The notes below the pieces were generated by a model that was given only the letters and a program-made list of their open reading frames with translations, was not told the origin of the DNA and made no database searches. Below, in pieces: positions 1 to 64,000 of a stretch of DNA of 64,000 nucleotides (its first letter is position 1; each line of letters begins with the position of its first letter). The position numbers and the translations under genes are program-made. Source of the stretch: Glycomyces albidus (GTDB taxonomy: Bacteria; Actinomycetota; Actinomycetes; Mycobacteriales; Micromonosporaceae); NCBI RefSeq assembly GCF_009451885.1, contig NZ_WIAO01000009.1:1-64000 (forward strand). Reading direction: 5' to 3'.

Positions 1-14
1 TTAGCGTGGGACAT
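1..14 (-). CDS. IS481-type transposase, first codons only (cut by window edge)
   Basis: Read on the minus strand, the first 14 bases give ATG TCC CAC GCT AA, that is Met-Ser-His-Ala-(Asn/Lys). From memory, MSHAN is a usual start for actinobacterial IS481-family transposases, which begin with an N-terminal helix-turn-helix. The codons are preceded by a GGAGG-like stretch (minus strand, complement of 19-25). Outward of it, at 62, lies a TGTGAAG sequence typical of IS481 ends. Only four full codons are visible, so the assignment rests on the start peptide plus the adjoining terminal sequence. Confidence 0.35.
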
Positions 15-62
15 GAAGGCCTCCAGGTCGTGAAGCAGTGCATTCAGCAGCTCCACTTCACA
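1..62 (-). mobile_element. End of a probable IS481-family insertion sequence
   Basis: The minus strand read inward from 62 begins TGTGAAGTGGAGC, resembling IS481 terminal repeats, and reaches the transposase start 48 bases later. The other end lies outside the window, so neither a second terminal repeat nor a target duplication can be checked. Separately, 14-24 and 66-76 form an 11-bp perfect inverted repeat (GAAGGCCTCC core) that straddles the presumed element boundary. This could be chance, or could mark the insertion target. Confidence 0.35.
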
Positions 63-155
63 ACCGGAGGCCTTCACCTGTCAGACGAATCCGCTACAAC
101 CACGGAACAACGTCCCTGAACATCACAGCTAGACGGCGCGACTGGATGATCCAAC

Positions 156-192
156 GGCGGGGCCCGGACATGGGGATGCTCCGGGCCCCGCC
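156..192. terminator. Hairpin terminator in the 63-334 intergenic region
   Basis: GGCGGGGCCCGGA (156-168) pairs perfectly with TCCGGGCCCCGCC (180-192) around an 11-base loop. No gene that would use it remains on the left, so it may be left over from a gene displaced by the insertion sequence. A second, smaller hairpin (215-222 with 228-235) follows. The rest of 63-290 shows no convincing coding capacity. Confidence 0.5.
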
Positions 193-292
193 TCCGTGCC
201 CGCCGCGCGGTCCGGAAGCCGTCGGCAACGGCTTCGCGCCGCGTGGGCGGGGCGACATCCTGAAGGTGGCGGCGGTCGGCGACACTCGCTAA

Positions 293-321
293 CATCGAAA
301 CGAAACGTTTTTGTTTCGATG
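293..321. promoter_or_regulatory. Probable TetR operator, 29-bp near-palindrome
   Basis: CATCGAAAC (293-301) is the exact reverse complement of GTTTCGATG (313-321). Three more pairs lie inside (303-305 with 309-311), so 24 of 28 arm bases pair around position 307. The palindrome ends immediately upstream of the Shine-Dalgarno of the tetR gene at 335. That is the place for an autoregulatory operator controlling the tetR-MFS pair. Confidence 0.6.
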
Positions 322-334
322 GAAGGAGTGGTCG

Positions 335-2459
<2,125 letters not shown>

Positions 2460-2517
2460 CGCTCGCCGGCGCCTGCCGCGCGCGAGCGGCGCTGGGCGGG
2501 CACGGCAATGCACGCTG

Positions 2518-2554
2518 AGGCGCCCAGGTCCGACTGCAGGAGACCTGGGCGCCT
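2518..2554. terminator. Bidirectional terminator after the MFS gene
   Basis: AGGCGCCCAGGTC (2518-2530) pairs perfectly with GACCTGGGCGCCT (2542-2554) over an 11-base loop. It separates the plus-strand tetR-MFS pair from the minus-strand two-component block. Confidence 0.75.
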
Positions 2555-2573
2555 CTCCGGAGGGGGAGTGCGG

Positions 2574-2848
2574 TCATTCGGTTCGGCGCGTGAGCTCCTC
2601 GGCGGTGACCGATCCGTCGTCGCCGGTTTCCCCGGTGACGGTCACCTGATCTCCTTCGGCCAGGTCGGCCAAATCGAGGGATTCTCGGCGCCCTGCGCGG
2701 CCCCGCCGGAGCCGGCCGTGCTCCGGCCGAGGGTGCCGTTGACGGCGATGACGGTGCCGGCGGCCGGCAGCAGCGCGAGGCCGCTGTTGACCAATAAGGA
2801 TGGTGATGGCGTTCGCATGAGAGGATGCTGTCGGCCGCAGCTCGACAC
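2574..2848 (-). pseudogene. Decayed DUF5666-like secreted protein gene
   Basis: Two minus-strand frames together spell a family resemblance that neither holds alone. One frame (about 2848-2680) reads a hydrophobic stretch followed by GTVIAVNGT. The second frame (about 2670-2574) continues LADLAEGDQVTVTGETGDDG and ends normally at 2574. The order GTV.AV-GT then LADL..GD.V.V.G..GDDGTVTA is the beta-rich DUF5666 pattern known from actinobacterial exported proteins. The middle (strands between these motifs) is missing and a frameshift lies near 2670-2680. The gene lies directly downstream of the sensor kinase gene, so it was probably the last member of that operon or a target of it. Family assignment is from motif memory. 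Confidence 0.5.
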
Positions 2849-2874
2849 GGCTCCCCATCCAGCTCATAGTCGCC

Positions 2875-4389
2875 TCAGAGTCGATCGCCGCTGGGCAGGA
2901 GCACCCGGAACGTCGCGCCCCCGCCGGGCGTCGGCGACAATTGGACGCAGCCGCCGTGGCCGGAGACGATCGCGGCCACGATCGACAGCCCCAGCCCGGA
3001 CCCGCCCTCGTCCGGACCCGCCCTGCGGGCGCGGCCCGGATCGATCCGGTACAGCCGCTCGAAGACGGCCTCGGCGTGCTCGGGCGGGATGCCCGGCCCG
3101 GTGTCGGCGACTTCGACCACCGCGACCGGGACCGGCGGCGGCTCCCCGATCTGCGCCAGAGGCCGCGGCCCGAGCCGGTAGCTCCAACCCAGCCGCACCG
3201 CGATCGTCGCCTCGGGCGGCGTGTGCCGCAGCGCGTTCACCACGAGGTTCGTGACGACCTGGCGCAGCCGCGGCTCGTCGCCGATCACCGCGACCGCGTC
3301 GAGGAACTCGTCGTCGCCGCCGCTGAGCGGCTCCAAGGAGACGAACCGGCCGGGTTCGCGCACATGGGCGTCGCCGACCACGTCGGCGCACACCCCGAGC
3401 AGGTCGACCGGTCGCTGCTGCATCGGCCGTTTGCGGTCGATGGCCGCCAGCAGCATGAGGTCGTCCAGCAGCAGCCCCATCCGCCGCGATTCGGCCTCGA
3501 TGCGGCCGATGGTCTCGTCGAGCACCGGCCCGGGCGGCGCACCGCCGCGCCGGTAGAGCTGCGCGAACCCCTGGATCGACGTGAGCGGGCTGCGCAGCTC
3601 GTGCGAGGCGTCGGCCAGGAACTGCCGCAGTTTCGCCTCCGAGGCCGCCCGGTCGTCCAACGCCGCCTGGATCCGCGCGAGCATCGTGTTCAGGGCCGCA
3701 CCCAGGCGCCCGGTCTCGGTATGCGGATCGGTGTCGCCGACACGCTCGTCGAGCCGCCCGGCGGCGATCGCCGCAGCCGTGGACTCCATGCGGTCCAGCG
3801 GCCGCAATCCGATCCGGACGACCCAGAACGCGCACAACGCGAGCAGCGCGAGCATGGCGAGCACCACCCCGCCGCCGATGAGGAGCAGGTTCTCCGTGGC
3901 CGCCTCGACGGTCTCGGCCGACAACGCGAGCACCGCATAGCCGTCCTCGCTGGCCTGGACGAGGACGCGCCAGGAGTTGCCGTCGACGTCCTCGGCGGTG
4001 TACGGGCTGTCGGAACCGGCGCGCTCGGCGAGGTCGCCCAGACCCGTCAGCGCCGGGAATTCGGCCTTCTCCTCGCCTTGCCCGAAGGTGCCCGTCAGCG
4101 TCCCGGTGTCGTCGTACAGGTAGATGCGCGGGCTGTCGGGCATGTCGTTCGGCACGCGCCCCTCGGGCGGTACGGCGCCGGACGGCAGGTCGGCCGGGGG
4201 CACCACGTTCGCCGATATCTCAGCGGCGGCGCGGAGCTGGCCGTCGATGCGGTCGGTGAGCACGTCCTCGAGCAGGGCCGTGGCGATGAGGATCGCCGCC
4301 GACAGCGCGAGCGCGCACAGTCCCACGATGGCGGCGGCCATGCGGGACCGGACGGTCCAGTACCGCCACCGCCGCAGGCGCGGCGCCAC
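2875..4389 (-). CDS. Two-component sensor histidine kinase (HAMP, HisKA, HATPase_c)
   Basis: This membrane sensor phosphorylates the adjacent response regulator. Of 504 residues, TM1 lies at about 17-42 and an extracytoplasmic sensor region of roughly 120 residues follows. TM2 is at about 165-192, then HAMP. The phosphoacceptor box DASHELRSPLTSIQGF is near residue 262. The HATPase_c domain has its N box (VTNLVVNALRHTP), G1 (DTGPGI) and G2 (GGSGLGLSIV). GTG 4389 is the chosen start because it overlaps the regulator's TAG by one base (TAGTG), a tight coupling. The frame is open much further upstream, but only as a shadow of the regulator gene. It resembles mycobacterial TcrY/TrcS-type kinases; the signal is unknown. 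Confidence 0.9.
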   Translation of the reverse strand: MAPRLRRWRYWTVRSRMAAAIVGLCALALSAAILIATALLEDVLTDRIDGQLRAAAEISANVVPPADLPSGAVPPEGRVPNDMPDSPRIYLYDDTGTLTGTFGQGEEKAEFPALTGLGDLAERAGSDSPYTAEDVDGNSWRVLVQASEDGYAVLALSAETVEAATENLLLIGGGVVLAMLALLALCAFWVVRIGLRPLDRMESTAAAIAAGRLDERVGDTDPHTETGRLGAALNTMLARIQAALDDRAASEAKLRQFLADASHELRSPLTSIQGFAQLYRRGGAPPGPVLDETIGRIEAESRRMGLLLDDLMLLAAIDRKRPMQQRPVDLLGVCADVVGDAHVREPGRFVSLEPLSGGDDEFLDAVAVIGDEPRLRQVVTNLVVNALRHTPPEATIAVRLGWSYRLGPRPLAQIGEPPPVPVAVVEVADTGPGIPPEHAEAVFERLYRIDPGRARRAGPDEGGSGLGLSIVAAIVSGHGGCVQLSPTPGGGATFRVLLPSGDRL

Positions 4390-5099
4390 TACTGCGGCCT
4401 CGGAAGCCGCAGCGCGTATCCGAACCCCCGCACGGTCTGGATCAACGGCGGGTCGAACACGTCGACCTTCTTGCGGAGCGTGTGGATGTAGGACTCGACG
4501 ATGCGTCCGCTCCCGCCGAAGTCGTAGTTCCAGACCCGGTCGAGGATCTGGTTCTTGCTGACGACGGTGCCCGCGTTGACCATCAAGTACTGGAGGAGCC
4601 GGTACTCGGTGGGCGACAACTCGATGGTCGTCCCCGCCCGCCGCACCTCGTGGGCGGCCTCGTCGAGTTCGAGATCGCCGTACTCCAGGACCGGCCGCTC
4701 GGGTGCGGCGGGCGTCTTGGCGCGCCGCAGGATCGCCTGCACGCGCAGCACGACTTCTTCGAGGTCGAACGGCTTGGTCACGTAGTCGTCGCCGCCGACG
4801 GCGAGCCCGGTGATCCGGTCGTGCACCGCATGGCGAGCCGACAGGAACAGGACGGGGACTTCGCGACCCTCGGCCCGCAGACGCTTGGCGACTTCGAAGC
4901 CGTCCACATCCGGCAGCATCACGTCGAGGATCACCAGGTCGGGGCCGAACTGCTCTGCGGCGCGCAGGCACTCGGCAGCGTCCTTGGCGACCTCGACTTC
5001 GAAGCCGGTCAGGCGCAGCGTGGCCGATATGAGCGCGCCGATGTTCTCCTCGTCGTCCACGACCAGGATGCGGTCCTTGCGCTGGGGCGAATCGTTCAC
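4389..5099 (-). CDS. OmpR/PhoB-family response regulator
   Basis: This DNA-binding partner of the downstream kinase has 236 residues. The receiver domain (about 8-122) has the acidic pocket in ILVVDDEEN, the phosphoacceptor Asp in VILDVMLPD, and the conserved Lys in YVTKPF. The C-terminal winged helix (about 135-232) shows LSPTEYRLLQYL and the recognition region SYIHTLRKKVD. GTG 5099 is preceded by GAAGGAGGAG with a good gap, so I prefer it to the in-frame ATG at 5165. First gene of a two-gene operon. The divergently placed lipoprotein at 5523 is a plausible target, by position only. Confidence 0.9.
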   Translation of the reverse strand: MNDSPQRKDRILVVDDEENIGALISATLRLTGFEVEVAKDAAECLRAAEQFGPDLVILDVMLPDVDGFEVAKRLRAEGREVPVLFLSARHAVHDRITGLAVGGDDYVTKPFDLEEVVLRVQAILRRAKTPAAPERPVLEYGDLELDEAAHEVRRAGTTIELSPTEYRLLQYLMVNAGTVVSKNQILDRVWNYDFGGSGRIVESYIHTLRKKVDVFDPPLIQTVRGFGYALRLPRPQ

Positions 5100-5522
5100 C
5101 GGGGCTCCTCCTTCAGGACCCCTCAGGGGTACCGGGCGGATCCGAGCGGGTGCTTCGAGGAACATCAGGAATCCTTGAGAACAGGCTGGGCGCGCGCGGG
5201 CCGGACGGTTCCGGGCGCAGCGGCGGTGAGCGTCAGGTCGCCGCGCTCGACCTGTGCCGTCGAGGGCTAGGCGAGGGCGGGGTCGCTGTCGGCGAGGTAG
5301 TAGACCGCGGCCCCGGATCCGGCGAGACGGCCGCGGCCGAGCCGAGCAGGAGGGACCTGGCGCGTCCGCCGCGCATGGGAGAGAATCGCATGCCGCGCAG
5401 TCTCGAGCCCGCCGCTCGGTGCGGCGTCAGACACGCCTCAAAGCCGACTCAGAACCGGCTGTGAGCAGAACTTGAGCGCATTTCGAGCCGTTTCGGAACT
5501 CAACGGTGCATCGTTCCCCGAC
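5100..5522. other. Intergenic region between response regulator and lipoprotein
   Basis: These 423 bases separate two divergent genes and must hold both promoters. Short open frames here have no ribosome sites or family resemblance. The sequence CAGAAC occurs at 5450-5455 and again at 5466-5471, each after a GA(C)TC/GAG element. That could be a regulator box, but the 16-base spacing is not the 10-11 bases usual for OmpR-type direct repeats. I see nothing else. Confidence 0.5.
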
Positions 5523-6098
5523 ATGCGCACGATGACCTCTCGAACTGTCCTGCTCTCCGCCGCGCTGGCGGCAGCCGCCTTGACCCTGGCCGCCTGCGGC
5601 GGCGAGGACACCGCGGACGAGACCTCCGATGAGAGCACGGCGTCGGGTGGTGGCGACATGCTGAGTGCTTACGTCTCCTGCATCGAGGAGCAGGGGATCG
5701 ACCTGCCCGACGACTTCGCCGAGGGGTTCGGCGGCGGCGGCGAGATGCCCGGCTTCGACCCCGAGAACGCGCCCTCGGACATGCCGACCGACATGCCGAC
5801 GGACATGCCCAGCGACATGCCTTCCGGCGGGTTCGGCGGCGGCGGTTTCGAGGCCCCTGAGGGCGTCAGCGACGAGGACTGGCAAGCGGCCCAGGACGCC
5901 TGCGCCGGCGAGCTTCCCTCCGGCGGCGGGGGCGCGAGCGCCGACGACCTTGCCGCCTACCGCGACTGCCTGGCCGAACGGGGGGTCGAGCTCGGCGACG
6001 ACCCTGCCGCCCTTGACGAGAGCGATCCCACCGTGGCTGCGGCCATGGAGGAGTGCGCGGCCCTGGCCCCCGACGCCGCGACCGACACCGAGTCCTGA
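5523..6098 (+). CDS. Putative lipoprotein with Cys-containing repeats and a DMPT/DMPS tract
   Basis: The exported protein of 191 residues starts with a lipoprotein signal: basic MRTMTSR, a hydrophobic stretch, then LTLAAC with the lipid-accepting Cys at residue 25. The mature part has two related modules. The first is YVSCIEEQGIDLPDD and the second YRDCLAERGVELGDD. Each is followed by a second conserved Cys (QDAC, MEEC), so four cysteines could form two pairs. Between them lies the tetrapeptide tract DMPTDMPTDMPSDMPS and Gly/Phe-rich sequence. The (F/Y)..C(M/L)...G...PD pattern recurs in actinobacterial exported proteins near two-component systems and efflux pumps; function is not known. ATG 5532 is an alternative start; an upstream in-frame ATG at 5472 would spoil the signal peptide. 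Confidence 0.7.
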   Translation: MRTMTSRTVLLSAALAAAALTLAACGGEDTADETSDESTASGGGDMLSAYVSCIEEQGIDLPDDFAEGFGGGGEMPGFDPENAPSDMPTDMPTDMPSDMPSGGFGGGGFEAPEGVSDEDWQAAQDACAGELPSGGGGASADDLAAYRDCLAERGVELGDDPAALDESDPTVAAAMEECAALAPDAATDTES

Positions 6099-6109
6099 CT
6101 CCGCCGCTG

Positions 6110-6139
6110 GGCGGGCCCGCAGGCAGTCGCGGGCCCGCC
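6110..6139. terminator. Convergent terminator, lipoprotein / ABC exporter
   Basis: GGCGGGCCCGC (6110-6120) pairs with GCGGGCCCGCC (6129-6139) over an 8-base loop, in the 65-base gap between two converging genes. Confidence 0.7.
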
Positions 6140-6163
6140 GGCTCGAGGCGGGTCGGGCTCCGG

Positions 6164-7933
6164 TCATCGGTACTGGCTTGCCTGGCTTTCGTACAGCGCC
6201 GCGTAGGCGCCACCGGACGCCATGAGGTCCGCGTGCGTCCCGCGCTCGACGATCGCGCCGTCCTTGAGCACGATGATCAGATCCGCCATGCGCACTGTCG
6301 AGAACCGGTGCGACACCAGTAGCGTGATCTGCTGGCCCGCATCAGCGGCGCGGGATGCGTACAGCTCATGCACCTCATGCTCGGCCTGCGGGTCGAGTGC
6401 CGCCGTCGGCTCGTCGAGCACCTGCAGATTCGCGCTGGTTCGCATATGGGCCCGCGCGAGGGCGAGGCGCTGCCACTGCCCGCCGGAGAGTTCGTGCCCG
6501 CCCATCGAGCGGTCCAGCAGTGTCTCGGTTCCTTCGGGTAGCCGGTCCACGAATGCGTGTACGCCAGTCTCCTCGATCGCCAGCCGGATCCGCTCGGCGT
6601 CGTCCACATGGTCGAGGTTCCCGACGCCGACCGCTTCGGCCACGGTCGTCTTGAGGCGGAAGGAATCCTGGAACGCACCTGTGGTCCGCCGCCGCCACGA
6701 CGCCGCATCGAACGTTTCGAGCGGGCGGCCGTCGAGCAGCACCTCGCCTTCCGTCGGCGGGTACATGCCGGTGAGCAGCTTGACGAGCGTGGTCTTTCCC
6801 GCGCCGTTGAGGCCCACGAGCGCGATCGTCTGCCCGGCTTGCAGCGTCAGATCGATGGCGCGCAGGACCGGCTCGGGCGCGCCGGGGTAGGTGAACCCGG
6901 CCCCTCGCAGCTCGATTCGGTGGACTGGCCCGGTCACCTGGACGGTTCCGGCCGCGGCGGCCTGGTCCTTTCCGTACTCGCGCAGCCACACGAAATGCTC
7001 CGCGGCCGTCGCACCGCGCGCGACCTGCTTGATCGACTCGACGGTTCGCCGTACCTCCCCGCGCAGCCGCGTCGCCAGCGTCACGGCCAGCACGAAGCTG
7101 CCCAGCGTCGCCGCACCGGATCCGACCATGCCCGCCGCCAGCGCCAGCGTCGCCGCGAACCCGAGCATGTAGACGGCCCAGCCGACCAGCTCCCATCCGA
7201 TCGCCACCGCGAGGCCGCGGTCGCGCGTGCGCAGATGCCGCGCGCGAGCCTCGTCGGCCCACGAGTCGATGACGTCCGCCGCGCCCATGACCCGGATCTG
7301 CTGGGCGCTTTCGGGTTCGACGGCGAGTCGGTGCAGGCTTTCGTCGCGCCGCTCCTCGGCCGCCGCCCGTTTCTGCGCTTCGGCGCGGTGGCGCTGGGCG
7401 ACCATGCTCGTCCAGATCGGGGGGAACGCGAGGAGGACGAGCAGGCCGAGGGCGATGTGGACGCTGGACAGCAGGATCACGCTGAGGACCACGCTCACGG
7501 TCGCCGAGACCGCCCGCACGAGTCCGATCCCGGAGTGGGCGAGCTCGTACGTGCTCTTGCCGAGCAGGGTGATTCGGTCGTGGAACTCGGGGCGTTCGAG
7601 GTGTTCGAGGGTGGGCACGTTCGCACTGATCGCGATGACCTCTTCGTTGAGGGTGCGATCGACGTGCTCGGCGAGCGTCTGCGAGAGGTTGGTGACGATG
7701 CGGTTGCCGGCGGCGTTGACGGCGTAGGCGAGTCCGCCGAGGACGGCGACGATGACGAGGGCGGCGAGGGCCCCGGTGTCGGTGTTGTCGACGATCCACC
7801 GCTGCGACAGGGCGATGCAGACGGCGGCGAAGGCTTCGAGGACCACGAGCGCACCGACCACGATGGTGATGCGGGGTGCGGCACGCCAGGCGAGCGCGAT
7901 GGTGTGGCGGGCGAGTTGCAGGATCGCGTTCAT
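6164..7933 (-). CDS. ABC exporter half-transporter (permease + ATPase)
   Basis: This is the second half of a heterodimeric type IV ABC exporter. The N-terminal membrane domain (about residues 1-310) has around six hydrophobic segments. The C-terminal ATPase has Walker A LVGLNGAGKTTLVKLL, Q-loop GAFQDSFRLK, signature HELSGGQWQRLALARA, Walker B with catalytic Glu (LQVLDEPTAALD) and H-loop VSHRFSTV. All residues for hydrolysis are present, so this is not a degenerate half. Its ATG overlaps the TGA of the upstream half (ATGA), giving a fixed stoichiometry. At 589 residues it has a typical length. Substrate unknown: lipid, peptide or drug are all possible. Confidence 0.88.
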   Translation of the reverse strand: MNAILQLARHTIALAWRAAPRITIVVGALVVLEAFAAVCIALSQRWIVDNTDTGALAALVIVAVLGGLAYAVNAAGNRIVTNLSQTLAEHVDRTLNEEVIAISANVPTLEHLERPEFHDRITLLGKSTYELAHSGIGLVRAVSATVSVVLSVILLSSVHIALGLLVLLAFPPIWTSMVAQRHRAEAQKRAAAEERRDESLHRLAVEPESAQQIRVMGAADVIDSWADEARARHLRTRDRGLAVAIGWELVGWAVYMLGFAATLALAAGMVGSGAATLGSFVLAVTLATRLRGEVRRTVESIKQVARGATAAEHFVWLREYGKDQAAAAGTVQVTGPVHRIELRGAGFTYPGAPEPVLRAIDLTLQAGQTIALVGLNGAGKTTLVKLLTGMYPPTEGEVLLDGRPLETFDAASWRRRTTGAFQDSFRLKTTVAEAVGVGNLDHVDDAERIRLAIEETGVHAFVDRLPEGTETLLDRSMGGHELSGGQWQRLALARAHMRTSANLQVLDEPTAALDPQAEHEVHELYASRAADAGQQITLLVSHRFSTVRMADLIIVLKDGAIVERGTHADLMASGGAYAALYESQASQYR

Positions 7934-9825
7934 GCCGTCGCCTTTCGCGGGTCGGGGTCGGTTTCGGCGGCGGGTTCGAGGTCGGCGAACTGGGAGGCTT
8001 GGAGGGAGAACAAGCGCGCGTATTCACCGCCGCCGGCCATCAGTTCGTCGTGGCCGCCTTGCTCGATGATCCCGTGGGGGCCGAGCATGACGATGCGGTC
8101 GGCGTGCCGGATGGTGCCGAGCCGATGCGAGATGAGGATGATCGCCGCGTCGTCGATCGCGGTGGTGACGCGGTCGAAGAAAGCGGCTTCGGCGTACGCG
8201 TCGAGATGTGCGGTGGGCTCGTCGAAGATCAGGAGGTCGCGGCCGTGCCGGGCGGCGAAGAGTGCCCGCGCGATGGCGATGCCCTGCCACTGTCCGCCGG
8301 ACAGGTCGGTGCCGTCGTCGAACTCGCGTCCGAGCAGGGTGTCGATGCCGTCGGGCAGGTCCGCGAGCCAGCGGTCGATGCCGGCGGTGTGCGCGGCGGC
8401 GAGGAGGCCGTCGCGGTCGGCGGCGTGCTCGACCGCGCCGATGGCGATGTTGTCCGCGATCGAGGCGGGGAAGCGTCCGAAGTCCTGGAAGGTGACTGAG
8501 ACGCGTTGGTGCCAGGCCGCCGCGGGCAGGTCCGCGAGGTCGCGGCCGTCCACGGTGATGCGCCCGGCATCGGGCGCATAGAGCCCCGCGAGCAGTCGGA
8601 TGAGCGTGGTCTTGCCGACGCCGTTGCGGCCTACGAGTCCGACCACCTCGCCCGCCTTGATGTCCAGGTCGAGTCCGGAGACGACGGGCTGGTGCTTGCC
8701 GGGGTAGGTGAAGCCGACGCCGTCGCAGCGGATTGCCGTTTCGAAGCGGACCGGCTCGTCCGTTCCGGTCTCGCTTCCTGAGCCGGCGGCGCGGAGGCGT
8801 TCGAGGGCCCGCAGGGCGAGGGTGCCGTGCTCGATGTCGAAGGCCTCGTGGCCCATGAAGAGGATCCCGAAGATGCCCCAGCCGGCGAAAAAGCAGGTGA
8901 CGAGCCCGGAGGCGTCGATCGTCCCGGCGCGCATGGCGAGCGCGGGAACGAGGAGCGTGAGGCATGCGACGGCTGCGGTCATGAGGATGACCGGCCACTG
9001 CTGCACCATGACCCGGTGGCGGCTCGGCCACAGCGGAGTCACGTATTCGAGGTAGGCGGCGGTGCGGCGGGCCACGAGCCACTGCCCGAGGCCGAACATG
9101 CGCAGGTCCTTTGCGGCCTCGGGGCTGCGGCCGAGACTGGTCCAGTATTGGGTGCGGCGGTGGAAACGCTCGCGCTCGTCGCCCTCGGCGACCAGCGCCA
9201 TCCACTGGCGGCGCAGGAGCGCTCGGTTGCCCAGGCAGATCAGCAGGAGCGGCACCGCGAGCAGCGGTGAGAGGACGACCGAGAGCAGGACCGTGGCGAA
9301 CCCGGCGGCGGCGAAACGGAACAGCAGGAGCAGCTGTCCGGTGGATCCTGATCCGGCCGTGCGGACCCACTTCTGTTCGAGGTCGCAGGCGCGCACGAGG
9401 TCGTCCACGAGGTCGGGGTCATCGAGTCCGGGCACCGGAAGGCGCCGCAGTGACAGGTCCCGGATCTCGCGGCGCAGTGCCCGGTCGATGCGGGAGCCGG
9501 CCTTGGTGCGGGCCAGGCCGGAGACCGCGTGGAAGGCCTCCTCGAGGAGGAACATCGCCGAGACCGCCGCGAGCGGCAGCGCCAGTGCGCCCCAATCGGT
9601 CCCATCGTTCATGGTCTCGATGCTCGACACGAACCAGCCGAGGACGATCGCGAGCATGCTCGGTATGACGGCGACCAGGAGCAGGCACGCGGCGAGCGCG
9701 GCCGCTGCTCCCGGCGCGAGCCGCAGGAGGCCGAGCAGCCGCCACCGTTCAGCGATGAACGCCGGCCATCGGGTGAACACGTTGCCTTGGGAGGGATCGG
9801 GAGGAATGCTTCGAGGCATGGGCAT
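7930..9825 (-). CDS. ABC exporter half-transporter (permease + ATPase), partner subunit
   Basis: This is the first gene of the exporter pair. The 631-residue product has a membrane domain of about 340 residues. The ATPase has Walker A LVGRNGVGKTTLIRLL, signature TDLSGGQWQGIAIARA, Walker B LLIFDEPTAHLD and the switch His in LISHRLGTI. I chose ATG 9825 (MPMPRS); ATG 9819 is equally possible. The long in-frame extension upstream to 10134 is Arg-rich with no domain and is treated as non-coding. Both subunits keep the catalytic Glu. Exporter pairs of this size often serve peptide clusters, but no precursor or maturation gene is visible nearby. Confidence 0.85.
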   Translation of the reverse strand: MPMPRSIPPDPSQGNVFTRWPAFIAERWRLLGLLRLAPGAAAALAACLLLVAVIPSMLAIVLGWFVSSIETMNDGTDWGALALPLAAVSAMFLLEEAFHAVSGLARTKAGSRIDRALRREIRDLSLRRLPVPGLDDPDLVDDLVRACDLEQKWVRTAGSGSTGQLLLLFRFAAAGFATVLLSVVLSPLLAVPLLLICLGNRALLRRQWMALVAEGDERERFHRRTQYWTSLGRSPEAAKDLRMFGLGQWLVARRTAAYLEYVTPLWPSRHRVMVQQWPVILMTAAVACLTLLVPALAMRAGTIDASGLVTCFFAGWGIFGILFMGHEAFDIEHGTLALRALERLRAAGSGSETGTDEPVRFETAIRCDGVGFTYPGKHQPVVSGLDLDIKAGEVVGLVGRNGVGKTTLIRLLAGLYAPDAGRITVDGRDLADLPAAAWHQRVSVTFQDFGRFPASIADNIAIGAVEHAADRDGLLAAAHTAGIDRWLADLPDGIDTLLGREFDDGTDLSGGQWQGIAIARALFAARHGRDLLIFDEPTAHLDAYAEAAFFDRVTTAIDDAAIILISHRLGTIRHADRIVMLGPHGIIEQGGHDELMAGGGEYARLFSLQASQFADLEPAAETDPDPRKATA

Positions 9826-10166
9826 CCGTTCGCAGACACGGCACCTGCCGCAGCGATTCGTGTCCACGGTTCGATGCGACGGCAGAACCGCGTCTTGTCG
9901 GGGGCTGGTGACAGCCGTCAATGATAGCGATTTCTGATTCGTGCGCAAGCGAAAACGCCACTGAGCCCGTTGATGCCGCCGACCGGACAGTCGCGGCACG
10001 CCGAACTGCGCTGATCCTTCCCTGACTCGCCGCTCGCGATCAGGTTGCGCGGTCTGCTCGACCAGTTGCCGGCTGCGCCGAGAGGCAGTGAACTCCAAAC
10101 GGTGCCGCGGCTCCGATGAGGAGCGGGTCCGCATAGACCATGCACTTCACCGAGCCGCCCGCCGCA
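9826..10166. other. Upstream region of the ABC exporter operon
   Basis: About 340 bases without a convincing gene. It should contain the exporter promoter; the less GC-rich stretch around 9920-9960 is the likeliest place. Open frames on the minus strand here are low-complexity continuations of the exporter frame or of the decayed regulator. Confidence 0.4.
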
Positions 10167-10425
10167 CCACCGTTGAAGCTGCGCCTGCACGGGACCGATG
10201 AGGTCTGCCGCAAGATCGGTTGTCCACGGCCGGTACGCCAGGAAGCCGGGGACGGTCCGGTCAATCTCTTCCAGTGCTGCAACGGCACGGGCCTGCTCAC
10301 CGCACGCGGCCGCGGCGACGGCAAGGCTCTTGTGGAAGTGCGCCCTCTAAGTGGCCGCTCGTGATCCGGGCCGGATCGACACGGTCGGCGCGGTCGAGGA
10401 TCAGTCTCCATTCGCCGGCGTTCAT
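10167..10425 (-). pseudogene. C-terminal remnant of an XRE-type regulator (TPR-like part)
   Basis: Minus-strand frame one reads NAGEWRLILDRADRVDP and runs to SGHLEGA near 10335. A one-base shift then leads into a second frame reading HKSLAVAAAACGEQARAVAA and continuing EEIDRTVPGFLAYRPW to DLAADLI. Joined, this matches the end of actinobacterial helix-turn-helix regulators, where the pattern is VHLDLARAYA..GR..EAV.AL.EAER.AP...R.HP..RELV.DLL (from memory). The DNA-binding N-terminus is absent; the adjacent HAD gene occupies its place. The assignment is by pattern only, but the quality of the second-frame peptide argues against chance. Confidence 0.45.
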
Positions 10426-10438
10426 GGCGGCGGAACCT

Positions 10439-11260
10439 TCAGTGCCGCAAGGTGGCTGGTTCACCGGTGAGCGCTTCGATGACGGTTGCAACGCCGTCGT
10501 CCGTGTTCGCCGCGCACTGGTCGGTCGCGGCGGCAGCGGCTGCCGGGTGCGCGTTCGCAACCGCGTATGAGCGGCCCGCCCACGCGAGCATGGATACATC
10601 CGCAGGCGAGTCGCCGAATGCGACGACGTGGCCGGCTTCGACACCGCGGCTGAGGCACCATGCGGCGAGCCCGGTGGCTTTGTCGACACCGGCAGGCCCG
10701 AACTCGATCTGGTCCTGGCTGCCGGCTTGATGGAGGAGAAGACCGTCAAGGTCGAGTGTGCTCGCTGCCTGAACGAGGTCCTCGGCGCGGCCGCCTTCCA
10801 CGTGCGCCAGCAGTTTCAGCGGTGACGCCGCAGCGGCGAGGGAATCCTCGAGGGAGTCGCAGCGGCGGCGCCGGTCCAGAACTGAGTCGCGTTTCGTGTA
10901 CCCGGGTTCGGCAACGATGTCGTACCCGGTCTCAACCGCGAAGGTGACGCGGGGTATAGCCGCTCGCAGTCGCTCGGCGGTGCTGGCGGCGCGCGCCGGC
11001 GCAAGCGTGTGGTTCACAGTGACGCGCCGGGTGCGCGGGTCGTAGACGGTCGTGCCACCGGCGCAGATGACGTCGTCGAACGCGTCGGCGGCCCACGTCC
11101 AGACTTCGAACGCCCGGTGGGGTCGAGCGGTCACTGCGACGACGGCGATCCCGGCGGCACGAGCAGCCGCGAGCGCCGCTGCGGCCCGCTCAGTGAACGT
11201 CCCGGCGGGCCCGAGCAGCGTGCGGTCGAGGTCGGTGGCGATGACACGGACGGCATCCAT
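10439..11260 (-). CDS. HAD-superfamily hydrolase, Cof/IIB type
   Basis: A cytoplasmic phosphatase, probably acting on a sugar phosphate or similar small metabolite. Residues 8-14 give the DxDxT nucleophile motif (TDLDRTLL). Motif II is VTARP. The C-terminal motif VVAFGDSPADVSMLAWAG is the Mg-binding GD-x3-D signature of Cof-type enzymes, and a cap domain lies between. The 273-residue length is usual for the family. ATG 11260 begins the conserved N-terminus directly. It stands alone between a decayed regulator and a tRNA gene. The substrate cannot be deduced. Confidence 0.85.
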   Translation of the reverse strand: MDAVRVIATDLDRTLLGPAGTFTERAAAALAAARAAGIAVVAVTARPHRAFEVWTWAADAFDDVICAGGTTVYDPRTRRVTVNHTLAPARAASTAERLRAAIPRVTFAVETGYDIVAEPGYTKRDSVLDRRRRCDSLEDSLAAAASPLKLLAHVEGGRAEDLVQAASTLDLDGLLLHQAGSQDQIEFGPAGVDKATGLAAWCLSRGVEAGHVVAFGDSPADVSMLAWAGRSYAVANAHPAAAAAATDQCAANTDDGVATVIEALTGEPATLRH

Positions 11261-11646
11261 GCACGGAGCCTAACCGCCTGGAGCCGCTGTCGCCCGGTGC
11301 GCGCCAATGCATTCAGGCCATCGATGGCTTACGAATGGCGCTGCAGGTGCTCCAGCACGGGCGGCCGCGGCGCCGGTGGGTGCTGAAGTACCCCTTCGAT
11401 CTCGCCCAGATGGTATTTCCTCTTCATGCCCGGTCGCGGGACCGTGCCCGCAGGGCCGGAACCCGGCCCCGCAAGGATCGAGATCGGACCCGTCCGGCAA
11501 TCCGGAATCTTCCAGGTCCGATCCGCCGAATTGAATTTGGCCATGGAGTGAGCAGGAGTCTTGCCTATTCCATTGTCCCTCGAGCGGCTCGGATCCCAGG
11601 TATTTGAAGTGGACTCCGAAACACGGAAATTCGTACAGACAGACGA
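11261..11646. other. Non-coding stretch on the 3' side of the tRNA-Pro gene
   Basis: About 385 bases with no supported gene. A minus-strand open frame (11329-11787) runs straight through the tRNA gene and terminator, so it is spurious. This is where an element integrated at the tRNA 3' end would begin. I did not find a repeated copy of the tRNA 3' end by eye. Confidence 0.5.
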
Positions 11647-11679
11647 AAGCAGGTCAGAGCTTGAAGCTCTGACCTGCTT
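11647..11679 (-). terminator. Terminator of the tRNA-Pro gene
   Basis: AAGCAGGTCAGAGCTT (11647-11662) is perfectly complementary to 11664-11679, giving a 16-bp stem that closes to a minimal loop. It lies immediately 3' of the tRNA on its coding strand and is followed by a T-rich run. Confidence 0.8.
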
Positions 11680-11684
11680 AAATG

Positions 11685-11758
<74 letters not shown>

Positions 11759-11841
11759 TTCCTGCCGCGTTGCCGCGGCGGTGACAACTTTAGCTCATGG
11801 GCACGGGGGTGGGTGAGGCGAGGTCCCCCGTGTGAGGCGGG

Positions 11842-13239
11842 CTATTTGCGTTTGTCTTTTTTGCGGGACTCGCGTGGTTTGACTATGAGCTCGATGGGGG
11901 TGCCGGGGAAGCCGAAGTCCTCGCGGAGCTTGCGCTGGATGAACTTGAGGTACTGCTTGTCGAACGGCGCGTTGGTGAAGAGGATGAAGCGCGGGGGCTC
12001 CGAGGCGGCCTGGGTGGCGTAGATGACCTTCGGAGCCTTACCCGAGCGGGTCGGGTGGGGCGTGGCCGCCTGGAGGGTGCTGATCCACTGGTTCAGCTCG
12101 CCGGTGGTGATGCGCTGGCCCCAGCCTTCGAGGGCGACGCGGAGGGATCGGGCGATCTTCTCCACGGCGCGGCCCGTCAGGGCGGAGACGTTGACGCGCG
12201 GCGCCCACGAGACCTGTGCGAGCTCGCGGTCGATCTCCTTCTCGAGGAAGTAGCGCCGGTCCTCGTCGACCAGGTCCCACTTGTTGAAGGCGAGCACCAG
12301 GGCCCGACCGGACTCCACCACCTGCGTCAGGACGCGCTGGTCCTGCTCGCTGATGGGTTCGCTGGCGTCCAGGAGGACGAGGGCGACCTCGGCGGCCTCG
12401 ACGGCGGCCTCGGTGCGCAGGGCGGCGTAGTACTCGGTGCCCGACGCGAACTTGACGCGTTTGCGCAGGCCCGCGGTGTCGACCAGGATCCAGTCCTCGC
12501 CGTCGATCTCCACCAGGGAGTCGACCGGGTCGACCGTGGTGCCGGCGACGTTGTCGACGACGGCCCGCGGTTCGCCGGCGATGCGGTTGAGGAGGCTCGA
12601 CTTGCCCACGTTCGGGCGGCCGACGAGGGCGACGCGGCGAGGGCCTCGCTCCTTGAGCTTCCCGGTCGGCTCCTCGGGGAACGCCCAGATGATCTTGTCG
12701 AGCAGGTCGCCGGAGTTGCGGCCGTGCAGCGCCGAGATCGGGAACGGCTCGCCGAGCCCGAGGCTCCAGAGGTCGTGGACCTCGGCCTCCTGTCGCTCGG
12801 AGTCGGCCTTGTTGGCGACGAGGATCACGGGCTTGCGGGTCGAGCGCAGGATGCGGACCGCGGCCTCGTCGGCGTCGGTGGGGCCCACGCGGGAGTCGAC
12901 CACGAAGACGATCACGTCGGCGGTGCGCATCGCGAGCTCGGCCTGGAAGGCGATGGCCTTGGCCATGCCCTCCGCGTCCGGGTCCCAGCCGCCGGTGTCG
13001 ACCAGGCTGAACTGCTTCCCGGCCCACTCCGCGTCGTAGGCGATGCGGTCGCGGGTCACGCCGGGCTCGTCCTGGACGACCGCGGCGCGGCGGCCCAGGA
13101 TGCGGTTGACCAGGGTCGACTTGCCCACGTTAGGGCGGCCGACCACGGCGACCGTGGGGACCGCGCCGCGCTCGCCGGCGTCGTCGCCGTCGAAGGCGGC
13201 CTCTTCGAAGTCTTCGGCCCAGGTCGGTTCGTCAGTCAT
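11842..13239 (-). CDS. der: Ribosome-associated double GTPase Der (EngA)
   Basis: Essential GTPase for 50S subunit maturation. Two tandem G domains are visible in 465 residues. The first begins [16 protein letters not shown] at about residue 34, and the second [16 protein letters not shown] at about 205. Both are followed by DTGG/DTAGL switch and NKAD/NKWD specificity motifs. A KH-like domain occupies the last 100 residues, ending in a basic tail ([12 protein letters not shown]) expected for rRNA contact. ATG 13239 overlaps the end of cmk by 8 bases, the same coupling seen in other actinobacteria. Confidence 0.97.
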
Positions 13240-13909
13240 CGATGTCCCTGTTGTTCAGCAAGGCCAGGATCTTGGCCACTACCTCCACGATCGGCAGCGC
13301 CGTGGAGTCGATCACCACGGCCCCCTCGGGGGCCTCCAGGGGCTTGGTGGTCTTCGAGTCGGCGGTGTCGCGCCGCTCGAGGTCCTGCTTGGTCGCCTGG
13401 GCGTCCGCGCCGAGTTCGGCGGCGCGGCGGTTGGCGCGCTCGACGGGGTCCGCGGTGAGGTAGACCTTGACGTCGGCGCCGGGGGCCACCACCTCGACGA
13501 TGTCGCGGCCCTCGACCACGATGCCCCGCTTCGCCTCGGCGATGATGCGGCGCTGCTCGTCGATGAGGAACTTGCGGACCGTCTTGTTCCCGGCCACGGC
13601 CGAGACGGCCTTCGTGACGTCCTCGCCGCGGATCGCCTGGTCGGCGTCCTCGCCGTCGACGCGGGTGAACGGGTCGGCGGGGTCGGTGCCGAACTCGAGC
13701 TTGGCGTTCTTGACCGTCTTGGTGACCTGCGCGGTCTGCGTGGGGTCGACGCCGGCCTTGAGGACGGCGAGGGTCGCCGCGCGGTACATGGCGCCGGTGT
13801 CGAGGTACGCGGCGTCGATCGCGGTCGCGAGGGTCTTGGACACCGTCGACTTCCCGGCCCCGGACGGGCCGTCGATCGCGACGACCGGTCCGTTCTTCTG
13901 CTCAGGCAC
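13232..13909 (-). CDS. cmk: Cytidylate kinase
   Basis: Phosphorylates CMP and dCMP with ATP to supply CTP/dCTP synthesis. P-loop [17 protein letters not shown] is at residues 13-29. [12 protein letters not shown] follows, and [20 protein letters not shown] is the CMP-kinase signature. The 225-residue length is standard. The start is GTG 13909. It is the first gene of the cmk-der pair, overlapping der by 8 bases. The product of pyrG, also in this window, acts in the same pathway. Confidence 0.96.
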
Positions 13910-14004
13910 TGTCGGCTCCGTTCTTCAAATGCAAACCCAGCAAACCTACATCATCCCGGGTCAAGCTCGATATCCACGGCGAACGCTCGCGGATCCGCCG
14001 TTGT

Positions 14005-14376
14005 CTACCTGTCGACGACGCGGGCCCCCAGCGGCCACAGCGCGAGCGGGATCATCTTCCAGTTCGCCACCGCCAGCGGGATGCCGATGACGGTGATGGC
14101 CTGGAGGAAACCGGTCACCAGGTGCGCGAGGGCCAGCTCCCACCCGAACAGGATGAGCCACAGGAGGTTCGCGATCAGCGTCAGGCAGCCGGCCTGCGGG
14201 TCGTGGACCACGGTCCGCCCGAACGGCCACAGGACGTACCCGGCCAGGCGCATGTTCGCGATGCCGAACGGGATCGTCACGATGAAGATGCAGAACACCA
14301 GGCCCGCAACGAAGTAGCCGATCGCGAGCCAGAGCCCGGCGAGCACGAACCAGAGGATGTTCAGAATCGTCTTCAT
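14005..14376 (-). CDS. YccF-family inner membrane protein
   Basis: A small integral membrane protein of 123 residues. It contains two copies of the YccF signature. Near the N-terminus is FIVTIPFGIANMRLAGYVLWPFG and near the C-terminus ITVIGIPLAVANWKMIPLAL, each flanked by hydrophobic segments, for about four membrane passes. The family is widespread and its function is unknown. It sits between rluB and cmk on the same strand but with gaps of 45 and 95 bases, so it may be transcribed separately. Confidence 0.85.
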   Translation of the reverse strand: MKTILNILWFVLAGLWLAIGYFVAGLVFCIFIVTIPFGIANMRLAGYVLWPFGRTVVHDPQAGCLTLIANLLWLILFGWELALAHLVTGFLQAITVIGIPLAVANWKMIPLALWPLGARVVDR

Positions 14377-14421
14377 GCCGAAACCCTAACCGGCGCATGC
14401 CCGTCCTGTCGGTACAGCAGG

Positions 14422-15159
14422 CTAGAGTCCGACCTCGCGGAACAGCTCCCCGACCTCGTTCGGGGTGAGCCGCCGCAGCGTCCCCGGCTTGAGGTTGCGC
14501 AGCTGGATCGGGCCGATCTCGGTGCGCACGAGCCGCGAGACGTGATGGCCGACCTCGTCCATGAGGCGCCTCACAATGTGCTTGCGGCCCTCGTGGACGG
14601 TGATCTCGATCAACGACTGCCCGGCGTGCTCGTCGATGATCTTGAGCTTGTCGGCCTTGGCGAGCCCGTCCTCGAGCTCGACGCCCTTGAGCAGCCGGTT
14701 CCAGGTGGGCCTGTCCATGATCCCGTTGACCTGCGCCCGGTAGACCTTCGGCAGGCCGTGCGAGGGGTGCATGATCCGGTTCGCGAGCTCGCCGTCGTTG
14801 GTGAGCAGCAGCAGCCCCTCGGAGTCGGTGTCGAGCCGGCCCACGTGGAACACGCGCTGGTCGATGCCCTTGGCGAACTCGGCGAGCGAGGGGCGGCCCT
14901 CGTCGTCGTCCATGGTCGAGACGATCCCGCGCGGCTTGTTGATCGCGTAGTAGACCTTGTCCACGTCGGTCACGACGCGCTTGCCGGAGACGTGGATGGT
15001 GTCCTTGGCCGGGTCCACGCGCTGGCCGAGGCGGGCGGGTTCGCCGTTGACCTTGACCTTGCCGCGGGAGATCAGCTCCTCGGCGGCGCGGCGGGAGGCG
15101 ATCCCGGCCTGGGACAGGACCTTTTGCAGGCGAATGCCTTCAGCGTCAGCGTTGTTCAT
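14422..15159 (-). CDS. rluB: 23S rRNA pseudouridine synthase, RluB type
   Basis: Converts a specific uridine of 23S rRNA to pseudouridine. The N-terminal S4 domain is IRLQKVLSQAGIASRRAAEE. The RsuA/RluB catalytic motif HVGRLDTDSEGLLLLTNDGE holds the nucleophilic Asp at about residue 104. HEGRKHIVRRLMDEVGH is the family's C-terminal motif. ATG 15159 lies within the end of scpB (14-base overlap). The order scpA-scpB-rluB is conserved in actinobacteria. Length 245 is normal. Confidence 0.95.
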   Translation of the reverse strand: MNNADAEGIRLQKVLSQAGIASRRAAEELISRGKVKVNGEPARLGQRVDPAKDTIHVSGKRVVTDVDKVYYAINKPRGIVSTMDDDEGRPSLAEFAKGIDQRVFHVGRLDTDSEGLLLLTNDGELANRIMHPSHGLPKVYRAQVNGIMDRPTWNRLLKGVELEDGLAKADKLKIIDEHAGQSLIEITVHEGRKHIVRRLMDEVGHHVSRLVRTEIGPIQLRNLKPGTLRRLTPNEVGELFREVGL

Positions 15160-15919
15160 CTTCCTCGATATCCGTCACGTCGTCGGGCAGGAACGGGGCC
15201 AGCGGCGGCAGCTGCGCGACCGAGTCCAGACCGATCTTCTCCAAGAACAGGGTGGTGGTGCGGTAGAGCGTCGCCGTCGAGTCCGGGTCGGTCCCGCACT
15301 CCTCGACCAGGCCGCGCGCCAGCAGCGTGCGGATGACGCCGTCGCAGTTGACCCCCCGGATGGCCGAGATGCGGCCGCGGGTGACCGGCTGCCGGTAGGC
15401 GACCACGGCAAGCGTCTCCAGCGCCGCCTTGGTGAGGCGGGCGGAGGCGCCGTCGGTCACGAACCGCTCCACGTAGCGGGCGTAATCGGCCCGGGTGTAG
15501 AAGCGCCAGCCGCCGGCTTGGCGACGCAGATCGAATCCGCGTCCGTCACCAGTGTATTCGGCGCTGAGCCGACCCAGCGTCGCGCTCACCTGTGAGCGCG
15601 GTCGCTCCAGGACCGAGGAGAGGAACTCCTCGGACAGCGGCTCCTCGGCGATCATGAGGATCGCCTCGAGGACGGCGCCGAGATCGACGTCGTCGGGGAC
15701 GGGGCTCGTGGCCGTGGCCTGGGGTTCCTCGTCGTCCTGGTCCGGCTCGGGTTCCGGCGGGGCCGGGGCGGCGGCCAGCGCGGCCGCGTACTCGTCGTCC
15801 TCGCCGGGCGGTTCGTCGGCGGGCGTGTCGGGGCGCATCGGCGCGGCCTCCTGGCGCGCGCCGGGCATCTTCCACGTCGCCAGTCCCTGTTCGAGGGACT
15901 CCCCCGTGTGCTCGGTCAT
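15146..15919 (-). CDS. scpB: Segregation and condensation protein ScpB
   Basis: A winged-helix subunit that, with ScpA and SMC, forms the bacterial condensin. The 257 residues include an unusual N-terminal extension of about 80 residues, Pro/Glu/Asp-rich and probably disordered. The usual ScpB core follows: LGAVLEAILMIAEEPLSEEF, then ALETLAVVAYRQPVTRGRIS, which is the family hallmark. It ends in an acidic tail. ATG 15919 overlaps the scpA TGA (ATGA). The much longer in-frame opening upstream is a shadow of scpA. Confidence 0.95.
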   Translation of the reverse strand: MTEHTGESLEQGLATWKMPGARQEAAPMRPDTPADEPPGEDDEYAAALAAAPAPPEPEPDQDDEEPQATATSPVPDDVDLGAVLEAILMIAEEPLSEEFLSSVLERPRSQVSATLGRLSAEYTGDGRGFDLRRQAGGWRFYTRADYARYVERFVTDGASARLTKAALETLAVVAYRQPVTRGRISAIRGVNCDGVIRTLLARGLVEECGTDPDSTATLYRTTTLFLEKIGLDSVAQLPPLAPFLPDDVTDIEEDEQR

Positions 15920-16833
15920 TCGCTCGATTCCTCCCCCGTCAGTGCTGTTTCCGAGCGTGCGCCGTCCGCGTCGGCGGGCGGAGTCTCCGGCTCGGCGGGC
16001 GCGCCGGCGTACTCGTCGACTTCGATCTCGGTGGTGCCCGTCCCGCCGAGCCAGCGCACGGTGAGTTCGCCGAGGGCCTGCATCTGCTCGAACCCGACGA
16101 GGGCCTCGCGGTAGAGCTCCAGGAGCGCGAGGAACCGGGCGACGACTTCGAGGTGGGTCTCGCAGTCGGAGGTCAGGGCCCGGAAGGTCGCGGTCTGGAC
16201 GCGCTGGAGGCGGCGGGAGATGATGACGGCGTGCTCGCGCACGGAGACGCGCTGGACGTGGATGTGCCCGGTGCCGACCGTGGGCGGCGGCTTGGGTTTC
16301 ATGGCCTTGCCGGCCAGGGCGGCGAGGTCGTCGGGGGTGAGGTCGAGGACGAGTTCGGGGAGGAGCCCCTTGTAGCGCTCTTCGAGGCCGACGTTGCGGG
16401 GGACGCGGGTGGAGGCCGACTCGGCGAGGTGGGAGAGCGCGCCGGCGGCCTCCTTGTACGCCTTGTACTGGAGGAGGCGGGCGAAGAGGAGGTCGCGGGC
16501 TTCGAGGAGCGCGAGGTCCTCTTCGTCGTCGACGACGGTGCCGGGCAGGAGCCGGGCGGTCTTGAGGTCGAGGAGGGTGGCGGCGACGAGGAGGAACTCG
16601 GAGGTCTCCTCGAGGTTCCACGCCTCGTCGAGGCCGGTGACGTAGGCGATGAACTCGGAGGCGACTTCGTGGAGGGCGATCTCCGTGACGTCGAGCTTGT
16701 GCTTGCCGATGAGCTGGAGCAGCAGGTCGAAGGGCCCCTCGAAGTTGTCGAGCCGGACGTGGAAGCCGGTCTCGGCCTCGTCCGGTTCGCCCTCCCGCTG
16801 GGCCGGGAGCTGGGGGGGCTGCTGGTCGCTCAC
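15916..16833 (-). CDS. scpA: Segregation and condensation protein ScpA
   Basis: Kleisin subunit linking SMC heads and ScpB. Residues 24-50 carry FHVRLDNFEGPFDLLLQLIG and KLDVTEIALHEVASEF, the classic ScpA N-terminus. LDLKTARLLPG follows and a winged-helix-like end is near 230-270 (RFLALLELYREALVGFEQ). There are about 35 extra C-terminal residues rich in Pro/Ala/Glu. 305 residues in all. It is the first gene of scpA-scpB-rluB, and ParA is encoded upstream on the same strand. Confidence 0.96.
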   Translation of the reverse strand: MSDQQPPQLPAQREGEPDEAETGFHVRLDNFEGPFDLLLQLIGKHKLDVTEIALHEVASEFIAYVTGLDEAWNLEETSEFLLVAATLLDLKTARLLPGTVVDDEEDLALLEARDLLFARLLQYKAYKEAAGALSHLAESASTRVPRNVGLEERYKGLLPELVLDLTPDDLAALAGKAMKPKPPPTVGTGHIHVQRVSVREHAVIISRRLQRVQTATFRALTSDCETHLEVVARFLALLELYREALVGFEQMQALGELTVRWLGGTGTTEIEVDEYAGAPAEPETPPADADGARSETALTGEESSE

Positions 16834-16915
16834 GCACGCAAGCTTAGACGGGCCCCGCAGGGGCCACGAGGTGAACTCTGGGTTTCTTGGGGCGGTTGCG
16901 GTTCGTCGGTGCGTT

Positions 16916-17026
16916 GGTGTCGCTATTCTCCGGTGCCGCTACTTGCCGGTGCCGTCATTTGTCGTGCCGTCGATCGTCGGTAGCGCTTATCGCCGGTGTC
17001 GCTACTTGTCGGTCCCGCTATTTGTC
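16916..17026. repeat. Tandem array of seven 16-bp units at the parA 3' end
   Basis: Seven head-to-tail units fit the plus-strand consensus GGTGYCGCTAYTTGTC: 16916, 16932, 16948, 16964 (15 bases), 16979, 16995 and 17011. The unit starting at 17011 contains the parA stop codon (17018-17020). Coding sequence at 17027 begins with a partial eighth match (GGTGGCGGCGATG). The array therefore seems to have grown outward from the last codons of parA into the parA-scpA gap. The units have diverged from each other, so it is not a recent duplication. Confidence 0.75.
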
Positions 17027-17944
17027 GGTGGCGGCGATGAGTTCCCTGGCGAGCTGGCGGTAGGCGCGGGCGCCGGAGGAGGCGGGGGCCCAGGTGGTGA
17101 TGGGCTCGCCGGCGACGGTGGTCTCGGGGAAGCGCACGGTGCGGGTGATGACCGTGGAGAACACCTTGTCGCCGAAGGCTTCGACGACGCGCTGGAGGAC
17201 CTGGCGCGAGTGGGTGGTGCGCGAGTCGTACATGGTCGCGAGGATGCCGTCGAGCTCGAGGTCGTAGTTGAGGCGCTCGCGGACCTTGTCGACGGTGTCG
17301 AGGAGGAGGGCGACGCCGCGCAGCGAGAAGAACTCGCACTCGAGCGGGACGAGGACCGAGTGGGCCGCGGTGAGCGCGTTGATCGTCAAGAGCCCCAGGG
17401 ACGGCTGGCAGTCGATGAGGACGTAGTCGAAGTCGGGGATGACCGGGCGCAGGACGCGGGAGAGGGTCTGCTCCCGCGCGACCTCGTTGACGAGCTGGAT
17501 CTCGGCGGCGGAGAGGTCGATGTTGGCCGGGAGCAGGCGCAGGCCGGCGACGTTGGTCTTGACCATGACGTCGTCGATGTCGACGTCCTCCTGCATGAGC
17601 AGGTTGTAGACGGTCAGGTCGAGGGTGTGGGGGTTGGTGCCGAACCCGACCGAGAGCGCGCCCTGGGGGTCGAAGTCGACCAGGAGCACCTTGCGGCCGT
17701 ACTCGGCAAGGGCCGCACCGAGGTTGATGGTCGTGGTGGTCTTGCCGACCCCGCCCTTCTGGTTGGCCATGGCGATGACGCGGGCCGGTCCGTGGCGTTC
17801 GAGCGGCTGCGGCTGGGGGATGTCGCGCTTGTTCGTGTACGTCTCGGGGTCGGGCGAGGACAGGTCCCCGTCGCTGTCAGTGGGAGGCATCTGCGCGGCT
17901 CCGCGCAGAGCGGCCCACTTGTCACTGCTGTCCACACTGCTCAT
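17018..17944 (-). CDS. parA: ParA-family chromosome partitioning ATPase
   Basis: A Walker-type ATPase of the ParA/Soj family, next to scpA as in other actinobacteria (Rv1708-type, distinct from the origin-linked parA). The 308 residues start with a disordered region of about 55. The deviant Walker A NQKGGVGKTTTTINLGAAL (signature Lys in KGGVGKT), switch I VDFDPQGALS and switch II IDCQPSLG follow. ATG 17944 has GGAGG five bases upstream and is preferred over the ATG at 17992. No ParB or parS site is visible nearby. The stop codon lies in the 16-bp repeat array. Confidence 0.93.
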   Translation of the reverse strand: MSSVDSSDKWAALRGAAQMPPTDSDGDLSSPDPETYTNKRDIPQPQPLERHGPARVIAMANQKGGVGKTTTTINLGAALAEYGRKVLLVDFDPQGALSVGFGTNPHTLDLTVYNLLMQEDVDIDDVMVKTNVAGLRLLPANIDLSAAEIQLVNEVAREQTLSRVLRPVIPDFDYVLIDCQPSLGLLTINALTAAHSVLVPLECEFFSLRGVALLLDTVDKVRERLNYDLELDGILATMYDSRTTHSRQVLQRVVEAFGDKVFSTVITRTVRFPETTVAGEPITTWAPASSGARAYRQLARELIAATDK

Positions 17945-18109
17945 TTCCGCCTCCGGGTGCGAGTCGGCACCGGGTGCCGGGCGTCTCACCATTGCCTGTC
18001 ATAGCGACTGTACGTCAGTGTATCGAGGCTGTCGACGGCTTGCGAGACTCCGAGGCGCCCGGTGTGGGATCCCCCGCTCCGCCTTGGGACGTGAGTGTCC
18101 CAAGTGTGC

Positions 18110-19231
18110 TCAGTTCTCGGCCAGGACCTGCGCGATCGGCTTGAGCGGCAGGTGGTGGGTGATCGCGACGGGTTCGTTGACGACCTGCCCGGCGTAAGTG
18201 TTGAGGCCGCCGGCGAGGGCCGGGTCGGTCCGCAGGGCCTCGGCCCAGCCGTGGTTGGCGAGCTTCATGACGTACGGGAGGGTCGCGTTCGTGAGCGCGT
18301 ACGTGGAGGTGTTCGGGACCGCGCCGGGCATGTTCGCGACGCAGTAGAAGACCTTGCCGCCGTAGGTGAACACGGGGTCGTCGTGGGTGGTCGCCTTGGA
18401 GTGGGCGAAGCAGCCGCCCTGGTCGATGGCGATGTCGACGAGGACCGCGCCCTCCTTCATGTCGGCGAGGACCTCGTCGTCGACGACGGTGGGGGCCTTG
18501 GCGCCGGGCACGAGGACGGCGCCGATGACGAGGTCGGCCTCGCGGCAGGCGCGCTTGATCTCGAACCGGTTGGAGACGATGGTGCGCAGGCGGCCCTGGT
18601 AGAGGTCGTCGGCGGCGTGGAGCTTGTCCACGTTGAGGTCGAGAAGCTCGACGTCGGCGCGCATCCCGACGGCGATGGCGGCGGCGTTCATGCCGGAGAC
18701 GCCGGCGCCGATGATGACGACGCGGGCGGGCGGGGTCCCGGGGACGCCGCCCATGAGGGTGCCTCGGCCGCCTTCGGGGCGCTGGAGGTGGTAGGCGCCG
18801 GCCTGGACGGCGAGGCGCCCGGCGACCTCGCTCATGGGCGCGAGGAGGGGCAGGCGGCCGTCGCGGGTCTGCACGGTCTCGTAGGCGATGCCGGTGACGT
18901 GGCGCTCCAGGAGCGCGTCGGTGCACTCGGCGCTGGCGGCGAGGTGGAGGTAGGTGAAGAGGGTCTGGCCCGGCTGCATCCGGTGGAACTCGTCCTGGAC
19001 GGGTTCCTTCACCTTGAGGACGAGATCGCCTGCGCTCCAAGTGGTGTCGGGGTCGGGGCAGATGGAGGCCCCGGCGGCGCGGTAGTCGTCGTCGGTGATG
19101 GCCGAGCCGAGCCCGGCGCCGGTCTCGACGCTGACGTGGTGCCCGGCCGCGACGAGCTCGTGCACCCCGGCGGGGGTGAGGGCGACGCGGTACTCGTTGT
19201 TCTTGATCTCGCGGGGGACGGCGACTTTCAC
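18110..19231 (-). CDS. ald: L-alanine dehydrogenase
   Basis: NAD-dependent interconversion of alanine with pyruvate and ammonia. The N-terminus VKVAVPREIKNNEYRVALTP is the AlaDH/PNT signature, with the substrate Arg at about 15. The Lys/His catalytic region is KVKEPVQDEFHRM and FTYLHLAAS. The Rossmann motif VIIGAGVSGMNAAAIAVGM is near 170, and ATTHDDPVFTY follows. The length of 373 is standard. GTG 19231. In Streptomyces ald also lies beside this parA. A 117-base gap to parA suggests its own transcript. Confidence 0.96.
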   Translation of the reverse strand: MKVAVPREIKNNEYRVALTPAGVHELVAAGHHVSVETGAGLGSAITDDDYRAAGASICPDPDTTWSAGDLVLKVKEPVQDEFHRMQPGQTLFTYLHLAASAECTDALLERHVTGIAYETVQTRDGRLPLLAPMSEVAGRLAVQAGAYHLQRPEGGRGTLMGGVPGTPPARVVIIGAGVSGMNAAAIAVGMRADVELLDLNVDKLHAADDLYQGRLRTIVSNRFEIKRACREADLVIGAVLVPGAKAPTVVDDEVLADMKEGAVLVDIAIDQGGCFAHSKATTHDDPVFTYGGKVFYCVANMPGAVPNTSTYALTNATLPYVMKLANHGWAEALRTDPALAGGLNTYAGQVVNEPVAITHHLPLKPIAQVLAEN

Positions 19232-19506
19232 TCTGCGGGTTCCTTCCGAAGCGTTGTGCCAGTTCGGGGCCGGTCGGCGACCCGCACGGGCAGTCTAAGA
19301 CGCGCGGCGACCCGATCCCGGCATTCCTTCTGGGTCTGCGGTTCGGACGGCGTCGTCGCCGTGATCGTAAGTCAGGCCCGCCGCACAATCGCGCGACGGG
19401 CCATGTGAGCGTGCGCCTCGAAGGCGGGCGCCTCAGTCGTGATCAGATGCCCGGCCGTGATCAGGGGTCCGGCCGGGATCGAGGCGCAAGGCCGGGTTCG
19501 CGAGGC
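19232..19506. other. ald-nudix intergenic gap; no xerD
   Basis: In both Mycobacterium and Streptomyces a xerD recombinase gene normally lies near this point (established gene order, from memory). Here the 275 bases between ald and the nudix gene contain no recombinase remnant I can recognise. There is only a short direct repeat, CCGGCCGTGATCAG / CCGGCCGGGATCGAG at about 19452-19490. Confidence 0.5.
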
Positions 19507-20097
19507 TCAGCTTCGTTCGAGGTGGAGGCGGGTGAGGTTGAGCGCGAGGGCGCAGACGCCGTTGCGGATCTCGCCGTCGGCGACGGCGGCGAGGGCCTTG
19601 TCGAGGTCCCACCAGACGAGTTCGATGTGGGTCTCCTCGTCGGTGCGCTCGTGGCGGTCGGCCTCGGGGACGGGCGTGAGGCCGGTGGCGAGGAAGTAGT
19701 GGACGAGCTCGTTGGAGATGCCGGGGGTGGTGAAGTACTCGCCGAGCTTGACGAGGTCGGCGGCGGCGAGGTCGACCTCCTCGGCGAGCTCGCGGCGGGC
19801 GGTGACGGCCGGGTCCTCGCCTTCGATGTCGCGCAGGCCCGCCGGGAGCTCCCACATGAGCTCCTTTGGAGGGACGCGGAACTGGCGGATGAGGCCGACG
19901 CGGCCGGACTCGTCGAGCGGGACGGCGACCACCGCGCCGCAGTGGTCGAGGAACTCGCGGCGCGCGCTCCCTCCCCCGGGCATCGCGACGGTCTCGGCGG
20001 TCAGGTCGTAGCACCAGCCGCGGTGGACGATTTCGCTGTCGAGGACTCGGTATTCATGCACGAGGGCCACCCTAGCCCGCCGCGGTGACGCCGTCAT
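19507..20097 (-). CDS. Nudix hydrolase, ADP-ribose pyrophosphatase-like
   Basis: Hydrolyses ADP-ribose or related nucleoside diphosphate derivatives. The Nudix box lies at about residues 85-107: GEDPAVTARRELAEEVDLAA, preceded by WELPAGLRD. The REL.EEV core Glu residues for Mg are intact. The upstream VPLDESGRVGLIRQFR matches ADP-ribose pyrophosphatases (Rv1700 type). 196 residues from ATG 20097, which overlaps the TGA of the tetR gene (ATGA). A start at a GTG about nine codons later, giving VHEYRVLDSE, would also fit the family. The coupling to tetR is unusual for this conserved gene. Confidence 0.9.
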   Translation of the reverse strand: MTASPRRARVALVHEYRVLDSEIVHRGWCYDLTAETVAMPGGGSARREFLDHCGAVVAVPLDESGRVGLIRQFRVPPKELMWELPAGLRDIEGEDPAVTARRELAEEVDLAAADLVKLGEYFTTPGISNELVHYFLATGLTPVPEADRHERTDEETHIELVWWDLDKALAAVADGEIRNGVCALALNLTRLHLERS

Positions 20098-20633
20098 CGC
20101 TCTCCCGCGGCGTCCTTGAGCCGCTCGAGGATGCCGTCGACGACCTCCTGGGCCGGGAGCGGGACGCCGGAGAGGGCCGACAGGAACAGGCCGTCGCCGA
20201 CCAGGCGGACGATCTCGGCGGTGACGGGGTCCTCGATCTGCTCGTGGATGGCGTCGGACCAGCCCTGGAAGATGAACAGGACGTCCTCCTTGGCGGTGTC
20301 GGACAGCTCGTCCTTGCCGCGCATGGCGGTGAGCAGGGCCCACAGCCCGGCGGCGGACTCGGCGTTCTCGACCTCGGAGACGCGCAGGAAGGTCTCGACG
20401 ACGCCCGCGGCGCGTGCGCGGGCGATGTTGGCCTCCTCCTGGAGGCGGTGGCGGCGGGCCAGGCCGTCGTACAGGTCGGACTTGGACTTGAAGTGGTAGA
20501 GCAGGCCGCCTTTGGAGACGCCGGCCTCGGCGGCGACCTTCTCGAGGGTCACGCCCGAGGAGCCCTCGTCGACGAGGATGCGCTGCAGCGCGTTGAGAAT
20601 CCGGTCACGCGTGCTGACTTCGTCCTTGGCCAT
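20094..20633 (-). CDS. TetR-family regulator of the adjacent efflux pump
   Basis: A 179-residue repressor. The helix-turn-helix is at about 9-55 (VAAEAGVSKGGLLYHFKSK), and the GGLLYHF sequence is of the type found in TetR regulators of DHA2 pumps. The C-terminal part is helical. ATG 20633 lies 18 bases from a 24-bp near-palindrome that also faces the divergent MFS gene, the classic arrangement for control of both. Its stop overlaps the start of the nudix gene, so derepression should also raise nudix expression. Confidence 0.88.
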   Translation of the reverse strand: MAKDEVSTRDRILNALQRILVDEGSSGVTLEKVAAEAGVSKGGLLYHFKSKSDLYDGLARRHRLQEEANIARARAAGVVETFLRVSEVENAESAAGLWALLTAMRGKDELSDTAKEDVLFIFQGWSDAIHEQIEDPVTAEIVRLVGDGLFLSALSGVPLPAQEVVDGILERLKDAAGER

Positions 20634-20650
20634 GTGCCCTCCCGCTTGCT

Positions 20651-20674
20651 ACTATACCGTCTGGACGGTACAGT
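20651..20674. promoter_or_regulatory. TetR operator between tetR and MFS genes
   Basis: ACTATACCGTC (20651-20661) and GACGGTACAGT (20664-20674) are inverted with one mismatch around a 2-base spacer. The core is TACCGTC-TG-GACGGTA. This form is common for TetR regulators of DHA2 pumps. It overlaps the expected promoter of tetR. Confidence 0.75.
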
Positions 20675-20807
20675 CAGGGTCGCCGTGCGACCGCCGCCGA
20701 ACCGTCGATTCGACCACAAGCTTCGCCGAACCGCCCCAGGTGCCGACCTGCGGGCCGCCCGAATCGGAGGCGGCCCTTGGCCCGCGAGCTTCATTGAGGA
20801 GGACACC

Positions 20808-22310
20808 ATGACGACGACGCTGGCGCCGCGCGCCGAACCGAGGCCCCGCTTCACCGCGAAGCAGGGGTGGGCCCTCGCCGTGCTGGTGCTCCCCGTGCTG
20901 CTCATCTCCATCGACATGACCGTGCTCGGCTTCGCCGTCCCGTTCCTGTCCGAAGACCTCGAGCCCTCCGCCTCGCAGCTCCTGTGGATCGTGGACGTCT
21001 ACGGGTTCGTGCTCGCCGGCCTCCTGGTCACCATGGGCTCCCTCGGCGACCGCGTCGGCCGCCGCAGGCTCCTGGTCATCGGCTCGGCCGCGTTCGCCGC
21101 CGCCAGCGTCATCGCCGCCTACGCGCCGACCCCCGAGACGCTCATCGCCGCCCGGGCCCTGCTCGGCCTCGCCGGCGCCACCCTCATGCCGACCACGCTC
21201 GCGCTCATGCGCAACCTGTTCACCGACGACCGCCAGCGCCGCTTCGCGATCGCCATCTGGGCCGCCGGGTTCTCGGCCGGCTCGGCCGCGGGCCCGATCA
21301 TCGGCGGCTGGCTGCTCGAGCACTTCTGGTGGGGCTCGGTGTTCCTCATGGCCGCCCCGGTCTCGCTCGCGGTGGTCCTCGCCGCGCCGTTCCTGCTGCC
21401 GGAGTCGAAGAACCCGAACCCGGGGACGATCGACCTCCCCAGCGTCGCGCTGTCGTTCCTGGCGATGTTCCCGTTCGTGTACGGGGTCAAGACGATCGCC
21501 GAGCACGGCCTCGCCTGGACGGCCGTCGCCGCGATCACCGTCGGCGCGGTGGCCGCGGTGCTGTTCGTGCGGCGCCAGAAGCGCCTGGAGCACCCGCTGA
21601 TCGACGTGGCGCTGTTCCGGCTGCGCCGCTTCAGCGCCTCGCTGGCCACGAACTTCACCATCGTGTTCGCGATGATCTCGGCGCTGTTCCTGCTGACGCA
21701 GTACCTGCAGCTCGTGCTCGGCTTCTCCCCCATGGAGGCGGGGCTGCTGCTCCTGCCGGGCATGGCGGTCTCGGTCGTGACCGGGCTGATCGCGGTGCGC
21801 ATGTCCGAGCGGACGGGCATGGTCCGCACGATCCTCGGCGGGCTCGTGCTCGTGATCGCCGGGTTCGCGGCGATGGCGTTCATCGGCGTCGACGAGGGCG
21901 CCGCGGTCGTGGCGGTGGCGTTCGCGCTCATCGGCGGCGGCTCGGGTCTGGCGCAGACGGTCACCAACGACGCGATCCTGGCGGCGGCCCCGGCCGACCG
22001 CGCCGGCGCGGCCTCGGCGATCTCGGAGACCGCGTACGAGCTGGGCGGCGCGATGGGCGTGGCCCTGCTGGGATCCCTCGCGACCGGGATATACCGGAAT
22101 GAGATCGGGGAGGCGCCGGCCTCGGCCGCCGAGACGCTCGGCGAGGCCGTCCACGTCGCCGCGGCGCTCCCGGCCGAGGCCGGCGAGGCGCTCCTGGCCG
22201 CGGCCCGGACCGCGTTCACCGACGGCCTGCGCACGGTCGCCGTCGTCGCCGCGGCCCTGGTCCTCGTCGCCGCCGTCGCGGTCGGGCGGGCCCTGCGCGA
22301 GAAACCGTAG
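20808..22310 (+). CDS. DHA2-family MFS efflux transporter (SmvA/QacA-like)
   Basis: 14-TM drug/proton antiporter of 500 residues. Features are LLISIDMTVLGFAVPFLSED in the first helix (the conserved Asp of DHA2 pumps), motif A MGSLGDRVGRRRLL, and the antiporter motif AGPIIGGWLLEHFWW. ATG 20808 has GAGGAGG six bases upstream. In-frame codons further left are a shadow of the tetR gene. It is divergent from its regulator. Quaternary ammonium or similar lipophilic cations are typical substrates of relatives; not demonstrable here. Confidence 0.9.
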   Translation: MTTTLAPRAEPRPRFTAKQGWALAVLVLPVLLISIDMTVLGFAVPFLSEDLEPSASQLLWIVDVYGFVLAGLLVTMGSLGDRVGRRRLLVIGSAAFAAASVIAAYAPTPETLIAARALLGLAGATLMPTTLALMRNLFTDDRQRRFAIAIWAAGFSAGSAAGPIIGGWLLEHFWWGSVFLMAAPVSLAVVLAAPFLLPESKNPNPGTIDLPSVALSFLAMFPFVYGVKTIAEHGLAWTAVAAITVGAVAAVLFVRRQKRLEHPLIDVALFRLRRFSASLATNFTIVFAMISALFLLTQYLQLVLGFSPMEAGLLLLPGMAVSVVTGLIAVRMSERTGMVRTILGGLVLVIAGFAAMAFIGVDEGAAVVAVAFALIGGGSGLAQTVTNDAILAAAPADRAGAASAISETAYELGGAMGVALLGSLATGIYRNEIGEAPASAAETLGEAVHVAAALPAEAGEALLAAARTAFTDGLRTVAVVAAALVLVAAVAVGRALREKP

Positions 22311-22324
22311 CCGGAGACGGCGAA

Positions 22325-22350
22325 GGGCGGGACCCGAACGGGTCCCGCCC
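22325..22350. terminator. Convergent terminator, MFS / pyrG
   Basis: GGGCGGGACCC (22325-22335) pairs perfectly with GGGTCCCGCCC (22340-22350) around GAAC, in the 54-base gap between two converging genes. Confidence 0.85.
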
Positions 22351-22364
22351 TCATCCGTGTTCGC

Positions 22365-24095
<1,731 letters not shown>

Positions 24096-24153
24096 TCAGG
24101 CAGTGCCCTTGCTCTGGCTCGCAAGCTTCACCAGAGGCAGCCGGTGGATCGCT

Positions 24154-26394
24154 TCATCCACGGGATTCCACACTAACACTTTCGCCGCTGTTCTCCTCAT
24201 CGACCCACGAGGGTGCGTCGACGATCATGTCGGAGTATTCGCCGTCCTTGACGTGCGCGCGGGCCAGGACGCGGTGGCTCATGATGACCGCCAACGGGAC
24301 CATGACCGCGAGGGCCGAGCCGAGGCTCATGGCGCCCTTGCCGAGGAGGAGGCCGGCGATGCCGGCCCCGATGACCGCGGCGGAGAACGCGGCGCGCAGG
24401 GGCGGGTAGAGGCCGAAGGCGCGGCGCAGGCCGCCGCCGGGGCGCAGGAGCACGAGCCAGCAGTAGGCGCCCGCGAGTACCGCGAGGAGGCTCAGCGGGG
24501 AGGTGAAGATCGCGACCACATTCGAGCCGACGCCTGCGGCGATGACGCCGTTGGTGTCGCCGAGGACGTCGCCGAGGAAGGCGCCGAGCTCGCGGCGCTC
24601 GGCGACGGGCCGCTGGTAGTCGATCCACGAGAGGCCGAACAGCACCGCGACGCCGGCCAGCGCGGACCAGACGGCGCGCTGGAACGTGACCCAGCCGCCG
24701 GTGGCGAGCGCGGCGGCGAGGCAGGTGCCGACGATGAGGGCGACCGCGGCGGGCACGGAGTCGCCGAGGAACCCGGCGGAGACGACGAGGACGCCCAGGG
24801 AGCCGGTGCCGGCCATGACGGGCGCCTGGTACCTGCGGGGCAGACGCCAGGCCGCGGCGGCCGCCAGGAGCCACAGGGAGGCGATGAACATGCCGGTGGC
24901 GACCGGTCCGAGCTCGTTCGAGGCGGAGTCGGCGACGGTGTAGTCGCCCAGGAGGGTCCCGAGCGGGTCCTCGGTGTGGATGATCATCGCCATCACGGTG
25001 ACGAGGATGCCGAACGCCGAGACGGTGATCATCAGGCTCGCGGGGCCGCGGCGGCCGGGGATGAGGATCGCGGCGAACGCGCACACGGCGGCGATGGCGA
25101 GGGCGGTGAGCGGGCCGACGACGCCGGGGCTGGGGGCGGACCACCAGTCGAAGAAGTCGGCGAGGATCGCGGCGGCGGTGAACAGGGCGCACACGAGCGC
25201 CGAGACGATGTTGAGCCGCATGAGCCACAGCGGCGGCGGTTTGACGCCGGGCTGGCCGGCGCGGCGCAGCAGGTGCAGCAGCGGCCAGGCCACGAACGTC
25301 AGGGCGAGGAACAGGAGGATCTGGAGCCACTGGGTCGCGGGCGCGGCGTCGGCGGCGGCGATGAGCCGGACGTCGGTGTCGTCGAACACCGCCTGGCGTT
25401 CCGCGTAGGACAGCGTGTCGGGGACGGCGCCGGCCGCGGTGCCCGAGACCGAGTCCGGGAGCGGGGCGTCCAGGAGCGTCAGGATCGTGGCGGTCAGGTC
25501 GGTCAGGCGGAGGTAGCCGGGGCGCTCGGCCGGGAGGTCGAAGAGGTTGTGGCCGTCGTCGGCACCGAAGTCGGCGATGGTCGCGAGGAGCCGGTTGGGC
25601 TCCTCGACCTGGCTGACGCCGGTGACGATGAGCGCCGAGTCGCCGCCGCGCGCCTCGTCGAGGGCCGCCACCGCCGCGTCGAGCGCGTCGAGGGCGGCTC
25701 GGCGCCGCTCGGGGTCGGCGGGCAGGACGCCGCCGTCGACCACGGTGAGCGGGCATTCGACGAGCAGTGCGGCGAGGTCGCGGCCGGTCGGCATGGTGGC
25801 GGCGTACTCGCCGACGGACCCGACCGAGTTCGCGGTGGCGTAGGCCCCGCCGGGGCCGACGCCGCTGGCGCAGCTGGTCCCGGCCGCGAGCATGCCGACT
25901 TCGGCGCCCTGGTCGAGGTCGCGGTTGAGGGCGACCAGGTCGGTCATGCCGGCGATGGTCGTGCCGGTGTCGTCGGTGGTGATCTGGTCGCCGGAGACGG
26001 GGCCGCAGTCGGCGGGGTCGCCGTACGCGGCGGCGACGGCGGGCGCGCCCGCCGAGAGGGTGAGCCAGCCGTCGAGGGTGCAGGTGAAGTTGCGGCCGGA
26101 GTCGGTGTTGAGCTCGGCGAGCGAGCCGTTCTCGGCCAGCGCGGCGAGGTTCGGGGTGGTCTCGGCGTCGATGTCGGACCAGGACAGGCCGCCGACGCCG
26201 AGGACGATCACCGAGTCGACCCGGTCGGGGATGGCCTCGTCGGCGTCGTCGGGGAGGAGCTGGACGACCGCGAGCGCCGCGAGGATCGCGACGACGACCC
26301 AGACGCCGAGGGGGCCGCGGTTCTCGGATACGGTGCGGGCCAGGGATTTGCGGGCCTTGCGGGCCAGCCGCCCGGCGTCGAGGTTGCGCGACAC
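24154..26394 (-). CDS. Polytopic membrane protein with an alkaline-phosphatase-like exported domain
   Basis: The 746-residue protein has one N-terminal membrane helix (WVVVAILAALAVVQLLP). An exported domain of about 300 residues follows, then about 10-11 helices. The exported part resembles the alkaline phosphatase/phosphodiesterase fold. VIVLGVGGLSWSDIDAETTP gives a strand with a metal-site-like Asp, and TPNLAALAENGSLAELNT is the usual next motif. The nucleophile position would be in FTCTLDGWLTLSAG. A late GVSQVEE replaces the usual DHG, so activity is uncertain. GTG 26394 lies two bases after the glycosyltransferase stop. The neighbours suggest a role in modifying or releasing an envelope glycan; this is inference. 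Confidence 0.65.
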   Translation of the reverse strand: MSRNLDAGRLARKARKSLARTVSENRGPLGVWVVVAILAALAVVQLLPDDADEAIPDRVDSVIVLGVGGLSWSDIDAETTPNLAALAENGSLAELNTDSGRNFTCTLDGWLTLSAGAPAVAAAYGDPADCGPVSGDQITTDDTGTTIAGMTDLVALNRDLDQGAEVGMLAAGTSCASGVGPGGAYATANSVGSVGEYAATMPTGRDLAALLVECPLTVVDGGVLPADPERRRAALDALDAAVAALDEARGGDSALIVTGVSQVEEPNRLLATIADFGADDGHNLFDLPAERPGYLRLTDLTATILTLLDAPLPDSVSGTAAGAVPDTLSYAERQAVFDDTDVRLIAAADAAPATQWLQILLFLALTFVAWPLLHLLRRAGQPGVKPPPLWLMRLNIVSALVCALFTAAAILADFFDWWSAPSPGVVGPLTALAIAAVCAFAAILIPGRRGPASLMITVSAFGILVTVMAMIIHTEDPLGTLLGDYTVADSASNELGPVATGMFIASLWLLAAAAAWRLPRRYQAPVMAGTGSLGVLVVSAGFLGDSVPAAVALIVGTCLAAALATGGWVTFQRAVWSALAGVAVLFGLSWIDYQRPVAERRELGAFLGDVLGDTNGVIAAGVGSNVVAIFTSPLSLLAVLAGAYCWLVLLRPGGGLRRAFGLYPPLRAAFSAAVIGAGIAGLLLGKGAMSLGSALAVMVPLAVIMSHRVLARAHVKDGEYSDMIVDAPSWVDEENSGESVSVESRG

Positions 26395-26396
26395 CG

Positions 26397-27512
26397 CTAT
26401 CTTCCGGTCAGTTCGAGGTAGAGCGCGTCGAGGGCGTCGAGCATCTGGGCCTCGTCGGGCCAGGTGGCGGCGCGGGCGAGGCTGGCCTCGCGGTAGCCGT
26501 CGAGCTCGGCGGGGTCGGCGAGGAGGCGGCGGACGGTCAGGTCGAGGGCGTCCACGTCGCCGACTTCGAAGTAGAGGCCGGCGTCGCCGACGAGTTCGGG
26601 GATGCCGCCTGTGCGGGTGGTCACGAGCGGGACGCCGGCCTGGAGGGTCTCCTGGGCGAAGAGCTGGCGGGCCTCCCACTGGCTGGTGACGACGGAGAGG
26701 TCGGCGGCGGCGAGGAGGTCGCCGACGTCGGTGCGGTGCCCTAGGAGGCGCACGTCGGCCCCGGTGGCGTCGATGAGGCCCTGGAGGCGGTCGCGTTCGG
26801 GGCCGTCGCCGGCGATGACCACGAGGGGCGCGGGGTCGAGGTCGCTCCAGCGGGCGGCGGCGGCGATGAGGGTGTCGTAGTCCTTCTGCGGGTGCAGGCG
26901 GCCGACGGACAGGAGCACGGGCCGGTCGTCGCCGATGCCGAGTTCGTCGCGGATGGCCCGGGCTTCGCCGGTGGCGCGGCGCGGCGGGGCCGCGACGGGG
27001 GCGAGGCGGGCGTCCTTCGCGCCGAGGTCGACCAGGTGCTCGTGGAGGTCGGAGGAGGCGGCGAGGGCGACGTCGACTCCGCGGGCGAGGCGCTTCTCGA
27101 TCTGGTCGGAGACGCGGCGCTTGAGCCCGGCGGTGATGAGCTGGTTGTGCCAGGTGGTGACGAGCGCGGCCCCGGACGGGCGGGCGGCCAGCGCGGTGAT
27201 CCCGGCGGTGAGGCCGTGGGCGTGGACGAGGTCGACGCCGCGTCCGGTGATGCCGCGCAGTGCGTTGCGTGCGGACCACCAGGCGAGCGGCAGTTCGGGC
27301 GAGGGCTTCGCGGTGATGGGCGCGGGCGCGAAGCGCGCGCCGCGGGCGCGGAAGCCGAAGCGCTCCTCGGTCTCGGGCGGCCCGACGACCAGCACGGCGT
27401 CGCCGCGTGCCACGAGCCCCTCTGCGACCGAGGCGACGTGGGTGCCGATGCCGCCTACCGACGGACCGAGCACCAATGCGACACGACGGCGCTTGGAAAG
27501 GATGCGGCTCAC
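26397..27512 (-). CDS. GT4-family glycosyltransferase
   Basis: A GT-B fold retaining glycosyltransferase of 371 residues. The N-terminal domain has VLGPSVGGIGTHVASVAEGL and VDLVHAHGLTAG. The C-terminal nucleotide-sugar domain has LSVGRLHPQKDYDTLI and RLLGHRTDVGDLLAAADL. The EX7E motif is in SQWEARQLFAQETLQAGVPL. No signal peptide or membrane helix, so it works on the cytoplasmic face. GTG 27512 overlaps the murJ-like stop (GTGA). The acceptor is likely a lipid-linked sugar made by the MraY-like enzyme two genes upstream (inferred from the operon). Confidence 0.85.
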   Translation of the reverse strand: MSRILSKRRRVALVLGPSVGGIGTHVASVAEGLVARGDAVLVVGPPETEERFGFRARGARFAPAPITAKPSPELPLAWWSARNALRGITGRGVDLVHAHGLTAGITALAARPSGAALVTTWHNQLITAGLKRRVSDQIEKRLARGVDVALAASSDLHEHLVDLGAKDARLAPVAAPPRRATGEARAIRDELGIGDDRPVLLSVGRLHPQKDYDTLIAAAARWSDLDPAPLVVIAGDGPERDRLQGLIDATGADVRLLGHRTDVGDLLAAADLSVVTSQWEARQLFAQETLQAGVPLVTTRTGGIPELVGDAGLYFEVGDVDALDLTVRRLLADPAELDGYREASLARAATWPDEAQMLDALDALYLELTGR

Positions 27513-29167
27513 TGGTCTGCTCCACGGGTCTCGTCGGATGCGGTTCCATCGGGTTCTTCGGACGCTCGGATTATGCCAGCGCGCCGCAAGACCGGGCGCA
27601 CGACACCGGAACCGCCGATGAGCGCCGCGAGGCCGAGATAGACGACCGCGGTGGCGGCGCCGACGACGACGCCCTGGAGGAGCGCCGTGTGGATCCTGTC
27701 GGCGTGGCCCCACAGGATGATGAGCTCGCGGGCGGCGAGGACCGCGGCGACGGCCGCCAGGACGGCGGCGAGTGCGGCCCGGGGGATCCCGGCGAGGCTG
27801 GCGGCGCCGGTGTGGCGGGCGATGGCGGCGGTGAGGGCGAGACCGATGACGGTCATGCCGACGGACCACGCGATCGCGAGCGCGAGTGTGCGGTCGGCGA
27901 GGGGCATGGCCTGCGAGAGGACGACGGCGGCGACCGCGCCCGCCGCCCAGCCGATCGAGGTCGCTCCGGCGGCGTACTTGTTGCGGCCGATGGCGTACAG
28001 GCCGCGGGAGTAGATCGCGAACATCGAGTAGCCGAAGAGGCCGAAGGCGAGGCCGGTGAGGGTGTCCTGGAACTGGAGCTGGGTGGCGGCGTCGCTGTCG
28101 GGCGAGACCGAGGCGAGGACGGTGCCGATCGGTTCGGCGAGGCCGGCGAGGGCGGCGACGCCGAGTCCGGAGAGGAGGAGCACGGCTCGGGCGGTCTGGG
28201 AGAGGCGCCACCGGTACCGGTCGTGCTCGCCGAGGGAGAACGCTTCGGCGAGCACGGGGTAGGCGGCGGTCGCGAGGGGGACGGCGAGCACGGCCCACGG
28301 GAGGAGGAAGAACGTCTGCGAGACGGTGAAGATGGCGGCGGGGCCTTCGCCGGCGTCGTTGGCGAGCGCGAGGAGCAGGGCTTGGCACAGCTGCTGTGCG
28401 CCGACGGTGATCGCCCCGGCGATCGCGAGGGATTTGAGGCCGGAGGCGACGTGGGTCTCCAGCCGCCAGGTGAAGCGGATGCGCAGGCCGAGGCCGCGCA
28501 GGGGCAGGACGAGGGATCCGGCGAGGACGGCGACCCCGAAGGTGGTGCCGAGCGCGAGGAGGACGAGGCCGTTCTGGTCGAGGTTCTCGACCTTGTAGTC
28601 GCGTCCGGAGGTGATGCCGTAGACGACGTAGACGCCGGCCATGACGACGCTCGACAGGAGCGGGGCGAGCGCGGGCCAGGCGAAGCGGCGGTGGGACTGG
28701 AGGACTCCGGTGAGGACCACCGCGATGCCGTAGAGCGGGAGTTGCGGTGCGAAGAGGACGAGCATCTCGGTGCCCGTGTCGATCGCGGCCTGGGAGGTGT
28801 TCTCCCCGCTCATCAGCAGTTCGATGATGGGGCGGGCGAACAGCGCCACGAGGGCCCCGGCGGGGACCAGGATCGTCAGCGACCAGGTGAGCAGGGCCGA
28901 GGCGATGCGGCTGACCTGGTCGGGGTCGTGCCGGGCGAGCGGGGCGGCCAGGAGCGGGATGACGAGCGCCGCGAGCGCACCGCCCGCGACGAGTTCGAAG
29001 ATGATGTTCGGGATGCTGTTGGCGGTCTGGTAGGCGGCCCCGAGGCTGCCGACGCCGACTGCCCACGTGAACACCATCGTCCGACCGAATCCGGCCAGGC
29101 GGGAGGCGACGGTGATCGCACCGATGACCGAGGCGGCACGACCGACTTCGCGTCGGGTCTCGGTCAA
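27509..29167 (-). CDS. MurJ/MviN-family lipid flippase
   Basis: A MOP-superfamily integral membrane protein of 552 residues with about 14 hydrophobic segments. The N-terminus SVIGAITVASRLAGFGRTMV is the MurJ hallmark, and LPRRYG-like charged positions recur in helix 2. TTG 29167 overlaps the previous stop (TTGA); upstream in-frame sequence is a shadow of the MraY-like gene. A standard MurJ for lipid II usually lies near the chromosomal origin in actinobacteria. This copy sits in an operon with a MraY-like enzyme and a glycosyltransferase, so it may flip a different lipid-linked glycan. Confidence 0.8.
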   Translation of the reverse strand: MTETRREVGRAASVIGAITVASRLAGFGRTMVFTWAVGVGSLGAAYQTANSIPNIIFELVAGGALAALVIPLLAAPLARHDPDQVSRIASALLTWSLTILVPAGALVALFARPIIELLMSGENTSQAAIDTGTEMLVLFAPQLPLYGIAVVLTGVLQSHRRFAWPALAPLLSSVVMAGVYVVYGITSGRDYKVENLDQNGLVLLALGTTFGVAVLAGSLVLPLRGLGLRIRFTWRLETHVASGLKSLAIAGAITVGAQQLCQALLLALANDAGEGPAAIFTVSQTFFLLPWAVLAVPLATAAYPVLAEAFSLGEHDRYRWRLSQTARAVLLLSGLGVAALAGLAEPIGTVLASVSPDSDAATQLQFQDTLTGLAFGLFGYSMFAIYSRGLYAIGRNKYAAGATSIGWAAGAVAAVVLSQAMPLADRTLALAIAWSVGMTVIGLALTAAIARHTGAASLAGIPRAALAAVLAAVAAVLAARELIILWGHADRIHTALLQGVVVGAATAVVYLGLAALIGGSGVVRPVLRRAGIIRASEEPDGTASDETRGADQ

Positions 29168-30060
29168 GACTTCGTCCGACCCAGCTCGTCCAGCTGTCGC
29201 AGTACGGGCGTCTCGGCGATGACCTTGGTGAAGCTCCACTTCTCGGAGGCGGCGATGAGGGCGGCGACGCCGGCGAGGGCGATGTGGCGGCCGACCATGC
29301 CGGTGCGGGCGATGTAGGCGAGGCCGAGGAGCGCGCCGAGGGCGTTCGCGCCGCCGTCGCCGAGCATGGTCTTGCCGTCGAGGTCGTCGGCGAGGGCGGC
29401 GCCCGCGGCGGCGGAGACGGCGAGCGCGGTGTTCGCGCCGCCGGCGGCGGTCTCGCGGGTGGACTTGGCGCTCACGGGGCGCGAGAGCGGCGCCGAGGCG
29501 AGGGTGACGACCTTGAGGGCCCGTCCGGGGCGCAGGTCGAACAGGTTGACGACGTTGGCGGCGCCGGCGATGACGCCGCCGCCGACGCCGACGTTCCACA
29601 CGCGGCGGAGCCAGTGGCGGCGCGGGTCGGTGAGCTCGCCGTTCTGGAGGTCGATCAGGGCCGCGGAGGCGAGTCCGGCACCGGAGATGCCGAGGATCTT
29701 GACGAGGCCGGCGGAGACGCGTCCTTTGAGGAGGGCGCCGACGTGGCCTTTGAAGCCTTTCGCCTTCTCCCCCTTGGTGTCGGCCATGTCGTCGTAGAGG
29801 CCGACCGCGCCGGCGGTGAGCCCGGAGGCGGCAGCGGCGGCGGCGTACGCCGGGGAGTTCGCCCCCAGGACCGCGCCGGCGGTGGCGCCGATGGTGATGC
29901 CGGGGCCTTCGGCCAGGGTCACGGTGTCGCCCTTGTGGTTGATCCGTTCCAGGTCGGCGGCCCACTTGGAGCGTCGGATGGCGCCGATGGCGGCGATCGT
30001 GCCTCCGGCCGCGACCCCTCCGAGGAACGCCCTACCGACGGTGCGCGTCAACTGGCTCAT
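29164..30060 (-). CDS. MraY/WecA-like polyprenyl-phosphate sugar-phosphate transferase
   Basis: A polytopic enzyme of 298 residues with PNPT-family motifs in the right order. GLYDDMADTKGEKAKGFKGH contains the DDxxD metal site and the following Lys/Gly-rich loop. ANVVNLFDLRPGRALK corresponds to the Nxxn.xD.(D)G motif. MLGDGGANALGALLG matches the GD.GS..LG motif. The family moves a phospho-sugar from a UDP-sugar to undecaprenyl phosphate. It is shorter than MraY (about 360), as in the small Gram-positive branch. ATG 30060 lies 10 bases from the mctB-like stop. It probably starts the lipid intermediate used by the next three gene products. Confidence 0.72.
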   Translation of the reverse strand: MSQLTRTVGRAFLGGVAAGGTIAAIGAIRRSKWAADLERINHKGDTVTLAEGPGITIGATAGAVLGANSPAYAAAAAASGLTAGAVGLYDDMADTKGEKAKGFKGHVGALLKGRVSAGLVKILGISGAGLASAALIDLQNGELTDPRRHWLRRVWNVGVGGGVIAGAANVVNLFDLRPGRALKVVTLASAPLSRPVSAKSTRETAAGGANTALAVSAAAGAALADDLDGKTMLGDGGANALGALLGLAYIARTGMVGRHIALAGVAALIAASEKWSFTKVIAETPVLRQLDELGRTKS

Positions 30061-30070
30061 GGCCGCGATA

Positions 30071-31000
30071 CTAGGCGGCCTCGGGAAGCAGAGCGGAAGC
30101 GCCCTCCCCGATGCCGAGGTGGTCGACGGTGCCGGTGGTGATGAAGTCGCCGAGCGCGGCGGCGGCGGCGATCTGCCCCTGGGTGAAGCGGGCGTTGTCG
30201 ACGGTGGCGACGGTCCCGGTGTCGTCGGCGCGGATGGTGGCGATGGGGTTGCCGTCGCCGGCGGAGTTCATGGCGCCGTACACGGTGGGCGCGTCGAGGG
30301 CGAACTCGTTGGTGAGGGTGACCATGCCGGTGTTGCGGACCTCGGCGTCGGAGTCGGTCGAGCCGGCGCCCGCGAGGATGAGGACGCCGTCGGCGACGCC
30401 GGTGGGGGCGGTCTCGACCGTGAGCATCGAGATCTGGTCGAGGGCGGTGGTGACCGTGGTGATGTCGCCGGGGGTGATGGCGACGGTCGTCCCGCCGGCC
30501 TTGCCGGTGGTGACGGCGGCGAGGACGTGGCTCATCGCCTGCACCCCGTCGTAGGTGACCGGGGTGGTGACCGTGGCCGGGGTGGTGGTGTCGACGAGGT
30601 CGACGAGCTGGTCGGCGTGGGCCGGGTCGAAGAAGTCGTCGAGGACGGAGATGCGGCCCGAGACGGTGGCCCCGGCGAGACCGAGCATCTCGACCGCGCC
30701 GTCGACGGCGCGGGTGTCGGCGTCCGGCAGCGCCACCACGAGGATGTTCCGGCCGGTGAGGCGGTTCGCGAGGTAGGTGGGGGCGATCTCGGCGGCGAAC
30801 TCCTGCTCGTCGCCGAGCTGCTCCTCGAGCTGCGTGACCTGGGCCCGGAGCTGCTCGTTGGAGTCGCGCAGGCCCTGGCTGGTCGACTCGAGCGCCTCCA
30901 TGGCGGGGCCGTTGAGGGCGGCCGTGCCGAGGATGAGGCCCACGGTGAGGGCGAGGAACACCGCGGTGAGGCTCACCAGGTGGTAGCGGAAGTTGATCAC
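30071..31000 (-). CDS. steB: MctB/SteB-family membrane protein
   Basis: 309 residues, with a single N-terminal membrane helix (INFRYHLVSLTAVFLALTVGLILG), a coiled coil (DSNEQLRAQVTQLEEQLGDE) and a large extracytoplasmic part. The INFRYH start is diagnostic of the MctB family. In mycobacteria it is described as a copper-transport protein. In Streptomyces and Corynebacterium its homologue SteB works with SteA at the division ring. Direct coupling to steA here (GTG 31000 overlaps the steA TGA) supports the SteB role. Confidence 0.88.
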   Translation of the reverse strand: MINFRYHLVSLTAVFLALTVGLILGTAALNGPAMEALESTSQGLRDSNEQLRAQVTQLEEQLGDEQEFAAEIAPTYLANRLTGRNILVVALPDADTRAVDGAVEMLGLAGATVSGRISVLDDFFDPAHADQLVDLVDTTTPATVTTPVTYDGVQAMSHVLAAVTTGKAGGTTVAITPGDITTVTTALDQISMLTVETAPTGVADGVLILAGAGSTDSDAEVRNTGMVTLTNEFALDAPTVYGAMNSAGDGNPIATIRADDTGTVATVDNARFTQGQIAAAAALGDFITTGTVDHLGIGEGASALLPEAA

Positions 31001-32193
31001 GAGAACAGCCTTTGGATCTGGAAGAGGAGCCCGTCCCACCAGTCGGCGATGACGTCCACGAAGGAGCGGCCGACGGTGGAGATGGCGACTGCGGTGGCCA
31101 TGGCGGCGAGGCCGGAGACGATGAGCAGGAGGAGCGCCGAGATCGACATGTCCTGGCGGTACAGGCGCGAGACGCCCTTGGCGTCGACGAGCTTGCCACC
31201 CACGCGCAGCCGCGTGAGGAAGGTCGAGGCCATGCCGCCGCGGCCCTTGTCGAGGAACTCGACCATGGTGACGTGGGTGCCGACGGCGCAGATGAGCTCC
31301 GCGCCCTTCTCGTCGGCCATGAGCATCGCGATGTCCTCGGAGGTGGCGGCGGCCGGGAACGGGATCGCGGGGACGCCGAGCTTGTTCATGCGCTCCATGC
31401 CGGGCGCGCGGCCGTCGGCGTAGGCGTGGACGACGATCTCGGCGCCGCAGCGCAGGGCGTCGTCGGAGACGGAGTCCATGTCGCCGACGATCATGTCGGG
31501 CGTGTAGCCCGCTTCCAGGAGCGCGTCCGCGCCGCCGTCGACGCCCACGAGGACGGGCTTGAACTCGCGGATGTAGGGGCGCAGGACGTCGATGTCCTCC
31601 TTGTAGTTGTAGCCGCGGATCACGATGAGGGCGTGGCGGCCGTTGAAGGAGGTCTTGACGTCGGGGACGCCGACGCCGTCGAGGAGGAGGTCCCGCTCGC
31701 GCTTGAGGTACTCCATGGTGTTGGCAGCGAACGCCTCCAACTGGATCGACAGGCCCTCCTTGGCCGCCTCCATGTCGGCGGCGACCGAGTCGGGGGTCTG
31801 CACGACGCCTTCGGCGATCAGCTCGGCGCCGAGGAAGACCTTGCCGTCCTCGACGGCGACGGTCTTGCCTTCGCGGACCTTGTCGAAGATCTCGTCGCCG
31901 ACGTCGTCGATGAGGATGATCCCGGCCTTGACGAGCACCTCGGGGCCGAGGTTCGGGTAGCGCCCGGAGATCGACTTCGACGCGTTGACGACCACGGGCA
32001 CGCCGGTGCCCACGAGGGTGTCGGCGGCGACCCGGTCGAGGTCGACGTGGTCGATGACGGCGATGTCGCCGGGTTCGAGGCGGCCGCACAGCCGCTTCGT
32101 ACGGCGGTCGAGGCGGGCGGTGCCGACCAGCCGTCCTTCGGAGGTGTCGCCCTCCAGGTTCCGCCCGGGCAAACGCAAGCTAGGTACACGCAT
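30997..32193 (-). CDS. steA: Cytokinetic ring protein SteA
   Basis: 398 residues. The N-terminal region (LVGTARLDRRTKRLCGRLEPGDIAVIDH) and the thiamin-pyrophosphokinase-like core (LVGVDGGADALLEAGYTPDMIVGDMDSV) are characteristic of SteA. One C-terminal helix anchors it (SISALLLLIVSGLAAMATAVAI). SteA and SteB localise to the division septum in Streptomyces and control septal cell-wall processing in corynebacteria (literature knowledge). It overlaps steB by four bases; recN lies 76 bases upstream on the same strand. Confidence 0.9.
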   Translation of the reverse strand: MRVPSLRLPGRNLEGDTSEGRLVGTARLDRRTKRLCGRLEPGDIAVIDHVDLDRVAADTLVGTGVPVVVNASKSISGRYPNLGPEVLVKAGIILIDDVGDEIFDKVREGKTVAVEDGKVFLGAELIAEGVVQTPDSVAADMEAAKEGLSIQLEAFAANTMEYLKRERDLLLDGVGVPDVKTSFNGRHALIVIRGYNYKEDIDVLRPYIREFKPVLVGVDGGADALLEAGYTPDMIVGDMDSVSDDALRCGAEIVVHAYADGRAPGMERMNKLGVPAIPFPAAATSEDIAMLMADEKGAELICAVGTHVTMVEFLDKGRGGMASTFLTRLRVGGKLVDAKGVSRLYRQDMSISALLLLIVSGLAAMATAVAISTVGRSFVDVIADWWDGLLFQIQRLFS

Positions 32194-32269
32194 CGTGCAT
32201 CATCATGCCATCCGGTGGCCGCCCGCCATGCGACGGCGCGCCGCTCTGGGACGGCCGGGCCGTTCGGCC

Positions 32270-34006
32270 CTAGGACTTCATCTTCGCAGCCTCGGCCAGG
32301 AGCTCCTCGGCGTGGGCCACGCCCAGATGCGAGTCGGGCATCCCGGCGAGCATGCGAGCAAGCTCACGTGCGCGGGCCGCGTCGTCGACCACGCGCACGC
32401 CCGAGACCGTGACCGCGCCGGAGGTGTCCTTGGAGACGACCAGGTGGCGGTCGGCGAACGCGGCGACCTGCGGCAGGTGGGTGACGACGAGGACCTGGTG
32501 GCGGCGGGCGAGCTTGGCGAGGCAGCGGCCGATCTCGATGGCCGCGCCGCCGCCGACGCCGGCGTCGACCTCGTCGAAGACCAGGACCGGCGGGCCGCCG
32601 ATCTCCGCGAACACGACTTCGATCGCGAGCATCACCCGCGAGAGCTCGCCGCCGGACGCGCCCTTGTGCAGGGCGGCCGGGGCCGAGCCCGGGTGCGGGC
32701 GCAGCAGCAGCTCGACCTCGTCGGCGCCGTCCTCGGTGGCGCCGGACACCGCGGTCTCCACGGCGAGGTCGACGCTGCCGCGGCCGGCCGGGCGCGGTTC
32801 GACCGCGGCGACGACTTTGGCGTGCGGCATGGCCAGGCCCTTGAGCTCGGCGGAGACCGACTCGGAGAAGCGCTCGGCGGCGGCGCGGCGGGAGGCGCGG
32901 AGCTGGGTGGCGAGGTCGGCGGCGCGGGCGGTGAGCTCGGCGTGCTGGGACTCGAGTTCGGCGACGCGCTCGTCGGAGACGTCGAGCTCGCTGAGGCGCT
33001 TGCGGGCGTTCTCGGCCCAGGCCAGGACGCCGGGGAGGTCCTCGGCGTACTTGCGGTAGAGGGTCTTCAGGGCGGCCTGGCGCTGGTAGATCTCCTCCAG
33101 GCGCCGCGGGTCGGCCGCGAGGTCGTCGAGGTAGGCCGAGAGGTCCACGGCCGCTTCGGCCAGGAGCGCGCCGGCCTCGCCGAGGCGCTCGGCGAACTCG
33201 GCGAGCTTCGGGTCGGCGTGGGCGTCGTGCTCCAGGGCGCGGGCCGCGGCGCCGACGGTGTCGGTGGCGCCGCCTTCGCCGGTGGCCGGGTCGCCGGTGA
33301 TCGCTGCGTGCGCGGTGGCGGCGGCCAGGCGCAGGGCCTCGGCGTTCTCCAGGCGGCGGGCCTCTTCGGCGAGTTCGGCGTCCTCGCCGTCCTGCGGGTC
33401 GACGGCGGTGATCTCGTCGAGGCCCAGGCGCAGCAGGTCGGCCTCGCGGGCCATCTCGCGGGCGCTGGTGCGCAGGCGGGACAGCTCGGCCGCGCAGGCG
33501 CCGAGCTCGTGGAAGACGGTGCGGTAGGCGTCGAGGAGCTTGCCGTGGTCGGCCCCCGCGAAGCGGTCGAGCGCGGCCCGCTGCTCGGCGGGCTGGAGCA
33601 GGCGCATCTGGTCGGACTGGCCGTGGACCGAGATCGCTAGCTCGCCGAGTTCGGCGAGGACGCCGACGGGCGCTGAGCGGCCGCCGACCCACGCCTTCGA
33701 GCGGCCCTCGGAGGAAACGGAGCGGGCCAGGAGCAGCTCGCCGTCCTCGAGGTCGGCCCCGGCCTCGATGGCGCGCTCGCGCAGTTCGAGCGCGGCGTCG
33801 CCCACGGCGAAGCGGCCCTCCACAAGGGCGCGGTCCCCGCCGAGGGGGGCGCGGGAGGCGCGACCGCCGAACAGCAGACCCAGACCGGCGACGACCATGG
33901 TCTTGCCGGCGCCGGTCTCACCGGTGATGCAGGTCAGGCCCGGGTCGAGCGGCAGGGTGGCGTCAGCGATCACGCCCAGGTTCTGGATGCGAAGCTCCTC
34001 CAACAC
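32270..34006 (-). CDS. recN: DNA repair protein RecN
   Basis: SMC-like ATPase acting early at double-strand breaks. Of 578 residues, the head begins LEELRIQNLGVIADATLPLD with Walker A ITGETGAGKTMVVAGLGLLF. Long Ala/Glu/Arg-rich coiled-coil segments lie between about 160 and 350. The second head half has the ABC signature GASGGELSRVMLAIEV and Walker B PPVLVFDEVDAGVGG. GTG 34006. Adjacent to nadK and tlyA as in other actinobacteria. No LexA box was identified. Confidence 0.96.
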   Translation of the reverse strand: MLEELRIQNLGVIADATLPLDPGLTCITGETGAGKTMVVAGLGLLFGGRASRAPLGGDRALVEGRFAVGDAALELRERAIEAGADLEDGELLLARSVSSEGRSKAWVGGRSAPVGVLAELGELAISVHGQSDQMRLLQPAEQRAALDRFAGADHGKLLDAYRTVFHELGACAAELSRLRTSAREMAREADLLRLGLDEITAVDPQDGEDAELAEEARRLENAEALRLAAATAHAAITGDPATGEGGATDTVGAAARALEHDAHADPKLAEFAERLGEAGALLAEAAVDLSAYLDDLAADPRRLEEIYQRQAALKTLYRKYAEDLPGVLAWAENARKRLSELDVSDERVAELESQHAELTARAADLATQLRASRRAAAERFSESVSAELKGLAMPHAKVVAAVEPRPAGRGSVDLAVETAVSGATEDGADEVELLLRPHPGSAPAALHKGASGGELSRVMLAIEVVFAEIGGPPVLVFDEVDAGVGGGAAIEIGRCLAKLARRHQVLVVTHLPQVAAFADRHLVVSKDTSGAVTVSGVRVVDDAARARELARMLAGMPDSHLGVAHAEELLAEAAKMKS

Positions 34007-34076
34007 AGTTCAAGACTGTACTCGCACGGACCGACATCGGCCCTTCCAGACGGCGCAACTGAGCGGAACGCGGGCG

Positions 34077-34976
34077 CTAGATGCGCCCGTGGCGCCAACC
34101 GTCAACGGGCAGAGAGAGTTTCGAGACGAGGCGGGAGGCGAACGGTTGTCCGGACATGCGGACCAGCCGGACCGGGCGCTCGGAGCGGCGGATGGTCACC
34201 GTCGATCCGGCCGTCAGGCGGGTGAGCTCCTTGCCGTCGGCGATGAGTGCGCCCTCGGTGCCGACCGACTCCACGCCGATGCGGATCAGCGAGGAGGAGT
34301 GGACGACCATCGGCTTGGCGAACAGGGCGTGCGCGTTCATGGGGACGACCACCAGGGCGTCCACATCGGGCCAGACCACCGGGCCGCCGGCCGACATCGC
34401 GTGCGCGGTCGAGCCGGTCGGCGAGGCGACCGCGACGCCGTCGCAGCCGTAGCGGGAGATCCGGGTGCCGTCGATCTCGATGAACAGCTCGAGCATCCGG
34501 GCCGGCTCGGCCTTCTCCACGGCGATGTCGTTGAACGCCCACGAGTGGTGGAACTCGCCGTCGGTGCCGATCGCCTCGACCGCCAGCGCGGTGCGCTCCT
34601 CGACGCTGTATTCGCCGTCCAGGAGGCGCGAGACGACCGTCTCGAGCTCGCCGGTCTCGGCCTCGGCGAGGAAGCCGACCTTGCCGAAGTTGACGCCGAG
34701 GAGGGGCACGTCGGCCTCGGCGGCGAGCTTCGCCGCGCGCAGGACGGTGCCGTCGCCGCCGAGCGCGAGCACGAGATCGGCTGTGGCGGAAGTCTCCTCG
34801 TCGACGACGAGGAGCGCGTCGGGGTGGTGGAGCGAGCGGATCTCGCCGGTGAGGATGCGGACCGCGACGCCGGCGGAGCGGAGCGCGGCGGCGAGCTTCT
34901 CGGCGAGCTCGGCGACGTCGACCCGGAGCGGGTGCGTCACGACCAGGACGCGGTCCGGCTTCTGCTGCGACCCCAC
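34077..34976 (-). CDS. nadK: NAD kinase
   Basis: Phosphorylates NAD to NADP. The diagnostic GGDGT motif is in LVLALGGDGTVLRAAKLAAE near residue 75. NFGKVGFLAE and SPTGSTAHAMSAGGPVV follow as expected for the family. GTG 34976 is chosen because GAAGGAG lies just upstream; the frame stays open to 35177 but that part has no homology character. 299 residues, normal. It shares the tlyA-nadK-recN order with mycobacteria, though here a long gap intervenes before tlyA. Confidence 0.95.
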   Translation of the reverse strand: MGSQQKPDRVLVVTHPLRVDVAELAEKLAAALRSAGVAVRILTGEIRSLHHPDALLVVDEETSATADLVLALGGDGTVLRAAKLAAEADVPLLGVNFGKVGFLAEAETGELETVVSRLLDGEYSVEERTALAVEAIGTDGEFHHSWAFNDIAVEKAEPARMLELFIEIDGTRISRYGCDGVAVASPTGSTAHAMSAGGPVVWPDVDALVVVPMNAHALFAKPMVVHSSSLIRIGVESVGTEGALIADGKELTRLTAGSTVTIRRSERPVRLVRMSGQPFASRLVSKLSLPVDGWRHGRI

Positions 34977-35610
34977 TCGCGCTCCTTCATTGACGGCTAC
35001 AGGGCCTCGAACTGTACTCCAGGCAGGTTCACCCGCAGTATCGGAGAGCATACCCAGGACAACGCTTGCACAAAGCGGTTCGGGCGAATGATCTGCAACC
35101 CGACTCTCGTTGGGCGGCAAGCCACTTTGCGACTCGCCCAATGCGATCCCATACGGCACGAGGTGTCCCGGCACCATTCAAGGAGATCGGCGACTCCCCG
35201 GGCAACCCGCGGCCGACTGTCGGCTGCCGGTCTTCCGGGAATCGGTTCGACTTTCAGGCCGAATTCCAGGTCGGTGACCGGCTCGACCGCCCGAGTGAGC
35301 GGAGTCAGTCGGAGCGGTGTGTGCTTGTGGCCGGGGTCATTGCCACGATCGGGGGACGAGGCGGGTTGGAGAGTCCAACTCGACCGATACGGTTTCAGTG
35401 CGGACCTTGGTCACCGATTCGGGTCTGCCCGATACGCCCCCCGCGGCGCGCTCGCTCGGGTGCTCGGGTCCTGCCGGAGGGTGTTCGTCGGTGTGGTCGC
35501 GGTGTGCAGGGCAATACGCGCCGCGGGACCGCCGATCCGAAGTGCCGGGATCCGGGCCCGCCGTCGGGTTGGCGGCGGCTGTGGTGGCGGCTTCCGCCTC
35601 GCTTGCGGTC
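34977..35610. other. 634-base gap between tlyA and nadK
   Basis: In related genomes tlyA and nadK are close together. Here more than 600 bases intervene. GC content is visibly lower around 35020-35140. Minus-strand frames give only low-complexity Arg/Pro peptides, and plus-strand frames are continuations of shadows. It presumably holds the nadK promoter. The remainder may be a remnant too decayed to name. Confidence 0.45.
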
Positions 35611-36393
35611 TCAAGCGCCGCAGGCGGCGTCGACCGCTTCGCGGGCGACGGGTTCGCCGTCGGTCTGCATGCGGCAGAAGAATTCTACGTTGCCCTTGGG
35701 GCCTGGCAGGGGGCTGGCGGCGACCGCGGTCGTGGTCCAGCCCAGGCGCCGCGCGGCCTCGATGACGTTCCAGACGGCGTCGGCGCGCTGCGCGGGGTCG
35801 GCGACGACGCCGCCGGCGCCGACCTGGCCCTTGCCGACCTCGAACTGGGGCTTGACCATCGGGAGCATGAGTCCGGTGGGCTTGGTGCAGGCGGCCAGCG
35901 CGGGCAGGACGAGTCCGAGGGAGATGAACGACAGGTCGCCGACCGTCAGGTCCACCTGGCCGCCGAGCTGCTCGGGGGTGAGGTGGCGGACGTTGGTGCG
36001 GTCGTGGACGCGGACGCGCTCGTCGGTCTGGAGCTTCCAGGCGAGCTGGCCGTAGCCGACGTCGACGGCGAGGACCTCGGCGGCGCCGCGGCGCAGGAGG
36101 ACGTCGGTGAAGCCGCCGGTGGAGGCGCCGGCGTCGAGCACGCGCAGGCCCGCGGGGTCGACGCCGAACGCGTCGAGGGCGCCGATGAGCTTGTGGGCGC
36201 CGCGGGAGACGTAGTCGTCGGCGTCGCCGACGAGGCGGATCGAGTCGTCGCCGGTGACGCTGGTGGCGGCCTTGGTGGCGGGGATGCCGCGCAGGTGGAT
36301 GCGCCCGGCCGCGATGAGTTCGCGGGCGTGCTCGCGGGAGCGGGCGATCTTGCGGCGGACGAGTTCGGCGTCGAGCCGGTATCGCGTGGGCAT
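35611..36393 (-). CDS. tlyA: TlyA-family rRNA 2'-O-methyltransferase
   Basis: Methylates ribose of C1409 (16S) and C1920 (23S) in mycobacteria, which is needed for capreomycin sensitivity. The N-terminal S4 RNA-binding domain is VRRKIARSREHARELIAAGR. The FtsJ-like domain has the SAM motif RVLDAGASTGGFTDVLLRRG and a conserved VDLTVGDLSFISL stretch. 260 residues, from ATG 36393. The region continues upstream with two small genes on the same strand. Confidence 0.94.
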   Translation of the reverse strand: MPTRYRLDAELVRRKIARSREHARELIAAGRIHLRGIPATKAATSVTGDDSIRLVGDADDYVSRGAHKLIGALDAFGVDPAGLRVLDAGASTGGFTDVLLRRGAAEVLAVDVGYGQLAWKLQTDERVRVHDRTNVRHLTPEQLGGQVDLTVGDLSFISLGLVLPALAACTKPTGLMLPMVKPQFEVGKGQVGAGGVVADPAQRADAVWNVIEAARRLGWTTTAVAASPLPGPKGNVEFFCRMQTDGEPVAREAVDAACGA

Positions 36394-36451
36394 GGCGCGG
36401 TCGCGTGCTTTCTACGGAGTTGTCGGTCGGCTCGCAGGGACGGTCGTGGCG

Positions 36452-36646
36452 TCAGGCGTCGTCGACGTTGCTGAGAATCTCCGAGAGGCGCTGCTGGACG
36501 CCTTCGAAGACGGCCACGTGCTCGGTGACGGGCAGGTCCGGGAGTGCTTCGAGCCGGCCGAGGGCCTCTTCGACCTCCGCCTCGACGTCGTCGGCGTCGC
36601 CGCGCAGGCGCGCCGCGACGGCCCCTGGGTTCGGTGCGCCGGTCAT
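36452..36646 (-). CDS. Small conserved actinobacterial protein, 64 aa
   Basis: A 64-residue acidic, helical protein (DVEAEVEEALGRLEALPDL ... VFEGVQQRLSEILSNV). Short ORFs of this type commonly precede tlyA in actinobacteria; no function is known to me. ATG 36646 overlaps the TGA of the upstream gene (ATGA), and the stop lies 58 bases before tlyA, so it is very probably translated in the same operon. Confidence 0.65.
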   Translation of the reverse strand: MTGAPNPGAVAARLRGDADDVEAEVEEALGRLEALPDLPVTEHVAVFEGVQQRLSEILSNVDDA

Positions 36647-37038
36647 GCGACCCCTTCGTCGTCGCCGCGCGTCTGCGGGGCGGCGGGGGGCGCTTCGGTG
36701 CCGGTCGAGGGCTCGGTGCGCCGGACCGCGGCGGCGGCCTCGGCTTCGGCGAGGCGGACGCGCAGCTCGCGGATCTGCTCCTCGTTGTGCTCGAGGCGCA
36801 GGTTGAGGTCGTCGAGGTCGGCCTGGGTGGCGACGCCGATGCGGCTGAGGGTCGCGTCGAGCTCGGCGCGGATGAGGCGCGCGAGGTCGTGCGCGGTGCG
36901 GCCGCCGTGGCTGCGGAGCTGCTCGGAGCCCGAGCGCAGGTCCTCGCGGAGCCTGCCGGCGAACTCGCGGGCGCGGCGGGCGGGCTCGCCGGCCATGCCG
37001 AAGACGGTGTCGAAGTAGGCGCGGGCGCTGTCGGCCAT
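36643..37038 (-). CDS. Phasin-like helical protein
   Basis: 131 residues with an amphipathic helical N-terminal half (ARAYFDTVFGMAGEPARRAREFAGRLREDL), then a probable coiled coil around LDDLNLRLEHNEEQIRELRV. The C-terminus is Pro/Thr-rich. The pattern resembles small phasin/PHA-granule regulator-like proteins of actinobacteria, a weak structural likeness rather than proof of granule binding. It is coupled by ATGA to the 64-residue gene and divergent from the SCP2-like gene at 37203. Confidence 0.55.
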   Translation of the reverse strand: MADSARAYFDTVFGMAGEPARRAREFAGRLREDLRSGSEQLRSHGGRTAHDLARLIRAELDATLSRIGVATQADLDDLNLRLEHNEEQIRELRVRLAEAEAAAAVRRTEPSTGTEAPPAAPQTRGDDEGVA

Positions 37039-37202
37039 GTGATCCCACTCCTTTCAGGTGCCAGGTTCCCGGGACGGGGTCCTCTCCGTTCAACGGTACT
37101 GCCAAGCTACCGGTGACCGGTCGCGACCAAAGGGTTGTACTGGTCGGTAACATTCTCGTGGGCGCACAGCCGCGCCCGCGCCGATCGAAACAGGAGGGCC
37201 CT

Positions 37203-37541
37203 ATGGCCACCATCGACGAATGCCGGACCGCCCTTGAGCAGTTCGCCGACAACCTCGCGTCGAACCCGAAGACGGTCAAGAAGCTGACCGGGTTCCAGCG
37301 CAGCCTCGCGGCCGACATCAAGGACCTGGACGTGTCGTTCAACGGCCGCTTCGACGGGGGCAAGCTCGTCGGCATCACCGACGGCGACAACCCCGACGCC
37401 GAGATCCGCATGATCGTCGCCTCCGACGACCTGCTCAAGCTCGTCGCGGGCGAGCTCGACTTCATGAAGGCGTTCACCGGGGGCCAGGTGAAGATCAAGG
37501 CCCCCATGATGGATCTGATGAAGCTCCGCCAGGTCCTCTAG
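37203..37541 (+). CDS. SCP2 (sterol carrier)-domain protein, copy 1
   Basis: A stand-alone SCP2-like lipid-binding domain of 112 residues: LAADIKDLDVSFNGRFDGGK, AEIRMIVASDDLLKLVAGEL, then FTGGQVKIKA, the usual SCP2 end. No signal peptide, so cytoplasmic. ATG 37203 follows GGAGGGCCC. It is paralogous to the gene at 37771; shared patterns include GGKL, (D)AE.R.I.ASDDL and KVKIKA. Bacterial SCP2 proteins bind acyl chains or lipids; the ligand is unknown. Confidence 0.82.
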   Translation: MATIDECRTALEQFADNLASNPKTVKKLTGFQRSLAADIKDLDVSFNGRFDGGKLVGITDGDNPDAEIRMIVASDDLLKLVAGELDFMKAFTGGQVKIKAPMMDLMKLRQVL

Positions 37542-37770
37542 GGCCGCTTCGCCCTCCGTGACAGGAGACGCCCGGCGCCGCCGCCGGGCGGGCGGCGGCG
37601 CGCAGGGTGCGCGGGCGCGGGCCGCGAGGTCCGCCCCGCCCCCTGCGGCCCGCAGGCGGTCAAATGCCTCCCGGTCGGACGCAACGGCATTCGAGGCACG
37701 TTGTAATCTCTGCGCAGCCGACCTTCGCAACAGAGCGGGTCGAGCTTCGTACCACTATCGGGAGGACCGC

Positions 37771-38118
37771 ATGGCCACTGTTGACGAAGTCCGCAACGTG
37801 TTGGAGAAGATGGCGGGCAAGGTCGCCAAGAAGTCCGACGAGCTCAACCTTGAAGAAGACTTCGAACGCACGCTGGCCGTCGAAGTCACCGACCTGGGCC
37901 AGGCGTTCAGCGCCAAGCTCGCCGGAGGCAAGCTGACCGACCTGCTCGACGGCGACGCCGCCGACGCCGAGGTCCGCATCATCATCGCCTCCGACGACCT
38001 CATCGCCCTGTCGAAGAAGGAACTCAAGCCCGCCAAGGCGTTCCTGACCGGCAAGGTCAAGATCAAGGCGTCCGTCAAGGACCTGGCGAAGCTGCGCAAG
38101 GCCCTCAAGGTCGACTAG
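37771..38118 (+). CDS. SCP2 (sterol carrier)-domain protein, copy 2
   Basis: 115 residues, same domain as its neighbour: LAVEVTDLGQAFSAKLAGGK, AEVRIIIASDDLIALSKKEL, LTGKVKIKASVKDLAKLRKA. ATG 37771 follows GGGAGGA with a four-base gap. It has more Lys than copy 1, especially at the C-terminus. The 229-base space between the copies is GC-rich with no gene and presumably carries a separate promoter, so the copies may be expressed under different conditions. Confidence 0.82.
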   Translation: MATVDEVRNVLEKMAGKVAKKSDELNLEEDFERTLAVEVTDLGQAFSAKLAGGKLTDLLDGDAADAEVRIIIASDDLIALSKKELKPAKAFLTGKVKIKASVKDLAKLRKALKVD

Positions 38119-38144
38119 TCCCCCGAGGTCTCCAGAGACGACGA

Positions 38145-38169
38145 AGCCCGGACCGCGGCGGTCCGGGCT
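38145..38169. terminator. Terminator between SCP2 gene and HAD gene
   Basis: AGCCCGGACCGC (38145-38156) pairs with GCGGTCCGGGCT (38158-38169), followed by TTT on the plus strand. It serves the SCP2 gene and probably the converging minus-strand operon. Confidence 0.85.
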
Positions 38170-38193
38170 TTTCGCTTGCCTCGCAATGCGTCG

Positions 38194-39231
38194 TCAGTCG
38201 CCCGCCAGGAGCTTCTCGGCGGCCTCCCCGAGCGGGACCGGCGACGAGGCCGGGTCGTAGCCGGCCATGTCGGCTGCGGCCCAGCTCAACTCGCACAGGG
38301 CCCGCCAGGCGTCGAGCTCGTCGCCCTGGCCGCTGAGGACGATCTGCCCGTCGGTGAGCGCGGCGGTCCAGCCGCCGCATTCGATGCGGTCGACCGCGTC
38401 GTTCCAGTCCGGTTCGGGGTGCGGCTCGGTCAGGGCGGCGAGGCTCCAGCCGAGGTAGGTCGGCCGCTCCTCGGGCGGCAGGCGCAGCGCCAGGCGCGGC
38501 GAGACCACTCCGGTGAACACCAGGAGCGAGTCCATGCCGGCCCGGTTCGCGCCCGCGATGTCCGAGTCGGGGCGGTCGCCGACCATGATCGCCCGACCGC
38601 CCGGCTTGCGGGCCGTGGCGATCCGGTAGATCGGCTGCTCGGGCTTGCCGGCCACGAAGTCGGGGCCGTGTCCGAGCGCGGTCGCCACCGCGCCCACGAG
38701 CGCGCCCATGCCGGGCAGCGGACCGTCCGGAGTGGGCAGTGTCGCGTCGAGGTTGGCAGTGGCCCAGTAGGCGCCGCCGCGCACCGCGATCGTGGTGTCG
38801 GCGAGCGCGCGCCACGTCGTCTGCGGCGTGTACCCGAAGGCCACCGCGCCGGCGGCCTTCGGGTCGTCGACCGGTTCGAGCCCGGCCTCGACCACCGCGG
38901 CGCGCAGCGCCTCGGAGCCGGTCACGAGGACCTTGCCGCCCTTGCCGATCCGGTCGAGGATGCCCGAGGCCACCACCTGCGCCGAGGTGAGGACCTGGTC
39001 TGCTTCGGCAGGGATGTCCATGCCGCGCAGGGCTTCCGCCACGGTCTCGGGGCTGCGGGAGGCGTTGTTCGTGACGAACACCGGGTCGCATTCGAGGCCC
39101 GGAAGGGCCGCGAGGGTCGCGGCCGCTTCCGGGATCGGTTCGTGCAGCAGGTACACGACGCCGTCGAGGTCGAGCAGCGCCAGGTCATAGGCGCGGGCGA
39201 GTGCCTCAGGGGCGCCTTTCAGTCGGGTCAT
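38194..39231 (-). CDS. HAD-IIA phosphatase, NagD/glycerol-3-phosphate phosphatase-like
   Basis: 345 residues. Motif I is DLALLDLDGVVYLLHEPI, motif II PVFVTNNASRSPETVAEAL, and the C-terminal Mg motif is AIMVGDRPDSDIAGANRAGM; a C2-type cap lies between. The last 90 residues form an extra small domain. Position after the TPR gene and near tyrS matches M. tuberculosis Rv1692, reported as a glycerol 3-phosphate phosphatase in lipid recycling. ATG 39231 overlaps the end of the TPR gene by 26 bases. Substrate by synteny only. Confidence 0.85.
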   Translation of the reverse strand: MTRLKGAPEALARAYDLALLDLDGVVYLLHEPIPEAAATLAALPGLECDPVFVTNNASRSPETVAEALRGMDIPAEADQVLTSAQVVASGILDRIGKGGKVLVTGSEALRAAVVEAGLEPVDDPKAAGAVAFGYTPQTTWRALADTTIAVRGGAYWATANLDATLPTPDGPLPGMGALVGAVATALGHGPDFVAGKPEQPIYRIATARKPGGRAIMVGDRPDSDIAGANRAGMDSLLVFTGVVSPRLALRLPPEERPTYLGWSLAALTEPHPEPDWNDAVDRIECGGWTAALTDGQIVLSGQGDELDAWRALCELSWAAADMAGYDPASSPVPLGEAAEKLLAGD

Positions 39232-41443
39232 GGGACTCCTCAGCGTCGGGGTTCGCCTGGTCGGCCGCCGGCTCGGACTGCTCCCGCGGAGCGCGGGGGG
39301 CCTCGGGCTCATCGCCCTCGTCGTCGTCCTCGTCTTCGTCTTCTTCGTCGTCGAGGCGGTCGTCCTCGTCGTCGTATTCGACGTCGTCGAGGTCTTCGCG
39401 GTCGACGTCGTCGTCTTCATCGCCGAGGTCGTCGTCATCGTCGAGGTCGTCGTCGCGATCCGCTTCGCGGGCTTCGCCGTCGTAGCGGGCCCGGTCGTCG
39501 TCCTCGTCATCGTCGAGGTCGTCTTCGTCGTCCTCGTACTCGTCGTCCTCGAGTTCCTCGATCTCGATGCCCTCGAGCTGGAGCAGGCGCTCGGCGGCGC
39601 CGGTCTCGCCCTCCTCGTCGGCGGCGACGGCCTTGGAGAGCCACTCGCGGGCCTCGTCTTCGCGGCCGTCGGCCAGCAGGCCCTCCGCGTAGGCGTAGCG
39701 CAGGCGCGCCACCCAGGGCTCGTTCTTCGGCGAGTTGAGCGCACCGACCTTGAGCATCGCGGTCGCCGCCTCGCCCATGCCCATGTCGCGGCGGGCGCCG
39801 GAGGCGACGATCAGCAGCTCGACCCGGACCTCCGGGTCGACGCTCTCGTCGTTGCCGAACTCGCGGTACAGATCGATCGCGCGCTCGGGGTGTCCAAGGG
39901 CGCGTTCGCAGTCGGCGATGAGCGCCACGTGGTCGTGGGTGCCGCCGAGGCGCTGCGCGGCGCGGAGCTCGTTGACGGCGAGCTGCCACTCCTCGGCCCC
40001 GTACGCGGCCACGCCGGTCACCTCGCGCACGATCGCCACGCGGGACGCCTTGCGGCGGGCGTAGCGGGCCTGCTCGAGCGCGCCCTGGACGTCGTCCTCG
40101 GCGAGCAGCGCGGCGGCCGCGAGGAGCCGGTTGCCGACGGCCTCGGCGAGCTGCTTGTTCAGGCTGCGCAGGCCCTCGCGGGTCTCCTTGTCGAGCTGGT
40201 CGAAACCGTACTCGACGCCCTCCGGCAGGTTCGGGGCCTCGTCGGTCTCGCCCAGGCGGATCGGGCCCTCGTGGCCGGCCTCGCGCTCCTCGAGCGGACG
40301 CAGGTTGTCCCTGCCGCGGCGCTCGCGGCCGTCGCGACCGAGGCGGTCGCCCCGGTCCCGGTCGTCGTAGCGGCGCGGACCGCGGTCGTCACGGCGGAAA
40401 CCGCCGCGGTCGTCGCGGTTGAACCCGCCACGGCCGCCGCCGCGGTCGTCGCGGTTGCCCTCGAAGCGGCGCGGACCGCGGTCGTCGCGGTCGAAACGGC
40501 GCGGACGCTCGTCCCGGTCGAACGTGCGGGGACCGCGGTCATCGCGGTTGCCTTCGTAACGACGGGGGCCGCGGTCGTCGCGGTTGAAGCCGCGCTGGCC
40601 GCCGCGGTCGCCGTCGAACCGGCGCGGGCCGCGGTCGTCGCCATCGCGACGCGGCCGGTCGTCCCGGTTGCCTTCGTACCGGCGCGGGCCGCGGTCGTCC
40701 CGGTTGTAGCCGCCGCGGTCATCGCGGTTGAAGCTCCGCTGCCCGCCGCGGTCGTCGCGGTTGTAGCCGCCGCGGCTGCCGCCCCGGTCGTCACGGTTGT
40801 AACCGCCACGGCTGCCGCCCCGGTCGTCGCGGTTGAAACCACCGCGGCTGCCGCCCCGATCGTCACGGTTGAAGCTGCGCTGTCCGCCGCGGTCATCGCG
40901 GTTAAAGCTGCGCTGTCCGCCGCGGTCGCCGTCGTACCGGCGCGGGCCGCGGTCGTCGCGGTTGTAGCCGCCGCGGTCGTCGCGGTTGAAGCTGCGCTGT
41001 CCGCCGCGGTCGTCGCCGTCCCGACGGGGCCGGTCGTCGCGGTTGAAACCGCGCTGGCCGCCCCGGTCGTCACGGTTGAAACCACCGCGGCTGCCGCCCC
41101 GATCGTCACGGTTGAAGCTGCGCTGTCCGCCGCGGTCGCCGTCGTACCGGCGCGGGCCGCGGTCGTCCCGGTTGTAGCCGCCCCGGTCATCGCCGTCGCG
41201 GCGCGGCCGGTCGTCGCGGTTCCCTTCGTAGCGGCGCGGACCCCGGTCGTCCCGGTCCTCGTACCGCCTCGGTCGATCGTCGCGGCCTTCGCTGCGGCCG
41301 GAGCCGCCCCGGCTGTCGCCGCCGCCTTCCCGGCGGTCGTAACCGCCTCGGTTGGAACGGTCGCCGTAGCCGCCGCCCTCGCGACGGCCGTAGCCGCCTC
41401 GTCGGTCTTCTCCACCCTTGCGGGCGCGGCCGTCTTCAGCCAC
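39206..41443 (-). CDS. RGG/RDDRGG-repeat, TPR-like and acidic-tail protein
   Basis: 745 residues in three parts. Residues 1 to about 380 are low complexity, built of imperfect units such as FNRDDRGGQRS, YNRDDRGPRRYDGDRGG and RYEGNRDDRPRRDGDDRG. They are rich in Arg, Asp, Gly and aromatic Tyr/Phe, with hardly any aliphatic residues. About 400-610 is a helical TPR-like region (LNKQLAEAVGNRLLAAAALL; YGAEEWQLAVNELRAAQRLG), which corresponds to the short TPR protein found here in relatives (Rv1691). The last 120 or so are strongly acidic (EDDEYEDDEDDLDDDEDDD). GTG 41443 follows GGGGGAG at six bases. Just downstream of tyrS. RGG-type regions bind RNA and can phase separate in eukaryotes; that role here is inference. 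Confidence 0.85.
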   Translation of the reverse strand: MAEDGRARKGGEDRRGGYGRREGGGYGDRSNRGGYDRREGGGDSRGGSGRSEGRDDRPRRYEDRDDRGPRRYEGNRDDRPRRDGDDRGGYNRDDRGPRRYDGDRGGQRSFNRDDRGGSRGGFNRDDRGGQRGFNRDDRPRRDGDDRGGQRSFNRDDRGGYNRDDRGPRRYDGDRGGQRSFNRDDRGGQRSFNRDDRGGSRGGFNRDDRGGSRGGYNRDDRGGSRGGYNRDDRGGQRSFNRDDRGGYNRDDRGPRRYEGNRDDRPRRDGDDRGPRRFDGDRGGQRGFNRDDRGPRRYEGNRDDRGPRTFDRDERPRRFDRDDRGPRRFEGNRDDRGGGRGGFNRDDRGGFRRDDRGPRRYDDRDRGDRLGRDGRERRGRDNLRPLEEREAGHEGPIRLGETDEAPNLPEGVEYGFDQLDKETREGLRSLNKQLAEAVGNRLLAAAALLAEDDVQGALEQARYARRKASRVAIVREVTGVAAYGAEEWQLAVNELRAAQRLGGTHDHVALIADCERALGHPERAIDLYREFGNDESVDPEVRVELLIVASGARRDMGMGEAATAMLKVGALNSPKNEPWVARLRYAYAEGLLADGREDEAREWLSKAVAADEEGETGAAERLLQLEGIEIEELEDDEYEDDEDDLDDDEDDDRARYDGEAREADRDDDLDDDDDLGDEDDDVDREDLDDVEYDDEDDRLDDEEDEDEDDDEGDEPEAPRAPREQSEPAADQANPDAEESHDPTERRP
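40350..41400 (-). repeat. In-gene tandem repeats encoding RDDRGG-type units
   Basis: The DNA repeats with a basic unit of about 30-36 bases (CGCGGTCGTCGCGGTTGAA and variants on the plus strand) across roughly 1 kb. Unit order is irregular and longer blocks recur, for example the stretch around 40735-40760 and that around 40860-40930. This suggests repeated unequal exchange within the gene. Such an array is likely to vary in length between strains. Confidence 0.7.
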
Positions 41444-41492
41444 GTGCGTCTCCCCCTCTGTTCACCGCGACAAAACCAATCAAGTGTATGCC

Positions 41493-42749
41493 TCAGCCGA
41501 TGACCTCGACCCCGGCGACGGTCTTCTTGCCGCGCCGGATCACTCCGTATTTGCCGTGAAGCAGGTCAGAGCGGTCGATAGCGGCCGCGGGGTCGGTGAC
41601 GCGGACGTTGTTGAGGTACGCGCCGCCCTCCTTGGCGGCGCGGCGGGCCTCGCCGAGGCTCGCGACCACGCCGGCCTCCTTCATCGCCTCGGCGACGGTG
41701 ACGTCGGGCTTGTGGATCTCGGCCAGGCCGGCCTCCACGAGCGCGGCGCGCAGCGTCGCCTCGGGCAGCTCGGCCAGCTCGCCGCGGCCGAACAGCGCCT
41801 GGGAGGCGGCGATGACGTTCTGCGTCTCCTCGGCGCCGTGCAGGAGCGTCGTCAGCTCCTCGGCGAGGGCCTTCTGCGCCAGGCGCGCGGCCGGCTTCTC
41901 GACGGTCGCCCGCTCCAGCTCCTCGATCTCCTCGTGCGACTTGAACGAGAAGTACTTCAGGTAGCGCACCACGTCGGCGTCGCCGGAGTTGAGCCAGAAC
42001 TGGTAGAATGCGTACGGGCTGGTGAGCTCGGGGTCCAGCCAGACGGCGCCGCCCTCGGTCTTGCCGAACTTCGAGCCGTCGGCCTTGGTCACGAGCGGTG
42101 TCACGAAGGCGTGGACGTGCTCGCCGGTGCGGCGGCGGATGTAGTCGACGCCGGCGGTGATGTTGCCCCACTGATCCGACCCTCCGAACTGGAGGGTGCA
42201 GCCGTGCCTGCGGTGCAGCTCGAAGAAATCGTGGGACTGGAGGAGCTGGTAGGAGAACTCGGTGAACGAGATCCCGGAGTCCAGGCGGGCCTTGACGACC
42301 TCGCGGGCGAGCATCTTCGAGATCGGGAAGTGCTTGCCGACGTCGCGGAGGAAGTCCACCACGCCCAGCTCGGACGTCCAGTCCAGGTTGTTCACCGGGA
42401 TCGCGCCGTTGTCGCCGTCGTAGGTGACGAACGGGGAGACCTGGGCGCGGATCTTCTCCACCCAGCCCGCCACGACCTCCGGAGGGTTCAGCGTGCGCTC
42501 CCCCGCCTCCTTCGGGTCGCCGATCTGACCGGTCGCGCCGCCGACGAGCAGCAGCGGGCGCAGCCCGCCCTGCTGGAGGCGGCGGGCGGTGAGCACCTGC
42601 ATCAGGTGGCCGACGTGCAGGCTGACGGCGGTGGGGTCGAAGCCCACATAGAACGTGACCTGCCCGGCGTCGATGGACTCGCGGAGGGAGTCGATGCCGG
42701 TGGAGTCCTGGATGAGGCCGCGCCATGCGAAATCGTCGAGAATATGCAC
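41493..42749 (-). CDS. tyrS: Tyrosyl-tRNA synthetase
   Basis: Class I synthetase of 418 residues. The HIGH-type motif is DPTAVSLHVGHLMQVL, the tyrosine/tRNA motif LQFGGSDQWGNITAGVDYI, and the KMSKS equivalent DGSKFGKTEGGAVWLD (KFGKT, as in TyrRS). A C-terminal S4-like domain ends the protein (NNVRVTDPAAAI ... RRGKKTVAGV). GTG 42749 begins VHILDDFAWRGLIQDST, the normal actinobacterial N-terminus. The long in-frame opening upstream is a shadow. No T-box leader was seen. Confidence 0.97.
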   Translation of the reverse strand: MHILDDFAWRGLIQDSTGIDSLRESIDAGQVTFYVGFDPTAVSLHVGHLMQVLTARRLQQGGLRPLLLVGGATGQIGDPKEAGERTLNPPEVVAGWVEKIRAQVSPFVTYDGDNGAIPVNNLDWTSELGVVDFLRDVGKHFPISKMLAREVVKARLDSGISFTEFSYQLLQSHDFFELHRRHGCTLQFGGSDQWGNITAGVDYIRRRTGEHVHAFVTPLVTKADGSKFGKTEGGAVWLDPELTSPYAFYQFWLNSGDADVVRYLKYFSFKSHEEIEELERATVEKPAARLAQKALAEELTTLLHGAEETQNVIAASQALFGRGELAELPEATLRAALVEAGLAEIHKPDVTVAEAMKEAGVVASLGEARRAAKEGGAYLNNVRVTDPAAAIDRSDLLHGKYGVIRRGKKTVAGVEVIG

Positions 42750-42811
42750 GTCTGTATTGTGCCCTACCGGCCGAAACGCTTTTCGCGGTGCGCGCGGGCG
42801 CGTGGCCCGGC

Positions 42812-44659
42812 CTACGCCGGGGAGCGGCTGCCGGTCTCCCCGAGCGCGAGCCCGGCTTCGATGAGCACACGCAGCTCGACGGAGGCGGCGGTCTTCGCGG
42901 CCTGCTTGGTCGGGCCCGTCCCTTCGGCCCTCACCTGCTCGCCGGTGTCGCGCAGCAGGCCCTCGCCGCGGCACGTGAACACCCGCTCGTGCGAGGGTCC
43001 CTCGACGGCGAAGTCCCAGGTCAAGCCCTCAAGGATTCCCCGGGCGGCGTAGATCTGGACGGCCTCGGCGGGATTGACCGCGGCGTCCACGAGGAGCTTG
43101 CGCTGCACGTCGGCGCGGGGCTTCGCGGGCGCGTCGGACGAGAGGTCCGGCAGGCCCGCCAGCGCCGCCGCCAGTGCCAGAGCGGCCTGGTTCCGGGCGT
43201 CCTTCTTGTTGCGCTGCAAGCGTTTGGGCGACTCGACGCGGGTGTCGCCGAAGGTGAGCGCGACCTGGGCGGAGAAGAGCGGGCCCTCGAATGCGGGTTC
43301 GGGCTCGACGGTCCAGTGGACGTTCGTCTCGCTGCTGACCGGGCCGCCGAGGCGGTCCTGGAGGTAGACGTTGAGGACGGACTGGGCCTGCTGGGGTTCG
43401 CCGGCGAGGCGGCGGTTCATGCGCTCGCGCAGCGGCGCGAACTCGTCGCCGCCGTAGAGGTAGACGGACGCGAACTCGCGGAGCTGGAGCTCGCGGGAGT
43501 CGAGGCGGCGGGCGGTGTCGGCGGCGAGTCCGGCCGGGGCGTCGCCGCGTTCGACGGCGAACTGGAGGACGCGGGCGAACTGCTTGTACGGGAGCGTCGC
43601 GAAGTCGGCGGCCTCCATCTGGCGCTCGGTCTCGGCCTGGGCGCGCTGCTTGAAGAACTCGGCCTTGGCGCGGCGCTCGGCCTCGAGCGAGGCGTTGACG
43701 TGCGCGGCGGTCTCGGCGAGCTCCTCGGCGGTGTAGGGGCCGGGGCGGCCGAGGGCGGCGGCGAGGAGGATCCGCTGGGTGACCAGGTCGGGGTAGCGGC
43801 GCAGCGGGCTGGTGGCGTGGGTGTAGACGGGCAGCTGGAGGCCGTGGTGGCCGTGGACGGTGGGGCCGTATGTAGCGGCGCGGGAGACCATCTTCATGCG
43901 GGAGCGCAGCATCTCGAAGGCGGCGCCGTCTCCGGAGGAGGCGACGGCGTCGATCTCGTCGCGCAGGCCGGCGGGGTCGCCGGCGACGGCGGCGAGGCGG
44001 TGGTTGCGGAAGAGGATCGGGAGGTCCTCGCGGACGGCCCAGGCGGCGATCTGCGCGTTCGCGGCGATCATGAACTCCTGCACGATGATGTAGCCGGAGT
44101 TGCGTTCGGCGGAGTCGAGGCGGACGATCTGGCCTTCCTCGTTGGTGGCGAAGCCGCTGAGGAGGTCGTAGAACGCGAGCGCTCCCGCGTTGCGCCGCGC
44201 GGCGAGCATGGTCTGGGAGAAGCGCAGGGCGAGCGCGAGCGTGCCGTGGAGCGGGTGGCCGGGGTCGCCGGAGGCGGCGGCGGCTTCGGCGTGGGTCATG
44301 ATCCAGGAGCGGGTGAGGCGGCCGGGGCCGAGTTCGGCGTCGAGGACGCGCCCGGCGGCGTCGATGTGCAGGTGGACGGCGAAGGTGTCGTTGGGGCGGC
44401 CGGGGGTGAGGGAGGCGGCCTCGACGACGGGCGCGGGGAGCATGTGCCGGGTGTGGTCGGCGCGGTAACGGGTGTGGACGCGACGGCGCGCTTCGGTGTC
44501 GGCGGGTCCGCCGGTGCGCACGTGGTCGGCGGCGCGGGCGATGTGGATCCAGACGTCGAAGCCGTCGCCTCGGGGCTCGATCCAGACCGCGTCGTCGCGG
44601 TCGACTGTGGTGGCGGCGTCGATCATGATGCCGCACTCCGCCGGGTTGTGCACGGCCAA
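42812..44659 (-). CDS. RNB-domain exoribonuclease with two C-terminal dsRNA-binding-like domains
   Basis: 615 residues. The RNase II/R catalytic domain begins almost at the N-terminus: IMIDAATTVDRDDAVWIE holds all four metal-binding Asp positions of the IDSASTEDMDDAL motif of RNase II. THATSPLRRYPDLVTQRILL is the downstream Arg motif. The usual N-terminal cold-shock domains and C-terminal S1 domain are absent. Instead there are two segments with dsRBD character. At about 446-500 is FEGPLFSAQVAL then RNKKDARNQAALALAAALAG; at about 545-605 is GPSHERVFTC then GTGPTKQAAKTAASVELRVL. TTG 44659 has GAAGGAG five bases upstream; GTG 44653 is possible. Probably degrades structured RNA. Confidence 0.82.
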   Translation of the reverse strand: MAVHNPAECGIMIDAATTVDRDDAVWIEPRGDGFDVWIHIARAADHVRTGGPADTEARRRVHTRYRADHTRHMLPAPVVEAASLTPGRPNDTFAVHLHIDAAGRVLDAELGPGRLTRSWIMTHAEAAAASGDPGHPLHGTLALALRFSQTMLAARRNAGALAFYDLLSGFATNEEGQIVRLDSAERNSGYIIVQEFMIAANAQIAAWAVREDLPILFRNHRLAAVAGDPAGLRDEIDAVASSGDGAAFEMLRSRMKMVSRAATYGPTVHGHHGLQLPVYTHATSPLRRYPDLVTQRILLAAALGRPGPYTAEELAETAAHVNASLEAERRAKAEFFKQRAQAETERQMEAADFATLPYKQFARVLQFAVERGDAPAGLAADTARRLDSRELQLREFASVYLYGGDEFAPLRERMNRRLAGEPQQAQSVLNVYLQDRLGGPVSSETNVHWTVEPEPAFEGPLFSAQVALTFGDTRVESPKRLQRNKKDARNQAALALAAALAGLPDLSSDAPAKPRADVQRKLLVDAAVNPAEAVQIYAARGILEGLTWDFAVEGPSHERVFTCRGEGLLRDTGEQVRAEGTGPTKQAAKTAASVELRVLIEAGLALGETGSRSPA

Positions 44660-44793
44660 CTGCGCTCCTTCGTGTCCAGCCGCAATCGTAGCGGGAGCGA
44701 CACGCAGCGGGTGCGCACGCACGGGCGAGGCGTCCGCATGGCGGGGAAAGCAGTCGTGGGGCCGCGGCGGGCGGTTTCACCGCGCACCGGGAC

Positions 44794-44828
44794 GGGCCCT
44801 CCGGATGCCGGTCGCGTCAGGAGGGCCC
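44794..44828. terminator. Terminator after the sugar operon
   Basis: GGGCCCTCC (44794-44802) pairs with GGAGGGCCC (44820-44828) over a 17-base loop. It lies downstream of the cupin gene, the last gene of the minus-strand sugar operon. Confidence 0.55.
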
Positions 44829-44867
44829 GGCGGTGCTTCGGGCGGTCGGGCCTGGACGGCCCTCGGC

Positions 44868-45587
44868 TCAGGGGCGCAGGTCCCAGGTCTCCAGGCGCCC
44901 GCACATGCCCCATTTGCCGACGGCGTCGCCCGCGGAGCCGACGTGGGCGTCGCACAGGTGGGCCGATTCGGCGGCGGCGAGGGCGTCCAGGTGGGCGCCG
45001 GTGGCGTCGGCCTGGGCCTTGGGCCCGTCGGCCCAGAGCCGCCGCCAGGTGTCGGTGCGGTCGGCGACGATCCGGGCGGCGCGGTCCCACAGCGGCCTCA
45101 TGGCGTCGGGGCCGTCCTTCTCGACGCGTTCGCGCAGTGCGAGGTAGCCCTCGACGGCGAGGTCGCGGCGGGTCCGGGTGGCCTCGCCGCGCTCGGCCTC
45201 GGTGAGGCCGGGAGCGGCCGGGGCGGTCGCGGCCGCGGCGTACGCGTCCGGGTCGGCGAGGACGTCCTCGGGGAAGGTGAACACGGCGTCCCCGGCCTCG
45301 GGGATGCCGGCGTTCTGCATGACCACGACGAGCTGGAGGTCCCCGGAGCCGTTGACCAGGCGGTGGACGGTCCCGGGGGTGAACCACAGGACGGTGCCGC
45401 GCGCCAGGTCGCGGCGCTCGTAGCCGTCGCCGGACAGGGTCTCGACCGCGCCGGTGCCGGCGGTGACGACGTACCCCTCGGCCGAGGCGGTGTGCAGGTG
45501 CGGGGACCCGCCGGCCTGCCCGTCGGCGGTGGGCCAGTCGTAGACCGTGACGAGCGAGACGGCGGTGCCCCCGGGGAATCCGGCCAC
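44868..45587 (-). CDS. Cupin-domain protein with unusual helical C-terminal half
   Basis: 239 residues. The N-terminal cupin barrel (about 10-110) has GSPHLHTASAEGYVVTAGTG (motif 1 with two His and a Glu) and GTVLWFTPGTVHRLVN (motif 2 with His), so it can bind a metal. The remaining 120 residues are helical (DLAVEGYLALRERVEKDGPDAM, RTDTWRRLWADG) and I do not recognise them. GTG 45587 lies two bases beyond the PmoA-like stop. The LacI-controlled operon suggests a role in sugar oxidation or isomerisation; function otherwise unknown. Confidence 0.72.
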   Translation of the reverse strand: MAGFPGGTAVSLVTVYDWPTADGQAGGSPHLHTASAEGYVVTAGTGAVETLSGDGYERRDLARGTVLWFTPGTVHRLVNGSGDLQLVVVMQNAGIPEAGDAVFTFPEDVLADPDAYAAAATAPAAPGLTEAERGEATRTRRDLAVEGYLALRERVEKDGPDAMRPLWDRAARIVADRTDTWRRLWADGPKAQADATGAHLDALAAAESAHLCDAHVGSAGDAVGKWGMCGRLETWDLRP

Positions 45588-45589
45588 GG

Positions 45590-46501
45590 CTACGCCAGTT
45601 TCGCGAGTTCGGCGGAGGCGAGCGCGGCGGTCTTGGCGGCGCCGTCGACTCCGGTGTCGCCGTTGACGATCGCGACCGCGTGGCGCAGGGTCACGGTGTC
45701 GCCGGGTGCCATCGGCAGCTCGGTGTCGAAGAACGGCGCGGGGCAGACCGCGGCGAACGGGGTCGAGCGGACGAACCACTTGACGGGTGCGCCGGGGTTC
45801 TCCGGGTGGTCGGTGAAGACCAGGGTGGAGGCGGCGTCGACGGAGTCGTGGGCGCCGCGGAAGGCCATCCAGTCGCCGCGCACGCCCATGAGCTCGTCGC
45901 CGCCTTCGCCGTCGGCGGTGTAGACGCGGCCTTCGGTGAAGGATCGGGGCCCGCGCCAGAAGAAGCCGCCGTAGCCGGCGTTCTCGCGGCCTTCGGTGGT
46001 CGGGCTGCCCATGACGACGGTGTCCTCGGTGTCGTTGGTGAACGCGGTCGAGAACGAGAGTACCCAGGTGTCGTCGGAGAGGACGGTGACCGCGAAGGCG
46101 CGTCGCTCGGAGAAGAAGTGGCGGCCGTCCTCGGTGATCCAGTCGAGGCGCTCGGCGGCCTTGACGCCGCCGTCGTCGGCGGTGAGCTCGGTGAACTCCT
46201 GGTGGACCATGGAGCCGTCGTTCTTCTCGTCGACGTAGCCGAGGCCGCGTCGGAAGGTGCGTCCGCCCCAGAAGTTCTCGGGGCCGGCGTTGGGGAGCGA
46301 GAGGGCGATGCCCTTGTGCCACACGTGGTCGTGGGGCCGGTAGAGGCTCACCTGGTTGCCGGCGAGGTCGCGGAGCGGCTCGAAGTAAGGCCGGGGGGAT
46401 TCGAACTGGGCGTTGTCGGGCCGGTAGACGTAGCGCAGGATCTCCAGGTCGCCCTTGGTGATCGAGAGGGCGGTGCCGTTGTCGTCGAGTTGCAGCGTCA
46501 T
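45590..46501 (-). CDS. PmoA-family (DUF6807) protein
   Basis: 303 residues matching the family annotated 'methane oxygenase PmoA', which despite the name occurs in sugar catabolic loci. Visible signatures are YRPHDHVWHKGIALSLPNAG, ENFWGGRTFRRG and GGFFWRGPRSF, with Arg/His-rich putative active-site positions. It is almost entirely beta-strand by pattern. ATG 46501. It lies between a Gfo/Idh dehydrogenase and a cupin protein, a combination often seen around oligosaccharide or sugar-acid use. The catalytic role is unproven. Confidence 0.78.
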   Translation of the reverse strand: MTLQLDDNGTALSITKGDLEILRYVYRPDNAQFESPRPYFEPLRDLAGNQVSLYRPHDHVWHKGIALSLPNAGPENFWGGRTFRRGLGYVDEKNDGSMVHQEFTELTADDGGVKAAERLDWITEDGRHFFSERRAFAVTVLSDDTWVLSFSTAFTNDTEDTVVMGSPTTEGRENAGYGGFFWRGPRSFTEGRVYTADGEGGDELMGVRGDWMAFRGAHDSVDAASTLVFTDHPENPGAPVKWFVRSTPFAAVCPAPFFDTELPMAPGDTVTLRHAVAIVNGDTGVDGAAKTAALASAELAKLA

Positions 46502-46556
46502 CGATGTCTCTCCACAGTAGTCGGTTCGATGGGACGGGATCGGTCGGCCGGGGCCG

Positions 46557-47654
46557 TCACTTGAGGTCGGGCCAGGGCGCGCCCGAGCCGTCCATGCGCT
46601 GGTAGAAGGGCGAGGTGGGGTCGATATCGCCGGCGCGGACGCGTTTGCCGGTGAAGGCGGAGGCGTAGATCGCGGTGAGCAGTTCGAGGGTGCGGCGGGC
46701 GTCCTCGATCGGGACGGGCGGGGCGCTCCGGCCGTCGAGGGCGTCGGCGATCCGCTGGAACTGGGCGCCGTGGCCGGAGCCGCGGCCGCGCGGCTCGCCG
46801 GCCCACGCCTGGTTGACCTCGTCGGCGGCGGACTCGATCGGGTGGACGGACCAGTTGTCGTCGCCGTAACCGTAGAGGTGGTCGAGTTCGACGGTGGCCG
46901 TGTCGAAGTCGAGGCGGATCTGGGAGACCTCGCGGGGGGAGAGCAGGGAGTTGGTGATGACGACCGAGGCGCCGGACTCGAGGGTGACGATCGCGTGCGA
47001 GACGTCCTCGGTGTTGGTGGTGCGGCGGTGCCGGTGGGCGGTGGCGACGACCTCGGCCCAGGGGCCGACGATCGACAGGAGCGTGTCGATCTGGTGGATG
47101 CCGTGGCCCATGGTCGGGCCGCCGCCTTCGGTCTCCCAGCGGCCGCGCCACTCGACGGCGAAGTACTCCTCGGGGCGGTACCAGAGGGTGTCGCACTTGG
47201 CGACGGCGAGGCGGCCGAGGACGCCGGAGGCCATCATGTTGCGGACGCGCTCGGCCGCGGAGCCGAAGCGGTGCTGGGAGATGACGGCGAAGTCGGCCGT
47301 GGACGCGGCCGCGGCGGCCGCGATGCGGTCGAACTCGGCCAGGCTCAGGGCCGGGGGCTTCTCGCAGACGACGCCGACGCCCGCCTGGAGGGCCGCGATC
47401 GCGCCGGGGGCGTGGGCCACCGGCGGGGAGCAGAGGTCGACCAGGTCGAGCGTTTCGTCGGCGAGCAGCTCCTCGATCGACGCGTAGCCGCCGGCGACGC
47501 CGAACTTGTCCCTGAACGCCTCGAGGCGGGTGGCGTCGGGGTCGACCGCCGCGACGAGTTCGATGCGTCCGGGAACGTGCTTCCGCAGCTCGTCGGCGTG
47601 CAGGTGGGCAATGCCGCCGGTGCCGACGACGGCGAGGCGGTAGGTGGAGGGCAC
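46557..47654 (-). CDS. Gfo/Idh/MocA-family oxidoreductase
   Basis: NAD(P)-dependent sugar or inositol oxidoreductase of 365 residues. The Rossmann start is RLAVVGTGGIAHLHADELRK. The signature CEKPPALS carries the conserved EKP lysine. GGPTMGHGIHQIDTLLSIVG gives the Asp/His catalytic pair of the C-terminal domain. GTG 47654 has GAAGGAG six bases before it. Second gene of the LacI-linked operon, 68 bases after the glycosidase. Substrate is probably the sugar freed by the GH3 enzyme. Confidence 0.88.
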   Translation of the reverse strand: MPSTYRLAVVGTGGIAHLHADELRKHVPGRIELVAAVDPDATRLEAFRDKFGVAGGYASIEELLADETLDLVDLCSPPVAHAPGAIAALQAGVGVVCEKPPALSLAEFDRIAAAAAASTADFAVISQHRFGSAAERVRNMMASGVLGRLAVAKCDTLWYRPEEYFAVEWRGRWETEGGGPTMGHGIHQIDTLLSIVGPWAEVVATAHRHRRTTNTEDVSHAIVTLESGASVVITNSLLSPREVSQIRLDFDTATVELDHLYGYGDDNWSVHPIESAADEVNQAWAGEPRGRGSGHGAQFQRIADALDGRSAPPVPIEDARRTLELLTAIYASAFTGKRVRAGDIDPTSPFYQRMDGSGAPWPDLK

Positions 47655-47722
47655 AGGGGACTCCTTCGGCGCGGAGGTTCGGTGAGCGTGGTTCAGCAAG
47701 CGTTTTCCGGCGTGCTTCGATA

Positions 47723-50044
47723 CTAGCCGATATGGCGTTCGACAGTGACGTGGGTCGCCAATGCGCGCGTGCCCGGTTCGATGCGGCGCTCGCCGGTCAC
47801 CTCGACGGCGAGGGCGGCAGCGGTGTCGGCCGAGGACCGGCCGAGGCGCAGTTCCAGGGTCCCGGTCTCGACGGTCCACTGGCCGTCGAGACCGATGAGC
47901 GCGGCCAGGTCGACGGGGACGGCGAAGCGGACCCGTCCGGCCTCGCCCGGAGCGAGCGGCAGGCGCGCGAAGCCGACGAGGCGCTGCACGGGGCGGACCG
48001 TCGAGGCGACCGGGTCGTGGAGGTAGAGCTGCACGACCTCGGTGCCCTCGCGGTCACCGGTGTTGCGCACGCGGACCGCGACCTCGACGGTCCCTTCCGG
48101 ACCGACGCTCGGGCCGGAGAGGAGTTCGGGCTCGTCCCAGTCGAACTCGGTGTACGTCAGGCCGTGGCCGAAGGCGTACTTCGCGGTCGGGTCGATCGTG
48201 GACACCTCGGAGCGGCGGGCGAGCTGCGGGCCGAGGTAGGTCGCCGGGGGCGAGTCGGGCCGGGCCGGGACGCCGACGGGAAGGCGCCCTTCGGGTTCGG
48301 CGGCGCCGGTGAGGATGGCGCTGATCGCCGCGGCGCCCTCCTGGCCGGGCAGGAACGCCTGCACGATCGCGGCGGCCCGCTCCGGCGCGGTGCCGAGCGC
48401 GTACGGGCGGCCGGAGATCACGACCACGACCGTGGGGGTGCCGGAGTCGAGGACGGCCTCGAGCAGGTCCGCCTGGCGACCGGGCAGCGAGTGGTCGGGG
48501 GCGTCGCAGCCTTCGCCGGAGGTGCCCCGGCCGAACATGCCGGAACGGTCGCCGACCGCGATGACGGCGATGTCGGCAGCGGCGGCGGCGTTCGCGGCCG
48601 CCGCGATCTCCGCGTCGGAGGCGTCGAGGATCGAGCCGCCCGCCACGTGTTCGACGGTCGCGCCGGCCAGGTCGACCGCGAGCCGCTCGGCGAGCGTCGC
48701 GATGGCGATGCCGAGGTCGGGTTCGGGCCCGGACCCGTCGGCGGCCGCGTCGTCGACGCGGTCGTGGTGGTTCGGGAACGAGTAGCAGCCGAGCATGACG
48801 GACCGCCGGCCGGCCGCGGGCCCGAGCACGGCGACGCGGGCGGGGGCCTCGGCGAGCGGCAGGGTGCCGTCGTTGGCGAGCAGCACGATCGATTTGCGGG
48901 CCACCTCCGCGGCCAGCGCGCGGGCTTCGGGCGGGTCGAGGTCCACGTCGGCGGGGGGATCGGGGATCTCGTCGAGGAGGCCGAGCTCGAGCTTCTGGGT
49001 GAGGACGCGCTCGACGGCGCGGTCGAGGGTCTTCTCCTCGACGGCGCCCGCGGCGACGGCGGCGAGGAGCGGCTCGCCGTAGCAGTCGACGCCCGGCAGT
49101 TCGACGTCGACGCCGGCGTCCAGGGCCAGGCCCGCGGCGGCGGAGCGGTCGGCGGCGACGCCGTGGAGGGAGTTGAGGAAGTTGACGGCGAAGTAGTCGG
49201 CGACGACGGTGCCTTCGAAGCCCCACTCCTCGCGGAGGATGCCGGTGAGGAGGCGGATGTTGGCGTGGGAGGGCACGCCGTCGTTGGCGGCGTACGAGGG
49301 CATGACGGAGCGGGCCCGCCCGAGGCGCACGGCCATCTCGAACGGGGTCAGGTAGGTCTCGGTGAACTGCCTGGGGCCGAGGTTGACCGGGCCGAAGTTG
49401 CGGGCGGCGTGCGAGGCGGAGTAGCCCGCGAAGTGCTTGACGGTGGCGATGACGCCGGCGTCCTGGATGCCGGTGACGTAGGCCGTGCCGAGGACGCCGG
49501 TGAGGTAGGGGTCCTCGCCCATGGTCTCTTCGGTTCGGCCCCAGCGGGAGTCGGCGACGACGTCGAGGACCGGGGCGAGTCCCTGGTGGATGCCGACCGA
49601 GCGGAGGGTGGTGCCGATCTGCCGGGCCATGGCCTGGACGAGGTCGGGGTCGAAGGTCGCGCCCCAGGCCAGAGCGGTGGGGAAGACGGTGGCGCCGTGG
49701 GCCATGAAGCCGGCGAGGCATTCGTCGTGCGCGATGGCGGCGATGCCGAAGCGGCTGTTCGCGCGGACCCGGCGCTGGAGGGCGGTCAGGCGGGCGGCGC
49801 CTTCGACGGGGTCGACGAGGGCCGAGCCGAAGGGGCGGGTGAGCTGGCCGATCCCGTGGGCGAGGGCGTCGTCTCCGGGGGCGGTGCCGCCGGTCTGCTC
49901 GCTCTGGTGGGGGGCCATGTCGCCGGCGTCGGCGTCGACGCCGCGCCAATGGCTCGCGAGCTGTGCGCATTTCTCTTCGAGGGTCATCCGCTTGACCAGC
50001 CCGGCGGCCCGTTCGGCCTTCTCCGCGGGGGTGTCGGTGTCCAT
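47723..50044 (-). CDS. GH3-family glycoside hydrolase (beta-glucosidase/xylosidase type)
   Basis: Retaining exo-glycosidase of 773 residues without a signal peptide. The GH3 N-terminal barrel shows DSRWGRTEETMGEDPYLTGV, then VKHFAGYSASHAARNFGPVN. The nucleophile Asp is in FEGTVVADYFAVNFLN. The (alpha/beta)6 sandwich domain has the usual KSIVLLANDGTLPL, and the C-terminal fibronectin III-like domain ends the protein (VEVAVRVRNTGDREGTEVVQLYL). ATG 50044 begins MDTDTPAEKAERAAGL. First gene of the operon and divergent from lacI. Cytoplasmic location means the glycoside must be imported, yet no transporter gene is in the cluster. Confidence 0.9.
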   Translation of the reverse strand: MDTDTPAEKAERAAGLVKRMTLEEKCAQLASHWRGVDADAGDMAPHQSEQTGGTAPGDDALAHGIGQLTRPFGSALVDPVEGAARLTALQRRVRANSRFGIAAIAHDECLAGFMAHGATVFPTALAWGATFDPDLVQAMARQIGTTLRSVGIHQGLAPVLDVVADSRWGRTEETMGEDPYLTGVLGTAYVTGIQDAGVIATVKHFAGYSASHAARNFGPVNLGPRQFTETYLTPFEMAVRLGRARSVMPSYAANDGVPSHANIRLLTGILREEWGFEGTVVADYFAVNFLNSLHGVAADRSAAAGLALDAGVDVELPGVDCYGEPLLAAVAAGAVEEKTLDRAVERVLTQKLELGLLDEIPDPPADVDLDPPEARALAAEVARKSIVLLANDGTLPLAEAPARVAVLGPAAGRRSVMLGCYSFPNHHDRVDDAAADGSGPEPDLGIAIATLAERLAVDLAGATVEHVAGGSILDASDAEIAAAANAAAAADIAVIAVGDRSGMFGRGTSGEGCDAPDHSLPGRQADLLEAVLDSGTPTVVVVISGRPYALGTAPERAAAIVQAFLPGQEGAAAISAILTGAAEPEGRLPVGVPARPDSPPATYLGPQLARRSEVSTIDPTAKYAFGHGLTYTEFDWDEPELLSGPSVGPEGTVEVAVRVRNTGDREGTEVVQLYLHDPVASTVRPVQRLVGFARLPLAPGEAGRVRFAVPVDLAALIGLDGQWTVETGTLELRLGRSSADTAAALAVEVTGERRIEPGTRALATHVTVERHIG

Positions 50045-50086
50045 GCTGCTCCACTCAAGCGGCCCAACGCGCCGAGGCGGGCCGAT

Positions 50087-50103
50087 AGTTTCTGAAACTT
50101 TTC
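50087..50103. promoter_or_regulatory. Putative LacI operator in front of the GH3 operon
   Basis: AGTTTCTGAAACT (50087-50099) is a 13-bp palindrome. The overlapping GAAACTTTTC (50094-50103) resembles the GAAACTTTC element recognised by several actinobacterial LacI proteins. It lies 43 bases upstream of the glycosidase start. Confidence 0.5.
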
Positions 50104-50213
50104 TGATCGTTATCGATACAGGTTTGCACACCATAACATTGATGCAGGCTCAGTTCTAGCGGTGATTTGCCGCCTGGATGCGTTTGCCCAGCCTCTTGAT
50201 TCGAGCCCGCGCA

Positions 50214-50226
50214 CCGAAACTTTCGG
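50214..50226. promoter_or_regulatory. Putative LacI operator in front of lacI
   Basis: CCGAAACTTTCGG is a perfect 13-bp palindrome centred on C at 50220, 77 bases before the lacI start. It shares GAAACTTT with the site at 50094, which argues that one regulator reads both. Confidence 0.6.
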
Positions 50227-50302
50227 ACGCGCTCCGGGAGCCGGGGACGCGGGCTATAGGATGTGCAGGCGAACCTTTGTGATCAGGACCAGGAGGAGAC
50301 CC

Positions 50303-51322
50303 TTGAGCGAAGCCGAACACGGGCGGATCACCATCCGCGCCATCGCCGACGAGGCCGGCGTCAGCGTGCCGACGGTGTCACGTGTCATCAACGGCCGCTC
50401 CGACGTCGCCCCCGAGACCCGCCGCCGCGTCGAGGAGCTGCTGAACGAGCGCGGGTACCAGCGCCGCCGCTCCACCCGCACGCCCAGCCGCGCGCGCCTG
50501 GTCGACCTGGTGTTCAACGAGCTGGACAGCCCCTGGGCCGTGGAGATCATCCGCGGGGTCGAGGACGCCGCGCACGCCGCCGGGGTCGGCACGGTCGTCT
50601 CGGCGGTCCACCGCCGGCGCGCCTCCACCGAGCAGTGGCTCGACAACCTCCGCACGCGCGCCTCCGACGGCGTCATCCTGGTCGTCTCGCAGCTCGCGTC
50701 CCCGATCCTGGAGCAGCTTCGCCACCTGGGCGTCCCGATGGTGGTCCTCGACCCCTCCGGCGGGCCCACAATGGACGCCCCCGCGATCGGCGCCACCAAC
50801 TGGGCCGGCGGCCTGGCCGCCACCGAGCACCTGATCTCGCTGGGCCACCGCCGGATCGGGTTCATCCACGGCCCCAAGCAGGTCCTGTGCTCGCGCGCCC
50901 GGTTCGACGGCTACCGGGCGGCCCTGGAGGCCGGCGGCATCGAGTTCGACCCGGCCCTGGTCTACGACGGCGACTTCTACCACCAGTCGGGGTTCGACGC
51001 CGCGAACGCCCTCCTGCGCCTCGACTCGCCCCCGACCGCGATCTTCGCGTCCTCCGACCAGATGGCCTTCGGCGCCTACGAGGCGATCCGCCAGGCGGGC
51101 CTGCGCATCCCCGAGCACGTCAGCATCGTCGGCTTCGACGACCTCCCCGAGTCCCGCTGGACCTCCCCGCCCCTGACCACCGTCCGCCAGCCCCTCGCCG
51201 AGATGGGCGCCCTCGCCGCGCGCACCGTGCTGGAGATGGCCGCGGGCAACGACATCGACTCCCCCCGCCTGGAACTGGCGACGGAACTGGTCGTCCGGGA
51301 GTCGACCACCGCGGTCGAATAG
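50303..51322 (+). CDS. LacI-family transcriptional regulator
   Basis: 339-residue sugar-responsive repressor. The N-terminal helix-turn-helix is TIRAIADEAGVSVPTVSRVINGRSDVAPETRRRV, with the hinge helix after it. The periplasmic-binding-like domain follows: LGHRRIGFIHGPKQ, the DQMAFGAYEAIRQAG helix and VSIVGFDDLPESRWTSPPLTTVRQP, a LacI hallmark. TTG 50303 is chosen for AGGAGGAG just upstream; the frame is open further but gives no conserved sequence. Divergent from the glycosidase operon it probably represses. Its stop is one base from that of bioB. Confidence 0.9.
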   Translation: MSEAEHGRITIRAIADEAGVSVPTVSRVINGRSDVAPETRRRVEELLNERGYQRRRSTRTPSRARLVDLVFNELDSPWAVEIIRGVEDAAHAAGVGTVVSAVHRRRASTEQWLDNLRTRASDGVILVVSQLASPILEQLRHLGVPMVVLDPSGGPTMDAPAIGATNWAGGLAATEHLISLGHRRIGFIHGPKQVLCSRARFDGYRAALEAGGIEFDPALVYDGDFYHQSGFDAANALLRLDSPPTAIFASSDQMAFGAYEAIRQAGLRIPEHVSIVGFDDLPESRWTSPPLTTVRQPLAEMGALAARTVLEMAAGNDIDSPRLELATELVVRESTTAVE

Positions 51323-51323
51323 C

Positions 51324-52391
51324 CTAGGCGTTCGGCGCGACGTCCGTGCCCGCGCCGCGGCGGCGCGGTCTGACCGCCTCGCGGACCGCTTCGGGCGCCG
51401 ACTCCGGCCCGAGCGGCACGAGCCCGGCGTCGGCGATGAGCGCGAGGTCGTCCTTGGCGGCCTGGCCCTCGCTCGTCAGGTAGTCGCCCAGGAAGATCGA
51501 GTTGACGATCTGGAGCGCCGTCGCCTGCATCGTCCGCAGGTGCACTTCGCGGCCCGCCGCGAGACGGACCTCGGCCGACGGGTTGGCGAGGCGGACCATC
51601 GCCAGGATCCGCAGGCACCGTCGCGGGTCGAGGTCCCATTTGGACTCCATCGGGGTGCCCTCGAAGGGCAGCAGGAAGTTGACCGGGATCGAGTCGACGT
51701 CCAGCCCGCGCAGCCCCAGTGCGACCGAGACGAGGTCGGCGTCCCGCTCCCCCATGCCGGCGATGAGGCCCGAGCACGGCGACAGGCCAGCGCCGTGCGC
51801 GGCGTTGACGGTGTCGACCCGGTCGGCGAAGGTGTGGGTCGAGCAGATGTCCGCGTACGTCTCCTCCGCGGTGTTCAGGTTGTGGTTGTACGCGTCCGCC
51901 CCCAGGTCGGCGAGGCGCTCGGCCTGGCCGTCCTTGAGCAGGCCCAGGCACGCGCAGACCTCGACGCCCGGCGCGGCGTTCTTGACCGCGGCGATGGTCT
52001 TGCCGACCCGCTCGACGTCCATATCGGTCGGACCGCGGCCGCTCGCGACGAGGCACACCCGCGAGGCCCCGCCCGCGACCCCGGCGGCCGCCTGCTCGGC
52101 GGCCTGCTCGGGGGTGAGCCACGTGTACTTGAGGACGTCGGCCTTCGAGCCCAGGCGCTGGGAGCAGTAGTTGCAGTCCTCGGGGCACAGGCCGCTCTTG
52201 AGGTTGACGAGGTAGTTCAGCTTGACCGTGTTCCCGAAGTGGCGGAAGCGAAGCCGCGCGGCCGCGGCGACCACGTCCATCAGCTCGGCGTCCGTGCTCG
52301 AGAGGACGGCCTCGAGGTCGGCCGCGGCGGGCACCTCGCCGGCGTCGGCGGCTGCGGAGAGTCGTTCGAGGGCGTCGTGGAGTGCGGTCAT
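51324..52391 (-). CDS. bioB: Biotin synthase
   Basis: Radical SAM enzyme inserting sulfur into dethiobiotin. The CxxxCxxC cluster ligand motif is in [13 protein letters not shown] at about residue 70. The second cluster's Cys residues and the [20 protein letters not shown] stretch are conserved, as is [13 protein letters not shown]. 355 residues. ATG 52391. It stands alone; no bioA, bioD or bioF and no BirA-type site is visible nearby. It converges on lacI with a single base between stop codons, so no terminator separates them. Confidence 0.96.
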
Positions 52392-52613
52392 GGCAAGATC
52401 TTGCCACAGCCGCGGGAGAGGGGATCTGCGATGGTGCGGGCGTTATCAGCGAAATGTCCTTCGAACACCGCACTCAGGCCGGAGCGTCGCGATCCGCCTA
52501 CACTTGCTACAGTGGGTGGTCGGTGCTGCGAATGGACGCGGCGGGCTGGTGGAGATCCCCCCTGTTCGCGTCTCGAATTGTGAACCGCCCGAGCCATCCG
52601 GAGAGAACCAACC

Positions 52614-53549
52614 GTGCCGATCGCACCTGGACAACCGGCGTTGATCGCCGTGGCAGTCGCGACCCTCTGGGCCCAGCCCTCCGCCGCGGGCCCTGAGGAC
52701 CGTCTCGCCCTCGGCGTGCCGTCCGCGATCCGCGAATGGGTCGCCCGGCTCACCAACGACATCCGCGCCAACGGCCTCAAAGGACGCGTGCGCACCCAGT
52801 GCCTGCTCGGCACCCGCGTCGAGGTCCACCAGGTGGCCGACGGCTGGGCCGAGGTGTCGTGCCCGTCGCAGGAGGCCTCCGGCTGGCTGCCGGTCGACCA
52901 GCTCGTACTCCCCGCCGAGGGCGACACGCGCGGCACCGAGTACCTCGTGAGCGCGACCGCGACCGCCGTCCGGGACGAGCCCGGCGGCGACGTGTCGATC
53001 CCGGGCGTGACCCTGGGGACGCGCCTGCGGGTCGTGGGAGAGCCGTACCGGGGCTGGGTGCCCGTGGGGCTCCCGGGCCCGCAGCAGCCCGGCTGGGTGC
53101 CTCAGCGCGACCTCACGGCCGAGCCCGCCGCAGACCTGTCCGCGCCGTCGACCGGGATGGTCGCCGCGGGCCTGGACGCCGTCAAGCTCGCCCAGCAGCT
53201 CCTGGAGATCCCCTACCTGCACGGCGGCGTCAGCGCCTACGGCATCGACGCGCCCGGCCTGGTCTGGATCGTCTACCGCCAGTTGGGGATCGACGTGCCG
53301 CGGTTCAGCGGGGCGCTGTTCGAGTCCGGCGACGACGTCGCGTTCGACGACCTGCACCCGGGCGACCTGGTGTTCCTCGACCACGGCGGCGACCCGAAGA
53401 CGCCGGCGATCATGGCCGAGCGCAGCCAGTCCGACCTGCCCGAGGTGATCTTCTCCTCGCCGGTCTACGGCAAGGTCGTCTCCGAGCCGCTCAAGGACGC
53501 CGAACTCGCGGGCATCACCGGCTGCCGCCGCCTGCCCGTCCGGGCCTAG
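52614..53549 (+). CDS. NlpC/P60-fold protein without catalytic residues, SH3-like domains
   Basis: 311 residues. The first part has two SH3-like repeats (RVEVHQVADGWAEVSCPSQ with GWLPVDQL, then RLRVVGEPYRGWVPVGLPG with GWVPQRDL). The last 130 residues follow the NlpC/P60 fold step by step: LLEIPYLHGGVSAYGIDAPG, VYRQLGIDVPRFSGALFESG, LHPGDLVFLDHGG. The catalytic Cys of DCSGL is replaced (DAPGL), and the H(V/A)GIY strand is not recognisable (TPAIMAERS). A substrate-binding or regulatory pseudoenzyme is likely. GTG 52614 has GGAGAG eight bases upstream. A weak N-terminal hydrophobic stretch may be a signal peptide. Confidence 0.75.
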   Translation: MPIAPGQPALIAVAVATLWAQPSAAGPEDRLALGVPSAIREWVARLTNDIRANGLKGRVRTQCLLGTRVEVHQVADGWAEVSCPSQEASGWLPVDQLVLPAEGDTRGTEYLVSATATAVRDEPGGDVSIPGVTLGTRLRVVGEPYRGWVPVGLPGPQQPGWVPQRDLTAEPAADLSAPSTGMVAAGLDAVKLAQQLLEIPYLHGGVSAYGIDAPGLVWIVYRQLGIDVPRFSGALFESGDDVAFDDLHPGDLVFLDHGGDPKTPAIMAERSQSDLPEVIFSSPVYGKVVSEPLKDAELAGITGCRRLPVRA

Positions 53550-53558
53550 TACGCAGCG

Positions 53559-53593
53559 AACGGCCCGCCTCCCTTCCGAGGAGGCGGGCCGTT
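53559..53593. terminator. Convergent terminator, NlpC-like / terC
   Basis: AACGGCCCGCCTCC (53559-53572) pairs perfectly with GGAGGCGGGCCGTT (53580-53593) around a seven-base loop, between two converging genes. Confidence 0.9.
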
Positions 53594-53610
53594 CCGTCGT
53601 CTGGCGGAAC

Positions 53611-54681
53611 CTAGTAGTAGAGCTTCTTCTTCTTCGTCTCGGCGACGGCCGGCTCGGGCTCCTCGACGTGCTGCTCGCGCTCGGCCTCGGCGAACAGCTC
53701 CTTCCAGGTCTTGCCGTCGCGGTGCAGGAGGATGCCGTTCACGACGATGACCGTGGTCAGCACGCCGGCGATGACGCCGAGCGAGAGCGCGGTCGGGATC
53801 TCCGGGATCGCGTCGATGTGCTCGCCGCCGTTGATGAACGGGAGCTGGTTCTCGTGGAGGCCGTGGAGCACGAGCTTCACGCCGATCCAGCCGAGGATCG
53901 CCGCCAGGCCCAGCGACAGGAACCGCAAAGACTTCAGCAGCGCGGCCAGCAGGAAGTAGAGCTGCCGCAGGCCCATCAGCGCGAAGATCGTCGCGGTGAA
54001 CACCAGGTACGGCTCCTGCGTCAGGCCGAAGATCGCCGGGATCGAGTCGAGCGCGAACAGGATGTCGGTGGAGCCGATCGCGAGCATCGCCAGCAGCAGC
54101 GGGGTCACGAACTTGACGCCGTCGATGCGGGTGGTCAGCTTGCCGCCGTCGTAGCCGGGCGAGACGCGCAGCCGCGACTCCGCGAACCGCATGAAGCCGT
54201 TCTGCGGCATCTCCTCGTCATGGCCGCCCTTCTCGCGCAGCTGGCCCCACGCGGTCCAGATCAGGATCGCGCCGAAGATGAGGAAGACCCAACTGAACCG
54301 CTCGATGAGCACCGAGCCGACGGCGATGAATCCGCCGCGCAGCACGATCGAGAGCACGATGCCGACCAGGAGCACGCGGGACTGGAGCGCGTCCGGGACC
54401 CGGAAGGACTGGATGATCAGCAGGAACACGAAGAGGTTGTCGACCGACAGCGCCAGTTCGGTGAGGTAGCCGGCGTAGAACTGACCGCCGAACGCCGGAC
54501 CTTGGGTGACCAGGATGAGAGCGCCGAATGCCAGCGCCGCTCCGATGTAAACACCGGCCCAGGTGGCCGATTCCTTCGTGGAGAGTTTGTGGGGGTTGCG
54601 GACCGCCATCACGAGGTCGAAGACGACGACTGAAGCGAGACCGACCATGGTCAGCGCCCAGGCCCAGGCCGGGAGTTCCAA
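53611..54681 (-). CDS. TerC-family integral membrane protein
   Basis: 356 residues, about nine hydrophobic segments. It has the paired acidic motifs of TerC: LTELALSVDNLFVFLLIIQ in helix 3 and AIGSTDILFALDSIPAIFG in the second half. Family members are linked to tellurite resistance and to manganese export or metal loading of secreted proteins. The C-terminal tail is charged (KKKKLYY). TTG 54681 has GGAAGG seven bases upstream and starts the conserved LELPAWAW. Near uvrB as in Streptomyces. I looked for a yybP-ykoY manganese riboswitch upstream and could not see one. Confidence 0.88.
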   Translation of the reverse strand: MELPAWAWALTMVGLASVVVFDLVMAVRNPHKLSTKESATWAGVYIGAALAFGALILVTQGPAFGGQFYAGYLTELALSVDNLFVFLLIIQSFRVPDALQSRVLLVGIVLSIVLRGGFIAVGSVLIERFSWVFLIFGAILIWTAWGQLREKGGHDEEMPQNGFMRFAESRLRVSPGYDGGKLTTRIDGVKFVTPLLLAMLAIGSTDILFALDSIPAIFGLTQEPYLVFTATIFALMGLRQLYFLLAALLKSLRFLSLGLAAILGWIGVKLVLHGLHENQLPFINGGEHIDAIPEIPTALSLGVIAGVLTTVIVVNGILLHRDGKTWKELFAEAEREQHVEEPEPAVAETKKKKLYY

Positions 54682-54950
54682 TGTGTTGCCTTCCTTGACA
54701 TCTGGAGGGTCACATGGTCTCTCCCGATCCTCTCGGACCAGCGTCACCGGGGCCCGATGGCGGGCCCGTGCATTGACGACGACGCTAACAGCGCTGGACG
54801 CTGCGGGATACTCCCCACATACCTGATTTTGAACAGACGCGTCTATTCTGCCTGCCGGAGCCCGACTTGTCATGAGTCAGCTTTGTGACTTCACTCTCGA
54901 CGCTACCTCGGGTCGACGGAGTGTGAGGGATCCTATGGGAGGCTCCGCCC

Positions 54951-55241
54951 ATGGTTCTGGAAGTCGCCGAAATCAAGATCACCCCCGGCCAGGAGGACGC
55001 CTTCAAGGAGGCGTACCGCTCCGCCCGCGAGCTCGTGAAGGTCTCCCCCGGCCTGCGCTCGATGCGCATGACGCAGGGCGTGGAGAACCCGAGCCGCTTC
55101 GTGCTCCTCATCGAGTGGGACTCCGTCGAGGCCCACGAGCAGGGCTTCCGCGAGACCGACCGGTTCCCGAAGTGGCGCGAGGCGATCGGCCCGTTCTTCG
55201 CCGAGCCGCCGTTCGTCGAGCACGCCGTCGACGTCGACTAG
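54951..55241 (+). CDS. Antibiotic-biosynthesis-monooxygenase (ABM) domain protein
   Basis: A 96-residue dimeric alpha-beta barrel fold protein: MVLEVAEIKITPGQEDAFKE, the middle VSPGLRSMRMTQGVENPSRF and the end VLLIEWDSVEAHEQGFRETD are typical of the ABM family. Known members act as small monooxygenases, heme-degrading enzymes or simple stress proteins; none of these can be chosen here. ATG 54951. The stop codon shares CTAG with that of the converging lysR gene. Confidence 0.8.
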   Translation: MVLEVAEIKITPGQEDAFKEAYRSARELVKVSPGLRSMRMTQGVENPSRFVLLIEWDSVEAHEQGFRETDRFPKWREAIGPFFAEPPFVEHAVDVD

Positions 55242-56128
55242 TCCGCGAACGCCGTTGCGGCCGCGACGAAGTCGGCCAGCGCGCCGCCGCCGGCGGCGCC
55301 TCTCGGCCAGACCAGGGCGACGGTGCTCGGGGCGACGCCGGTGACGGGGCGGTAGGCGATGTCCGGGCGGGCGTAGAAGCGGGCGGCGCTCTCGGGCGCG
55401 AGAGCGATGCCGTCGCCGGCGGCGATGGCGCTGAGCCAGTCGTCGGGGAGCTCGGTGACCGCCCCGATGCGGACCGGGCGGCCGCCGCGGCCCTCGGCCT
55501 CGATCCAGTGGTCGCGGAAGGCGCCGGTGGCCTTGGGCGCGGCGATGAACGGCTCGTCGAGCAGGTCCTCGAACCGGAGTTCGGCGTGCCCAGCGAGCGG
55601 GTGGTCGGCGGCCATGGCGATGCAGCGCGGCTCGGTGAACAGGACCGCGAGCTCGAACTCGTCCTGGCGCGGGAACGGCAGGCGCATGAACGCGGCGTCG
55701 ACGTCACCGGAGTCGAGTCCGCCGACCGGGTCGCCCCAGCTCGCCTGGCGCAGTTCGACCCGCCAGCCGGGGCGCCGTTCGCGGAAGGCCGCGATGATGG
55801 GCCGGGTCCGCTCGTTGGCGGCGCTCGCGAGGTAGCCGACGCGGAGCACGTTCGAGGCGTCGCGGTCGGCGGCGCGCACTGCCCGCCTGGCGGCGTCCCA
55901 GGCGCCGAGGACGGCCGGGGCGGCGGCCGCGAGGGCCTCTCCGGGGCCGGTGAGGGCCATGCCGGTCTTCGAACGCGTGAACAGGGCCGTGCCGAGCAGG
56001 TGCTCGAGCTGGCGGATCTGCTTGGTGAGCGCGGGCTGGGAGAGGTAGAGCCGTTCGGCGGCGCGCGTGAGGTTCCCTTCGGCGGCGACGGCCGCGAAAG
56101 ACCGGAGCAGTCGCAGGTCCACATCCAT
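55238..56128 (-). CDS. LysR-family transcriptional regulator
   Basis: 296 residues. The N-terminal winged helix is MDVDLRLLRSFAAVAAEGNL, then TRAAERLYLSQPALTKQIRQ and LEHLLGTALFTRSKTGMALT, a textbook LysR start. The effector-binding domain follows with VLRVGYLASAANERTRPII. Divergent from the DoxX-like gene. A perfect 15-bp palindrome covers its own start codon, indicating autoregulation together with control of the neighbour. The inducer is unknown. Confidence 0.92.
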   Translation of the reverse strand: MDVDLRLLRSFAAVAAEGNLTRAAERLYLSQPALTKQIRQLEHLLGTALFTRSKTGMALTGPGEALAAAAPAVLGAWDAARRAVRAADRDASNVLRVGYLASAANERTRPIIAAFRERRPGWRVELRQASWGDPVGGLDSGDVDAAFMRLPFPRQDEFELAVLFTEPRCIAMAADHPLAGHAELRFEDLLDEPFIAAPKATGAFRDHWIEAEGRGGRPVRIGAVTELPDDWLSAIAAGDGIALAPESAARFYARPDIAYRPVTGVAPSTVALVWPRGAAGGGALADFVAAATAFAD

Positions 56129-56141
56129 AACCGAAGGTTAT
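56127..56141. promoter_or_regulatory. LysR binding palindrome
   Basis: ATAACCGAAGGTTAT is a perfect 15-bp palindrome of the LysR T-N11-A type. It overlaps the lysR start codon (56126-56128) and lies 89 bases upstream of the divergent DoxX-like gene. Confidence 0.65.
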
Positions 56142-56229
56142 ACATACTGGTATTGGACGCGCGGCAGGGTCCCGGCCGAGACTTGGAGCGCCCGGCGGAC
56201 GGTCCGCCGGGTCCTGAGGAGGATTCCCG

Positions 56230-56577
56230 ATGTTCGCTGCCCTGGTCGTCGTCACCGGACTCGCGATCGCCGCCAACGCGGTCGAGTCGGTCGCCAATTT
56301 CGCGGGAGCGGCGTGGGTGAAGCAGAACTCGCGCGCGGTCGGCGTCCCGGACTCCTGGCTGCCGTTCCTGGGGTTCGTGAAGGGCGCGGCGGCCGTCGGG
56401 CTCGCCGTGGGGCTGTTCTGGCGCCCGCTCGGCATCGCGGCCGCGGCGGGGCTCGTGGTGTTCTTCGTGATCGCGACGGTGCTGCACGTCCAGCGGCGCG
56501 TGTTCCACAACTTCGCGGGCCCGCTCCTGTTCCTGGCCGTGAGCGTGGCGGCGCTGTGGTTGATGATCGCCGCGTGA
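56230..56577 (+). CDS. DoxX-like membrane protein
   Basis: 115 residues with four membrane segments: FAALVVVTGLAIAANAVESV, SWLPFLGFVKGAAAVGLAVG, LGIAAAAGLVVFFVIATVLH and PLLFLAVSVAALWLMIAA. The pattern is that of the DoxX-like family, with the conserved (L/F)G..K and H..R(R) positions. Such proteins often accompany redox or detoxification enzymes, and the exact role is undefined. ATG 56230 follows GAGGA six bases upstream. Likely controlled by the LysR regulator alongside. Confidence 0.82.
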   Translation: MFAALVVVTGLAIAANAVESVANFAGAAWVKQNSRAVGVPDSWLPFLGFVKGAAAVGLAVGLFWRPLGIAAAAGLVVFFVIATVLHVQRRVFHNFAGPLLFLAVSVAALWLMIAA

Positions 56578-56636
56578 GCATGCACGCGGGGCTGCTGCGC
56601 GGGCGGCCCTGCGGGCCCGCTCCGGCGTGAGCGCGG

Positions 56637-56662
56637 GGGCCCGCGACCGGTGTCGCGGGCCC
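56637..56662. terminator. Convergent terminator, DoxX-like / uvrB
   Basis: GGGCCCGCGAC (56637-56647) pairs perfectly with GTCGCGGGCCC (56652-56662) around CGGT, just after the uvrB stop on its strand. Confidence 0.85.
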
Positions 56663-56669
56663 GGTCGCG

Positions 56670-58727
56670 TCAGCCGCCCGCCTGTTCGATCTCGCGCAGT
56701 TCGCGTTTGAGGTCGGCGATCTCGTCGCGGTAGGCCGCGGCCAGTTCGAAGCGCAGCTCCCGGGCGGCCGTGAGCATCTGCTCGTTGCGGTCGTCGATCT
56801 GCTGGAGGATCTCGGAGCGGACCTTGCCCGAGCCCTTGGTGTCGGCCGCCTTGCCGCGGACCGGCCGCTCGGCGGCGACGAGCTTCGCGGTCTCGGCCGC
56901 GGAGTCGTACAGGTCCTCCATGATGTCGCCGATGCGCTTGCGCAGCGGCTGCGGGTCGAGACCGTTCGCCTCGTTGTAGGCGACCTGCTTCTCGCGGCGC
57001 CGGTCGGTCTCCTCGAGGGCGGCCTTCATCGAGTCGGTGAGGTTGTCGGCGTACATCAGGACCGTGCCGGAGACGTTCCGGGCGGCCCGGCCGATGGTCT
57101 GGATCAGCGAGGTCGCCGAGCGCAGGAAGCCCTCCTTGTCGGCGTCGAGGATCGCCACCAGCGAGACCTCGGGCAGGTCGAGGCCCTCCCGGAGGAGGTT
57201 GATGCCGACGAGGACGTCGTAGTCGCCGCGGCGCAGCTCCCCCAGCAGCTCGATCCGGCGCAGCGTCTCGACCTCGGAGTGCAGGTACCGGACCCGGATC
57301 CCGTTGTCGAGGAAGTAGTCGGTGAGGTCCTCGGCCATCTTCTTGGTGAGGGTGGTCACCAGGACGCGCTCGTCCTTCTTGGCGCGCACGCGGATCTCGT
57401 GCATGAGGTCGTCGATCTGGCCCTTGGTGGGGCGGACCTCCACGTGCGGGTCGACCAGGCCGGTGGGGCGGATGACCTGCTCCACGAACTGGCCCTTGGT
57501 CTGCTCGAGCTCCCATTTGCCGGGGGTGGCCGACAGGTAGACCGACTGGCCGACGCGCTCGCGGAACTCGTCGAAGCGCAGCGGCCGGTTGTCCTGGGCG
57601 CTGGGGAGCCGGAAGCCGTGCTCGACCAGGTTGCGCTTGCGGGAGGCGTCGCCCTCGGACATCGCGCCGATCTGCGGGACGGTCTGGTGCGACTCGTCGA
57701 TGATCGTGACGAAGTCCGGCGGAAAGTAGTCCAGGAGCGTGTGCGGCGGCGACCCGGCCGGGCGGCCGTCGATGTGGCGCGAGTAGTTCTCGATGCCGTT
57801 GCAGGTGCCGGTCTGCTTCATGTTCTCCAGGTCGAACACGGTGCGCATCCGCAGCCGCTGGGCCTCCAGGAGCTTCCCCTGGGACTCGAGCTCGGCGAGG
57901 CGCTCCTCGAGTTCGACCTCGATGTCGGCGATCGCGCGGGCCATGCGGGCGTCGCCGGTGGCGTAGTGCGAGCCGGGGAAGATCAGGACCCGGTCGACCT
58001 CGCGGATGACGTCGCCGGTGATCGGGTGCAGGTAGTAGAGCCGGTCGATCTCGTCGCCGAACATCTCGATGCGGATCGCCAGCTCCTCGTAGGCCGGGAT
58101 GATCTCGATCGTGTCGCCGCGGACCCGGAAGGTGCCGCGGGTGAAGGCGACGTCGTTGCGGGCGTACTGGACGTCGACGAGCCGGCGCAGCAGCTTGTCG
58201 CGGTCCCACTCCTGCCCGACGCTGACCTCGGTGGCCTGCTCGAGGTACTCGGCGGGCGTGGCCAGGCCGTAGATCGCCGAGACCGTGGCGACCACCACGA
58301 CGTCGCGGCGGGTCAGCAGCGAGTAGGTGGCGCGGTGGCGCAGGCGCTCGACCTCCTCGTTGATCGAGGCGTCCTTCTCGATGTAGGTGTCGGTCTGGGC
58401 GACGTACGCCTCGGGCTGGTAGTAGTCGTAGTACGAGACGTAGTACTCGACGGCGTTGTTCGGCAGCAGCTCGCGGAACTCCTTCGCGAGCTGCGCGGCG
58501 AGGGTCTTGTTGTGGGCCATCACCAGGGCCGGCCGCTGGAGCTTCTCGATCAGCCACGCGGACGTGGCCGACTTGCCGGTGCCGGTGGCGCCGAGCAGCA
58601 CGACGTCGCGCTCGCCGCGGTCGATGCGATCGGCGAGCTCGGCGATCGCCGTCGGCTGGTCGCCGGACGGCTGGTAGTCGCTGACCACCTCGAAGCGCCC
58701 GTCGGCGCGGGGAATATCGAAAGCCAC
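56670..58727 (-). CDS. uvrB: Excinuclease ABC subunit B
   Basis: Helicase-like damage-verifying subunit of nucleotide excision repair. Of 685 residues, Walker A is [15 protein letters not shown], the damage-probing hairpin [16 protein letters not shown] is at about 90-105, and the DEAD-type [11 protein letters not shown] follows. [20 protein letters not shown] is helicase motif V. The C-terminal UvrC-binding UVR motif is [23 protein letters not shown] 58727. Single-gene unit; no SOS box identified. Confidence 0.97.
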
Positions 58728-58805
58728 GGCTCAACGGTAGCGCCGGGGTCCGACAGCGCCCGGCTCCGGCGGTGACTTTTCGGGCCCCGACTCGTTGGTC
58801 CCTGC

Positions 58806-60224
58806 GTGAGCTCCACTACCTCGATTTCATTCAGATCGGCCCTGATGTGGGTCGTCGCCATCCTCGCCGCGGTCGCGGCGGCCGGCTGGTTCGCCGTCTC
58901 GTGCACCCCCGGCGGTTCGCAGGCCGAGCGGCCCGTCAGCGAGGAGGAGGCCGCGCTGCTGGCGGAGATGCGGCAGAAGAACCACGACGCCGAGCCCGTC
59001 GCGCTGCGCATGAGCCTGCCGGTCGGCGCCGAGACGCTCACCGTCGACGCCTACCTCGACTGGCAGGTCCCGATGGTCTACGCGCGGGTGCCGGACGGCA
59101 GCGGCGGGTTCACGCTGGCCCAGGCCATCCCGGGCCTCATCGCGACCCGCGCCGACGACGAGGCCGCGTTCGCGGAGGTTCGGGTCCCCGAGGACGGCTG
59201 GACGACCCGGGTGATGCTCTCGGGCACCGGGACCGAGCTCCAGACGACCCTGGACATCCTCGTGTCCTCGCTGTTCACGCTGACCGCCGCGGAGGCCGAC
59301 GACCCGGCCGAGCTGGCCGAGAAGGCCACCTGGCGCGAGGAGGGGATCATCGACGGCGAAGCGGTCGACTCGTTCCGGGCCCCGATCATGGTGGAGATGG
59401 ACGACGAGCCCGGGGGCGAGACCGCGGGCGCGGCCCCGGAGGCGCTGTACTCGCTCGACGCGGACGGGAACCTGCGCCGCTTCCAGGTCAACACGGGCGC
59501 CGAGAGCCTCTCGGCGGTGGACTTCCTGCGGGAGGTGCCCTTCGACGCCGCCGGGCTGGTGCCGATCGACCTGCTCGGCGGGCCGATGATCGAGCCGGCC
59601 GCCGTCGACGGGGACCTGGCCGGGACGATCGCCGAGGTGCGCTCCGAGAACTGGTCGGAGAGCGCCGAGGTGGAGCTGGCCGTCCCGGTCGGCGACGGCC
59701 GGGTCGCGACCGGGCACGGCTCGGTCGACTGGCGCACCATGACCGCGTACCTGCATGTGAGCGACGCGAGCGGGCAGCGGCTGCTGCTGGCGCGGCCCGG
59801 CGGGTTCGCGACGCTCGCGGTCGACGGCGGCGAGCTGCCGGAGACGCCGCCGGCGGAGGGATGGGAGGTCCACGAGCTCGACGACGAGGACGTCTCGGCG
59901 AGTTTCGGCCCGGTCGAGACGCTGGTGTACCGCCTGCTCGAGATGGCCGCCGAGGAGCCCGACGACGAGGAGGCGATCGCCGAGCAGGCGCGCCTGCTGC
60001 GTACCGACGGGACCGCGGACGAGCCGGTGTACGTGGTCGAGTTCCCGGTCAACGGCGACGCGCCCGCCCAGCCGGGCAGGTCCGCGTTCCGCTACCACGT
60101 CGCGGACGGGCGCCTCGCCGAAGTGGAGATGATGACCTACCACGGCGTCGGCAGCGCCGAGCTGTCCTCCGAGGACTATCCGATGGTGGCGGTCCCGTGG
60201 GAGCTCGAAGAGCAGATCGGCTGA
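58806..60224 (+). CDS. Membrane-anchored exported protein with two copies of one domain
   Basis: 472 residues, unrecognised family. An N-terminal hydrophobic stretch (ALMWVVAILAAVAAAGWFAVSC) ends in Cys, so it is an anchor or an atypical lipoprotein signal. Two related units of about 190 residues follow: ALRMSLPVGAETLTVDAYLD, then YARVPDGSGGFTLAQAIPG; and ELAVPVGDGRVATGHGSVDW, then YLHVSDASGQRLLLARPGG. Each ends with an acidic LLEMAAEEPDDEEAIAEQAR or DPAELAEKATWREEGII segment. Both look like beta-rich shells reminiscent of the LprG/LppX type, but this is only an impression. GTG 58806; the in-frame ATG at 58845 would remove the basic start. Confidence 0.7.
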   Translation: MSSTTSISFRSALMWVVAILAAVAAAGWFAVSCTPGGSQAERPVSEEEAALLAEMRQKNHDAEPVALRMSLPVGAETLTVDAYLDWQVPMVYARVPDGSGGFTLAQAIPGLIATRADDEAAFAEVRVPEDGWTTRVMLSGTGTELQTTLDILVSSLFTLTAAEADDPAELAEKATWREEGIIDGEAVDSFRAPIMVEMDDEPGGETAGAAPEALYSLDADGNLRRFQVNTGAESLSAVDFLREVPFDAAGLVPIDLLGGPMIEPAAVDGDLAGTIAEVRSENWSESAEVELAVPVGDGRVATGHGSVDWRTMTAYLHVSDASGQRLLLARPGGFATLAVDGGELPETPPAEGWEVHELDDEDVSASFGPVETLVYRLLEMAAEEPDDEEAIAEQARLLRTDGTADEPVYVVEFPVNGDAPAQPGRSAFRYHVADGRLAEVEMMTYHGVGSAELSSEDYPMVAVPWELEEQIG

Positions 60225-60232
60225 GCCGCAAT

Positions 60233-60280
60233 GCGATGCGCCGCGGGCCCGGTCGACCGACCGGGCCCGCGGCGCATCGC
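60233..60280. terminator. Very long convergent terminator hairpin
   Basis: Bases 60233-60255 are perfectly complementary to 60258-60280: a 23-bp stem, almost all G-C, with a 2-base spacer. It lies between two converging genes. Confidence 0.88.
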
Positions 60281-60347
60281 ACGTTCGTGAACGGGTGGCG
60301 TCCCGTCGGTCCCCGCGGCGTGAGCGGACCGGGGCGCATGTCGGCCG

Positions 60348-61391
60348 TCAGACGGGCCGCTGCGCGTCCAGCTTGCTGAGCGCCGAGAACAGGTAGCCGC
60401 GGACCTCTTCGGGCAGTTCGCGGTTCTCGCCCCACTCGAGGAGCAGCTTGTACGCCGCGCGGACCTTCAGCATCGCCAGCTCGAAGGCCGCCTCGATCCG
60501 CCAGTACCAGGGGGTCTCCGGGGAGCGTGCGATCTGCCACAGGACCTCGACCGCCCGCTCCCGGTTCAGCGACGCCCACTGCTGGGCCGCCTGGATCCGG
60601 ACCCGGAAGCCGACTTTGGCGCCGTCGGTGACGTCGGTGGCGAGGGCCTGGAGCGCCGCCTCCGCGTCGTAGGGTGCGCGGTCCTGCAGGGCGATCGCCG
60701 CATCGAGACGGCACTCGGCCGCCACGTCGGCGGCGAACGCGATCGCCAGAATCGCCCGGCTCCTGGTCACCGGCTCGTTGATGAGCTTCGCCGCCCGCAG
60801 CCGCATCAGCGAGTCGTTGGCGCTCTCCCGCGAGAACAGGTCGAGCGCGGCGAGCGCCTCGTCGGGGTTGCAGCGGCAGAACGTCTCCGCCATGCCGAAC
60901 CGCTGGTCCTGGTCGAGCTTCCGGTCCTGGATGGCGTTGCGAAGCGTCCGCCTCGACGCGTCGTCCGAGGCGCGGCCGTGGGCGAGCGCGTGCACGGCGC
61001 GATCGCGCTCCTCGCGCGGCCGCCCGGAGCTGTGGATGATCGTCAGCGCTTCACGCTGCACGTCCTTCGGATCCCTGATCTGCGTGTCGACGTAACCGCA
61101 TTCCGACCGGCCTGACCGCCTGCCGAGGCCGATCCGGCCGAGCACCCGGCCGCGGGCGCCGTGCCGGCGTTCTCGGCGGTTGCGGGCGATCTGCACGGTG
61201 AGCATGCCCAGGAACCCGACCGCGACGCAGGCCGCGACCTCGCCCGGCGACAAGGGGTTGCCCGATGCCCGGGCGCCCGCGATCGCGACCAGGGGAGCGG
61301 TGAGGCTCCCGAAGGACAGGGTCAGTTGCAGGCTGCCGCCCGGCCTGGCGGCGGGGGCGGAAGGAGCGGCTGAACCTTCTGGATTACCCAT
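60348..61391 (-). CDS. Membrane protein with HEAT-like helical repeats
   Basis: 347 residues, unrecognised family. Two hydrophobic segments near the N-terminus (LTLSFGSLTAPLVAIAGARA; VAACVAVGFLGMLTVQIA) are followed by a basic stretch (RNRRERRHGARG). The rest is a long alpha-helical repeat region. Its units are similar in shape: DPKDVQREALTIIHSSGRPR, TLRNAIQDRKLDQDQRFGMA, RSRAILAIAFAADVAAECRL, ERAVEVLWQIARSPETPWYW. This looks like an Armadillo/HEAT solenoid on the cytoplasmic face, probably a protein-binding scaffold. ATG 61391 chosen; no clear ribosome site. Confidence 0.65.
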   Translation of the reverse strand: MGNPEGSAAPSAPAARPGGSLQLTLSFGSLTAPLVAIAGARASGNPLSPGEVAACVAVGFLGMLTVQIARNRRERRHGARGRVLGRIGLGRRSGRSECGYVDTQIRDPKDVQREALTIIHSSGRPREERDRAVHALAHGRASDDASRRTLRNAIQDRKLDQDQRFGMAETFCRCNPDEALAALDLFSRESANDSLMRLRAAKLINEPVTRSRAILAIAFAADVAAECRLDAAIALQDRAPYDAEAALQALATDVTDGAKVGFRVRIQAAQQWASLNRERAVEVLWQIARSPETPWYWRIEAAFELAMLKVRAAYKLLLEWGENRELPEEVRGYLFSALSKLDAQRPV

Positions 61392-61714
61392 TGTGGTCGA
61401 TTGCTTTCTCTGCTCGATTAAGCCGATGGGAGTCGGGGCCGGACTGCCGGAGTTCGCGACCCGAGGTGGGAAGGCCGCCCTCGAACGACATTCGAACACG
61501 ACTTCTCATCGTAACAGAATCGGGCACTCGACCAGATAACCGCATTTCCGTCACTTCCGTGCTACGACCGGTGACAGGTCGGATGACCGGATACGCAACG
61601 GGACGAGTCGGCACAGCCGCGCGTGGCCAGTGCCGGGCGCCGTCGCACGGGCCGGACGAGACGGCACCGGGCCCGCGGCGTCGCCGCGGGCCCGGGTCAC
61701 TCGGTATCGGACGC
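61392..61714. other. Region between the HEAT-like gene and coaE
   Basis: About 320 bases. The right part holds the coaE terminator (61667-61695). The less GC-rich 61495-61570 should carry the promoter of the HEAT-like gene. No open frame here is supported. Confidence 0.5.
61667..61695 (-). terminator. Terminator of coaE
   Basis: CCGGGCCCGCGG (61667-61678) pairs with CCGCGGGCCCGG (61684-61695) around a five-base loop, 20 bases after the coaE stop. Confidence 0.75.
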
Positions 61715-62905
61715 TCAGCAGAGCGGCGGCTGCCAGCCGTGCTCGGCCGCCCAGCGGTTCGCGCGGGGCCAGCCCTCGCGGTCGAACCAGGGCTCCTTGG
61801 CCTCGGCGTACTCGGTGACCGAGTCCGCCTTGGCCGCCAGCATGCCCTTGGCCTGGGCGTAGTCGGCCCGGGCCTGCGCGTCGGCGCGGAGCCAGTCGCG
61901 GAACAGCAGCGCGAACCGCTGCCCCGGGACGTCGATCGCGCGGAAGTGGACGTGCGCGATGTTGCCGGGATCGGCGTAGCCGTACAGGCGCTTCTCCCAC
62001 TGCGCGATGTCCGGGTGCTCGGGCTTGGGCGAGTCGAACTGCACGCCGCCGAAGAAGCCGGCGTCGCCGAGCGAGTCGGCGAACGCGTCCACCACGTGCA
62101 GGGACACCACGGTCACCTGGATGTCGATGACGTCCTTGGCGGGCAGCCCGGCCACGGCCGTCGAACCGACATGGTCGATGCGGACGGCGCTGGGGCCCAT
62201 GACGCGGCGCAGCCGCGCGGCCAGGTGCTCGAACCGGCGCGGCCAGGCCGGGTCGGACTCGACGAACTGGAGCTTCTCGGGCCGGCGCTCGGCCTGACCG
62301 TGCCGCAGGTTCTCCGCGAACGGCTTGATCCGCTCGTCCCACAGCAGGGCGACGCGCCGCTCGAGCTCGTGGACGTCGTGGCTGTTGTCGATGACGACGT
62401 CGCACACCTCGCGGCGCTCGGCGTCGGACGCCTGGGCGTCGATCCTTCGGAGGGCGTCGGCGCGGTCGAGACCGCGCGCGGCGAGCCGTTCGAGCCGGAG
62501 CTCTCGCGGCGCTTCCACGTCGATGTTGAGGTGGAAGCCGGGCGCCTGGCCGGTCTCGGCCAGGAGCGGAATGTCTTGGACGACGATGGCGTCGTCGGGC
62601 AGGGCATCGGTGAGCTCGCGGGCCCGGGCGCGGACGCGCGGGTGGACGATCGCCTCGAGCTCGGCCCTGGCGGGCGCGGACTCGAAGACGATCTTCGCGA
62701 GTTCGGCGCGGTCGAGCGAGCCCTCCGGGGTCAAGACCTCGGGGCCGAAGCGGGAGACCACCGCGGCGAGCCCCTCCGTGTTGGGGGCGACGACTTCGCG
62801 GGAGAGGGCGTCGGCGTCGATGACGCTCGCCCCGAGCTGCGACAGCTTCTTCGCGACCGTGCTCTTACCGGCTCCGATGCCACCGGTCAATGCGACTTTA
62901 AGCAC
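61715..62905 (-). CDS. coaE: Dephospho-CoA kinase fused to a GrpB-like domain
   Basis: Last step of CoA synthesis. Residues 1-200 are CoaE: VALTGGIGAGKSTVAKKLSQ (P-loop), VIDADALSREVV, VVQDIPLLAETG. Residues about 215-396 are a GrpB/UPF0157 domain of the nucleotidyltransferase fold: RIDHVGSTAVAGLPAKDVID with DIQVTV. The fusion is normal in actinobacteria (Rv1631), where the second domain is reported to affect solubility and regulation. GTG 62905. Downstream of rpsA on the same strand with a terminator between. Confidence 0.95.
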   Translation of the reverse strand: MLKVALTGGIGAGKSTVAKKLSQLGASVIDADALSREVVAPNTEGLAAVVSRFGPEVLTPEGSLDRAELAKIVFESAPARAELEAIVHPRVRARARELTDALPDDAIVVQDIPLLAETGQAPGFHLNIDVEAPRELRLERLAARGLDRADALRRIDAQASDAERREVCDVVIDNSHDVHELERRVALLWDERIKPFAENLRHGQAERRPEKLQFVESDPAWPRRFEHLAARLRRVMGPSAVRIDHVGSTAVAGLPAKDVIDIQVTVVSLHVVDAFADSLGDAGFFGGVQFDSPKPEHPDIAQWEKRLYGYADPGNIAHVHFRAIDVPGQRFALLFRDWLRADAQARADYAQAKGMLAAKADSVTEYAEAKEPWFDREGWPRANRWAAEHGWQPPLC

Positions 62906-62923
62906 ATCTAAAACACTACCCGC

Positions 62924-62942
62924 CCCAGGCGAACAGCCTGGG
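62924..62942 (-). terminator. Terminator of rpsA
   Basis: CCCAGGC (62924-62930) pairs with GCCTGGG (62936-62942), with outer CCCG/CGGG pairs extending it. It lies 38 bases after the rpsA stop and is followed on the minus strand by GTAGTGTTTT. Confidence 0.7.
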
Positions 62943-62979
62943 ACGGGCAGTGGTCTGTCAGTTTAAAGAGTGACAGGTG

Positions 62980-64000
62980 TTAGTTGCCGGCGAGCTTCTC
63001 GCGCAGAGCCGCGAGCGCCTCGTCGGTGGCCAGCGTGCCCTGGGGCTCCGCCGGGGCCGACTTCTTCTCGGAAGTGGCCTTCTTGGCACCCTTCTCACCC
63101 TTCGGGGCGGCTTCGCCCTCGGCGGGCTTGGCCGGAGCCTCGGTGATGACGCGCTCGGCGATCTGCGTACCGTGCTCCTCCCAGCGGGTGCGGGCCTGGG
63201 CGTACTGCCGCTCCCACTCCTCGCGGGCCTCGTCGAAGCCCTCCATCCACTCGCCGGTCTCCGAGTCGAAGCCCTCCGGGTAGATGTAGTTGCCCTGGTC
63301 GTCGTACTGCGCGGCCATGCCGTACAGCGTCGGGTCGAACTGCTCCTCGTTCTCGACGTAGGCCTCGTTGGCCTGCTTGAGCGAGAGGGAGATCCGACGG
63401 CGGTCCAGGTCGATGTCGATGACCTTGACCATGGCGTCGGAGCCGACCTTGACGACCTGCTCGGGCACCTCGACGTGGCGCTCGGCCAGCTCGGAGATGT
63501 GCACGAGGCCCTCGATGCCGTCCTCGACGCGGACGAACGCGCCGAACGGGACGAGCTTCGTGACCTTGCCGGGCACGATCTGGCCGATCGCGTGGGTGCG
63601 GGCGAACTGGCGCCACGGGTCTTCCTGGGTCGCCTTCAGCGACAGGGAGACGCGCTCGCGGTCCAGGTCCACCTCGAGGACCTCGACCTCGACCGGCTGA
63701 CCGACCTCGACGACCTCGGACGGGTGGTCGATGTGCTTCCAGGACAGCTCCGAGACGTGGACCAGGCCGTCGACCCCGCCGAGGTCGACGAAGGCGCCGA
63801 AGTTCACGATCGAGGAGACCGTGCCCTTGCGGACCTGGCCCTTCGCGAGCTGGTGCAGGAACTCGGTGCGGACCTCGGACTGCGTCTGCTCGAGCCAGGC
63901 GCGGCGCGACAGGACCACGTTGTTGCGGTTCTTGTCGAGCTCGATGATCTTGGCTTCGAGCTCGCGGCCCACGTACGGCTGGAGGTCGCGCACGCGGCGC
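62980..64000 (-). CDS. rpsA: 30S ribosomal protein S1 (5' end cut by window edge)
   Basis: mRNA-binding protein of the small subunit. The visible 339 residues are the C-terminal part. The end of one S1 repeat (DLQPYVGRELEAKIIELDKN) is followed by two complete S1 repeats: GTVSSIVNFGAFVDLGGVDG with LVHVSELSW, and GKVTKLVPFGAFVRVEDGIE with GLVHISELA. Then comes the actinobacterial tail: acidic/aromatic (FDPTLYGMAAQYDDQGNYIY), and finally Lys/Ala-rich. The frame is open through base 64000; the start and first repeats lie outside. Confidence 0.96.
   Translation of the reverse strand, partial: RRVRDLQPYVGRELEAKIIELDKNRNNVVLSRRAWLEQTQSEVRTEFLHQLAKGQVRKGTVSSIVNFGAFVDLGGVDGLVHVSELSWKHIDHPSEVVEVGQPVEVEVLEVDLDRERVSLSLKATQEDPWRQFARTHAIGQIVPGKVTKLVPFGAFVRVEDGIEGLVHISELAERHVEVPEQVVKVGSDAMVKVIDIDLDRRRISLSLKQANEAYVENEEQFDPTLYGMAAQYDDQGNYIYPEGFDSETGEWMEGFDEAREEWERQYAQARTRWEEHGTQIAERVITEAPAKPAEGEAAPKGEKGAKKATSEKKSAPAEPQGTLATDEALAALREKLAGN

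Follow-up and report, generated by a model that had tools for sequence, protein, structure and literature searches.

The minus-strand gene at 39206..41443 of the window (the whole stretch of 64,000 nucleotides of Glycomyces albidus DNA analysed here) is confirmed to encode a three-part protein, made of RGG-type repeats, a TPR core and an acidic tail. This three-block architecture is conserved in several families, and a position of the gene behind an rRNA operon is widespread in the phylum. The link between the gene and the rRNA operon was found outside the window and was unexpected. For the family as a whole, its place behind the rRNA operon in many relatives, though not in Glycomyces, hints at a possible role in rRNA biology. 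We give about an even chance to the reading that the Glycomyces protein belongs to an actinobacterial family of RNA-binding scaffolds or chaperones tied to rRNA synthesis or ribosome assembly.

Results

Gene and protein parts

The gene, its parts and its two closest neighbours are as follows.

39206..41443, minus strand: whole TPR/RGG gene, an open reading frame of 745 aa with a GTG start and its stop at 39206-39208
40280..41443, minus strand: RGG-type repeats, residues 1-388, net charge +26, defined by composition, shuffles and tandem repeats
39536..40279, minus strand: TPR core, residues 389-636, defined by the AlphaFold model and generic TPR hits
39209..39535, minus strand: acidic tail, residues 637-745, net charge -54, defined by composition
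38194..39231, minus strand: HAD phosphatase gene, downstream, Pfam PF13344 and PF13242, putative ATG at 39231
41493..42740, minus strand: tyrS, upstream, Pfam PF00579, 49 nt before the TPR/RGG start codon

The gene is single-copy in its own genome, contains no internal stop, and its 3' end is overlapped over 26 nt by the putative ATG of the HAD phosphatase gene. With a core of net charge -24, the whole protein reaches -52. Among the neighbours in the window, Pfam recognised the HAD phosphatase, tyrS, an RNB gene and a tlyA-type gene (S4 plus FtsJ). The HAD neighbour and an RNA-related context had been proposed by the sequence-only reading; Pfam bears out the former as well as tyrS, tlyA-type and RNB for the latter, and the rRNA operon found in relatives makes this context stronger.

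The TPR/RGG open reading frame is coding. GC3 is 0.86 in the repeats, 0.97 in the core and 0.82 in the tail. Comparison with 18 congeneric sequences gave pooled pN/pS values, uncorrected, of 0.40 over the first 75 codons, 0.18 in the core and 0.67 in the tail; in the 22 repeat windows compared, pN is 0.31 and pS 0.50. The other five frames of the repeat region differ in composition. An antisense frame of 757 aa at 39230-41503 on the plus strand was rejected as a coding frame because of the conserved TPR core and the pN/pS values of the minus-strand frame. A frameshifted gene with orthologues devoid of repeats, envisaged in the sequence-only reading, was not what we found, as no internal stop occurs among the 57 core matches and the congeners have repeats.

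The repeat region

Residues 1-388 comprise R116, G87, D76, N21, E15, Y15, P15 and F15 with a single K (fractions R 0.30, G 0.22, D 0.20, Y+F 0.08), that is, a weakly basic, nearly neutral polyampholyte, and this composition suggests a disordered region. It contains 24 RGG motifs, against 5.8 on average and never more than 13 in 1000 shuffles. By the spacing rule applied there are five di-RGG and no tri-RGG, with at most four di-RGG in 1000 composition shuffles; clusters of closely spaced RGG, as tri-RGG or di-RGG, are a feature of eukaryotic RGG/GAR RNA-binding proteins. Charges are mixed more evenly than in shuffles (blob variance 0.05 vs 0.11) and the spacing of aromatics is regular (SD 4.0; mean 11.5 and minimum 6.0 in 1000 shuffles), both partly because the region is repetitive. 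RDDRGG occurs in 11 copies with 8 codon spellings. A similarity search of the own genome, which may pass over unlike RGG repeats, returned no second such region at E <= 10.

The TPR core

The AlphaFold model of the core is all-helical, with a pLDDT of 91.9 and a pTM of 0.86, and predicts with confidence a TPR-like superhelix of helix pairs. At E <= 0.001 it matches six PDB structures; the titles identify five as TPR proteins, and the sixth is a chain of an APC/C subunit. These matches are generic (designed consensus TPRs, YrrB, APC/C subunits, Rap and NprR) and therefore indicate no specific function. At the sequence level, the matches to four Pfam TPR models (E 0.0079 to 0.075) stay below cut-off and those to two NCBIfam models far below it, and no PDB relative appears at E <= 0.01. 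Pfam found in the protein no recognised RNA-binding domain, no nuclease domain and no fused decay enzyme.

Distribution among relatives

The core was matched in 57 of 61 genomes, the own one included, and the four without a match (G020, G023, G026, G041) are drafts of 350-1080 contigs. The gene is present in 20 of the 21 Glycomyces genomes, and all 20 matching congeners, one of them with a locus cut by a contig end (L020), share RGG repeats (4-32 RGG) followed by an acidic tail (25-136 aa). We thus rejected a repeat gain specific to the window lineage. In the phylum sample the core was matched in 150 of 396 genomes at E <= 0.001; of the 246 genomes without a match, the 20 listed all belong to other classes. 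Long forms of RGG type are common among Micromonosporaceae, Streptomyces and Streptosporangiales. For hand-made groups of loci uncut at the 5' end, the medians of N-terminal length and RGG number are given below.

Glycomycetaceae: 404 aa, 17 RGG (21 loci, one Glycomyces genome counted twice as L004 and L110)
Micromonosporaceae: 568 aa, 20 RGG (11 loci)
Pseudonocardiaceae: 621 aa, 25 RGG (10 loci)
Streptomycetaceae: 387 aa, 14 RGG (11 loci)
Streptosporangiales: 305 aa, 9 RGG (13 loci, L143, titled Glycomyces fuscus, being placed here by us)
Family f8: 64 aa, 1 RGG (6 loci)
Other families of the order and class: 327 aa, 3 RGG (19 loci)
Other classes: 227 aa, 1.5 RGG (14 loci)

Glycomycetaceae here means Glycomyces and its two nearest genera, which form one clade on the core tree and range from 111 to 492 aa in N-terminal length. 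Family f8, probably Mycobacteriaceae judging from gene order, has an N-terminus of 38-86 aa in five of six loci and 273 in the sixth, with a tail of 1-2 aa, so that five of its six loci are nearly plain TPR. The earlier statement that relatives carry a plain TPR protein is accurate for f8 and fails within the genus and the family.

The repeat unit differs from clade to clade; the composition is alike in the five long-form clades, with medians of 6-8% aromatics, 0-3% Lys, no Trp or Cys and 1-2.5% I/L/V/M. Scored by our own threshold, the RGG-type state requires no fewer than 17 changes on a 92-row core tree, at least seven of them forced by well-supported branches. It was therefore gained or lost repeatedly, which also fits a tolerated expansion. 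This tree omits 5'-cut loci, L029, L105, L110, L119, L127, L185, L112-L114, L164 and every second remaining locus of the second of two 80-locus samples; further duplicates between the two samples may remain. A phage origin was rejected, as none of 26 pattern stretches in viral contigs encodes a relative. For a plasmid origin, also set aside, there were only two plasmid records, one of 11.85 Mb.

The acidic block

The tail of the window protein is 109 aa long, with D43 and E21 (59% D/E). Across the family, 58 of the 118 proteins not cut at the 5' end have a C-terminal part of at least 40 aa, and its net charge is negative in all 58. In seven long forms examined, L099 (family f1) and six Pseudonocardiaceae (L122, L133, L137, L139, L144, L146), the acidic stretch lies between repeats and core, and the C-terminal part is 0-8 aa. 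The acidic block is thus kept though its position changes, and 'ends' are not the conserved property. Net charges of the N- and C-terminal parts are inversely correlated (rho -0.57, n=118, phylogeny uncorrected, at least one genome counted twice as L103 and L164), the set being without loci cut at the 5' end, L105, L119, L127, L185, L112 and loci below L032. Of the oppositely charged ends noted earlier, the opposite signs hold for the window protein; they are lopsided, however (+26 vs -54), and the block is internal in the seven long forms.

An rRNA operon beside the gene in relatives

In the window, tyrS lies directly upstream of the gene with no rRNA operon between them. Upstream sequence was compared in a first sample of 80 loci, hand-chosen among genomes with a core match, 46 of which extend 2.9 kb or more beyond the core on its upstream side. 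All nine Glycomycetaceae loci of this length, window included, have tyrS directly upstream and none has 5S. Among the 37 others, 32 have a same-strand 5S upstream, mostly with 23S before it and in some cases farther away (about 2.5 kb in L075, 1.6 kb in L105 and 0.85 kb in L099). The five without 5S are L068, with tyrS instead, and L053, L069, L076 and L080, where an Rfam search found no 5S and, in L080, a 16S. The 34 shorter loci show 5S in 20, tyrS in one and nothing in 13. Altogether, 5S lies upstream in at least one locus of 27 of the 33 families fetched.

The second sample of 80 loci gave 5S in 44 and tyrS in three, all Glycomyces; nothing was seen in 33, of which 31 stop at a contig end and two, Nocardiopsis L189 and L191, have room upstream and no 5S. 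A contig end lies within 2.9 kb of the core in 69 of these 80 loci, as expected with rRNA alongside. Among 20 genomes already showing 5S, 13 have tyrS upstream of the rRNA (L192 by a short hit); L192 and L199 were not matched by a 16S probe. Genome G271 has two copies of the gene; their cores are identical, and a separate 23S-5S precedes each.

The window and relatives share a homologous TPR core at a site flanked by tyrS and the HAD phosphatase, and the ancestral order was probably tyrS, 16S-23S-5S, TPR gene, HAD phosphatase. By informal reckoning, with a few rrn operons per genome against thousands of genes, chance should seldom produce such adjacency. 5S adjacency, present in 69 of 92 tree rows, changed at least 12 times on the core tree and was therefore often lost or moved, part of this perhaps reflecting contig ends. 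Glycomycetaceae have no rRNA operon at the locus yet keep the gene, which is why the operon is invisible from the window alone; the window gene is a member of the family by descent, not by 5S adjacency.

Spacing and trailer hairpin

Among 94 loci (97 with 5S minus three duplicates), 69 have a start codon, preceded by an SD-like site, within 250 nt of the 5S end, and in 54 of the 69 it lies 64-140 nt past 5S. A scan for the largest stem in the first 95 nt after 5S found one of at least 10 bp before the start in 66 of 69 loci. The median distance from stem end to start is 43 nt; it falls below 50 nt in 38 of the 69, so that a separate promoter would often have little space. A T-run of at least four near the stem end occurs in at least 20 of 69 loci (11 of these Streptomyces or family f18), and neither a T-run nor a 50 nt gap in 31. 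Because a few loci are mis-assigned (a second stem in, e.g., L172, L188, L059 and L122; an early start codon in L121 and L157), the medians should be taken as approximate and the T-run count as a minimum; the scan was made without L001, L002, L029, L063, L103 and loci lacking an SD-preceded start within 250 nt of 5S. These features suggest that many lineages express the gene by read-through and that others terminate transcription and rely on a separate promoter.

Discussion

The sequence-only reading of this locus is partly supported. It rightly described the object, as 388 aa of repeats, a confidently modelled core and the acidic tail are present, and the RNA context. It was wrong on a local gain of the repeats, since 20 of 20 matching congeners share the plan and long RGG forms are common in other families; the comparison of repeat number across related genomes, which it had called for, gave the range reported above for the congeners.

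RGG-type, condensation-prone proteins have been studied mainly in eukaryotes, where nucleolin, fibrillarin, FUS and LAF-1 have an Arg/Gly-rich disordered region with aromatics, and nucleolin also an acidic stretch and a connection to rRNA. The Glycomyces protein has the same kind of Arg/Gly-rich region with aromatics and, as in nucleolin, an acidic stretch and, through its family, a connection to rRNA. In contrast, its repeats are Asp-rich and nearly neutral, with five di-RGG and no tri-RGG, it has a TPR core and is without a recognised RNA-binding domain; the likeness is one of composition. In Caulobacter, the disordered, Arg-rich part of RNase E, which includes acidic patches, probably acts as an RNA scaffold in BR-bodies. 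The Glycomyces protein resembles it as a bacterial protein with an Arg-rich, probably disordered region and an acidic stretch, but is without a nuclease domain by Pfam and is encoded by another gene at another place.

The closest known system is mycobacterial. From their position, the f8 loci are likely to be the Rv1691/MSMEG_3754 genes; they occupy the same site, flanked on one side by tyrS, whether or not rrnB is present, and on the other by the HAD phosphatase, and have a homologous TPR core at 43-46% identity, whereas their N-terminus is short and Arg-rich (38-86 aa in five of six) and the acidic tail is absent. MSMEG_3754, reported to be the orthologue of Rv1691, comes from the high-confidence list of an AP-MS of RNA polymerase cross-linked to nucleic acid in M. 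smegmatis; it is a nucleic-acid-associated candidate for which the authors allow RNA association, and pull-down of the FLAG-tagged protein recovered no DNA (PMC7092591). It is also listed in a table of a ClpC1 interactome, and both appearances could come from stickiness. rrnB is placed downstream of tyrS in mycobacteria in print (PMC10218544, PMC6089878), and the terms 'TPR', 'tetratrico' and 'Rv1691' are absent from the text of PMC10218544. The work on MSMEG_3754 is the one relevant experiment in the literature covered, mostly without subscription papers, which otherwise contained no account of the function of the TPR/RGG protein or of a TPR gene behind 5S.

Disorder, RNA binding, condensation, co-transcription with rRNA and a role in ribosome biogenesis are what we infer for the protein. 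The Arg/Gly/Asp/aromatic repeats would bind RNA weakly at many sites and gather several molecules, the TPR core would dock a protein partner, and the acidic block would compete with RNA for the arginines, keeping the protein soluble or switching it. With the gene just 3' of 5S in many relatives, transcription continuing through the trailer hairpin would couple synthesis of the protein to that of pre-rRNA, and the protein would act in rRNA folding, processing or ribosome assembly. This rRNA-scaffold reading is favoured by the RGG/aromatic composition, which recurs with other repeat units in the five long-form clades, the kept acidic block, the 5S adjacency with a start codon mostly close behind 5S, the tyrS gene found upstream of the rRNA, the two G271 copies and the RNA-polymerase AP-MS of MSMEG_3754. 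Against it stand the generic TPR core, the lack of DNA with the short orthologue MSMEG_3754, the absence of 5S directly upstream in the window lineage and at other loci, and the repeated change of 5S adjacency on the core tree; in addition, the T-runs after the hairpin argue against plain read-through at those loci. We regard as unlikely the more specific form, in which a nucleolin-like rRNA scaffold is the last cistron of the rRNA operon, made by read-through, with RGG/aromatic repeats condensing nascent rRNA and the acidic block acting as release switch, and in which Glycomycetaceae and some mycobacteria lost the operon and kept the gene.

The RGG-type composition would also suit a protein that scaffolds bulk mRNA or RNA decay, as does the disordered RNase E tail in the BR-bodies of Caulobacter, and has no connection with rRNA; the operon next to the gene would then be inherited synteny. 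The RNB-domain gene and tyrS upstream in the window, and the persistence of the gene without rRNA in Glycomycetaceae, point the same way; we nevertheless find this doubtful, as rRNA adjacency spans several classes of the phylum and no decay enzyme is fused to the protein. Function might also reside in the TPR core alone, with repeats and acidic block as tolerated low-complexity expansions of GC-rich DNA. Short forms do exist in f8 and several other classes, the repeats are free to vary in unit and number, the tree calls for at least 17 changes of the RGG-type state, and pN/pS in the tail is 0.67. On the other side, pN/pS is 0.40 in the first 75 codons, synonymous spelling varies among repeat units, the compositions of the other five frames differ, and clades with different repeat units again show aromatics, next to no Lys, Trp and Cys, and a scarcity of aliphatics; such an expansion seems to us rather improbable. 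A DNA-, nucleoid- or RNA-polymerase-associated protein acting on transcription, perhaps at rrn, is very unlikely: MSMEG_3754 was recovered together with RNA polymerase cross-linked to nucleic acid, and the gene adjoins rrn in many relatives, but the FLAG-tagged protein yielded no DNA.

With an RGG-type family kept beside the rRNA genes across much of the phylum, Streptomyces included, two possibilities would become directly testable: that low-complexity scaffolds organise rRNA maturation in bacteria, and that a protein gene is expressed as the tail of an rRNA operon.

Antisense frame and neighbouring genes

An open reading frame for 757 aa lies antisense to the TPR/RGG gene (39230-41503, + strand), runs without interruption over the entire gene, and encodes a product with a high content of alanine and valine; the repeats give rise to this frame incidentally, through their codon composition. 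Other genes of the window are as follows.

36643-37038, -, small protein whose phasin-like match falls narrowly short of the cut-off (26 bits against 28.8)
37194-37541, +, small SCP2 sterol-carrier-like gene
37825-38118, +, small SCP2 sterol-carrier-like gene
42812-44722, -, RNB-domain protein

The two SCP2-like genes form an adjacent pair on the strand opposite to the TPR/RGG gene. The RNB-domain protein carries, close to its C-terminus, a weak match to the double-stranded-RNA-binding domain dsrm (27.6 bits against a cut-off of 23).

Related loci in other genomes

One relative of the same class (G271) holds the TPR/RGG gene in two copies with identical cores (L062 and L063), each with its own 23S-5S directly upstream. 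Two family loci are found in the single genome of Lentzea jiangxiensis, L158 and L155, the latter being incomplete, cut by a contig end.

The locus L143 comes from NYMS01000019.1, a record titled Glycomyces fuscus TRM 49117. Its layout differs from that of Glycomyces and is similar to that of the Nocardiopsis loci L134 and L142, with the 5S upstream of the gene and, at a distance of about 5 kb, a HAD-type match on the opposite strand. The label of this record may be wrong.
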